From the NCBI GenBank assembly GCA_016789125.1, contig JAEUNU010000028.1, positions 1-38,442 of the forward strand: a DNA stretch of 38,442 bases, given 5' to 3'. The notes under the pieces are model-generated. The model did not search any database and was not told the origin of the DNA. It was given only the letters and a program-made list of their open reading frames with translations. This stretch comes from Zoogloea sp. (GTDB taxonomy: Bacteria > Pseudomonadota > Gammaproteobacteria > Burkholderiales > Rhodocyclaceae). The position numbers and the translations under genes were made by a program. Shown one piece after another: positions 1 through 38,442 of the stretch (position 1 is its first letter; every line of letters begins with the position of its first letter).

Positions 1-1
1 C

Positions 2-133
2 GACGTCACCGAGTACATCGTCGGCTTCTACAACAACGTGCGGCTGCACTCGAAACTGGGCTATCTGTCGCCCACCGCTTATGAGCGGGACATGGCAGCA
101 AAACACCCTATCGGGGTGTCCGAAAATACTTGA
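2..133 (+). CDS. IS3-family transposase (OrfB), C-terminal end only
   Basis: The window opens inside this gene; 43 codons remain before the TGA. The peptide contains YNNVRLHSKLGYLSPTAYE, the typical end of the IS3-family DDE integrase (the YN-R-H--LGY-SP--YE pattern). The function would be strand transfer of the element, with catalytic DDE residues upstream of the window. The stop codon lies inside the putative right terminal inverted repeat, as is usual for IS3 elements. Whether the full transposase is intact cannot be judged here. Confidence 0.9.
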   Translation, partial: DVTEYIVGFYNNVRLHSKLGYLSPTAYERDMAAKHPIGVSENT

Positions 134-141
134 CCACTACA
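117..141. repeat. putative right terminal inverted repeat of the IS3 element
   Basis: Read on the minus strand, this 25-bp segment begins TGTAGTGGTCAAG and ends in CGGACA, resembling known IS3-group ends, and it overlaps the transposase stop codon. The left partner is outside the window, so the exact boundary (141) and any target-site duplication are inferred and unproven. Confidence 0.6.
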
Positions 142-396
142 ACCCTTCGATACCCGGGCGCAGGCATCCAAGGGGCGCGGCGAGGCAAGGGAGGGGGTGG
201 GCGCGGGCGCCAGACCCCCCCTGGCCCCCCTTGGCAGGGGGGAATCGCGCTCGGCCAGCGTCACGCCCTCTGCCTGCACGTCGGCGTGCCCGGCCGGTCG
301 CCCCCTCCCCTGACAAGGGGAGGGCCGGGGAGGGGTTGGACGCGCGGCGAGCGTCGACTCGTGCCGGGAGCGGGCTTCGCGCCATACCCCGCGCCC

Positions 397-430
397 AAAA
401 AACACCCCGCACACCAGAGCGTGCGGGGTG
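397..430 (-). terminator. orphan Rho-independent terminator (minus strand)
   Basis: A perfect 10-bp stem (CACCCCGCAC at 403-412, GTGCGGGGTG at 421-430) has an 8-nt loop and, read on the minus strand, is followed by a run of six T (A397-402 on the plus strand). The geometry is that of an intrinsic terminator for minus-strand transcription. No minus-strand gene lies within reach upstream, because the neighbouring LysR gene is on the plus strand. Confidence 0.65.
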
Positions 431-560
431 AAAGCGAGAACGGTTCGCGCCTTGGGGCGCGACCGGCGCAGCCCGGGGGGTGGGGCGTGCCGGTGATGGG
501 TGTGATGATGCAATAAAAATATGCCCTTGATTATCCCGGGGTTGCCTGGATTGATAAATG

Positions 561-605
561 CTCCGGATTCGCCAACACTGTTCGGCACATCCAAACAATC
601 CGGAG
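561..605. promoter_or_regulatory. inverted repeat spanning the LysR-gene leader
   Basis: CTCCGGATT (561-569) is the reverse complement of AATCCGGAG (597-605), with 27 nt between. The right arm contains the GGAG that serves as ribosome binding site for the GTG at 612, so in RNA the stem would cover it. As DNA it could be an autoregulatory site for the LysR protein. Neither role is shown. Confidence 0.4.
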
Positions 606-611
606 CCTCCC

Positions 612-1511
612 GTGGACCGTTTCCAGGCCATGCGCCTGTTCACCCGCATCGTCGAGCTGGGCAGTTTCAGCCGGGCGGCCGAGAACCTGGGCCTGCCGCG
701 GGCGTCGGCGACGCAGATCATCAAGCAGCTGGAGGCCCAGCTGGGGGTGCGCCTGCTCCAGCGCACCACCCGCCAGGTGCGCACCACCCTCGACGGCGAC
801 GGCTACTACCAGCGCTGCGTGGCGATCCTGGCCGACATCGACGAGATGGAGTCGTCCTTCTCGCTGGCGGCCGGGCAGCCGCGGGGGCGCATCAAGGTGG
901 ACCTGTCGGTGTCCTTCTGCCGGCTGGTGATGATCCCGGCGCTGCCGGATTTCTGCGCCCGCTACCCGCAGATCCAGGTGGAGGTGAGCGTCACCGACCG
1001 CCAGATCGACCTGATCCGCGAGGGCGTCGATTGCGTGATGCGCATCGGCGAGCTGCGCGACTCGTCGCTGGTGGCGCGCCGCCTCACGGTGCTGCCCCAG
1101 GTGTGCTGCGCGAGCCGCGCCTACCTGGCCCGCCACGGCACGCCGCAGCGGCCGGACGAGCTGGCCGGGCACCGGGCGGTGGACTACCAGTCGGCCTCCA
1201 CCGGCAAGTCGATCCCCTTCGAGTTCACGGTGGATGGCCGGGTCGAGGCGCACAGCCTGCCCTACACGGTGGCGGTGAACAACGGCGACGCCTACGTGGC
1301 GGCCTGCGAGGCGGGCTTCGGGATCATCCAGGTGCCGGCTTACCACGTCACCCGCCAGCTGGCGGCGGGTACCCTGGTGGAGGTGCTGGCGGGCTTCCGG
1401 GCGCCGCCGCTGCCGCTCGCCGTGCTCTACCCGCAGAACCGCCACCTGTCACCGCGGGTGCGGGTGTTCATCGACTGGCTGGCCGAATTGTTCGCCGATC
1501 CCGAACTGTGA
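612..1511 (+). CDS. LysR-family transcriptional regulator
   Basis: A 299-residue protein of typical LysR length. The N-terminal winged helix-turn-helix covers roughly residues 1-60 (MRLFTRIVELGSFSRAAENL, then SATQIIKQLEAQLGVRLLQRTTR). The effector-binding domain covers about residues 90-295. The GTG at 612 is chosen because it gives the family-typical beginning VDRFQAMRLF and follows GGAGCC at 602-607; the upstream ATG at 558 would add an uncharacteristic 18 residues. LysR regulators usually control a divergent gene, but none lies upstream here, only gene-free DNA next to an IS. The AEC transporter gene 94 nt downstream may be co-regulated. The effector is unknown. Confidence 0.93.
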   Translation: MDRFQAMRLFTRIVELGSFSRAAENLGLPRASATQIIKQLEAQLGVRLLQRTTRQVRTTLDGDGYYQRCVAILADIDEMESSFSLAAGQPRGRIKVDLSVSFCRLVMIPALPDFCARYPQIQVEVSVTDRQIDLIREGVDCVMRIGELRDSSLVARRLTVLPQVCCASRAYLARHGTPQRPDELAGHRAVDYQSASTGKSIPFEFTVDGRVEAHSLPYTVAVNNGDAYVAACEAGFGIIQVPAYHVTRQLAAGTLVEVLAGFRAPPLPLAVLYPQNRHLSPRVRVFIDWLAELFADPEL

Positions 1512-1605
1512 TGTCCGCCGGGCGTGGTTTATCGCCGGCGCGGCGGCCCCTAGAATGGCGCCTTGCCGCGCTGCGGCATGATCGCCCCTCGCCCCCGGAG
1601 CCCCC

Positions 1606-2547
1606 TTGCTCGAGATCCTCTCCATCACCGGCCCCATCTTCCTGCTCATCGGTGCCGGCTACGCCGCCGTGCGCTCCGGCCTGCTGGAGCGGGCCGGCAT
1701 CCGGCCACTGGGCAGCTTCGTGGTCAATTTCGCGCTGCCGGCGATGCTCTTCAAGACGATGGCCGAGCGCCGCCTCGACGAGGCGCTGCACTGGGACATG
1801 GTCATCGCCTACGGCCTCGGCTCGCTGCTGATGGTGGCGCTGACGCTGGGCTTCACCCGCTTCGTGCAGCGGCGCGACCTGCTCACCGGCGCGGTGTTCT
1901 CGATGGGCACGGCGATGGCCAACAGCAGCTTCGTCGGCTTCCCGATCGCGCTGCAGCTGTTCGGGCCGCAGGCCGGGGCGGCGCTGGCGGCCTATGCGGT
2001 GGTCGAGAGCGTGGTGATGTTCCCCTTCCTCTACGTGCTGGGCGACGCCGCGGCGAGTGGGCGCCAGCCGCTGCGGGTGCTGCTCTCCAGCATCGCCGGA
2101 CGGCTGCTCAAGAACCCTTTCCTGCTGAGTCTCGCGGCCGGGGCGGCGTGGGCCGCCAGCGGGGTGGCGATGCCCGAGCCGATCGGCCGCGCGGTGGGCA
2201 TGCTGGCGTCGACCTCGGCGCCGGTGGCGCTGTTCTGCATCGGCGGCACCCTGGCCGGGCTGAGCCTGAAGGGCATGGGTGGCGACCTCGGGCTGCTGGT
2301 GGCGGGCAAGCTGCTGCTGCACCCGCTGGCGGTGTTCGTGGTGATGCTGGCCTTCCCGGTGGCCGACCCGCAGATGAGGACAGCCACCCTGCTCAACGCG
2401 GCGATGCCGATGATGAGCATGTACCCCATCCTTGGCCTGCGCTACGGCCGCGAGGGCATCTGCGCGGCGGCGGTGTTCGCGGCCACGCTGTGTTCCTTCT
2501 TCACGATCAGCGCGGCGCTGTGGCTGATCGGCGTAGGGGCCGGCTGA
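1606..2547 (+). CDS. AEC-family (auxin efflux carrier-like) transporter
   Basis: A 313-residue integral membrane protein with about ten hydrophobic segments in two halves separated by a short hydrophilic region (around residues 145-165, DAAASGRQP). The opening [24 protein letters not shown] and the inner [15 protein letters not shown] are typical of the AEC (PIN-like) family, whose bacterial members export or import small organic acids such as malonate or malate. The TTG at 1606 is supported by GGAG at 1597-1600. Its stop overlaps the start of sfsA by one base, so the two genes are probably co-translated. Substrate unknown. Confidence 0.88.
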
Positions 2548-3251
2548 TGCGCTTCGCCGAGCCCCTCGTCGAAGGCCGCCTGGTGCGGCGTTACCAGCGT
2601 TTTCTGGCGGATGTGGACACCGCCGCCGGCCGTGTCACCGCCCATTGCCCCAACACCGGCTCGATGCAGGGCTGCGCCGAGCCGGGCATGCGGGTGTGGC
2701 TGTCGCCGGCCGCGAACCCGGCGCGCAAGCTGGCGTGGACCTGGGAGCTCGTCGAGGCCCTGCCCGGCGTGGTGGTGGGCATGCACACCGGGCGCAGCAA
2801 CGGCCTGGTGCGCGAGGCCATCGAGGCCGGCCGGGTGGCGGAGCTGGCCGGCTACGCCACGCTCCGCCCCGAGGTGAAGTACGGCGAGGCCAGCCGCATC
2901 GACTTCCTGCTGCAGTCCCCGGGGCGGGCCGACTGCTACGTGGAGGTGAAGAACGTCACCGCCGCGGTGGAGGGCGGGGTGGGCTGGTTTCCCGACGCGG
3001 TCACCACCCGCGGTGCCAGGCACCTGCGCGAGATGGCGGCGATGGTGGCCGCCGGCCACCGGGCGGTGCTGGTGTTCTGCGTGCAGCGCGGCGACGTGGA
3101 GGTGGTGCGCCCCGCCGCACACATCGACCCGGCCTACGCCCGCGCCTTCGACGAGGCCCGCGCCGCCGGTGTCGAGGTGCTGGCCCTGGGGGCCGAGGTG
3201 TCGCCGGCGGGCATAGCACTGACGCGGCGGCTGGGGGTGGCGGCGGGCTGA
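2547..3251 (+). CDS. sfsA: SfsA family protein (sugar fermentation stimulation protein homologue)
   Basis: A 234-residue protein matching SfsA in length and motifs: an N-terminal OB-like part ([17 protein letters not shown]), HCPNTGSM, the central YVEVKNVT, and [13 protein letters not shown]. The D...EVK arrangement resembles a PD-(D/E)XK nuclease fold. In E. coli the protein was described as a DNA-binding stimulator of maltose metabolism, but its real biochemical role is unclear. The ATG overlaps the TGA of the preceding transporter gene (TGATG), indicating translational coupling. The family call is secure; the function is not. Confidence 0.92.
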
Positions 3252-3280
3252 GGCGGGCCCCCGGTTTTCCACAATGGGGC

Positions 3281-3297
3281 CGTCCCCAATGGGGACG
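3281..3297. repeat. short inverted repeat in the sfsA-dctA intergenic region
   Basis: CGTCCCC and GGGGACG form a perfect 7-bp stem with loop AAT. There is no T-run after it, so it is not a convincing terminator. It lies 72 nt before the dctA start and could be part of the dctA control region or a small dispersed palindrome. Confidence 0.35.
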
Positions 3298-3368
3298 CAC
3301 ACAATTTCGGCTCTCCGGCGGTGGCGCCAAGATACGCGCCATCAATACGAATCCGGAGACAAGCCGAC

Positions 3369-4670
3369 ATGAAGAAGCCGTTCTACAAGGTGCTGTACGT
3401 GCAGGTGCTGTTCGCCATCGCCTGCGGGGTGCTGCTGGGGTATTTCGAGCCCAAGCTGGGGGTGGACCTGAAGCCCCTGGGTGACGGCTTCATCAAGCTG
3501 GTCAAGATGATCATCGCGCCGGTGATTTTCTGTACCGTGGTGCACGGCATCGCCGGCATGCAGGACATGAAGAAGGTCGGCCGCGTGGGCGGCAAGGCGC
3601 TGCTGTATTTCGAGCTGGTGTCGACGCTGGCGCTGGTGATCGGCCTCCTGGTGGCCAACATCGCCAAGCCGGGCGCCGGCTTCAACGCCGATCTGTCGAC
3701 CCTCGACACCAAGGCCATCGATGGTTACATGGCCAAGGCCCACGCCCAGTCGACGGTGGAGTTCATCCTCAACATCATCCCCAACACCTTCATCGATGCC
3801 TTCGCCAAGGGCGACATCCTGCAGGTGCTCCTGATCGCCATCCTGTTCGGCTTCTCGCTGGCGGCGATGGGCGAGAAGGGCAAGCCGGTGTTCGACTTCG
3901 TCGAGCAGGTCTCGCACGTGCTGTTCGGCATCGTCAATAGCGTGATGAAGCTCGCCCCGCTGGGTGCCTTCGGTGCGATGGCCTTCACGATCGGCAAGTA
4001 CGGCGTCGGTGCGCTGGTGCCGATGGCCAAGCTGATGGGCGCCTTCTACATCACCTGCGGCCTGTTCATCTTTGTCGTGCTGGGGGCGATCGCCCGCTAC
4101 ACCGGCTTCTCCATCGTAAAGTTCATCAAGTACATCCGCGAGGAGCTGCTGATCGTGCTGGGCACCAGCTCGTCGGAGTCGGCCCTGCCCAAGCTGATGG
4201 CCAAGCTCGAGAAGATGGGCTGCTCCCGCTCGGTGGTGGGCCTGGTGGTGCCCACCGGCTACTCCTTCAACCTCGACGGCACCAACATCTACATGACGAT
4301 GGCCGCGCTCTTCATCGCCCAGGCCACCAACACCGAGCTCACCCTGATGCAGGAGCTGACCATCATCGGCGTGGCGATGCTCACCTCGAAGGGCGCCAGC
4401 GGCATCACCGGCGCCGGCTTCATCACCCTGGCCTCGACGCTGGCGGTGGTGCCCAGCATTCCCATCGCCGGCATGGCGCTGATCCTCGGCATCGACCGCT
4501 TCATGAGCGAAGCCCGCGCGCTGACCAACATCATCGGCAACGCGGTGGCGACGGTGGTGGTGTCCCGCTCCGAAAACGAGCTCGACATGGCGCAGATGCA
4601 GCGGGCCTTGAACGGCGAGGTTCGCGACACCCTGCCGGCGAACGCCCGCCCGGTGCCCGCCGCCGACTGA
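3369..4670 (+). CDS. dctA: C4-dicarboxylate:cation symporter DctA
   Basis: A 433-residue inner-membrane carrier of the DAACS (glutamate transporter) family that imports succinate, fumarate and malate with protons or Na+. Diagnostic motifs are [18 protein letters not shown] near residue 50, the serine-rich re-entrant loop [10 protein letters not shown] near 275, and [13 protein letters not shown] near 305. The length matches DctA. ATG 3369 follows CCGGAGA at 3353-3359. No dctB/dctD sensor-regulator pair is adjacent, although the kinase gene downstream has a DctB-like H-box. Several other family members transport amino acids, but the similarity is clearly to the DctA branch. Confidence 0.95.
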
Positions 4671-4679
4671 TCCGCCACC

Positions 4680-4697
4680 CTCCGGCCCCGGCCGGAG
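4680..4697 (+). terminator. GC-rich hairpin after dctA
   Basis: CTCCGGCC and GGCCGGAG form an 8-bp palindrome 9 nt after the dctA stop. No T-tract follows, so it may be a weak terminator or an mRNA 3'-end stabiliser. Confidence 0.4.
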
Positions 4698-4707
4698 CGC
4701 GCCCCCC

Positions 4708-4741
4708 ACGGGCCGGCGTGACGCATGTCACGTCGGCCCGT
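4708..4741. promoter_or_regulatory. long dyad with a CRP/FNR-type core
   Basis: The arms ACGGGCCG (4708-4715) and CGGCCCGT (4734-4741) enclose CGTGAC-GCAT-GTCACG, making a 15-bp dyad with one G-T position. Its core GTGA-N6-TCAC (4718-4731) fits the consensus core of CRP-family operators. It lies between dctA and the kinase gene, about 155 nt before the chosen kinase start. It may be an operator, or a hairpin ending the dctA transcript. Confidence 0.45.
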
Positions 4742-4885
4742 AGTCCTTTCGGCATTCGGTGAAAATGCCCACAGAATCAGGGCTGCGGGCCATTGGCCGA
4801 AGCCGGCGGGCCGGTCACAATACATACAATCTTGCAAATTCTGCGTCGGCGCGACCTCGAGGGCCGCCGGCATTTCCACTCTCGG

Positions 4886-6523
4886 ATGATCGAAGACACC
4901 CGGGCCGCGGCCATGGAATGGCTCCGCCGCCTGCCTCTCCTTGTCGGCTTCATTGGGCTCTACGTGGCGCTGGATGCGGCCAGTTTCATCCACCCGCTCC
5001 ACGGGCTCAACATCACTCCGTGGAACCCGGCCCCGGCCCTGGGGCTGGTGCTGGTGGTCCGCCTGGGCCGGATCGCCTGGCTGCCGCTGACCATCGCCGT
5101 CGTCGTCGCCGAGCTGGCGATGCGCCGCGGCGGCCTGCCGACCTGGCAGGCGCTGGTGCCGGCGCTGGTGCTGGCCGGTGGCTACTTCCTGCTCGGCCGC
5201 ATGCTGGCCCGCCGGCTGGCCGCCGCGTCCCTGCTCAACGACCGGCGCACGCTGTTTGCCTGGTGGTGGCGGGTGGCCGTCGGCACGTTTCTCATCAGCG
5301 TGGTGTACCTCTTTGCGCTGCGGGTGGTGGGGCTGCTGCCGCCCGCGCGCTGGTGGGTCGGCCTGCTGCGCTTCTGGGTGGGCGACGGGGTCGGCATCTC
5401 GATCATGATGCCGCTGCTGTGGTGGCTCAGCAGCCCGCGGGCCCGCGGGCTCTTGCGCAGCACGGTGGCGCGGCCCGAGAGCCTGGGCTACCTGCTGCTG
5501 GCCTGCCTGACCCTGTGGATCGCCTTCGGCTTCGGTGGCCACAACGGCTTCAAACTCTTCTACCTGCTGTTCCTGCCCGTGGTGTGGGCGGCGGCGCGCC
5601 AGGGAATGGCCGGCGCCATCGTCTGCGCGGCCTTCGTGCAGATCGGGGTCATCGTGGCGATGCGCTTCCTGCACTACAACGCGGTGTCGGTGGCCGAGCT
5701 GCAGATCCTGGCGATGGCGATCGCGATGGTGGGTTTCTTCGTGGCGGCGGCGGTGGACGAGCAGCGGCGCACCGGCCAGGACCTGCGCCAGAGCCTGCGC
5801 CTGGCCGCCGCCGGCGAGATGGCCGCGGCGCTTACCCACGAACTCCACCACCCGCTGACTGCGCTCAGCGCCTATGCCGGCGCCTGCGAGCAGCTGCTCG
5901 AGCGCGGCGAGGTGGGCGAGCGCCTGCATTCGGCGATCCGCTGCGTGGTGCGCGAATCGGCGCGCACCAGCGAGGTCGTGCATCGCCTGCAAGGCTTCTT
6001 CCGCAGCGGCTCGCCGGAGCTCGAGAGCGTCAGCCTGGGCGAGCTGGTCGATAGCGCCGCCGCACCCTACCGGCTGCGCGCCGAGCGCAGCGGCATCCGC
6101 CTGCGCATTGCCACCATGCCGGACCTGACGCTGCGGGTCGACCGCCTGCAGGTCGAGGTGGTGCTGCGCAGCCTGCTCGGCTTCGCCTTCGACGCCGTCT
6201 CCGACAGCCCGCGCCAGCCGCGGCGGATCTGGGTGGCAGCCTGGAAGGACGGCCACGACCGGGTGTGCCTGCGCATCGAGGATTCCGGCTCGGGGCTCAC
6301 GCCCGACCAGGTGCTGCACCTCTTCGAGCCCATCGCGCCGTCCGGGTCGGGCAAGCGCCAGTCCGGGCTGGCGATCAGCCGGGCCATCGTGCATTCCCAC
6401 GGCGGCCGCCTGTGGGCCGAGACGTCCAACCACGGCGTGCTCAAGTGCGAGCTGCCGATCGAGCGCCACGCCGCCGCGCCTGCCCCGGTGAGGCAGAACG
6501 ACATCGCGCCGGCGGTTTCCTGA
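4886..6523 (+). CDS. membrane sensor histidine kinase with MASE1-like domain and degenerate ATP site
   Basis: About 545 residues. The N-terminal half has some eight membrane segments resembling a MASE1 sensor (from WLRRLPLLVGFIGLYVALDA to AMVGFFVAAAVDE). The H-box GEMAAALTHELHHPLTAL has its phospho-acceptor His near residue 318 and resembles the DctB/FixL subgroup. The ATPase domain keeps the G1 box EDSGSGL. The N-box, however, reads SLLGFAFDAV instead of NLLxNAxDA, so the Mg-binding Asn is replaced by Phe, and the G2 box reads RQSGLAIS rather than GxGLGLAIS. ATP binding may be impaired. No response regulator is adjacent. ATG 4886 is preferred over TTG 4793 because a TACAAT element at 4825-4830 may be the promoter; the start remains uncertain, with ATG 4913 also possible. 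Confidence 0.85.
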   Translation: MIEDTRAAAMEWLRRLPLLVGFIGLYVALDAASFIHPLHGLNITPWNPAPALGLVLVVRLGRIAWLPLTIAVVVAELAMRRGGLPTWQALVPALVLAGGYFLLGRMLARRLAAASLLNDRRTLFAWWWRVAVGTFLISVVYLFALRVVGLLPPARWWVGLLRFWVGDGVGISIMMPLLWWLSSPRARGLLRSTVARPESLGYLLLACLTLWIAFGFGGHNGFKLFYLLFLPVVWAAARQGMAGAIVCAAFVQIGVIVAMRFLHYNAVSVAELQILAMAIAMVGFFVAAAVDEQRRTGQDLRQSLRLAAAGEMAAALTHELHHPLTALSAYAGACEQLLERGEVGERLHSAIRCVVRESARTSEVVHRLQGFFRSGSPELESVSLGELVDSAAAPYRLRAERSGIRLRIATMPDLTLRVDRLQVEVVLRSLLGFAFDAVSDSPRQPRRIWVAAWKDGHDRVCLRIEDSGSGLTPDQVLHLFEPIAPSGSGKRQSGLAISRAIVHSHGGRLWAETSNHGVLKCELPIERHAAAPAPVRQNDIAPAVS

Positions 6524-6608
6524 GCCGCGCGCCCGGCGGTGGGCGTTGTCCCCCGCGGCGGGCGGTTGCATACTGGGCCCTGTCGCCACTCCAGCGGAGG
6601 ACGCAGCA

Positions 6609-7268
6609 ATGGTTCAACACCCCGGCCGCAGCACCCAGCCCGACGACGAGGACGAGGAGCCCTTCGGCGGCCTTGTCCGCTACGAGCGCCACATGCCGAT
6701 CCACCAGGTGTCCTACTACCTGTGCGGCGAGCTGCAGGCGCCGCAGTATTACACCGAGCTGTTCTACACCCTGCGCACCGCCGCCGAGACCGACCTGGTC
6801 TATCTGCACATCAACTCGCCGGGTGGCGATTTCAACACCGGGCTGCAGATCATCAACAACATGCTGGCTTCCGAGGCGCATGTGGTCACCGTGCTGGAGG
6901 CGCGGGCCTATTCGATGGCGGCCTTCATCTTCCTGTCGGGCGACGAGCTGATCGTCCACGACAACTGCCAGCTGATGTTCCACACCTATTCGAGCAGCTT
7001 CGCCGGAAAGGGCAGCGAGCAGCTCGCCGAGGTGCATGCGCTGGGCAACTGGTTCGAGAAGGTCACCACTCGCCTGTGCACGCCCTTCCTGAGCGCCGCC
7101 GACATCAGCCACATCCTGCAGGGCAGCGACCTATGGATGGATTCGGACGAGATCCGGCGGCGGCTGGAGCGGCTGAAGCCGGGCAAGCCGGCGGTGCGCA
7201 AGAAGGCGCCGGTCAAGAAACCGGCGGCGGCCAAGGCCGGCGGCGCCACGGCGGCGAAGAAGGGCTGA
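6609..7268 (+). CDS. ClpP-like serine protease with Lys/Ala-rich tail
   Basis: A 219-residue protein with the ClpP/crotonase fold pattern: YLHINSPGGDFNTGLQIINNM, then ARAYSMAAFIFLSGD carrying the nucleophile Ser102, MFHTY with His125, and SDLWMDSDE with Asp174 as the probable third residue. The S-H spacing (23) is close to that of ClpP. The ClpP core ends near residue 185 and is followed by about 30 residues rich in Lys, Ala and Pro, resembling histone H1-like tails. ATG 6609 follows GGAGGA at 6596-6601. It is not beside clpX and is unlikely to be the housekeeping ClpP. Substrate and partner are unknown. Confidence 0.8.
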   Translation: MVQHPGRSTQPDDEDEEPFGGLVRYERHMPIHQVSYYLCGELQAPQYYTELFYTLRTAAETDLVYLHINSPGGDFNTGLQIINNMLASEAHVVTVLEARAYSMAAFIFLSGDELIVHDNCQLMFHTYSSSFAGKGSEQLAEVHALGNWFEKVTTRLCTPFLSAADISHILQGSDLWMDSDEIRRRLERLKPGKPAVRKKAPVKKPAAAKAGGATAAKKG

Positions 7269-7341
7269 GGGCCGCGGGGCGCCCGAGCCCCGCCGGAATT
7301 CTGCTTGCCTTGAGGCGGGGCGTGGCCTTGAATTCAGCTGA

Positions 7342-7372
7342 GGCATGCGTGCCGGGGGGTGCCCGGCATGCC
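7342..7372. repeat. hairpin upstream of the orphan gene
   Basis: GGCATG...CCGGG and CCCGGCATGCC pair over 11 bp with a 4-nt bulge. No T-run follows. It may end or stabilise the clpP-like transcript, or form part of the leader of the gene at 7425. Confidence 0.35.
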
Positions 7373-7424
7373 ATCCATCCTTATCCAACCCCGGGCGAGA
7401 GGCTCGCCGAATGGAGGATCGGTC

Positions 7425-7868
7425 ATGGGCTACAGGGACGATTTCTACATGGTCCAGTACATCATCGGATACTCAGGCAATCTGCATGATTTTCCGACCG
7501 TCTATTTCCGGAAGGGAAACGAGTACGGCCACATCACGCAAAAGCATCCTTACCCCCAGAACGTCGGGCGGATGGAAGTGAGGAGTTCGGCGAACTACTG
7601 GATCGGCAACGAGCGGGTGCATGGCGCGCTCAAGCTGCTCGAGAAGGAAAACGGGGTGGTGTTCCATGAAAGCCGGAGCACCCTGACCGCGGTGGATGTG
7701 TTCGCCCCGGCCGAGAAGGACACCGTCGCGATCCTGGCACAGTCGATCTACAACCGTGATGCCGGCGAGAAGTACATTTCAGAGTTCAGCGAGGACGATT
7801 TCGACATGATCGATGCCGCGGCGAAGGCCAAGGCCAAGGTCCTCGCGCAGCTGCAGGGACGACACTGA
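7425..7868 (+). CDS. hypothetical protein, unrecognised
   Basis: A 147-residue soluble protein with no signal peptide or membrane segment. I do not recognise a family. It opens with an aromatic-rich stretch (MGYRDDFYMVQYIIGY) and ends with an acidic then Ala/Lys helix (SEFSEDDFDMIDAAAKAKAK). ATG 7425 is well supported by GGAGGA at 7413-7418. The base composition is slightly less GC-rich than in neighbouring genes. The gene is alone between the clpP-like gene and the convergent pqi operon (30 nt from the pqiC stop). It is likely a real gene, given its start signal and non-repetitive protein composition. Confidence 0.75.
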   Translation: MGYRDDFYMVQYIIGYSGNLHDFPTVYFRKGNEYGHITQKHPYPQNVGRMEVRSSANYWIGNERVHGALKLLEKENGVVFHESRSTLTAVDVFAPAEKDTVAILAQSIYNRDAGEKYISEFSEDDFDMIDAAAKAKAKVLAQLQGRH

Positions 7869-7898
7869 AGGCTTGCGGGCCCCGGCGCGGCTGGCTGG

Positions 7899-8474
7899 TC
7901 AGGGCAGCGCTCCCGCGATCTCCGTCGCCAGCGCATCCACCAGCCGTCCGTGGGCGCTGGCGAGGGCCTCGAAGGTGGGGGCGGTGATGGCTTCGCTGGC
8001 ATTGAAGCGGCGGCTGGCGAGGTCGCGGCCGGCCTGGCGGACGGTCCACACGGCTTCCAGCGTGACCCGCTCGAAGCCGTCGGCCTCGAAGCGCAGCACG
8101 TCGACCGGCACGCTCAGCGTGGGTTCGGCGATGCTGGCCTGGGGCCAGGCGACGCTGCGGGTATAGGAGCTGCGGCGGGCCAGGTCGGCGGCGATGCGGC
8201 GGGCGATCTCGGTTTTTAGTGGCGCGGCCCAGCGGTGGTGTTCGGCGACGTCGGCGCGGCTGCCGGCGAGGCGCACGATGAGCAGGCGGTCGATGGTGGC
8301 CGGCACGCTCACCGGGCCGACCACCAGGCTCGGGCCAGTGCTGGCCGGGGCGGCGCTCGCCGGCGGCGGGGCGAGGGGGCCGAGGGTGTAGAACTGGAGC
8401 GGCGGGGTGCTGCTGCAGGCGCCGAGCAGGCCGGCCAGGGCGAGGGCGGGCAGGGCTTTGACAAGGCTTTTCAT
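7899..8474 (-). CDS. pqiC: PqiC-like ABC-transport auxiliary lipoprotein
   Basis: A 191-residue outer-membrane lipoprotein. The signal peptide ends in the lipobox LLGAC, with the lipidated Cys near residue 20. The mature part has the PqiC/YmbA pattern: FYTLGP, then VVGPVSVPATIDRLLIVR, and ITAPTFEALASAHGRLVDALATEI near the end. PqiC docks at the outer membrane and works with the periplasm-spanning PqiB tube in lipid transport. Its ATG overlaps the stop of the DUF3617 gene by one base (ATGA-type coupling), so it is the last gene of the pqi operon. Confidence 0.88.
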   Translation of the reverse strand: MKSLVKALPALALAGLLGACSSTPPLQFYTLGPLAPPPASAAPASTGPSLVVGPVSVPATIDRLLIVRLAGSRADVAEHHRWAAPLKTEIARRIAADLARRSSYTRSVAWPQASIAEPTLSVPVDVLRFEADGFERVTLEAVWTVRQAGRDLASRRFNASEAITAPTFEALASAHGRLVDALATEIAGALP

Positions 8475-9016
8475 CAGCGGGCCTCGGGGCTGGGGCGGGC
8501 CGGCGCGGCGCATTGGGCGGCCACCCAGCGGGCGTCGGTGTCGGCTTGCACGTCGCCCTGGGCGCCGCGCATGTGGATGCGGGTGGTGAAGTGCTCGGGG
8601 CTGGCGATGGTGGTTTCGAAATCGGCGGTGCCCGGGGGCTGGGTGCAGTTGAGGCGGCCGCGGACGCTGTTGCCGGCCTTGGTGACGCTGGCCAGGGTGC
8701 AGCCGCCGTCGGTCTTGCCGGTGTAGATGTTGTCCTGGCGGGCCTGTTCGGGGGTGATGCAGCTGCGCACCGCGCCGTCCTTGCCCAGCTGCACGCCGCG
8801 GGCGGCCATCTGCTGCTGGAGCATGCGCTGGGTTTCGGGGGGCAGGTTCTTCAGCTGCTTCTGCATCTCGGCCATCTGGGCCGACATGTCGGGCATGCCG
8901 GCGGCGCTCATCCGGGTGGAGCGGAACTCCCACAGGCCGGGGCGGATGTCGGTGGCCTGGGCGGTGGCGGCGGCCAGCAGGAGCAGGCCGGCGGCGAGGC
9001 GGTGGGCGGTGTTCAT
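8474..9016 (-). CDS. DUF3617 domain secreted protein within the pqi operon
   Basis: A 180-residue protein with a clear signal peptide (RLAAGLLLLAAATAQA) and the DUF3617 pattern: IRPGLWEFRST near the mature N-terminus, a Met/Gln-rich stretch, then Cys-containing strands (SCITPEQA, CTLASV, LNCTQPP). DUF3617 proteins are periplasmic and of unknown function. ATG 9016 follows AAAGGA on the minus strand. The gene sits 26 nt after pqiB and overlaps pqiC, so it is an integral member of the operon; a gene here is unusual, as pqiB is normally followed directly by pqiC. Cargo binding or a chaperone role is only a guess. Confidence 0.8.
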   Translation of the reverse strand: MNTAHRLAAGLLLLAAATAQATDIRPGLWEFRSTRMSAAGMPDMSAQMAEMQKQLKNLPPETQRMLQQQMAARGVQLGKDGAVRSCITPEQARQDNIYTGKTDGGCTLASVTKAGNSVRGRLNCTQPPGTADFETTIASPEHFTTRIHMRGAQGDVQADTDARWVAAQCAAPARPSPEAR

Positions 9017-9042
9017 GATCGGCGTCCTTTCGGGTGAATGGA

Positions 9043-10677
9043 TCACGGCGTCTCCTCGGGCTTGCCGCGCAGCAGGGCTTCGGGGTGACGGTCGAGGGTG
9101 TCGGCCAGGTGACGCAGGGCCTGGGCGGCGCGCCCGAGCTCCTGCAGACTGGCGCGCAGGTCCTGCTGCAGCGGGGCGTCGCTGGCGATCAGCTTGCGGG
9201 TGTCGGCGATGGCCGAGCGGGCCTCGACGATGGTGCTGCGCACCTCGCCGTCGGTGAGCTTGTCGATGCGCTTGAGGAGCGCCTCGGTTTCGTCGACGCT
9301 GCGCTGCAGGCTGGCCAGCAGCTTGCGGGTGTCGTGGCCGATCTCTTCAATTGGCAGCTTGTCGAGCTTGCCGACGATGCGCATCAGGGTGGTCTGCAAC
9401 TCATCCAGGCTGCCGCGCTGGGTGGGCAGCCGGGGCGGGCTGGCGGCCCAGTCGGGGCGCGCCTTGGCGGCGCCGGGGAAGAAGTCGAGGGCCACGTAGA
9501 GCTGGCCGGTGACGAGGTTGCCGTTACGCAACTGGGCGCGCAGGCCCTTGGCGACGAGCTGGTCGACAAACGCGCGGAAGGCCGGGTCTTCGCTGGTGGC
9601 GCCGGCCGGCAGGCGCGACTGGCTGCCCGGGGCGCGCAGGCGGCCGGGCTGCAGGGAGACCTCGACGTGCATGCTGATGTCGGCGCTGTCGAGATTGAGC
9701 TGGGGCTGGATGGCGATGACCTCGCCGATGGTGATGCCGCGGAAATCCACCGGCGCGCCCACCGACAGGCCCCGCACCGATTCGGTGAAGCCGAGCACGT
9801 AGTGCTGGCGTTCGTCCATCTGCCGGCGGATGGCTTCTTCGCGGTTGGCAAACAGGCGGAAGCTGCGTTCGGCGGCGGCGGGCTCGTCGGGGCTGTCGGC
9901 GGGGGTCAGGAAGGCCAGGCCGCCGGCCAGGATGGCGGTGAGCGATTCGGTGTTCACCTGCACGCCGTCGGCGCCCACCTTGACGTCGACGCCACCGGCG
10001 TTCCAGAAGCGGGTGTCGTTGGTCACGAAGCGGTCGTAGGGTGCCTTGATGAAGACGCGCACCTCGATCCGCTTGCCGTGCTCGCCCAGCCGGTAGCCGG
10101 TGACCTGGCCGGCCTGCATGCGGCGGAAGTAAACCGGGGTGCCGACGCCGATCGAGCCGAGGGTCTCGGCGTGCAGCGTGAAGTAGCGGCCGGGCACGTC
10201 GAAGCTGACCACCGGCGCGTCGTCGAGGGCGGTGAAGTCGCGCCGCGCCTCGGCCGACTTGCCGGCGTCGAGGCCGACGTAGGTGCCGCTGAGCAGTGTG
10301 CCGAGGCCCGACACGGCGCTGCCCGACACCCGTGCGCTGACCATCCAGAAGCGGGTGTCGTCCACCAGCAGGTGGTCGGCCGAGCGGGCCAGGCGGGCGC
10401 CGGCGATCACGTAGCTGCCGTCCTCGGAGAGGCTTACCGAGTCGATCTGCCCGACGTCCACGTCCTTGTACTTGATGCGCGTCTTGCCGGCCTCGAGGCC
10501 TTCGCCGGTCTTGAAGCGGATGGTGATGTCGGGCCCCTGCTGGTACCAGGTATGGAGGGCCAGGAAGACGCCGATCAGCGCGGCGACGAGGGGGATCACC
10601 CACACCAGCGGGATGCGGAAGCGCCGCGGCGTTTCGACGCGGGCGGTGGGCAGGGTGGAGGGCGTCGGTTCAGTCAT
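9043..10677 (-). CDS. pqiB: PqiB-like MCE protein
   Basis: A 544-residue inner-membrane-anchored protein with a single N-terminal membrane segment (IPLVWVIPLVAALIGVFLAL, about residues 22-41). It has repeated MCE domains: ITIRFKTGEGLEAGKTRIKYKDVDVG near 50, LGSIGVGTPVYFRRMQAGQVTG near 170, and RGLSVGAPVDFRGITIGEV near 300. A long C-terminal helical region follows (about 430-540). MCE hexamers of this type form a tube through the periplasm for lipid movement. It overlaps the upstream pqiA-type gene by 8 bp, so the two are translationally coupled. Confidence 0.93.
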   Translation of the reverse strand: MTEPTPSTLPTARVETPRRFRIPLVWVIPLVAALIGVFLALHTWYQQGPDITIRFKTGEGLEAGKTRIKYKDVDVGQIDSVSLSEDGSYVIAGARLARSADHLLVDDTRFWMVSARVSGSAVSGLGTLLSGTYVGLDAGKSAEARRDFTALDDAPVVSFDVPGRYFTLHAETLGSIGVGTPVYFRRMQAGQVTGYRLGEHGKRIEVRVFIKAPYDRFVTNDTRFWNAGGVDVKVGADGVQVNTESLTAILAGGLAFLTPADSPDEPAAAERSFRLFANREEAIRRQMDERQHYVLGFTESVRGLSVGAPVDFRGITIGEVIAIQPQLNLDSADISMHVEVSLQPGRLRAPGSQSRLPAGATSEDPAFRAFVDQLVAKGLRAQLRNGNLVTGQLYVALDFFPGAAKARPDWAASPPRLPTQRGSLDELQTTLMRIVGKLDKLPIEEIGHDTRKLLASLQRSVDETEALLKRIDKLTDGEVRSTIVEARSAIADTRKLIASDAPLQQDLRASLQELGRAAQALRHLADTLDRHPEALLRGKPEETP

Positions 10678-11326
10678 GGGGCTGTTCGGAGGGCGGCGCG
10701 TCGGCGAGGGGGTCCCAGATCAGGCGGGGGTCGAAGCTCATCGCGGCGAACATGGTGAGCACCACCACCGCCCCGAAGGCAACCGCCGCGGGGCCGGCCT
10801 GGATGGTGGCGAGGCCCTGGAACTGCACCAGCGCGACGAGGATGGTGATGACGTAGATGTCGAGCATCGACCAGCGCCCGACGAACTCGACGAGCCGGTA
10901 CAGCCGGGTGCGCTGCAGGGGCTGCCGGCACGAGCGCCGCTGGGCCGAGGCGGCTAGGTACACCAGGGCCATGATCTTGAGCAGCGGCACCATCACGCTG
11001 GCGAAGAACACCACCGCCGCCAGCGGCCAGGAGCCGGACTGCCACAAAAAGACGACCCCGCTCATGATCGTGTCGTGCTGGGTGCCTAGCAGCGAGGCGG
11101 TAGTCATCATCGGCAGCAGGTTGGCCGGCACGAAGAGGATCGCCGCCGCCAGCACCAGCGCCCAGGTGGTGGCCAGGCTGGCCGGCTTGCGCAGGTGCAG
11201 CGGCGCATTGCAGCGCGGGCAGCGCAGGGCGTGGCTGCCCGCAGCCGGCGGGCGGGCGAGCTGGCCGCAGATGTGGCAGCTCAGCAGGCCGGCCTGGCGG
11301 GCGGTGAGGGCGGGCCGCGGGCTCAT
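10670..11326 (-). CDS. pqiA: PqiA-like integral membrane protein, second half-protein
   Basis: A 218-residue protein with a zinc-ribbon-like start (CHICGQ...RCPRCN, residues 17-40) followed by four membrane segments (WALVLAAAILFVPANLLPMM to VAFGAVVVLTMFAAMSF). It corresponds to one repeat of PqiA, which in E. coli is about 417 residues and contains two such units. The start overlaps the preceding half-gene (ATGA) and the end overlaps pqiB. PqiA is the inner-membrane partner of PqiB, presumably feeding lipids into the MCE tube. Confidence 0.88.
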   Translation of the reverse strand: MSPRPALTARQAGLLSCHICGQLARPPAAGSHALRCPRCNAPLHLRKPASLATTWALVLAAAILFVPANLLPMMTTASLLGTQHDTIMSGVVFLWQSGSWPLAAVVFFASVMVPLLKIMALVYLAASAQRRSCRQPLQRTRLYRLVEFVGRWSMLDIYVITILVALVQFQGLATIQAGPAAVAFGAVVVLTMFAAMSFDPRLIWDPLADAPPSEQPHD

Positions 11327-11955
11327 GGGGTTTGGCCCGGAGTTTGCCACAGCAGCCGCGGATCGAAGGCGCGGCCGGCCAGGGTGAGCACGACGATCAG
11401 CGCCGCCATGGCCCAGAAGGCGGTGCCGAGGATCACCGTGGCCAGGTGCGACAGCTTGACCAGCGACACCAGCATGCCGAGCAGGAAGACCTCGACCATG
11501 CCCCACGGCTGCACCGACCTGACCAGCCGGAAGAAGGGCGCCAGCCGCGGCGAGGCCCGCCCGAGGCGCAGCGGCACCAGCACGGCGAGGATCATCAGCA
11601 GCTCGAGCACCGGAAAGAGCAGGGCGGTGACGCCCACCAGCGCGGCCACCGGCCCCATGCCGTCGTGCCACAGGATGTGCAGTGCGCCGGCCAGGGTGAC
11701 CTCGACGCGGCGGCCCTGCATCTCGAGGCCAACCAGCGGGTAGAGGTTGGCGATGAGGTAGAGCACGGCGGCGGTGCACGCCAGGGCCAGGCTGCGGTCG
11801 ATGCTGTCGGGCGGGTTGCGCGCCAGCAGGGCGCCGCAGCGGGTGCAGCGGGCCGTCTCGCCGGGGGCGAGGGCGGGCTCGCGCTGGAGCAGGTCGCATT
11901 CGTGGCAGGCGATCAGGTCGGCCGGCAGGAGGGGGTGCGCATCAGGCGCCAGCAT
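11323..11955 (-). CDS. pqiA: PqiA-like integral membrane protein, first half-protein
   Basis: About 210 residues with a Cys-rich zinc-ribbon-like head (CHECDLL...CTRCG) and four membrane segments. This is the first of two adjacent genes that together equal one two-domain PqiA. I prefer ATG 11955; a TTG at 11982 would add nine residues but has no visible ribosome binding site. It is the first gene of the five-gene pqi operon. Both halves being separately encoded with an ATGA overlap suggests the gene was split, or was never fused in this lineage; it is not a frameshift, since each half has its own zinc ribbon. Confidence 0.85.
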   Translation of the reverse strand: MLAPDAHPLLPADLIACHECDLLQREPALAPGETARCTRCGALLARNPPDSIDRSLALACTAAVLYLIANLYPLVGLEMQGRRVEVTLAGALHILWHDGMGPVAALVGVTALLFPVLELLMILAVLVPLRLGRASPRLAPFFRLVRSVQPWGMVEVFLLGMLVSLVKLSHLATVILGTAFWAMAALIVVLTLAGRAFDPRLLWQTPGQTP

Positions 11956-12048
11956 GGACTGCCCCGGGAAAATGACGGCCAATTCTGCGGTGCAGCGACA
12001 CCCGGGCGCAAGGGGGATGGCCCGAAATGAGCGGGCGGGAGAGCGGGA

Positions 12049-12681
12049 TCAGCGCCGGCGGACCAGCCCCAGGGCGGCCAGCCCGAGGCCCAGCAGGGCC
12101 AGGGTGACGGGTTCCGGGATCGCCGACAGGCTGCTGTCGAACTGCACTTCGTCGATGAACAGCCAGGGGCCGTTGGCGGTGGCGGCCACCCTGACGTGGC
12201 GCGCTTCGATGCCGAGGCCCGGCAGGGTCAGGAAGCCGTGGGGCGCGCTGCTGTACGGGTCGACGCCGGTGGCCGGCGCGGCGGGTGTGCTGGCGCCGAG
12301 GAGCTGGTTCCAGGTGGTGCCGTCGTCGCTGCTGAAGACGGTGATGGAGGGGAGCATCACCTCGTTGAGGGTGTCCTGGGTGCTGCCGACCCGCACGGTG
12401 TCGATCAGGCGACGGGTGCCGAAGTCGAAATCGATGTTCACCGTGCGCTCGTGCGCCCAGCCCACCCATGCCTGCCCGTCATTCACGGCCCAGCCGGCCT
12501 TGCCCAGCACGCCGTCGGTGAGCTTGCCGTGGGCCGGGTCGTGATAGCACCAGATGCCGCAGTCGGTGGCTTGGTCGAAGCTGTAGGAGGCCGGGTTGAT
12601 CGGCGCCGCAGCCGCGCTGCCCTGCACGAGGCCGGTGATGGCAGTGGCCAGGGCAAGCTGGCGGAGGAGGGACAGGCTCAT
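12049..12681 (-). CDS. PEP-CTERM sorting domain protein
   Basis: A 210-residue exported protein with a signal peptide (LALATAITGLVQGSAAAA), a beta-rich middle resembling a discoidin/F5-8C-like fold (TVNIDFDFGTRRLIDTVRVGS...ITVFSSDDGTTWNQL), and the C-terminal sorting signal IPEPVTLALLGLGLAALG followed by arginines. PEP-CTERM proteins are processed by exosortase EpsH/XrtA and belong to exopolysaccharide-producing, biofilm-forming bacteria. No exosortase is in the window. It has an AT-rich upstream region with a CRP-like dyad about 130 nt before the start. No good Shine-Dalgarno is visible. The fold call is tentative; the sorting signal is clear. Confidence 0.9.
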   Translation of the reverse strand: MSLSLLRQLALATAITGLVQGSAAAAPINPASYSFDQATDCGIWCYHDPAHGKLTDGVLGKAGWAVNDGQAWVGWAHERTVNIDFDFGTRRLIDTVRVGSTQDTLNEVMLPSITVFSSDDGTTWNQLLGASTPAAPATGVDPYSSAPHGFLTLPGLGIEARHVRVAATANGPWLFIDEVQFDSSLSAIPEPVTLALLGLGLAALGLVRRR

Positions 12682-12809
12682 GATCAGGGCTTGTTCGATG
12701 TTCGCAGATGCCGCCGGTGTTTTGTTTTGGGCGGCTGATATCTGGACAAAGCAAAACCTGGGCCTGTTTTATATCCCTATGAATGCATTGGTTTTTTGTA
12801 ATTTACTTT

Positions 12810-12823
12810 GTGACTTAAATCAC
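12810..12823. promoter_or_regulatory. CRP/FNR-type dyad upstream of the PEP-CTERM gene
   Basis: GTGA-CTTAAA-TCAC matches the CRP-family core GTGA-N6-TCAC. It sits in a markedly AT-rich stretch, overlaps the stop codon of the GspC-like gene, and is about 130 nt upstream of the PEP-CTERM start, so that gene is the more likely target. Only the dyad itself is seen; activity is inferred. Confidence 0.45.
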
Positions 12824-13308
12824 GTTTTGTCAGATTTTTCGACACTTCGGCCCTCGTCCCCGGAGGGGACCGGGGCAGACTCCGGCCGCCGCGCAGGGGG
12901 CTTGTGCCCGTCGGGGGCGATGACGCCGGGCAGCGTCGTGAGCGGCAGGGCGATCGGCAGGCTGTCGCCCTTCCTCCGCAGCACCACGTGGTCCGGCATC
13001 ACCCGCTCGACATGGATGTCGTCGTTGTAGGGCGCGCCCTCCTGGACAAGCTGGGGCTGCTTGCCGACCTCGGCCAGGATCGCGACCCCCGGCACCGCAC
13101 CCGCGCCGGGGATGACGCCCTGCAGAACCAGCCGCGACAGCGGGGTGAGGGGCATGCCGTCCGACGTCGCGGCCTGCAGCATCGATTTCTGGGCGGGCGG
13201 GGCGACCATCAGCAGCCCGCTTTCTTCGGCCAGCCACAGGGCGGCGACGGCCACCACGCCGATGATCACGACGAAGCGCTGGATGCGGTCGTAGTCGAAG
13301 CCTTGCAT
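12820..13308 (-). CDS. GspC-like (type II secretion C/N) protein, short
   Basis: A 162-residue inner-membrane protein with one N-terminal segment (FVVIIGVVAVAALWLA, about residues 11-26). A periplasmic domain resembles the homology region of GspC/PulC: LVLQGVIPGAGAVPGVAILAEVGKQ, then VQEGAPYNDDIHVERVMPDHVVLRR. GspC links the inner-membrane platform of a type II secretion system to the secretin. Canonical GspC is longer and ends in a PDZ or coiled-coil domain; here a Pro/Arg-rich tail follows. No other gsp gene is nearby. ATG 13308 follows GGAGA on the minus strand. Moderate confidence in family; role inferred. Confidence 0.7.
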   Translation of the reverse strand: MQGFDYDRIQRFVVIIGVVAVAALWLAEESGLLMVAPPAQKSMLQAATSDGMPLTPLSRLVLQGVIPGAGAVPGVAILAEVGKQPQLVQEGAPYNDDIHVERVMPDHVVLRRKGDSLPIALPLTTLPGVIAPDGHKPPARRPESAPVPSGDEGRSVEKSDKT

Positions 13309-13450
13309 AGGGAGTCTCCGTCGGGCGAGCCGGCTTGAACACGGCGCCCTACCTTCCGTCATGGGAACAGGGCTCACCGTATCACCGTTGGATACTCCGT
13401 CTGCTGCGCTGCAGGGGATTTGTAACGCTGATTAACGGATTTAACGTGAT

Positions 13451-14293
13451 TTACCCGTGCGCGCCCCCGGCGACGAAGTCCAGCACGTCGCGCACGAAGC
13501 GTTCGCGCTCCCACAGGTGCGGGGCGTGGTCCACACCGGGGTAGGTGTGCAGCACCGCGTTGGGGATGCTGTCGCGGACATACTGGGCGGTGCCGGCCGA
13601 GTAGAAGTTGCTGGCGCCGCCATACACCAGCAGGGCCGGGATGGTGATGCGGGAGAGCACGTCGCGGTAGTCGGCGGCGGTCAGGCTGGCCCAGCAGTCG
13701 ATCAGCGGCTGCGGGTCGAGGGCGCGCAGGCGCTCGCGGGCGAGCTGGATGCCCGGGCCGTTCTGCTGGTAGAGCTCGCGGGCCCGCGGGTTGTGGCCGA
13801 AGGCAACGAGACGCAGCACCGCTTCGGCAAAATCGTGCCGCAGCTCGGCCATGAAGCTGGCGCTGCGCTCCGGCCCGAAGTCGCCATATATGCCGCCTTG
13901 CCAGCCCTCGCCGGTGAGGAGGCGCGGCGACTGGTCGATGAACACCAGCCGCGACAGGCGGCTGTCGCCGAAATCCCGCAGGTATTGCCACAGGGTGAGG
14001 GCGCCCATCGAGTGGCCCACCACGACGGCCTGCTCGAGCCGGTAGTGGTCCAGCAGGTTCTGCAGATCGCGGGCCATGCGCTCCACGGTCGGCACGCTGG
14101 GGTTCTTCAGCGGATGGCCGCCGTGGCCGCGGGCGTCCCAGCGATACACCCGGAAGTGCTGCGCGAAGGCGTCGATGAAGGGGTTCCAGTCGCGGTGGGT
14201 GGAGGTCCAGCCGTGGAGCAGCACCAGCGGCGGGCCGTCGCCGCTGATCCTGAGGTGGATCTTTTCGCCGTCGTCGGCAGTGAAGTGGTCCAT
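13451..14293 (-). CDS. alpha/beta hydrolase
   Basis: A 280-residue alpha/beta-hydrolase-fold enzyme without signal peptide. The oxyanion-hole motif LLHGWTSTH is near residue 27, the nucleophile elbow VGHSMG near 93, and the catalytic His lies in GVDHAPHLW near residue 256. The lid carries FMAELRHDF and related helices. Likely substrates are esters, lactones or C-C bonds, but the sequence does not say which. It lies 26 nt upstream of nothing on its own strand other than the cob genes (cobC stop at 14320), so it may be the last gene of the cobT-cobS-cobC transcript; its link to cobalamin is not implied by the family. Confidence 0.88.
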   Translation of the reverse strand: MDHFTADDGEKIHLRISGDGPPLVLLHGWTSTHRDWNPFIDAFAQHFRVYRWDARGHGGHPLKNPSVPTVERMARDLQNLLDHYRLEQAVVVGHSMGALTLWQYLRDFGDSRLSRLVFIDQSPRLLTGEGWQGGIYGDFGPERSASFMAELRHDFAEAVLRLVAFGHNPRARELYQQNGPGIQLARERLRALDPQPLIDCWASLTAADYRDVLSRITIPALLVYGGASNFYSAGTAQYVRDSIPNAVLHTYPGVDHAPHLWERERFVRDVLDFVAGGAHG

Positions 14294-14319
14294 GGAAGTG
14301 CTCGCTTTATGAAGGCGTT

Positions 14320-14892
14320 TCAGCCGGCCGTGCCGGTGTCGCGGCGGTTGAACCAGCGCAGCACGGTGCCCCAGTCGTGGAGGTCGATGCGGGTCGCCTC
14401 GCCGCAGGCGAAATCGAGGCCCAGCCAGTTCTCGGGCGGCAGGCCGAGCAGCGCACCGGCGATGGCGCGCAGCGGCCCGCCGTGGGCGACCACCACCGCT
14501 GCGGCGGGCGCCTCGGCGCGCAGCTCGGCCAGGAAGGCGTGGCTGCGAGCGGCCATCTGGCGGGGCGACTCGCCCCCCGGCGGCGCGAAGTCGAGGGGTG
14601 ACGCGGCCCAGGCGTCGAGCGCCGGCTGGCCGATCTCGTCGAAGCTGCGCCCTTCCCAGTCGCCGAAGTGGATCTCCTGGAGGCGCGCGTCGAGCCGCGG
14701 CGTGCCGAGGGCTTCGGCGAGCAGGCGGGCACGGGCCAGCGGGCTGGCGTGCAGCGCGAAGTCGGCGGGCAGCAGCGGGCGCAGGCGCGCGGCCACTTCG
14801 GCGGCGGGTTCGGCCAGGCCGAGGTCGGTCTGGCCGTAGCAGACTCCCGGCGCGACTTGCGGCCGGGGGTGGCGGATCAGGTAAAGCTCCAT
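14320..14892 (-). CDS. cobC: alpha-ribazole phosphatase-like histidine phosphatase
   Basis: A 190-residue member of the histidine phosphatase (phosphoglycerate mutase-like) family. The catalytic motif near the start is YLIRHPRP (RHP in place of the common RHG), the acid region includes [15 protein letters not shown], and the second catalytic His lies in [12 protein letters not shown]. In cobalamin assembly CobC removes the 5'-phosphate from alpha-ribazole phosphate or adenosylcobalamin phosphate. The assignment rests on position: it overlaps cobS by 16 bp at its start. Family membership alone would not distinguish it from other phosphatases. Confidence 0.87.
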
Positions 14893-15644
14893 GCGGCGAG
14901 GATCCCGAAATAGATGGCCACTTCGGCCAGTTGCTGGGTGGCGCCCAGGCAGTCGCCAGTGTAGCCGCCGAGCCGGCGGGCGAAGGTGCGCAGCGACCAC
15001 AGGGTGACGGCGGCGCTGGCGATGAGGGCTCCCAGCGCCTCCCGCGGGCCCAGCAGCAGCAGCGGCAGCACCCCGAAGAGCGTCGCCAGGCCGAGCTCGG
15101 CGGCGCTCAGGCGGCGCGCCACCGGGGCCGACTTGGAGCTGTCGTCGGCGCGGGCATAGTCGAGCACCGCCATCAGGCTCACTGCGGCGAGGCGCGACAG
15201 CGGGTGGGCCACCAGCAGCGCGGCGACCAGCGGGTAGTCGTGTTCGGCGCCGAGGTGAGTGAGGGCCAGGTATTTGCCCAGGATCAGCAGCACCAGGCCG
15301 ATGGCGCCGAAGCTGCCGATGCGGGAGTCCTTCATGATCTCCAGCACCCGGGCCTTGGTCCAGCCGCCACCCAGGCCGTCGCAGGTGTCGGCCCAGCCGT
15401 CCTCGTGGAAGGCGCCGGTGACGCGCACGGTGGCGGCCATCGACAGCACGACGGCGATGTCCACCGGCAGCACCTGCGCCGCCAGCCAGAACACCGCCGC
15501 CCCGATCGCCGCGACGAGCCAGCCCACCAGCGGCAGGAAGCGGGCCGCCTGGCCGAGCTTTTCGGGCGCGAAGGCTACCCAGCCGGGGATCGGCAGGCGG
15601 GTGAAGTAGGCGAGGGCGATGAAGAAGAGCTCGAGCTGGCGCAT
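14877..15644 (-). CDS. cobS: adenosylcobinamide-GDP ribazoletransferase CobS
   Basis: A 255-residue multi-pass inner-membrane enzyme that joins adenosylcobinamide-GDP to alpha-ribazole (phosphate), the last step of cobalamin assembly. The start [18 protein letters not shown] and the metal-binding motif [15 protein letters not shown] (near residue 80) are characteristic, as is [12 protein letters not shown] near the C-terminus. It lies 14 nt after cobT and overlaps cobC, so the three are probably cotranscribed. Confidence 0.96.
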
Positions 15645-15658
15645 GGGCGAGCCGGTGT

Positions 15659-16693
15659 TCAGGCCTTGCCGGCGACGCCGGCCGATTCGAAGCTGGCCAT
15701 CTCGTTGAGGAAGTTCACCGCCGCCTGCACCAGCGGGTAGGCCAGCGCGGCGCCGGTGCCTTCGCCCAGGCGCAGGTCGAGCTGCACCAGCGGCTCGACG
15801 CCCAGGCGGGCCAGCTGGACGACGTGGCCAGCCTCGTTGGAGCGGTGGGCGAAGACGCAGTAGTCGAGGATCTCGGGCACCAGCGCGTGGGCCACCAGCA
15901 GCGCGCTGGTGACGATGAAGCCGTCGATCAGCAGCACCATCTTCGCCTCGGCGGCGCCCAGCATGGCGCCGGCCATCATCGCGATCTCGAAGCCGCCGTA
16001 TTCGGCCAGCGCCGTCAGCGGGTCGGCGGGGCGGCCGCCGCGGGCGATCGCCCGGGCCAGCAGGGCGCGCTTGCGCTCCATGCCGGCGTCGTCGTGGCCG
16101 GTGCCGCGGCCGATCACGCCGTTGAGCTCGGTGCCGGTGAGGCAGTGGGTGATGAGCGAGGCGGCGGCGGTGTTGCCGATGCCCATCTCGCCGAAGCCGA
16201 CCACGCTGCAGCCCTTGGCCGCCAGGCCTTGCGCCAGCTCACGGCCGCGGGCGAGGGCCGTGTCGCGCTGCGCGGCGCTCATCGCTGGCGCTTCGAGGTA
16301 GTTGGCGGTGCCCGGCGCGACCTTGGCGTCCACCAGGCCCGGGCGGGCACCGAAGTCGTGGGCCACGCCGGCGTCGACCACCGTCAGCCCCATGCCCATC
16401 TGGCGCGCGAACACATTGATCGCCGCGCCGCCGGCCAGGAAGTTCTCGACCATCTGCCAGGTCACGTCCTGGGGGTAGGCCGACACGCCGGCCTTGGCCG
16501 CGCCGTGGTCGCCCGCGAACACCAGCATGTGCGGTTCGCGCAGCACCGGGCTGAGGGTCTGCTGGATCAGGCCGATCTGCCGCGCCAGCGCCTCCAGCCG
16601 GCCGAGGGCGCCGAGGGGCTTGGTCTTGGTGTCGATGCGCTGCTGGAGGGCGGCGGCGATGCCCTGGTCGGGGCGGGCGATGGCGTAGGTCAT
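15659..16693 (-). CDS. cobT: nicotinate-nucleotide--dimethylbenzimidazole phosphoribosyltransferase CobT
   Basis: A 344-residue soluble enzyme that makes alpha-ribazole phosphate from the lower ligand and nicotinate mononucleotide. Family motifs are [10 protein letters not shown] near residue 25, [17 protein letters not shown] near 58, [15 protein letters not shown] near 170, and [11 protein letters not shown] near 313, whose Glu is the catalytic base in the Salmonella enzyme. ATG 16693 is followed by the canonical CobT N-terminus. It stands 131 nt downstream of gdhA, with gdhA's terminator in the gap, so it probably has its own promoter within 16694-16771. Confidence 0.96.
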
Positions 16694-16771
16694 GGCAGGG
16701 GTGATGTCGGGCGGAGGCGGCGATGGTAGCGCGGAGAGGCGGCAAACGTGAAACGGGCCACCCAAGAAACG

Positions 16772-16805
16772 AAAAACGCCTGCCGGAGTGATCTCCGGCA
16801 GGCGT
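16772..16805 (-). terminator. Rho-independent terminator of gdhA
   Basis: A perfect 13-bp stem (16776-16788 with 16793-16805, loop TGAT) is followed on the minus strand by TTTTTCGTTTC. It lies 18 nt past the gdhA stop and upstream of cobT, separating the two transcripts. Confidence 0.92.
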
Positions 16806-16823
16806 GCTGACAGGTGGGGAGGC

Positions 16824-18167
16824 TTACACCACGCCCTGGGCCAGCATGGCGTCGGCGACTTTCACGAAGCCGGCGATGTTGGCGCCATCCACATAGCTGA
16901 TGCTGCCGTCCGGGCGCTTGCCGTACTGCACGCAGGCGGCGTGGATGCCCTTCATGATTTCCAGCAGGCGTGCGTCGACCTCCTCCCGCGGCCACGACAT
17001 GCGCATGGCGTTCTGGCTCATCTCGAGGCCGGAGGTGGCCACCCCGCCGGCGTTGCTGGCCTTGCCCGGGGCGTACAGCACGCCGGCCGCCTCGAAGGCC
17101 TTGGCGGCCTCGATGGTGGAAGGCATGTTGGCGCCTTCGGCCACGCAGATCACGCCGTTGTTGATCAGGGCGGCGGCGTCGGTGGCGTCGAGCTCGTTCT
17201 GGGTGGCGCAGGGCAGGGCGACGTCCACCTTCACACCCCACGGCCGCTTGCCGGCCTCGAAGCGGGCGCTGGTGCGCGCGGCGTAGTCGCTGACGCGGCC
17301 GTAGTGGTGGTTCTTGACATCCATCAGGATGGCCAGCTTCTCGGGGGTGAAGCCGTCTTCGTCGATCACGGTGCCGCTGGAGTCGGACACGGTGACGACT
17401 TTGGCCCCCAGCGCCATGGCCTTCTCGACCGCGTACTGGGCCACGTTGCCCGAGCCCGACACGCTGACGCGCAGGCCGTGGAAGGACAGGCCGCGGGTCT
17501 TCAACATCTCGTCGGCGAAATACACCGTGCCGTAGCCGGTGGCCTCGGGGCGGATCAGAGAGCCGCCGAAGCTCAGGCCCTTGCCGGTGAACACGCAGTC
17601 GGCGCGGTTGCTGAGCTTCTTGTACATGCCGGCCATGTAGCCCACTTCACGGCCGCCCACGCCGATGTCGCCGGCGGGCACGTCGGTGTCGGAACCCACG
17701 TGGCGGAACAGTTCGCTGATGAAGGCCTGGCAGAAACGCATGACTTCGGCTGGGCTCCGGCCCTTGGGGTCGAAGTCGGAGCCGCCCTTGCCGCCGCCCA
17801 TCGGCAGCGTGGTGAGGGCGTTCTTGAAGGTCTGCTCGAAGGCCAGGAACTTCAGCACCGACAGGTTCACCGACGGGTGGAAGCGGATGCCGCCCTTGTA
17901 GGGGCCGATCGCCATGCTGTGCTGGATGCGGTAGCCGCGGTTGACCTGCACCTGGCCGCGGTCGTCGACCCACGAGACGCGGAACATCAGCACACGCTCG
18001 GGCTCGATCAGGCGGTCGAGCAGGCCGTGCTCGATGTAGCGGGGGTTCTTCTCGATAAACGGCCACAGGCTTTCGACGACCTCGGTGACCGCCTGGAGGA
18101 ACTCGGGCTGGCCCGGGTTGCGGTCCGAGACGTAATGGAGAAACTGCTTTGCCGACGCGTATTTCAT
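16824..18167 (-). CDS. gdhA: NADP-type glutamate dehydrogenase
   Basis: A 447-residue enzyme that aminates 2-oxoglutarate with ammonium. The length and motifs fit the hexameric 450-residue NADP class: [21 protein letters not shown], the catalytic-lysine region [16 protein letters not shown] near residue 115, [15 protein letters not shown], and the dinucleotide-binding [12 protein letters not shown] near residue 230. ATG 18167 follows CGGAGTG on the minus strand; an ATG 66 nt upstream lacks such a site. It is inserted between cobU and cobT and has its own terminator. Two NtrC-like dyads upstream suggest nitrogen control. It has no functional link to cobalamin that I can name. Confidence 0.96.
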
Positions 18168-18225
18168 CGATTTCACTCCGGATTGGAAACTGGATGCACC
18201 AAAACCGGGATTATCCATCAAGCTG

Positions 18226-18302
18226 CGCACCAAATTGGTTCGCTTTACACCCAGGTCTGATCGAAATCAATGGAAAAACGTGTTTTCGCACCATTTTGGA
18301 GC
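18226..18302 (-). promoter_or_regulatory. two NtrC-like dyads upstream of gdhA
   Basis: GCACCA-AAT-TGGTTC (18227-18241) and GCACCA-TTT-TGGAGC (18288-18302) both fit the NtrC consensus GCACCA-N3-TGGTGC with one mismatch each. Their centres are 61 bp apart. A lone half-site TGCACCA lies at 18195-18201. The sites are about 60 and 120 nt upstream of the gdhA start. No convincing sigma-54 -24/-12 element is seen between them and the gene, so repression or action through another promoter is possible. A GATAAT -10-like hexamer is present on the minus strand about 45 nt before the start. Confidence 0.6.
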
Positions 18303-18316
18303 AAATTGGCGCCGCT

Positions 18317-18862
18317 TCAGCCCTTCAACTGCAGCGGCAGGCCGGCGGCCACGAAGCTGACGTGTCCGCAGCGCGCGGCGACCGCCTGGTTAATGCGGCC
18401 GGCCTCGTCGCGAAACAGGCGGCCCAGCGCCGACTCGGGCACCAGACCGAGGCCCACCTCGTTGGCGACGAAGATCACCGTGCCGGGCAGGTCGGGGATC
18501 AGCGCGAGTAGTGCCGCGCGCTCGCGGGCAAAGGCCGGCAGTGCGCCTGCGTCGTCGCCCGGGGCGAGGGTTTCGGCCCCGTCCAGCAGGTTGGCGAGCC
18601 ACAGGGTCAGGCAGTCGACGACCACGCAGCGCCCGGGCGCGGCCACGGCTGCCAGCGTGGCGGCGAGGCTGCGGGGCGCCTCGTGCACCGTCCAGCCGGC
18701 GGGCCGGTCGGCCTGGTGGCGGGCGATCCGGGCGGCCATCTCGGCGTCGAGGGCTTCGGCGGTGACGATCACATGCACGGCCAGTCCGCTTGCGGCGGCC
18801 AGTTGTTCGGCGTGGCGGCTCTTGCCCGAACGGGCGCCGCCGAGGATCAGGTGGGTGGGCAT
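18317..18862 (-). CDS. cobU: adenosylcobinamide kinase / adenosylcobinamide-phosphate guanylyltransferase CobU
   Basis: A 181-residue bifunctional enzyme that phosphorylates adenosylcobinamide and then transfers GMP from GTP. The P-loop GGARSGKS is at residues 8-15, the guanylylation region ARIARHQADRP is near residue 47, and VDCLTLWLANLL (Walker B-like) is near 85, followed by FVANEVGLGLVPE. The length matches CobU/CobP. Its start faces the divergent btuB transcript, with about 110 bp of shared promoter DNA; no riboswitch is seen on this strand. Confidence 0.95.
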   Translation of the reverse strand: MPTHLILGGARSGKSRHAEQLAAASGLAVHVIVTAEALDAEMAARIARHQADRPAGWTVHEAPRSLAATLAAVAAPGRCVVVDCLTLWLANLLDGAETLAPGDDAGALPAFARERAALLALIPDLPGTVIFVANEVGLGLVPESALGRLFRDEAGRINQAVAARCGHVSFVAAGLPLQLKG

Positions 18863-18974
18863 GGGGTGTGGTAAGTGGGAAGTGGGAAGTGGGGCCGGCG
18901 GGCTTTCCTCGGGCTGGCCAGGGCTTTCGATGCTATCATCCGCGGCTGCCCGGGCGTTGCATCTGCCCGGGCGC
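18863..18974. promoter_or_regulatory. divergent promoter region between cobU and the first B12 receptor
   Basis: This short region must hold the promoters for cobU (minus) and the riboswitch-led receptor transcript (plus). A TATCAT hexamer at 18934-18939 is the best plus-strand -10 candidate, without a good -35 at 17 nt. Three tandem GTGGGAA-like repeats lie at about 18870-18893. Only weak evidence for exact elements. Confidence 0.35.
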
Positions 18975-19210
18975 GTGTTCCAGGTGCTCCACGGGCCGAC
19001 CGGCCCCGGAGTTAAACGGGAAACAGGTGCGCGTGCTTTCCATCGAAGCCGTCATGCCTGTGCTGCCCCCGCAACGGTAAGCAGGTGTTCGACGCGTCAT
19101 TTCAGCCACTGGGCCTCGGGCCTGGGAAGGCGACGCGTTGCGAGAGGTCCGCCTTTGTCATCCGACAGGCCCGCCTCGACCTGCAAGCCCGGATACCGGC
19201 CTTGATCACA
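18975..19210 (+). promoter_or_regulatory. cobalamin riboswitch 1
   Basis: The leader carries the conserved cobalamin-riboswitch blocks in order: GTTAAACGGGAAACAGGTGC (19011-19030), TGCCTGTGCTGCCCCCGCAA with CGGTAAGCAG after it (about 19055-19084), the B12 box GCCACTGG...GCCTGGGAAGG (19105-19130) and GCCCGGATACCGGCC near 19187-19202. Such aptamers bind adenosylcobalamin or related cobalamins and lower expression when the ligand is plentiful. It precedes the receptor gene at 19355. The outer boundaries are approximate. Confidence 0.95.
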
Positions 19211-19277
19211 TGAAGCGGAAGTGCCACGGGGTGGTGGCGACGAGCGCAGCCGGTTTCTGGCCGGCCCCTCTCTCGGT

Positions 19278-19347
19278 TTCTCCCCCCTCTCGTGCTTCCA
19301 GACATGATTAGCCCGATCCGGCGGGGACGCCGGTGGGCCAGGGAGAA
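19278..19347 (+). promoter_or_regulatory. predicted expression platform (anti-SD / SD pair) of riboswitch 1
   Basis: TTCTCCC (19278-19284) is the exact complement of GGGAGAA (19341-19347), which contains the receptor gene's Shine-Dalgarno sequence. Between them is a strong hairpin CCGGCG-GGGA-CGCCGG (19318-19333). The arrangement suggests translational control. It is a prediction from complementarity only. Confidence 0.55.
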
Positions 19348-19354
19348 CATAAAA

Positions 19355-21295
19355 ATGATCATCCACCGTTCCGCTGCCGCCCTTGCGGTGGCCGCCGCCC
19401 TGCACGCGCCGGCCTTTGCCGCCGATGCGCAGCCCGAGGTCGTCGTGACCGCCAGCCGTTTCGGCGATGCCGAATCGAAGGCGCCGGTGAGCCTCACCCG
19501 CATCAGTCGCGAGGACATCGAACGTAGCGGCGGCGCCAGCCTGCCCGAGGTGCTCGGCATGGCCGCCGGCCTCGACGTGCGCCCGCTGTCCGGCGCCCTC
19601 GGCATCGACACGGTGGTCGACCTGCGCGGCTTCGGCGAAGCCGCCGGCAGCAACACCCTGGTGCTCCTCGACGGCCAGCGCCTCAACCCGGTGGACATGA
19701 GCGGCGTCGACTGGTCGGCCATCCCGCTGCAGAACGTCTCGCGGGTCGAGGTGATGCGCGGCACCGGCGGCGTGCTGTTCGGCGACCGCAGCGTCGGCGG
19801 GGTGATCAACATCATCACCGACAAGTCGGGCACACCCCGCGCCAGCGCCGGGCTCACCCTCGGCAGCTACGGCTACCACCGGGTGGATGTGGCCGCCTCC
19901 GGCTCGGCCGACGCCACCTACTTCAACGTCTTCGCCAACTACGCCGACGTGAACGGCTGGCGTCGCAACACCCAGGGCGACCAGCGCGCCCTGTCGGGCC
20001 GGGTCGGCCGCGTGCTGGGTGACGAGCGGGAGGTCTTCATCGACCTGTCCGCCTACGGTGACGCCAACGGCCTGCCGGGCTCGATCAAGCGCGCCGACTA
20101 CGAGGCCGACGCCTCCCGCGCCCGCAGCCTCACCGACCACCAGAAGCGCGAGGGCTACCGGGTCAGCCCCGGCCTGCGCTACGCGATCACCGACACGCTG
20201 TTGCTGGAAGGCGAGTTCACCTACAACAGCTCGCGCCAGAACGCCGTCTATGGCGGCACGCCCTACGTCGCCAACCGCGACACCACCGCCTTCACGCCGC
20301 GCCTGCAATGGCGCCACGGCCTGGCCGGGCTGGCCAGCACCACGGTCGGCGGGCTGGATGTCTTCCACGGTTCGGTGAACAACGTGGCGATGGACCAATC
20401 CAGCTCGCAGCTCTCCCGCGCCTTCTACCTGCAGAACACCACCTCGCTGCGCCCCGACCTGCACCTCACCGTCGGCGGCCGCCGGCAGATCGTCCGCCAG
20501 CACGCCGAAGACCGCACCAACGCCATCGACGGCGAAGCCACCCACGCCCGCAACGCCTTCGAGGCCGGCCTGGCCTGGGATGTGGATGCCCGCACCCGGC
20601 TGTTCACCCGCTGGGGCCAGGTCTTCCGCTTCGCCACCACCGACGAGCTGTTCGGCTACGACCCCCTCACCTACATGCCGGTGTTCACCGGCGGCAACGT
20701 GCGCCCCCAGCACGGCCACAACCTCGAGCTCGGTGCCCGCTACAAGACGGCCGACCTGATGCTGCAGGGCACCCTCTACCGCCTCAGCCTCACCGACGAG
20801 ATCGGCTACAACCCGATCACCTACGCCAACGAAAACTTCGACCGCACGCGCCGCCAGGGCGTCGAGCTGGAAGCCCGCTGGCGCGCCCTGCGCAATCTCG
20901 AGCTCAATGGCGGCCTCACCGCCCAGAACGCCCGCTTCGTCGAAGGCCCCTACAACGGCAACGCCATCACCCTGGTGCCGCACCTCAAGTACCGGGCCGG
21001 TGCCGTGTTCGACGCCGGCAGCGCCGGCCGTTACGGTGCCACCTGGAACTTCGTCGGCAAGCGCCGCTTCGGCGGCGACTTCGACAACTCGAAGGAGCTC
21101 CTCGACAGCCACGGCATCGTTGATCTCCACGCCGACTGGAAGCTGCGCGACGTGACCCTCCAGTTGCGCCTCGCCAACGCCACCAACCAGAAGTACGCGC
21201 CCTACGCGCTGTATTCGTCGTTTGCCGGCGACTACTACTTCTACCCGGCCGAGGGGCGCACGCTGTTCGCCGCCCTGCGTTACAACTTCCGCTGA
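19355..21295 (+). CDS. TonB-dependent outer-membrane receptor, riboswitch-controlled (BtuB-like)
   Basis: A 646-residue receptor. A signal peptide (SAAALAVAAALHAPAFA) precedes the TonB box region PEVVVTASRF, a plug domain (VDLRGFGEAAGSNTLVLLDGQRLNP, VEVMRGTGGVLFGDRSVGGVINIIT) and a 22-strand barrel ending in the aromatic-rich LFAALRYNFR. The upstream cobalamin riboswitch and neighbouring cob/btu genes point to corrinoid uptake. ATG 19355 follows GGGAGAAC. It is only distantly similar to the second receptor downstream, so it may take a different corrinoid. Confidence 0.92.
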   Translation: MIIHRSAAALAVAAALHAPAFAADAQPEVVVTASRFGDAESKAPVSLTRISREDIERSGGASLPEVLGMAAGLDVRPLSGALGIDTVVDLRGFGEAAGSNTLVLLDGQRLNPVDMSGVDWSAIPLQNVSRVEVMRGTGGVLFGDRSVGGVINIITDKSGTPRASAGLTLGSYGYHRVDVAASGSADATYFNVFANYADVNGWRRNTQGDQRALSGRVGRVLGDEREVFIDLSAYGDANGLPGSIKRADYEADASRARSLTDHQKREGYRVSPGLRYAITDTLLLEGEFTYNSSRQNAVYGGTPYVANRDTTAFTPRLQWRHGLAGLASTTVGGLDVFHGSVNNVAMDQSSSQLSRAFYLQNTTSLRPDLHLTVGGRRQIVRQHAEDRTNAIDGEATHARNAFEAGLAWDVDARTRLFTRWGQVFRFATTDELFGYDPLTYMPVFTGGNVRPQHGHNLELGARYKTADLMLQGTLYRLSLTDEIGYNPITYANENFDRTRRQGVELEARWRALRNLELNGGLTAQNARFVEGPYNGNAITLVPHLKYRAGAVFDAGSAGRYGATWNFVGKRRFGGDFDNSKELLDSHGIVDLHADWKLRDVTLQLRLANATNQKYAPYALYSSFAGDYYFYPAEGRTLFAALRYNFR

Positions 21296-21361
21296 CGCAG
21301 CGCCCTTCATCAGAACCATTCCAGAACTTTCGGCCCCCGGCATCCGCGGGGGCCGATCGAA

Positions 21362-21586
21362 GTGACCAAGGTGCGCCCGGGCCGGCTGGCCAGGGCGTTA
21401 AACGGGAAACAGGTGCGCGGCCTTCCGCACGAAGCCGCAATGCCTGTGCTGCCCCCGCAACGGTAAGCAGTAAAGACGCGTCATCACGCCACTGGGCCCT
21501 CCGGCCTGGGAAGGCGACGCGCCGCGGCGGCGCCGGTTTCATCGGCCCCACCGAACTGCGAGCCCGGATACCGGCCTCGGTTGCAT
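21362..21586 (+). promoter_or_regulatory. cobalamin riboswitch 2
   Basis: A second complete set of conserved blocks: GTTAAACGGGAAACAGGTGC (about 21397-21416), ATGCCTGTGCTGCCCCCGC then AACGGTAAGCAG (about 21439-21470), the B12 box GCCACTGGGCC...GGCCTGGGAAGGCG (21488-21516) and GCCCGGATACCGGCC (21562-21576). It stands between the two receptor genes, so the second receptor has its own ligand control and does not rely on read-through. Confidence 0.95.
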
Positions 21587-21640
21587 GACGCGAAGGTGCC
21601 ACGGGGAGGTGGCAGGCGCACGTCGGACAGCCTTCGAGCG

Positions 21641-21716
21641 TCCCGAGCCTGCCTCACCCCGGTGCTTTCACCAGCAAACCACCGGGTTGGCGGGGACGCC
21701 GCCCGGCTCGGGAGAA
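21641..21716 (+). promoter_or_regulatory. predicted expression platform (anti-SD / SD pair) of riboswitch 2
   Basis: TCCCGAGCC (21641-21649) is the exact 9-nt complement of GGCTCGGGA (21705-21713), which runs into the Shine-Dalgarno GGGAGAA (21710-21716). A hairpin CCGGG...GGCG-GGGA-CGCC...CCCGG (21682-21706) competes with it. The hairpin core GCGGGGACGC is identical in the first leader. Translational control is inferred. Confidence 0.55.
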
Positions 21717-21722
21717 CCCCCA

Positions 21723-23576
21723 ATGACCTTCATCCGCCCCACCCTCGCCGCCCTCGCCGTGGCGCTCGCCTTTCCCGCCCCGGGCCTTGCCGCCGAGGCG
21801 GAACAGCCCACCCTCATCGTCACCGCCTCCCGCCAGGCCCAGCGCGCCGACGAGGCGCTGGCCGACGTCACCGTGATCGAGCGCGACCAGATCGAGCAGG
21901 CCGGCGCCAGCTTCGGCCTCACCGAGCTCCTCGCCCGCCAGCCGGGCATCCAGATGGCCAGCAACGGTGGCCCCGGCAAGACCGCCTCGATCTTCATGCG
22001 CGGCGGCAACGGCAACCACACCATCCTGCTGGTGGACGGCATGCGCGTCGGCTCGGCCACCACCGGCACCGCCAGCTGGCAGGACATCCCGCTGGCGCAG
22101 ATCGAGCGCATCGAGATCGTCCGCGGCCCCGCCTCGGCCCTGTACGGCGCCGACGCCATGAGCGGCGTGATCCAGATCTTCACCCGCAAGGGCAGCGGCG
22201 AGCCCCGCGTCGACGCCTTTGCCGGCGCCGGCAGCTATGGCGCGCGGGAGCTGTCGGCCGGCGTGTCGGGCAGTAGCGATGGCCTGAGCTACGCCCTGCG
22301 CGGCGGCTACACCGAGACCGCCGGCCGCAGCGCCAAGATGCCCAAGGCCACCGGCTACAACCCGGACGACGACCTCTACCGCAACAGCAGCCTGTCGGGC
22401 CGGCTCGGCTACCGCGTCGCCGACGGCCACGAGCTGGGCGCCAGCTTCCTCGCCACCGAGGGGCGCAGCTACTACGACGGCGAAGCCGGCTTCAACAACT
22501 ACAACAACTCCGCCCAGCGCATCTGGAGCGTTCACAGCCGCAACCGCCTGGCCAGCATGTGGACCAGCACCCTGCGCTTCGGCCAGGCGGTGGACAGCTA
22601 CGAAGGCTTCATGCTCAGCAAGCCGGCCGGTTCGACCATCCGCACCACCCAGGACCAGTTCGTCTGGCAGCACGACGTCCGCCTGCCCCTCGGCTCGCTG
22701 ATGGCCGCCTACGAGAACCTCCACCAGAAGGTGCTCAGCCAGGGTGCCTTCGACACCGCCCGCAGCGTCAACTCGGCCCTCCTCGGGTGGACCGCCGGCC
22801 TCGGCGACCACAAGCTGCAGCTCAACGCCCGCCACGACGAGAACAGCCAGTACGGCGGCAAGACCACCGGCTACGCCGGCTACGGCTACCAGATCCTGCC
22901 CGGCCTGCGCTTCACCGGCAGCTTCGGCTCGGCCTTCCGGGCGCCCACCTTCAACGAGCTCTACTACCCCGGCTTCGGCAATCCCGACCTGCGGCCCGAG
23001 AACGCCTACAACAAGGAGATCGGCCTGCAGTGGGAGCGCGGCGGCAGCTTCGTCAGCCTCACCGCCTTTCGCAACCGCATCTCCGACATGATCGTCACCT
23101 TCCGCAACCCGGTCACCGGCCGCTCGCTGCCCTCCAACGTGCGCGAGGCGCAGATCCAGGGCCTGTCCCTGGCCGGCGCCACCCGCCTGGTCGGCTTCGA
23201 GGTCGAGGCCGGGGTCGACTTCCTCGATGCCAAGGATCGTGATTCCGACGCCAGCCTGCCCCGCCGCGCCAGGCAGAGCGGTCACTTCCGCATCAGCCGC
23301 AGCATCGAGCGCCTCACCGCAGGTGTCGAGCTGCAGGGCGTGGGCAGCCGCTACGACGCGGTCAGCTACAACACCCGCAACCTCGCGCTGGCCACCGAAC
23401 GCGACCGGCTGGGCGGCTACGGCCTCGTGAACGCCTTCGTGAAGTACGCCGTGAACCGCGACTGGAGCCTCGAAGGCCGCGCCAATAACCTCCTCGACAA
23501 GCAGTACGAAACCGCCTTGGGCTACAACACCCCCGGCGCCAACGTCTTCTTCGGCGTACGCTACGCCCCGAGGTAA
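21723..23576 (+). CDS. btuB: vitamin B12 outer-membrane receptor BtuB
   Basis: A 617-residue TonB-dependent receptor. A signal peptide (LAALAVALAFPAPGLA) is followed by a TonB box PTLIVTASRQAQRADEALADVTVI, close to that of E. coli BtuB. The plug contains FMRGGNGNHTILLVDGMRVGS and IEIVRGPASALYGADAMSGVIQIFT. The barrel includes FGSAFRAPTFNELYYPGFGNPDLRPE, a BtuB hallmark, and NNLLDKQYETALGYNTPG near the end. The last residues are VRYAPR, lacking the usual final Phe/Trp. It follows its own cobalamin riboswitch and precedes btuCD and cobO. ATG 21723 follows CGGGAGAACC. Confidence 0.95.
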   Translation: MTFIRPTLAALAVALAFPAPGLAAEAEQPTLIVTASRQAQRADEALADVTVIERDQIEQAGASFGLTELLARQPGIQMASNGGPGKTASIFMRGGNGNHTILLVDGMRVGSATTGTASWQDIPLAQIERIEIVRGPASALYGADAMSGVIQIFTRKGSGEPRVDAFAGAGSYGARELSAGVSGSSDGLSYALRGGYTETAGRSAKMPKATGYNPDDDLYRNSSLSGRLGYRVADGHELGASFLATEGRSYYDGEAGFNNYNNSAQRIWSVHSRNRLASMWTSTLRFGQAVDSYEGFMLSKPAGSTIRTTQDQFVWQHDVRLPLGSLMAAYENLHQKVLSQGAFDTARSVNSALLGWTAGLGDHKLQLNARHDENSQYGGKTTGYAGYGYQILPGLRFTGSFGSAFRAPTFNELYYPGFGNPDLRPENAYNKEIGLQWERGGSFVSLTAFRNRISDMIVTFRNPVTGRSLPSNVREAQIQGLSLAGATRLVGFEVEAGVDFLDAKDRDSDASLPRRARQSGHFRISRSIERLTAGVELQGVGSRYDAVSYNTRNLALATERDRLGGYGLVNAFVKYAVNRDWSLEGRANNLLDKQYETALGYNTPGANVFFGVRYAPR

Positions 23577-23588
23577 CACCACCACAAC

Positions 23589-23615
23589 CCGGGCCGCGGG
23601 CGACCCCCGGCCCGG
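23589..23615 (+). terminator. GC-rich hairpin between btuB and btuC
   Basis: CCGGGCCG (23589-23596) pairs with CGGCCCGG (23608-23615). No T-run follows. It may attenuate or stabilise the mRNA and lower btuCD expression relative to btuB; true termination is doubtful. Confidence 0.35.
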
Positions 23616-23658
23616 CAACCGACATGAACACACACCGCTTCCGCCCGCGGGCGCCCCG

Positions 23659-24708
23659 ATGACGATGGCCGACCCGCTCCCCCTTGCCGCCGCCGTGGCC
23701 GAGCGCGCCAGCGCCCCGCGCCTCCACGCCCTCCGCCGCCATCGCGCCGTGCTGGCGCTGGCCGGCCTCGTCACCGCGGCCCTGGCCGCCTTCGCCTGGG
23801 CCCTTACTGCCGGCGCGCTGCCGGTTTCCGGCGACGCCGTGCTGGCGGCCCTCGTTGGTGCGGGTGGCAGCATGGAGGCCGACATCGTGCGCACCCTGCG
23901 CCTGCCGCGGGCGGTGGCGGCCTTCGCCTGTGGCGGCCTGCTGGCCCTGGCCGGCGCGCTGATGCAGGTGCTGCTGCGCAACCCGCTGGCCGACCCCTAT
24001 GTGCTGGGGATCTCCGGCGGCGCGGCGGTCGGCGCGCTGGGGGCCATCCTGGCCGGCCTCGGCGGCGGCTGGATCGACGCCTCGGCGGCCATCGGCGCCC
24101 TCGGCGCGACCCTGCTGGTGTTCGGCCTCGCCCATGGCGACGGCTCGTGGACGCAGACCCGTCTCCTCCTCACCGGTGTCATCGTCGCCGCCGGCTGCGG
24201 CGCCGCGGTGGCGCTGATGCTCAGCCTGGCCCCCGAGGGCCGCGTCAAGGGCATGCTGTTCTGGCTGATGGGCGACGCCAGCAGCGCCACCCGGCCGTGG
24301 CCGGCGCTGCTGCTGCTGGTGCTCGGCCTCGTCGCGGTGCTGCCCTTCGCGCGGGAGCTCAACCTGCTCACCCGCGGCGAGGTCACCGCCCGCGCGCTGG
24401 GCGTGCGGGTCGGGCGCCTGCGCGGGCTGGTGTATGGCCTCGGCTCGCTGCTCACCGCGGTGGCGGTCACCACCATCGGCTCGGTGGGTTTCGTCGGGTT
24501 GATCGTGCCCCACCTGGTGCGCCTCGCCATCGGCAACGACCAGCGCCTGCTGCTGCCCGCCGCCACCCTGGCCGGCGGCGTGTTGCTCACGGTGGCCGAC
24601 ACCGCCGCCCGCACCGTCGTCGCGCCCATCCAGCTGCCGGTGGGCGTGCTCACCGCGCTGATCGGCGTGCCGGTCTTCCTCTTCCTGCTGGCGAGGCACC
24701 CGCGATGA
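23659..24708 (+). CDS. btuC: corrinoid ABC transporter permease BtuC
   Basis: A 349-residue permease of the FecCD/BtuC family with about ten membrane helices. Motifs are LRLPRAVAAFACGGLLALAGALMQ, RNPLADPYVLGISGGAAVGA near residue 105, the coupling-helix region ARALGVRVGRLRGLVYGLGSLLTA, and GFVGLIVPHLVRL near 275. It imports corrinoid from the periplasm with BtuD. Iron-siderophore permeases share these motifs; the B12 assignment comes from the operon (btuB, riboswitch, cobO). Its stop overlaps the btuD start (ATGA). No clear ribosome binding site precedes 23659, and ATG 23665 is an alternative. Confidence 0.92.
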   Translation: MTMADPLPLAAAVAERASAPRLHALRRHRAVLALAGLVTAALAAFAWALTAGALPVSGDAVLAALVGAGGSMEADIVRTLRLPRAVAAFACGGLLALAGALMQVLLRNPLADPYVLGISGGAAVGALGAILAGLGGGWIDASAAIGALGATLLVFGLAHGDGSWTQTRLLLTGVIVAAGCGAAVALMLSLAPEGRVKGMLFWLMGDASSATRPWPALLLLVLGLVAVLPFARELNLLTRGEVTARALGVRVGRLRGLVYGLGSLLTAVAVTTIGSVGFVGLIVPHLVRLAIGNDQRLLLPAATLAGGVLLTVADTAARTVVAPIQLPVGVLTALIGVPVFLFLLARHPR

Positions 24709-25487
24709 AGATGGACGCCCGCCCGCCGGTGCTCGGCGCCGACGCCCTGCATGTGAGCGTGGGCCGGCGCGATGTCTGCCGCGCCCTCGACTTCACGCTG
24801 CAGCCCGCCGACACCCTGGTGATCCTCGGCCGCAACGGCGCCGGCAAGAGCACCCTGCTGCACACTCTGGCTGGCCTGCGCGCGCCGGCCGGTGGCGCCG
24901 TGCTGCTGTCGGGCCAGCCCTACGCCGCCTGGCCCCGCGGCCACGAGGCCTGCCTGCGCGGCCTGCTGGCCCAGAGCCAGCCCGATTTCTTCAGCGCCAC
25001 GGTGCTCGAGACGGCCCTTGTCGGCCGCCACCCCTACCTCGGCCGCTGGGACTGGGAAGGCCCCGAGGACGAAGCCATCGCGATGGCGGCCCTCGAGCAG
25101 ATGGGTCTCGCCGGCTTTGCCGAGCGCCAGGTGCCCACCCTCTCCGGCGGCGAGCGCCAGCGCCTCGCCATCGCCGCGCTGCTGGTGCAGCAGCCGCGGC
25201 TGTACCTGCTCGACGAGCCCCTCGCCCACCTCGACCTGCACCACCAGATCCAGGTGCTGGAGCACTTCGCGATGCTCGCCGCCGGTGGCGCCGGGGTGGC
25301 GATGGTGCTCCACGACATCAACCTCGCCGCCCGCTACGCCAGCCACGTGCTGCTGCTCGACGGGGAGGGCGGCCACGCCTTCGGGCGGGCCGCCGAGATC
25401 CTCACCGCGCCGCGCCTCTCCGCCGCCTTCGGCCACCCGCTGCGGGCGGTGCAGGACGGCGACGCGATGCTGTTCGTGCCTTGCTGA
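24705..25487 (+). CDS. btuD: corrinoid ABC transporter ATP-binding protein BtuD
   Basis: A 260-residue ATPase with Walker A GRNGAGKST (near residue 45), the signature LSGGERQR (near 147), Walker B LYLLDEPLAHLD and the switch His in LHDINLAAR. It is the FecE/BtuD type that drives a BtuC dimer. Overlap with btuC implies coupled translation. No periplasmic binding protein gene (btuF) follows; the next gene is cobO. Confidence 0.93.
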   Translation: MKMDARPPVLGADALHVSVGRRDVCRALDFTLQPADTLVILGRNGAGKSTLLHTLAGLRAPAGGAVLLSGQPYAAWPRGHEACLRGLLAQSQPDFFSATVLETALVGRHPYLGRWDWEGPEDEAIAMAALEQMGLAGFAERQVPTLSGGERQRLAIAALLVQQPRLYLLDEPLAHLDLHHQIQVLEHFAMLAAGGAGVAMVLHDINLAARYASHVLLLDGEGGHAFGRAAEILTAPRLSAAFGHPLRAVQDGDAMLFVPC

Positions 25488-25529
25488 ACGCCCGGCACCG
25501 AAAACCCCAACGACAAGAGAGAGAACCCC

Positions 25530-26138
25530 ATGACCGACACCCCCGACCGCGACGCCCGCCACAAGGCGCGCATGGAACGTAAAAAGGCCGTCGTCGACGC
25601 CGCCATCGCCGCCGCCACCGACACCCGCGGCGTGCTGCTGGTGAACACCGGCAACGGCAAGGGCAAGTCCAGCGCCGCCTTCGGCGTGCTCGCCCGGGCC
25701 ATCGGCCACGGCATGCAGGTGGGCGTGGTGCAGTTCGTGAAGGGCCGCTCCGACACTGGCGAGGAGGCCTTCTTCCGCCGCCAGCCGGAGGTCGAATGGC
25801 ACGTGATGGGCGACGGCTTCACCTGGGACACCCAGGACCGCAGCGCCGACATCGCCAGCGCCCGCGCCGGCTGGGAGCAGGCCCGGCGCTTCCTGGCCGA
25901 CCCGGCGATCGGCCTGGTGGTGCTCGACGAGCTCAACATCGTGCTCAAGTACGGCTACCTCGAGGTCGCCGAGGTGATCGCCGACCTGCAGGCCCGCCCC
26001 GCGATGCAGCACGTCATCGTCACCGGCCGCGGCGCGCCCGAGGCGCTCATCGAGGCGGCCGACACCGTCACCGACATGGGCGTCGTCAAGCACGCCTTCA
26101 AGGCCGGCATCGCCGCCCAGCCAGGCCTCGAGTTCTAG
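25530..26138 (+). CDS. cobO: cob(I)yrinic acid a,c-diamide / cob(I)alamin adenosyltransferase CobO (BtuR type)
   Basis: A 202-residue ATP:corrinoid adenosyltransferase of the CobA/CobO/BtuR family. The nucleotide-binding motif NTGNGKGKSSAAFG (near residue 38) is diagnostic, followed by VGVVQFVKGRSDTGEE, FTWDTQD and the Walker B-like LVVLDELNIVLKYGYL. It adds the upper adenosyl ligand, serving both salvage and synthesis. Ribosome binding site AAGAGAGAGA just upstream. It is the last gene of the plus-strand btu operon and ends only 3 nt from the convergent acyltransferase gene. Confidence 0.95.
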   Translation: MTDTPDRDARHKARMERKKAVVDAAIAAATDTRGVLLVNTGNGKGKSSAAFGVLARAIGHGMQVGVVQFVKGRSDTGEEAFFRRQPEVEWHVMGDGFTWDTQDRSADIASARAGWEQARRFLADPAIGLVVLDELNIVLKYGYLEVAEVIADLQARPAMQHVIVTGRGAPEALIEAADTVTDMGVVKHAFKAGIAAQPGLEF

Positions 26139-26141
26139 CCG

Positions 26142-28172
26142 CTAGCGCGCGGCCGGCGCGCCCTGCTTGGCGAGGTGCGCGTTGAGCGCCTGCCCGATCA
26201 AGCCGGCCGAATGGTCGGAGACGTGGTCGGTGAAGCCATACACGAGGCGCCCATCCTTCACCGGCGGGCACACCCCGCGCGCCATGTCGCAGAGCAGGGC
26301 GGTGGGGTCGAACAGCTCGACCTTGCCGGCAAAGCGCGCCTCGATCTCGCCGAGCAGCGCCCGGTAGGGCTGCGAGCGTTCCAGCTGGAGCGCCAGGGGC
26401 AACTCGCAATGGGGCCGGATGAGCGGCGTCTGGAGGCCGAAGGCCGCATTCAATGCAGGCAGCGCCGTCGTCCGGCGCACGCAGACCTTGGGGTCGGGAA
26501 GGGTCGGGTTGTCCACCAGCAGGACGACCCTCTTGCCCGCCTTCACCAGGTAGCTCACCGAGGCCAGCAGGCCATCCCGGGCGGCCGCGTAGTTGGCGCT
26601 GGCGGGCAGATCCTCGATGGTGTCGTCGCGGCGCAGCTGAAACAGCGCCCGGGTGGACACCGCCAGCACCACAGCTTCGATTTCCGGCTTGCCGGCGACT
26701 CGTTCCAGCGCCACCTGGGCCGGCTTCTTCTGGTAATTGCGGTAGATCGCGCTGTCGGACAACACCGGCAGCAGGGGCCCGCTCCGGCCACTGCTGAGGA
26801 CCAGCCAGCGGCCGGCATCGCCGGACGTCCGCATCAGGCCCGGGTAGAGTGCGACCGCCTTGCTGTCGCCCAGCAGCGCGTAGCGGGGCGCGGCCCGCCT
26901 GTCCTGCACGCACAGGAAGAGCTTGCGGATCTCCCGGTCGGGCTCCGGGCAGGCCTCGGCCCCGGCGGGGACGCCGCCCGCGTCGCCCCCGTAATTGGCC
27001 TGCACGACCGCGCGGGTGGGGAGCCCTTCCTTCTCGAACAGCAGATAGCCCGCCGTCCCCACGCCCAGCATCACGCTGGCCAGGGCGAGTGCCTTGGCCC
27101 GGCCACGGGGGCCGAAGCGCAGCGGGCGCTCGACCACACGCCAAGTGAGCCACGCCAGCGCCACCGCAAGGGTCACTGCGCCGCTGCGCAGCGCCAGCCC
27201 GGCCTCCTCGCCGCCGATCACCCGGGCGAAGGCCAGGAGCGGCCAGTGCCACAGGTAAAGCGGATAGCTGATCAGCCCGAACGCCACGAGCACGCGGCTC
27301 GACAGGATGTGGCGATTCACCCGGGCACTCGCCCCGGCCGAGATGAGCAGCGCCGCGCCGATGGTCGGCAGCGCCGCCCACCAGCCCGGAAAGCCGCGCT
27401 CCCGCGAGATCACCAGCAGCGCGAGTGCCAGCAGGCCGCCGCCCAGCCACGACCGCCCATCGGCGGAGAGCAGGGGGCTGGCGGGGTTTGCGCCGCCCTG
27501 CGTGCGCAGCGGCAGGTAGGCCAGCAGCGCACCGACGATGAGCTCCCAGAAGCGCGTCTGGGGCGAGTAGAAGGCCGCCACCGGATTGCCCGCCAGGCTC
27601 GTCACGTTGAGCACGAACGAGGCGCCCAGCAGCAGCACGATAAAAGGCAGAAGCCGGACGCGCAGCCGCCATGCCAGCCAGAGCAGGAAGGGCCAGGCGA
27701 TGTAGAACTGCTCCTCGACGCTCAGCGACCACAGGTGCAGCAGCGGCTTGCTCTCGGCCGAGGTGTCGAAATAGCCCGCCTCGCGCTGCAGCAGGAAATT
27801 GGCGAAGAAGCCCGCGCCGCCGTACAGGTGCTTGCCCAGGTGCTTGTACTCGTCGGCGAGCAGCGTGAACCAGCCGAAGCCCGCCACCGCGAGCAGCACC
27901 ACGAGCAGCGCCGGAAAGATCCGCCGGATGCGGCGGACGTAGAACTCGGTGAAGCTGAAGCTCCCGCGGGCCAGGTTGCTGAAGATGATCGTCGAGATCA
28001 GGAAGCCCGAGATCACGAAAAAGATGTCGACCCCCACGAAGCCGCCCGGCAGCGCCGCCGGGAACGCGTGAAACAGCACCACCGACAGGACGGCAATCCC
28101 GCGCAGGCCGTCGATGTCGGGGCGGTAGCTCGGGTGGGAGAGATGGGGGTGGGGCGAGGAGGATTTCGGCAT
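26142..28172 (-). CDS. OafA-type acyltransferase with C-terminal SGNH domain
   Basis: A 676-residue membrane protein. The acyltransferase-3 domain (residues ~15-370) starts YRPDIDGLRGIAVLSVVLFH with the catalytic His, then GGFVGVDIFFVISGFLIS, LLHLWSLSVEEQFYIAWP and ISYPLYLWHWPLLAF. The periplasmic C-terminal half is an SGNH-type domain: LLGDSKAVALYPG with Ser437 (GDSK in place of GDSH) and DHVSDHS with candidate catalytic Asp/His at 649-654. Such two-domain proteins O-acetylate surface polysaccharide or lipopolysaccharide. No polysaccharide genes are adjacent, so the acceptor is unknown. Confidence 0.93.
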   Translation of the reverse strand: MPKSSSPHPHLSHPSYRPDIDGLRGIAVLSVVLFHAFPAALPGGFVGVDIFFVISGFLISTIIFSNLARGSFSFTEFYVRRIRRIFPALLVVLLAVAGFGWFTLLADEYKHLGKHLYGGAGFFANFLLQREAGYFDTSAESKPLLHLWSLSVEEQFYIAWPFLLWLAWRLRVRLLPFIVLLLGASFVLNVTSLAGNPVAAFYSPQTRFWELIVGALLAYLPLRTQGGANPASPLLSADGRSWLGGGLLALALLVISRERGFPGWWAALPTIGAALLISAGASARVNRHILSSRVLVAFGLISYPLYLWHWPLLAFARVIGGEEAGLALRSGAVTLAVALAWLTWRVVERPLRFGPRGRAKALALASVMLGVGTAGYLLFEKEGLPTRAVVQANYGGDAGGVPAGAEACPEPDREIRKLFLCVQDRRAAPRYALLGDSKAVALYPGLMRTSGDAGRWLVLSSGRSGPLLPVLSDSAIYRNYQKKPAQVALERVAGKPEIEAVVLAVSTRALFQLRRDDTIEDLPASANYAAARDGLLASVSYLVKAGKRVVLLVDNPTLPDPKVCVRRTTALPALNAAFGLQTPLIRPHCELPLALQLERSQPYRALLGEIEARFAGKVELFDPTALLCDMARGVCPPVKDGRLVYGFTDHVSDHSAGLIGQALNAHLAKQGAPAAR

Positions 28173-28251
28173 GGGGCAGGATTGTATGCGATGGCCGTCG
28201 GGGCGGCCCCGCCCCGCGGTAAGCTGGCGGCTTTTCCAGCTGCAGGTCGCC

Positions 28252-29205
28252 ATGCACCGCATCGTCAACATCGAGGCCGGCGCCGTTCGCGCCCGCTTCC
28301 GCCGCCCGGCCTTTGCCCATGAGTGGGTCGATTTCGACGCCACGGCCCAGGACGAGGTGGCCACGCGCCTCGCCGGCGCCACCATCGCCGTCGTCAACAA
28401 GCGCCGCCTGACGGCCGACATCATCGCCGCGCTGCCGGCGCTGCAGATGGTGGCGGTGGCCGCCACCGGCTACAACAACATCGACCTCGACGCCTGCCGG
28501 GCGCGCGGCATCGTGGTCTCGAATGTGCGCGGCTACGCCCGCGACACGGTGCCCGAGCATGTGTTTGCGCTGCTGCTGGCGCTGATCCGGCAGATCGGGA
28601 CCTACCACCGCTCGGTGGCCGCCGGGCGCTGGCAGCAGAGCGAGCAGTTCTGCTACTTCGACTACCCGATCCGCGACCTCGCCGGCCGCAAGCTGGGCCT
28701 CCTCGGCAGCGGCACCCTCGGCCAGGGCGTCGCACGCATCGCCGAGGCCTTCGGCATGACGGTGCTGCGCGGCGAGCACAAGGGCGCCGCCGGCCTGCGC
28801 GAGGGCTACGTGCCCTTCGAGCGGCTGATTGGCGAGGCCGACGTGATCAGCCTGCATTGCCCGCTCACCGAGCACACCCGCGACCTCATCGGCGCGGCCG
28901 AACTGGCGGCGATGAAACCCGGCGCCCTGCTCATCAACACCGCCCGCGGCGGGCTGGTGGATGAACAGGCCCTCGCCGACGCGCTCCGCGCCGGGCACAT
29001 CGGCGGTGCCGGCTTCGACGTGCTCTCCGAGGAGCCGCCCCGCGCCAACCCGCTGCTGGCCGCCGACCTGCTCGAGGCCGGCAACTTCATCCTCACGCCC
29101 CACGTGGCCTGGTCGAGCGGCGAAGCCATGCAGGCCCTGGCCGACCAGCTCATCGGCAACATCGAGGCCTTCGCCGCCGGCACCCCGCGCAACCGGGTGG
29201 CCTGA
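28252..29205 (+). CDS. D-2-hydroxyacid dehydrogenase (glycerate/hydroxypyruvate type)
   Basis: A 317-residue NAD-dependent D-2-hydroxyacid dehydrogenase. The Rossmann motif is GLLGSGTLGQGVA (near residue 148). The catalytic set is Arg in NTARGGLVDE (near 229), Glu in DVLSEEPP (near 258) and His in LTPHVAWSS (near 283). The substrate loop VAVAATGYNNIDLDACRARGI and CYFDYPIRDLAG resembles HprA-like glycerate dehydrogenases. It probably reduces hydroxypyruvate or glyoxylate. ATG 28252 gives the family N-terminus; an in-frame ATG at 28171 adds a non-homologous extension. Confidence 0.92.
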   Translation: MHRIVNIEAGAVRARFRRPAFAHEWVDFDATAQDEVATRLAGATIAVVNKRRLTADIIAALPALQMVAVAATGYNNIDLDACRARGIVVSNVRGYARDTVPEHVFALLLALIRQIGTYHRSVAAGRWQQSEQFCYFDYPIRDLAGRKLGLLGSGTLGQGVARIAEAFGMTVLRGEHKGAAGLREGYVPFERLIGEADVISLHCPLTEHTRDLIGAAELAAMKPGALLINTARGGLVDEQALADALRAGHIGGAGFDVLSEEPPRANPLLAADLLEAGNFILTPHVAWSSGEAMQALADQLIGNIEAFAAGTPRNRVA

Positions 29206-29272
29206 GCCTCGGCGCCTGTCCGCGCACGACGCGGCGTCGGCGGGGGGCTGGATCGCGGCACCGGCCTCGCGC

Positions 29273-29719
29273 TTACTGGTCGTGCTCGGCCGGCACCAGC
29301 CGGATCTCGGCCTCGGCGTTCCTGATCAGCAGCACGTGGCCGGCGCCCACCGCCACCTCCACCACCTCGGCGCCCTGGCCGAGCAGGGTGTGGATCGCCG
29401 CGCTGGTGCTGGCGGCGGTGTCGTTGAGGCAGGCCATCCGGGTGGATGCCGCGCGGGCCTTCAGGCGGCCGTCCTCGAAGCTGAAGCGGCCGCTGATGCG
29501 GTTGCAGCCGTCCGAGCCGCTCAGCGTGCCGGCGGCGCTGTCGAAGTTGAGCTCCGGGTGCGGCCTGGGGGTCTCCTTGCCGGCCACGTAGCGCACGGCC
29601 CAGCGGCCGTCGAGCTTGCCGAGGGTTTTGGTGTCACCCTCGATGCGGGTGAAGGGGCTGCAGGCCGACAGCAGCACGGCGGCGAGGGGCAGGGCGGCGA
29701 GGCGGTAAAGGGTTTTCAT
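29273..29719 (-). CDS. META-domain (HslJ-like) lipoprotein
   Basis: A 148-residue predicted outer-membrane lipoprotein. The signal peptide ends in lipobox LLSAC (Cys near residue 20). The META/DUF306 pattern follows: LDGRWAVRYVAG, then LSGSDGCNRISGRFSFEDGRLKA and ASTRMACLND. In E. coli, HslJ of this family is linked to heat shock and novobiocin resistance; the molecular function is unknown. ATG 29719 follows GAAAGG on the minus strand. Divergent from the bestrophin gene. Confidence 0.87.
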   Translation of the reverse strand: MKTLYRLAALPLAAVLLSACSPFTRIEGDTKTLGKLDGRWAVRYVAGKETPRPHPELNFDSAAGTLSGSDGCNRISGRFSFEDGRLKARAASTRMACLNDTAASTSAAIHTLLGQGAEVVEVAVGAGHVLLIRNAEAEIRLVPAEHDQ

Positions 29720-29766
29720 GGGCGCCTTTCGGGGTGGGTGACGAGGGGCTGATACATGCCGATTAT

Positions 29767-29836
29767 CGTATGCCATACGGCTTGTGTCTGCGCCACCCTC
29801 ACGCCGCTCTTTGGCGATTTGCCGCGACGCGGCAAA
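29767..29836. promoter_or_regulatory. two perfect dyads in the divergent lipoprotein/bestrophin promoter region
   Basis: CGTATG-C-CATACG (29767-29779) and TTTGCCGCG-A-CGCGGCAAA (29818-29836) are perfect dyads with single-base centres. They lie in the 145-bp divergent intergenic region; the second ends 28 nt before the bestrophin start. Their position suggests operators or, for the second, a leader hairpin. The regulator is unknown. Confidence 0.45.
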
Positions 29837-29864
29837 ATGGCGGCCCCTCCCCACGAGCGCCGCC

Positions 29865-30785
29865 ATGATCGTCCGCCCCCATCTGCACTGGTTTCGCCTG
29901 CTGTTTGTCTGGCGTGGCTCGGTGCTGCCCTACATCGTCTCGCGGCTGGTGCTGGTGCTGGCCGTCTCGGTGCTCAGCGTGCTCGGCCGCGACTGGTGGA
30001 TGAGCGCCCACGCCGAATCGGCCCTGTCGATTCCGCCCTTCACGCTGATGGGCATCGCGCTGGCGATCTTCCTGGGTTTCCGCAACAGCGTCAGCTACGA
30101 CCGCTACTGGGAGGCGCGCAAGCAATGGGGCGCGCTCTTGATCGGTGCCCGCTCGCTGACCCGCGAGATCGCTAGCTTCGCGCCCGACGAGCTCGCGCTG
30201 CAGCGCCGTGTGGTGCGCACCCTGGCGGCCTTCGTGTTCGCCCTGAAGCACCAGCTGCGCGGCACCGACCCGCGTGCCGACCTGGCCTGCCGCCTCGATC
30301 CGGCGGTGGTGGACCGCGTCTGCGCGGCGCGCTTCGTGCCCTCGGCGCTGCTCCTGTGCCTGGCCCAGGATTTCGCCGCCGCCCGGCGCGCGGGCAGCAT
30401 CAGCGACCTGCAGCTGCAGGCGATCGATACCAACCTCAACCTGCTCACCGAAGCCTCCGGCGCCTGCGAGCGCATCGCCAACACGCCCATCCCCTACACC
30501 TACCGGGTGCTCATGAACCGTACCGTGATGGTGTATTGCCTGCTGCTGCCGGTCGGCCTCGCCAATGCCATCGGCTGGCTCACCGTGCTCGTCGGCCCCT
30601 TCATCGCCTACACCTTCCTGGCGCTCGACGTGATCGGTGAACAGATCGAGGAGCCCTTCGGCAACGAACCCAACGACCTCGCGCTGGCCGCCATGTGTCA
30701 CGGCATCGAGCTGTCGATCTGCGAACTGGTCGGTGAAACGCCCCGCAGCAGCCCGCCCGAGGTGGTCGATTACGTGATGGTGTGA
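29865..30785 (+). CDS. bestrophin-family (UPF0187) membrane protein
   Basis: A 306-residue protein of the bacterial bestrophin/YneE family. It has membrane segments near residues 20-40 and 60-75 and a pair near 220-255. Typical sequences are the N-terminal FRLLFVWRGSVLPYI, FRNSVSYDRYWEARKQWG, and the C-terminal DVIGEQIEEPFGNEPNDLAL. Characterised bacterial members form pentameric ion channels. The start ATG 29865 has only a weak upstream AGCGCC. No functional partner is apparent. Confidence 0.9.
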   Translation: MIVRPHLHWFRLLFVWRGSVLPYIVSRLVLVLAVSVLSVLGRDWWMSAHAESALSIPPFTLMGIALAIFLGFRNSVSYDRYWEARKQWGALLIGARSLTREIASFAPDELALQRRVVRTLAAFVFALKHQLRGTDPRADLACRLDPAVVDRVCAARFVPSALLLCLAQDFAAARRAGSISDLQLQAIDTNLNLLTEASGACERIANTPIPYTYRVLMNRTVMVYCLLLPVGLANAIGWLTVLVGPFIAYTFLALDVIGEQIEEPFGNEPNDLALAAMCHGIELSICELVGETPRSSPPEVVDYVMV

Positions 30786-30815
30786 GGCGGCGGGCGCTTG
30801 CGCGCAGGGGCGACC

Positions 30816-30872
30816 TGTAGGGGCGAGCTTGCTCGCCCGCGGAGGCTGAGGGTGAGCAAGCTCGCCCCTACA
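30816..30872. repeat. REP-like extragenic inverted repeat
   Basis: Two perfect 19-bp arms (30816-30834 and 30854-30872), built round GGGGCGAGCTTGCTC, flank a 19-nt loop. Sequences of this type are dispersed many times in some proteobacterial genomes. It sits after the bestrophin stop, between convergent bestrophin and tRNA transcripts, and may act as a terminator or mRNA 3' stabiliser. Confidence 0.8.
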
Positions 30873-30972
30873 GCACGACATCGCCCTGAATGCGGTCGCG
30901 CGCAGGCGAGAGCTCGGCACGCAACGCGTGCGGGGCCTTGGCAAAACTGGGGATTGGGGTATTGCGAGGATA

Positions 30973-31048
30973 TGGAGCGGCAGAAGAGTCTCGAACTCTC
31001 GACCTCAACCTTGGCAAGGTTGCGCTCTACCAACTGAGCTACTGCCGC
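30973..31048 (-). tRNA. tRNA-Gly (GCC)
   Basis: The minus-strand sequence begins GCGGCAGTAGCTCAGTTGG and forms a full cloverleaf. The anticodon loop reads TTGCCAA (anticodon GCC), the T-loop GTTCGAG, and the acceptor GCGGCAG pairs with CTGCCGC. Discriminator T and an encoded CCA (30973-30975) follow. Last gene of a three-tRNA transcript. Confidence 0.97.
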
Positions 31049-31068
31049 TTCAAGGTGCTGCTTGGTGT

Positions 31069-31145
31069 TGGCGGAGTGGACGGGACTCGAACCCGCGACC
31101 CCCGGCGTGACAGGCCGGTATTCTAACCAACTGAACTACCACTCC
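31069..31145 (-). tRNA. tRNA-Asp (GTC)
   Basis: The minus strand reads GGAGTGGTAGTTCAGTTGG at the 5' end. The anticodon loop CTGTCAC gives GTC, the T-arm contains GTTCGAG, the acceptor GGAGTGG pairs with CCACTCC, the discriminator is G and the CCA is encoded (31069-31071). It lies 20 nt upstream of tRNA-Gly in the transcript. Confidence 0.97.
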
Positions 31146-31205
31146 ACTTACTGCCGGCCCTGCATCGCATGGGCCCCCGGTCGGGAGCCAGCCTTGCAGA
31201 ACCTT

Positions 31206-31289
<84 letters not shown>

Positions 31290-31306
31290 AGGTGCAGAGG
31301 GCGCGG

Positions 31307-31336
31307 ATATTAGATGACTTTCGTCGGAAACGCCAG
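31307..31336 (-). promoter_or_regulatory. likely promoter of the tRNA cluster
   Basis: On the minus strand a TAATAT -10 hexamer (31307-31312) is followed by the GC-rich CCGCGCCC discriminator typical of stringently controlled stable-RNA promoters. It lies 17 nt upstream of tRNA-Leu. The -35 is poor (TGGCGT at 18-nt spacing). Confidence 0.45.
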
Positions 31337-31488
31337 CTTTTTTTGCCGCAGCCTCCGTCTTGCCCGCCGCAGCGTGAGATTTTCCGCAGAATGAGTCGAG
31401 GCCGGCCGGGCCGGCGCTGGCGCGTCACTTCAGAAGTGCCGGCCGGGTGTCGATAAACTTGCTGTAACCGCCCTGTCTCATTCGTGTG

Positions 31489-31558
31489 CTGGGCCCCGAC
31501 GGCCCAGCCGGAGGGAAGACCCTTGCACGCCCTTGTATTGCCGCCGTGTCCCGGCGGC
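31489..31558 (+). other. two leader hairpins upstream of the chemoreceptor gene
   Basis: CTGGGCC-CCGAC-GGCCCAG (31489-31507) and GCCGCC-GTGTCCC-GGCGGC (31540-31558) would fold in the 5' leader of the chemoreceptor mRNA. I could not match them to a known riboswitch. There is no T-run after either. The rest of 31313-31605 shows no gene. Confidence 0.4.
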
Positions 31559-31605
31559 TCCAACTACTTTTCAGGCACCGGTACTCCGGGCTCAAAAGGA
31601 CCGAG

Positions 31606-32697
31606 ATGTTCTTCCAAAAAGAAAAGCGTATCGCAGCGCTCGAAACCGACAACCTCGCACTCAGGGCCCGCCAGCAGGCGGCCGATGCCGAGCTCGCCGA
31701 GCTCCGCCAGCTGCTCGCCGACCAACAGGCCCTTGCCGCCGCAAAGGAGGCCGAGTGCGAAACCCTCAAGGCCGTCCTGCGCAATCTGGCGATGTTCAGC
31801 GGCACCCTCTCCGGCTCCCAGCAGAGCCTGGCCGCGATGGCCACCCGGCTGCGTGAAGAGAAAGCCCGCGCCCTCGAGGCCGCCCACGTCTCGATGAGCA
31901 GCGGTCAGACCACCACCGAGATCGCCACCAGCCTGCACCTGCTCGCCGAGAATTCCGTCGCCACCGCCCGCGAGGTGGACGGCCTCGCCCAGCAGGCCGG
32001 CGAGATCGGCGCCATCGTCCAGCTCATCCACGAGATCGCCGACCAGACCAACCTGCTGGCCCTCAACGCGGCCATCGAGGCGGCGCGGGCCGGCGAGGCC
32101 GGGCGCGGCTTCGCGGTGGTCGCCGACGAGGTGCGCAAGCTCGCCGAGCGCACCGCCAAGGCCACCAAGGACATCGAAGGCCTGGTGGTGGGCATCCGCG
32201 ACAACTCGATCTCGGCCAAGGGCGCGATGGAAGTCCTCGCCCGCACCGCCGAGGAGTTCAGCGGCCGCGGCGCCCGCGCCACCGAAGACATGGGCAAGCT
32301 GATGACCCTCTCCAACCAGATGGAAGGCGTCATCGCCACCAGCGCCATCAAGAGCTTCGTCGAAGTCGCCAAGGTGGACCACCTGGTCTTCAAGTTCCGG
32401 GTTTACCTCGGCCTCTTCGGTCTCGAAGAGCTCCACACCCACGACGTGCCGCACCATACCGAATGCCGCCTCGGCAAATGGTATTTCGAGGGCGAGGGCC
32501 GGGACACCTTCAGCAAGCTGCCCGCCTACCGTGAGCTCGACGCGCCCCACGCCGCCGTGCACGACATGGGCATCGCCGCCATCGACGCCCGCGACCGCGG
32601 CGACATGGCCGAGATGCTCCGGCACGTCGAGGCCATGGAGCGCGCCAGCGTCCGGGTCATCGACAGCCTCGACCGCATGGCCGACAGCGTCGCCTGA
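31606..32697 (+). CDS. soluble methyl-accepting chemotaxis protein with C-terminal CZB domain
   Basis: A 363-residue receptor without membrane segments. Residues ~5-60 form a coiled coil (heptad Leu/Ala pattern). The signalling hairpin is intact at ~135-210 with [34 protein letters not shown]. The C-terminal CZB (chemoreceptor zinc-binding) domain runs from about 245: [11 protein letters not shown], then [13 protein letters not shown] and PHAAVHDMG, giving the conserved His-Cys-His-His zinc ligands. CZB receptors sense zinc or oxidants such as hypochlorous acid, and can act on c-di-GMP enzymes. ATG 31606 follows AAAGGA. No che genes are adjacent; the HExxH gene starts 13 nt downstream. Confidence 0.93.
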
Positions 32698-32710
32698 GGC
32701 GGGCCGCTCC

Positions 32711-33364
32711 ATGCGCCTCGCCGGGCTGCCGATCCTCCTGTTGTGCGGCCATTGCCTCGCCGATGGCTGCGACAGGCTCGCGCCGCCCTCGGTGAAGCTC
32801 GAGCTCCACGACGAGCCGATCAGCCTCGACACCCGCAGCAGCTACAAAACCCTCACCCTGCTCGGCCCGCCCCAGGCGCGGGGCGGCCAGCAGGTGCTCG
32901 GGCTCACCCGTGGCACCGCCACGGTGCGCTTCGAGACCCGCGTGGCGGCCTACGTCGACCCCAGCGGCCGCTGGGAATGCGCCAGCCCGCAGGTCACCGT
33001 GCGCTACGGCTTCAGCCCCATGACGGTTTACGTGGCCCGTGAATTCCCGCCCGGCAGTTGCGCCTACCGCGAGATCCACGAACACGAGATGCGCCATGTG
33101 CGCGCCTACCAGGCCCACCTCAAGGCCATCGAGAGAACCCTCGCCGACGCGCTCCAGGCCCGCTTTGCCGGCACCGGCCCGTGGCGCGGCCCCCGCGGCG
33201 AGACCAACGCCCGCCTCCAGGCCGAGCTGCAGGAGCGCTGGGTGCCCTTTGTAAAACGCGAGATCAACAAGGTGGACACCGCCCAGGCCCTCATCGACAC
33301 CCCCGAGGAGTACGCCCGCGTCGCCGCCAGCTGCGGCGGCGAGATCCGCAGGCTCACCCGCTAG
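32711..33364 (+). CDS. predicted secreted protein with HExxH zinc-protease-like motif
   Basis: A 217-residue protein with a short signal peptide (LAGLPILLLCGHCLA). A beta-rich first half (VTVRYGFSPMTVYVAREFPP) is followed by YREIHEHEMRHVRAYQAHL, where HEMRH fits HExxH, the zinc-binding motif of metalloproteases. The general layout recalls the DUF922 group of predicted secreted Zn-dependent proteases. A helical tail follows. ATG 32711 lies 13 nt after the chemoreceptor stop with no separate promoter visible, so cotranscription is likely. Activity is inferred from the motif only. Confidence 0.72.
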   Translation: MRLAGLPILLLCGHCLADGCDRLAPPSVKLELHDEPISLDTRSSYKTLTLLGPPQARGGQQVLGLTRGTATVRFETRVAAYVDPSGRWECASPQVTVRYGFSPMTVYVAREFPPGSCAYREIHEHEMRHVRAYQAHLKAIERTLADALQARFAGTGPWRGPRGETNARLQAELQERWVPFVKREINKVDTAQALIDTPEEYARVAASCGGEIRRLTR

Positions 33365-33451
33365 ACCCCCGCCGGGCCCACCGCCCGCCGCCCTCAAGCC
33401 CGCCGCGCGGCCCGCCCCACCGCCGCCCGATCGGGCACAATCCCGCCGACC

Positions 33452-34336
33452 ATGCTCCAGCGCCTCGCCAACCCCTACCTCCTGCTCACCCTTGCCGCCC
33501 TCTTCTGGTCGAGCAACATGGTGATCGGCCGCGCCATCCGCGGCGACATCCCGCCCTTCACCCTCGCCTTCGGGCGCTGGGTGGTGGCCGGCCTCATCGT
33601 GCTGCCCCTCGCGCTGCCCCAGGTCAAGGCCCAGTGGCCGCAGCTCAAGGCCGGCTGGCGGCCGCTGCTCATCCTCGGGCTGCTCGGCATCGCCGGCTAC
33701 AACACCTTCGCCTACCTCGGCCTGCAGCACACCACCGCCACCAACGCCGCGCTGCTCAACGCCTTCGTGCCCATCGCCACCATCGCCATCTCGTGGGCCT
33801 TCCTCGGCAAGCGGCTCAAGCCCCTCGAAGCCGCCGGCGTGCTCATCTCGCTGGGCGGCGCCCTCACCATCGTCGCCCGCGGCGAGCTGCAGGTGCTGGC
33901 CCGCCTCGACCTCAACATCGGCGACCTGTGGATGCTGCTGGCCGTGCTCGACTGGGCCCTCTACACCATCGCCCTCGCCTGGCGCCCCGCCGGCCTCCAC
34001 TCCATGCTGATGCTCGGCGCCACCATCGGCATCGGCATCGCCGCCCTGGCCCCCGCCTGCGCCTGGGAGCTCGCCCACGGCGCCCGGCCCAACGTAAGCC
34101 CCGGCACCCTCGCCACCGTGGCCTACCTCGGCATCGTGCCCGGCGTGTTCAGCTACATCTTCTACAACCGCGGCGTGGTCGAGGTGGGCGCCAACCGCGC
34201 CAGCCTGTTCATCCACCTCATGCCCGTGTTCGGCACCCTGCTGTCGTCGCTCTTCCTCGGCGAGGTCGCCCAGGCCTACCACTACCTCGGCATCGCGCTG
34301 ATCTTCGGCGGCATCGGGCTGACGATGGCGCGCTGA
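33452..34336 (+). CDS. EamA/DMT-superfamily transporter
   Basis: A 294-residue inner-membrane protein with ten predicted helices in two EamA repeats: repeat one begins LLLTLAALFWSSNMVIGRAI, repeat two begins GDLWMLLAVLDWALYTIAL near residue 155. Conserved endings include LLNAFVPIATIAISWAFLGKRL and LMPVFGTLLSSLFLGEVAQAYHYLGIALIFGGI. Members of this superfamily export amino acids, nucleosides or other metabolites. The substrate cannot be named. ATG 33452 gives the expected N-terminus; the ribosome binding site is weak. Confidence 0.92.
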   Translation: MLQRLANPYLLLTLAALFWSSNMVIGRAIRGDIPPFTLAFGRWVVAGLIVLPLALPQVKAQWPQLKAGWRPLLILGLLGIAGYNTFAYLGLQHTTATNAALLNAFVPIATIAISWAFLGKRLKPLEAAGVLISLGGALTIVARGELQVLARLDLNIGDLWMLLAVLDWALYTIALAWRPAGLHSMLMLGATIGIGIAALAPACAWELAHGARPNVSPGTLATVAYLGIVPGVFSYIFYNRGVVEVGANRASLFIHLMPVFGTLLSSLFLGEVAQAYHYLGIALIFGGIGLTMAR

Positions 34337-34453
34337 GGGGCGGGGCGCGCGGCGTGGATGGGGTTGTCGGCGCCGGTCGGCTATAACGGAAGCGGAATGC
34401 CCGCAGTCTTGCCGGGCGCGCAGCGGGCCACCGCCCCGGCGCCTGTGCTTCGA

Positions 34454-34499
34454 GTGCAGGCAAGTCTCTTGCCTTGCACCGCGGGCGGGCCCCGCCCGC
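34454..34499 (+). other. two hairpins before the hypothetical gene at 34537
   Basis: GTGCAGGCAAG-TCT-CTTGCCTTGCAC (34454-34479, one bulge) is followed by GCGGGCGGG / CCCGCCCGC (34481-34499). A T-rich stretch (TCTTTTT) comes 10 nt later. They may terminate the DMT transporter transcript or form a leader structure. Confidence 0.4.
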
Positions 34500-34536
34500 C
34501 CTGCGCTCCCTCTTTTTCCGCCACCGGAGGCCCGCC

Positions 34537-35007
34537 GTGAACGACGTCCCGATCGCCGAAGTCACCTTCTTCACCAACGTGCCCGCGGGCCATTACCCGA
34601 CGGACGACGATGCCGTGGTGGTGTCGGCGGACCTCGCCGAGCAGTTCGAGGCCCTGATCGCCGCCCGCGGCCTCGCCGACGCGCTGGCCGTGGTGCGCGT
34701 CGAATACCGCATGGGCTGCATCCTCACCACCCTCACCATCGGCGCGGTCATCGGCGCCGCCGGCGGAACCGTGGTGGGTTTCGCCAAGCTCTACCCCAAG
34801 CTCCGCCAGAGCCTCATCCTCTTGCTGCGCGACATCCACGGCCTCTACACCCACCTCCGCGACCCCGACAAGCGCGTCAGCAGCTGGCTCTATAACGACG
34901 ACGTGTTCGAGGAGGCCAAGATCCGGGACGCCACCCCGTCGGAAGCCAGAGACAAGAAGCCGCGCCGCAGGGAAGCCCCGCCGGCCGCGCCGAAGACCCG
35001 GCACTGA
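34537..35007 (+). CDS. hypothetical membrane-anchored protein with basic C-terminus
   Basis: A 156-residue protein of no recognised family. An N-terminal soluble part (~1-60, EVTFFTNVPAGHYPTDDDA) leads to one Gly-rich membrane segment (GCILTTLTIGAVIGAAGG, ~65-90). A cytoplasmic-looking tail ends in a Lys/Arg/Pro-rich stretch (DKKPRRREAPP). GTG 34537 is preferred because GGAGG lies at 34526-34530; the upstream ATG at 34474 falls inside the hairpin region. It stands just before the 83-bp repeat array. Confidence 0.72.
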   Translation: MNDVPIAEVTFFTNVPAGHYPTDDDAVVVSADLAEQFEALIAARGLADALAVVRVEYRMGCILTTLTIGAVIGAAGGTVVGFAKLYPKLRQSLILLLRDIHGLYTHLRDPDKRVSSWLYNDDVFEEAKIRDATPSEARDKKPRRREAPPAAPKTRH

Positions 35008-35043
35008 ACGCCACCCCGCGCCCTGCAGATCGAGCCCGCAGCG

Positions 35044-35376
35044 CAGAAAACACGCTTTCACACCCAAAAACGACACCGCCGGGCCTGGCAGCAGCGTTGT
35101 CTAGCCAGACAACAACGATGTTTCACCAAACAATGTCGTTGCACGCCGAAAAACAACGATGTCGGGCCCGACAACTCAATTGTTCGGCCCGACAACAACG
35201 ATGTTCGGCCTGACAACGTTGTTGCAGGCCGAAAAACATCAATGTTTCCGCCGACAACGACGATGTCGGGCACAACAACGACATTGTTCAGCCCGACAAC
35301 CCGATTTCACCGCGAAAAACTGGATTGCCCAGCCGGGCGGTGTGATTCGCGCGCCTGAAACAAGGCTCTCCGCCCC
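35044..35376. repeat. array of 16 degenerate 20-21-bp units in an 83-bp higher-order repeat
   Basis: Contiguous units start at 35044, 35065, 35086, 35107, 35128, 35148, 35169, 35190, 35211, 35231, 35252, 35273, 35294, 35314, 35335 and 35356. Thirteen are 21 bp and three (35128, 35211, 35294) are 20 bp. A typical unit starts CGACAAC, has CGATGTT near the middle and ends GGCC. Every fourth unit instead starts with AAAAAC after C or G (35065, 35148, 35231, 35314), exactly 83 bp apart. Many units hold ACAA...TTGT dyads (for example ACAACTCAATTGT at 35171-35183), and unit junctions give TGTCGGGCCCGACA. The outer units are the most diverged. No spacers, so not CRISPR. Confidence 0.88.
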
Positions 35377-35517
35377 CCGGGTAAGCCCTTTCCCGCCGTC
35401 GACCTCATCCCCCCTCGGCGCACCGAGCCCTGCCGCCCCGGCTTGCCCGCCTCACCCCCGGGTCATGCGGCTGATTTGCGGTGTACGTCAAAGGCATCAA
35501 ATAAAATGACATTGCGC

Positions 35518-35546
35518 TTCACTCTGGCGCTGCCCGGGCGTAATAT
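35518..35546 (+). promoter_or_regulatory. candidate promoter of the gene at 35598
   Basis: TTCACT (35518-35523) and TAATAT (35541-35546) are separated by 17 nt, each matching four of six sigma-70 consensus positions. A transcript from here would have a leader of roughly 45 nt. The repeat array lies about 140 bp upstream of the -35. Confidence 0.35.
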
Positions 35547-35597
35547 CGATCGCCGTAGTGCCCGCTTCTGTCGACAACCCAATGTACTGGAGACACC

Positions 35598-35972
35598 ATG
35601 CCGAACATCAACCCGAACACCCGCGTTTCCGCTGAACAGACCCAGGCCAACTTCGAGGCCTACCTCGCCCTCAAGAAGATCCCCGACTACGTCCCCATCA
35701 ACCCGGAACACAGCGTCGAGGCCGCCACCCTCTGCTACGAAGAACTGCTCGCCGCTGAAGAAGCCATCATCCACGCCGACAACGCCGCCGCCGCCGCCCG
35801 CGACAAGCTCCGCCAGGCCCGCTGGAAACTCCAGAACGTCATGGTCGGCGCCAAAGGCGAAGTCAAGGTCCGCTATGGCCTCGACTCCAACGAAGTCGCC
35901 GCCATCGGCCTGAAGAAGAAAAGCGAACGCTACAAACCCAGCAAGTCGAAGAAGGTGGCGGGTGGGGCGTAA
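35598..35972 (+). CDS. hypothetical small protein with coiled coil and basic tail
   Basis: A 124-residue soluble protein, family not recognised. The N-terminal third (NINPNTRVSAEQTQANFEAYL) is polar. Residues ~45-85 form an Ala-rich amphipathic helix (EELLAAEEAIIHADNAAAAA) likely to pack as a coiled coil. The last 20 residues are Lys/Ser-rich (KKKSERYKPSKSKK), as in nucleic-acid-binding tails. ATG 35598 follows CTGGAGA at 35587-35593, and a strong terminator follows, so it is a monocistronic gene. GC-rich codon use matches the chromosome. A link to the upstream array is possible but unproven. Confidence 0.82.
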   Translation: MPNINPNTRVSAEQTQANFEAYLALKKIPDYVPINPEHSVEAATLCYEELLAAEEAIIHADNAAAAARDKLRQARWKLQNVMVGAKGEVKVRYGLDSNEVAAIGLKKKSERYKPSKSKKVAGGA

Positions 35973-36015
35973 GCGAAGTGCCGCTACCTGAAATGGGTGG
36001 CGGAGATTGACGAAC

Positions 36016-36041
36016 AACGGCGGCCGCGGCCGCCGTTTTTT
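36016..36041 (+). terminator. Rho-independent terminator after the 35598 gene
   Basis: AACGGCGGCC (36016-36025) pairs with GGCCGCCGTT (36028-36037), followed by further T residues. It ends the small-protein transcript and marks the switch from GC-rich to AT-rich DNA. Confidence 0.92.
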
Positions 36042-36103
36042 ATGATGGGGGTATGATTAGGGCGGTGATTTTCGATCATTATATTTTTCTAAGGAGTTGT
36101 CTC

Positions 36104-36880
36104 ATGCCTCTGTCACTAGAAGATAAACAAGAACTTAAAGCTGCAAAGTACCTACTTGAAAATCCTGGAATTACGGCCAAACTTACAAACTTACTTGGTA
36201 CTCCGATTGAGAAGGGATTCAACCTGCTTCCGGAAAACTGGCGTGACAAGGTTGGGATAGCCACACGAGACGCGCTAATGGCTGCATTGCAGGGTGCTCT
36301 TTTTACGATGGATTCAGATGCCAAAGAAGCCTATCCGCGCTGGCACAAATTCGCCGCAGCCCTATCTGGAGGTGTCGGAGGGGCGTTTGGTCTTCCCGCA
36401 CTGATTATCGAATTGCCTGTTTCAACGACAATTATGTTGCGCTCAATAGCCGACATTGGGCGTTCACATGGTGAAATTCTGACGACCGCCGAATCAAAAA
36501 TTGCCTGTCTTGAAGTCTTTGCCCTTGGCGGGCCATCACCACATGACGACTCTTCTGAATCAGGGTACTTTGCGGTCAGAGGCGCACTTGCCCGTGCGGT
36601 GACGGAGGCATCCGAGTATCTCGCGGAAAAGGCAATCGTCGAGGAAGGTGCTCCGGCACTTGTGCGCTTAATCGCAGTTATTGCAGCACGATTTAAGGTT
36701 CAGGTTTCAGAGAAGGCTGCAGCGATGGCGATTCCCATCATCGGGGCAATCGGTGGTGGTGGGATTAACCTGCTTTTCATCGACCACTTCCAGGATATGA
36801 GTCGTGGTCATTTTGTGGTCCGGAAACTTGAGCGGAAGTACGGTGCAGATGTCGTGCGTGGCATGTACGAATCTCTTTAG
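36104..36880 (+). CDS. EcsC-family protein
   Basis: A 258-residue protein of the EcsC family (named after a Bacillus gene; function unknown). Features are the central Gly-rich hydrophobic stretch ALSGGVGGAFGLPALIIELP (~83-103), the helix STTIMLRSIADIGRSHGE, the LEVFALGG motif near 150, and the second hydrophobic part AMAIPIIGAIGGGGINLLFIDHFQDM (~208-233) before KLERKYG. ATG 36104 follows AAGGAG at 36091-36096; the longer ORF start at 36053 has no such site. Codon use is more AT-rich than in all genes to the left, suggesting horizontal acquisition. Confidence 0.85.
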   Translation: MPLSLEDKQELKAAKYLLENPGITAKLTNLLGTPIEKGFNLLPENWRDKVGIATRDALMAALQGALFTMDSDAKEAYPRWHKFAAALSGGVGGAFGLPALIIELPVSTTIMLRSIADIGRSHGEILTTAESKIACLEVFALGGPSPHDDSSESGYFAVRGALARAVTEASEYLAEKAIVEEGAPALVRLIAVIAARFKVQVSEKAAAMAIPIIGAIGGGGINLLFIDHFQDMSRGHFVVRKLERKYGADVVRGMYESL

Positions 36881-37153
36881 ATAGATGCGAAATTATTAAT
36901 CTCGACGCGGGGCGTTTGGTCTATTGGAGATATGTTTATGAGTTTGGATTTAATGTTTTGGGGTGAGGTAAGTCGAGTTGGTGCAGTGTAATCCGACATC
37001 CTTAGCCCATATCGACGCGCCATCACCTCTCCAGCGGCACCCTCTTCTTCTTCGCCTTCATGAGGAACCGCCACCGGCCCGCGCTGCCTCTGACTGAAGT
37101 CGTCGATGCTTAGCGCGATATCTTCCGATTTCCTAGAGAAAAAAGGACTTTGC
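36881..37153. other. AT-rich intergenic region with an embedded GC-rich remnant
   Basis: AT-rich flanks surround a GC-rich block at about 37010-37115. On the minus strand this block reads as a reading-frame tail ending FLMKAKKKRVPLER before TGA. Next to it is the motif GGTGCAGTGTAATCCGAC (36980-36997), like one half of a dispersed extragenic palindrome. It looks like the leftover 3' end of a chromosomal gene at an insertion boundary, but I cannot name the gene. Confidence 0.4.
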
Positions 37154-38122
37154 ATGACTTTAAGCTGGACGTCTGCTGAATATGGAAAAGTTGAGAGAAT
37201 TTTTTTTCCTGAGTTAGAAAGAAGGAAGCAGGATTTTATTAAAAATGGCGTCAAGTTCGCCTATTATACGTCGGCGGACGTGGCAAAAAGCATTCTCGAG
37301 AATAAGAAAATTTGGATGCGAAATATTCAAACAATGAACGATCCATCGGAATTCATATATGGGGAAAAGTTGTTTGGAAGATTAAAAGGGAGCCCAGTAT
37401 GGAAGAGGTTCGAGAACGCCCTCAACTCGATCAGGCCACTCCAAGCGAGTCAAACGATGTTTATTTTTGATACGTGGGCCAGTCTGATGAAGACTGCCAC
37501 GTTTATAACCTGCTTCTCTGAGCATGACAAAGAAGAAGATCAGAATGGTCGTCTTTCTATGTGGCGTGCTTATGGTGGAAGAAACGGCGTTGCGCTCATT
37601 TTTAAGGCGGGGGCCATGTCTTTGGAGAATGAAAGCCTTGCTGTTCAGGCTATGCCTGTAAGCTATTTAAGTGAGGATAAATTCATAGAAAGCTTCACGA
37701 AGATTGTTGATAAGCTTGAGATAAATGTCGCTCAGCATGGGATAAATAATAATGTGTTCGCTTTTTTGGTTGCGCGCTTTCTCCGGTTGCTGTTGTTGTG
37801 CACAAAACATCCCGGATTTCATGAGGAGAGAGAGTGGCGAGTAATTGCACAGCCAGCAGAAAAATGTACGGATTTTATAGAGCGAAATATTGAGATCGTA
37901 CGAGGTACTCCTCAGGTGGTCTATAAAATGATAATGAAAGAACAGCCTGCAAAAGGCATTAAAGATATTGATCTTCACAAGCTGCTTGAGAAAATAATTA
38001 TAGGACCATGTGATTTTCCTGAGATCTCTCGCGACGCGCTGCTTGAACTTATGGATCACGCAGGGGTTCAAGGCAAAGATGAGAGAATTGTTGTTTCAGG
38101 AATTCCTCTTCGATACTTTTAG
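37154..38122 (+). CDS. DUF2971 domain protein
   Basis: A 322-residue soluble protein with the DUF2971 signature: YYTSADVAKSILENKKIWM, then NIQTMNDPSEF (near residue 75), FITCFSEHDKEEDQ and SMWRAYGGRNGVALIF (near 135-165), and KHPGFHEEREWRVI (near 235). Members occur sporadically, often in genomic islands; the biochemical role is unknown. ATG 37154 follows AAAAGGA at 37141-37147 and is preferred to the ORF start at 37106. Its AT-rich codon use differs clearly from the chromosomal background. Confidence 0.88.
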   Translation: MTLSWTSAEYGKVERIFFPELERRKQDFIKNGVKFAYYTSADVAKSILENKKIWMRNIQTMNDPSEFIYGEKLFGRLKGSPVWKRFENALNSIRPLQASQTMFIFDTWASLMKTATFITCFSEHDKEEDQNGRLSMWRAYGGRNGVALIFKAGAMSLENESLAVQAMPVSYLSEDKFIESFTKIVDKLEINVAQHGINNNVFAFLVARFLRLLLLCTKHPGFHEEREWRVIAQPAEKCTDFIERNIEIVRGTPQVVYKMIMKEQPAKGIKDIDLHKLLEKIIIGPCDFPEISRDALLELMDHAGVQGKDERIVVSGIPLRYF

Positions 38123-38139
38123 TTCAAGTGGCTCCGGTT

Positions 38140-38157
38140 AGCGCAGCGTAACCCAAC
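38140..38157. repeat. imperfect direct repeat flanking the DUF2971 gene (right copy)
   Basis: AGCGCAGCGTAACCCAAC resembles GGTGCAGTGTAATCCGAC at 36980-36997 (13 of 18 positions identical by eye) in the same orientation. Both look like the extragenic motif RGCGCAGCGTAATCCGAC seen in several betaproteobacteria. The pair brackets the DUF2971 gene. Confidence 0.45.
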
Positions 38158-38193
38158 TCTAAGGACTTCCCTGTCAAATACCGTTTTCCAATG

Positions 38194-38215
38194 ACCGGCC
38201 GCTAGGCCGGTTTTT
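38194..38215 (+). terminator. Rho-independent terminator after the DUF2971 gene
   Basis: ACCGGCC (38194-38200), loop GCTA, and GGCCGGT (38205-38211) are followed by TTTTCTTTC. It lies about 70 nt after the DUF2971 stop and before the convergent IS110 transposase. Confidence 0.85.
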
Positions 38216-38280
38216 CTTTCCTGCGTTCCCTTCCAGACTCCTGCGCACACGCGACGGATCGGACGGACAGACTGTTGCGC

Positions 38281-38442
38281 TCAGGCCTGTGGATTGTAGG
38301 ACTCGCCTTTCGCCAGCACTGCCCACAGCTGCCGGGCGTGCTTGTTGGCGATGGCAACGAGTGTCTTGTGGTAGCCGATCCGCCCGTTGAGCGCGACGAT
38401 CCACTGCTGCAGACGCGTCAGCTGGTCGGGCGACTCCCGCCG
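38281..38442 (-). CDS. IS110-family transposase, C-terminal end only
   Basis: Fifty-three codons remain before the TGA; the rest is beyond the window. The peptide ends IANKHARQLWAVLAKGESY, the characteristic IS110 tail (alaNKnaRiaWalL), preceded by a helical segment (RLQQWIVALNGRIGYHKTLV). IS110 enzymes are DEDD transposases with a C-terminal Ser-containing Tnp20 domain and act with a structured bridge RNA in the element's non-coding end. The region 38216-38280 would be the element's 3' flank; no RNA structure is evident in this short piece. Confidence 0.85.
   Translation of the reverse strand, partial: RRESPDQLTRLQQWIVALNGRIGYHKTLVAIANKHARQLWAVLAKGESYNPQA

Follow-up and report, generated by a model that had tools for sequence, protein, structure and literature searches.

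Our findings point to an undescribed module in bacteria that joins a small protein to an array of DNA repeats. In the window, by which we mean the whole 38,442-nt stretch of Zoogloea sp. DNA analyzed here, the array is genuine DNA-level patterning on a grid of 21 bases, or two helix turns. When positions 35044-35376 were autocorrelated, the top peak fell at a lag of 83 (identity 0.592, z 10.1 against 500 first-order Markov sequences), followed by lag 21 (0.481, z 8.9) and then by lags 104, 62, 145, and 166, and the value at lag 83 was the highest in the whole 38 kb (333-bp windows, 50-bp steps, lags 11-200). Tandem Repeats Finder reported a period of 83 at 35104-35258 (1.9 copies, 77% matches, 0% indels) and a longer row at 35109-35300 (74% matches, 3% indels). 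These results bear out the 83-bp period proposed in an earlier, sequence-only reading of this DNA, and the A-rich units begin where that reading had placed them, at 35065, 35148, 35231, and 35314, in exact 83-bp steps. Its count of 16 contiguous units stands for 14 of them. Segmentation gave lengths of 20, 21, 21, 21, 20, 21, 21, 21, 20, 21, 21, 21, and 20 plus a last unit, and in a leave-one-out unit model unit 1 scored P 0.003 and the remaining 13 scored P 0.001 or less; the final two units claimed, at 35337 and 35358, lacked support in the same model (P 0.06 and 0.11).

Coordinates of the array, its higher-order periods, and the array-linked gene in the window
Feature	Position	Strand	Remarks
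Array, 14 supported 20-21 bp units	35046..35336	.	83-bp (21+21+21+20) higher-order period; autocorrelation, segmentation, leave-one-out scores
Higher-order repeat period 1, A-rich first unit	35065..35147	.	
Higher-order repeat period 2	35148..35230	.	
Higher-order repeat period 3	35231..35313	.	
Spacer, array to gene	35337..35597	+	
124-aa protein, founder of array-linked family	35598..35972	+	helix 40-93 predicted, basic tail; no known family

The unit of the window array approximates ACAACnnCGaTGTynGGCCYG, with ACAA/TTGT and GGCC dyads alternating about every 10.4 bp, and the lattice has a self-reverse-complementarity of 0.83, compared to 0.37±0.10 in 500 column permutations (P<0.002). A coding repeat, which the sequence-only reading had considered unlikely, is ruled out for the group to which the window array belongs (family A), as 83 bp is out of frame. 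In the spacer between the array and the gene, we found neither a terminator-like site on the + strand nor a sigma-70-like site, and the array word does not recur there as a significant single copy close to the start codon.

The window array belongs to a dispersed, non-coding class. Stretches that had not been selected for arrays were scanned for tandem arrays at every period between 13 and 40; the scanned contigs were mostly ones with earlier matches to an array, a pattern, or DNA of homologues of the 124-aa protein, so homologue loci are over-represented. In 960 kb (593 kb from Zoogloea ramigera and 367 kb from the window's own genome), 14 of the 17 arrays called had a period of 21 and the remaining three had periods of 14, 15, and 18, and a third-order Markov control of 15 pieces yielded no arrays. 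Most of the newly called arrays have words unrelated, by eye, to those of families A or B, and the two-turn spacing noted from the window alone recurs in these arrays of unrelated sequence. Arrays resolved into units contain ~12-25 degenerate units each at period 21. A self-reverse-complementary 21-column profile was found at P<0.05 for 22/27 array consensuses, orthologues included, and the other five were not significantly symmetric. Gene orientation at 25 arrays (15 tandem, 4 convergent, 3 divergent, 2 undetermined, and 1 over a called ORF) resembled the background (131/52/50). Among other Zoogloea genomes, period-21 arrays were absent from the stretches of G005 (400 kb) and G004 (187 kb), one was called in 60 kb of G003, and 60 kb of G010 had none at period 21 and one at period 18. 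Three genomes with the protein gave 15 arrays in ~1.02 Mb versus 0 in ~0.65 Mb from three without it (P 8e-4), a comparison in which the with-protein contigs were known from earlier matches, some of them homologue matches.

Family A arrays occupy two loci in the window's own genome. The second, 71% identical to the window array, lies in a toluene/phenol monooxygenase operon with hydroxylase, Rieske, and MmoB/DmpM domains, where it separates the tmoB-like gene from the tmoC-like gene. The tmoB-tmoC gap is ~414 bp with the array and ~20-50 bp in four relatives without it, so the array is a gain within the operon. A DNA search with the family A word matched 3/100 genomes, the own genome included and all of one genus. 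One of them, Z. ramigera NBRC 15342, carries an orthologue of the window array with syntenic flanks, and the pair differs by 57 mismatches and 0 indels over 265 bp in a gapless count, or by 2 indels per 63 substitutions in a blastn alignment under a simple ORF mask. For the aligned intergenic DNA of this pair, blastn gives 32 indels per 151 substitutions, and the indel depletion in the array gave a Fisher P of 8e-5 for the gapless array count against the blastn intergenic count, which were not made alike. Two other orthologue pairs were without clear depletion (5 per 52 versus 7 per 51, and 8 per 44 versus 17 per 105). The proposal that spacing outlives sequence thus holds for the window array and finds no clear counterpart in those two pairs. 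The Z. ramigera orthologue of the window array also has period 83. Between tmoB and tmoC, the own-genome array again repeats every 83 bp, but its orthologue does so every 84 bp (4 x 21). Hence 83 itself is not fixed, and the description of this period as strict fails outside the window array.

We also recorded features of the DNA around the arrays. Synteny with Z. ramigera (window 33362-35104 versus L041) breaks between 33362 and the array, and the window EamA gene and the 34540 ORF have no nucleotide match at that place in the Z. ramigera stretch examined; the 3' part of the 34540 ORF matches the flank of another family A array in that species. A REPIN-like inverted pair, GTAGGTGCGAAT...ATTCGCACCTAC, is found between the tmoB-tmoC array and tmoC of the own genome (L004:1954-2040) and is absent from the orthologue (L043). 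A REP-like palindrome, GTAGGTCGGGTTAGCGCAGCGTAACCCGACA, occurs at L107:6026, L179 ~2700, L247 ~7060, L250 ~16068, and L110 ~6246, with its TGTCGGG end facing the array at 4/5 sites, and at a lone site at window position 38136. L039:2014-2091, which lies ~350 bp away from an array of family A, matches the Rfam entry AAC_AAD_leader / attI below threshold (E 0.0025, 32.6 bits, cut-off 56). In window 36000-38442, G+C drops from ~0.70 to 0.44-0.50, and this part carries an EcsC-family gene and a DUF2971 gene; a genomic island probably starts just 3' of the array-linked gene.

Family B has a period of 84 bp (4 x 21). Pattern and model searches located it four times in the own genome (C98, C257, C60, and C176) and also in the Zoogloea genomes G008 and G004. 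Six copies align over 258 columns with gaps near the edges only. Among 71 predicted stem pairs in this alignment, 12 show compensated changes, a number reached by 0/500 shuffles and compared to 0-3 in slid controls. Variable columns are spread over codon positions as 30/31/33, ruling out a coding repeat for this family as well.

A two-unit pattern matched 6/23 genus genomes, with 0/23 for a reversed-pattern control, and 4/369 class genomes; the match in G003 reads as coding by eye, and the class-genome matches L097, L098, and L099 were judged by eye to be chance or coding. Model R1 matched 11/23 genus genomes. Ten weak R1 loci were inspected and appeared to be coding, several of them resembling folD, except for L053, which is the edge of a family B array. 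Arrays L221 (42 bp) and L200 (30 bp) also look coding, by eye or from the surrounding open frame. Of 295 genomes around a Bacteroidetes MAG, seven had a match; of two inspected, the MAG has an array and L162 has none. That MAG (NC_groundwater_796) contains 21-bp-unit arrays with ACAATTGAGTTGT dyads at L222:18930-19220 and L112:4010-4240; in L222 the 21-bp units extend a series of 20-bp units with a different word, GCTGCAAGCTTCTTGTAGGC.

The 124-aa protein family and an immediately upstream period-21 array occur together in Zoogloea and a second genus of the taxonomic family as well as on one cyanobacterial plasmid. Genes of 122-127 aa recur around arrays. In a first count by tblastn, in which some places were counted twice, 27/36 matches had a period-21 array upstream. 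In a profile search, 34/47 unique homologues had a period-21 array within 650 bp upstream, where 47 is the number with at least 450 bp of upstream DNA among the matches listed; the family-genome search gave more than the 30 loci taken. The same 47 homologues had no upstream array of any other period scanned (13-40) and none was called downstream. By comparison, only 10/687 other ORFs in stretches of G008 and the own genome had an upstream period-21 array (Fisher P 7e-39, with the homologues being related and not 47 independent draws). Arrays upstream of relatives of the 35598 gene, a check suggested by the sequence-only reading, are therefore strongly in evidence; for 13/47 homologues, no upstream array was called. 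In the second genus, all seven loci inspected, one per genome, had an upstream array, one of them weak. Upstream of a homologue on a Nostoc plasmid is an array of another word, which recurs in a further array ~1.2 kb away.

Arrays also occur on their own. Solo arrays with the same word and without the gene were found for families A and B and for the Nostoc word, 8/14 period-21 arrays are not beside a homologue among the tblastn matches listed, and G004 has a family B array with no homologue listed. For proteins >75% identical, array similarity was high (20 pairs, mean score 7.4); it dropped for proteins 60-75% identical (eight pairs, mean 1.2, highest 4.7) and for those <60% identical (means 0.6-0.8), and below 75% identity the correlation of protein with array similarity was weak (Spearman 0.16, permutation P 0.034). 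High array similarity mainly above 75% protein identity suggests that words change fast and that protein-array pairs seem to be co-inherited. Across 31 loci, isolated array words near start codons scored a mean z of -0.01, with two above z 2; autoregulation is thus not supported, and we rejected an autoregulatory operator near the start codon.

The 124-aa protein heads an undescribed family, with no convincing match in Pfam, NCBIfam, PADLOC, PHROGs, or the PDB. An alignment of 25 homologues has invariant Y31, K86, G94, S97, G104, K106, K107, and S109. Scanned as single members, these homologues gave no convincing match in Pfam (best E 0.005) or NCBIfam (best E 0.012); the best E for the array-linked family among PDB sequences was 0.19, and four family proteins scanned gave none in PADLOC and a best E of 0.019 in PHROGs. 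An AlphaFold2 model of the 124-aa protein (pLDDT 82.6, pTM 0.52) has helices at 12-26 and 40-93 and a loose basic tail, and a fold search of the PDB with this model returned 11 matches at E≤10 and none at E≤0.001. The protein was found in 21/395 genomes of the taxonomic family (14 of the own genus and seven of the second genus, the latter with 13 homologue matches in all), with G005, G004, and G010 listed without it. A search of 369 class genomes recovered it from the own genome and gave a weak match in one more. The Nostoc homologue, a full ORF with a profile E of 5e-28, was in the one plasmid record matched; similar C-terminal motifs occur in unannotated cyanobacterial proteins. We found no viral-contig relative and no phage tblastn match for the protein, and a phage or plasmid origin of the array DNA was rejected, as blastn gave no match and two patterns had no viral-contig match.

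The symmetry of the arrays looks to be a DNA-level property, in the form of palindromic sites in duplex DNA or of cruciform hairpins. Each of the 13 arrays tested folded better than its 40 shuffles, whichever strand was taken (z -1.9 to -13.3). Stem mismatches in 14 arrays comprised 16 G-T versus 21 A-C, and in the sense orientation of 35 gene-linked arrays 25 G-T versus 41 A-C (P 0.06). A transcript hairpin would favor G-T on its own strand, and the lack of such an excess places the symmetry at the level of DNA. Rfam searches of nine loci gave five sub-threshold matches only and no known RNA.

On balance, we favor a reading in which the 124-aa protein, with predicted recognition of its own word, makes up one half of a two-part module and the array upstream of its gene makes up the DNA half. 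The protein, which in the model has a long helix and a basic C-terminal tail and is probably a dimer, would recognize, in duplex or cruciform DNA, the palindromic word that its own array repeats. One dimer would occupy each 21-bp unit, with all dimers on one helix face, and the protein would coat the array cooperatively; the gene-linked array would serve as a home site and solo arrays as further sites. We propose that selection on side-by-side binding, combined with unit exchange between copies, would keep the register constant as the sequence drifts. The compensated changes in 12/71 stem pairs speak against the dimer-site part of this reading, being more natural for paired strands or template switching. 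Against the module as a whole stand the 13/47 homologues without a called array and the Bacteroidetes MAG, which has 21-bp arrays and in ~410 kb of which no homologue of the 124-aa protein was found. The G004 array with no homologue listed, the 8/14 period-21 arrays not beside a listed homologue, the five array consensuses lacking significant symmetry, the weak protein-array correlation below 75% identity, the lack of array words near start codons, and the clear indel depletion in just one of three orthologue pairs count against it as well.

Other explanations account for parts of these observations. Solo arrays and insertion into an operon fit either extra binding sites or self-spreading, and the arrays might be mobile palindromic elements in the style of REP/REPIN with RAYT, with the small protein aiding copying and solo arrays being non-autonomous. 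REP/REPIN sequences are dispersed intergenic palindromes with several classes per genome, each class having a copy beside its cognate gene, and REP/RAYT diversity is attributed to co-evolution (PMC3116915, PMC3733652). Families A and B, with and without a gene, resemble this arrangement of one palindrome class per cognate gene, and the own genome does carry arrays of one word in more than one unrelated place (two loci for family A and four for family B), with one array gained between tmoB and tmoC. Of 26 Zoogloea arrays, 5 have a GTAG-type REP-like sequence no more than 200 bp away, compared to 0.6% of random placements, and by eye indel variants add more. However, the other 21 arrays, the window's included, have no REP-like neighbor by ungapped match, so that such sequences flank some arrays only, and by eye the GTAG tag is not seen in the array words themselves, which are packed head to tail at 21 bp. 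Moreover, Pfam and NCBIfam scans of the 25 homologues detected no tyrosine transposase (HUH, RAYT-type), and a protein of 124 residues, helical in its model and without a transposase family match, fits copying poorly; self-spreading is in our judgment unlikely. Alternatively, the arrays could be functionless mutational by-products, palindromic minisatellites that slippage, unit exchange, and quasi-palindrome template switching create and hold in register. Whole-unit gain or loss (a 21-bp gap in one paralogue and a 22-bp gap in one orthologue pair), concerted arm changes, and, by eye, clustered core changes and core inversions between orthologues are all in keeping with such processes. Because these processes leave unexplained both the period of 21 in 14/17 arrays and the position upstream of one protein family, we regard a pure by-product as quite improbable.

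A further alternative, along the lines of type III toxin-antitoxin systems, is that the array is transcribed into an RNA with multiple hairpins and that this RNA controls the downstream protein. In ToxIN, CptIN, and TenpIN, tandem repeats lie immediately upstream of a small gene and are conserved between close relatives, with ToxI units of ~34-36 nt in ~3-6 copies (PMC5086642). The arrays share the placement directly upstream of a small protein gene (34/47 homologues), and both their folding on either strand (13/13 better than shuffles) and the compensated stem changes, reached by 0/500 shuffles, would suit an RNA. Their units, in contrast, are 21 bp long, number ~12-25 per array, and are degenerate and mostly inversion-symmetric. 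That symmetry is not strand-specific: the antisense strand folds equally strongly, and the sense strand shows no G-U tolerance (G-T 25, A-C 41). The window also lacks a rho-independent terminator between array and gene (+ strand, 35337-35597), solo arrays occur elsewhere, none of nine loci matched an RNA family at threshold, and the protein, helical in its model, had no endoribonuclease match in Pfam or NCBIfam (25 homologues) or, by sequence or fold, in the PDB. We consider an RNA module distinctly unlikely.

The two-part module that we favor also invites comparison with plasmid centromeres and iterons (parC/ParR, parS/ParB, and Rep iterons), whose sites are about two helix turns apart and adjoin the gene for the binding protein. 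The two-turn spacing and the array beside a putative binding-protein gene are shared, whereas the arrays here are scattered over numerous chromosomal loci, with words unrelated to one another. The six window ORFs scanned encode an EamA transporter, an EcsC protein, a DUF2971 protein, and three proteins without a match; with no initiator or partition ATPase gene among them, the suggestion of an iteron or centromere-like site found no support. CRISPR arrays consist of near-identical repeats with unrelated spacers, unlike the contiguous degenerate units without spacers seen here. We found no description of an element of such structure in searches of open-licence papers, in agreement with the sequence-only reading, which was aware of none.

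We tentatively raise the possibility, still short of probable, that these arrays and proteins constitute a new class of chromosomal nucleoprotein element, in which fast-diversifying small helical proteins would each read their own palindromic word every two helix turns in adjacent and satellite arrays, and in which several mutually independent systems per genome would organize, mark, or spread DNA. A two-turn spacing that stays fixed across unrelated sequences, located 5' of one protein family wherever an array is called next to it, is a clear example from nature of selection acting on the geometry of DNA and not on its letters. The findings bring to light a class of repeats that can escape ordinary repeat annotation, since its copies do not resemble each other, and they offer a set of possibly orthogonal protein-operator pairs. 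For the protein family itself, which is uncharacterized, linkage to the arrays provides a testable job.
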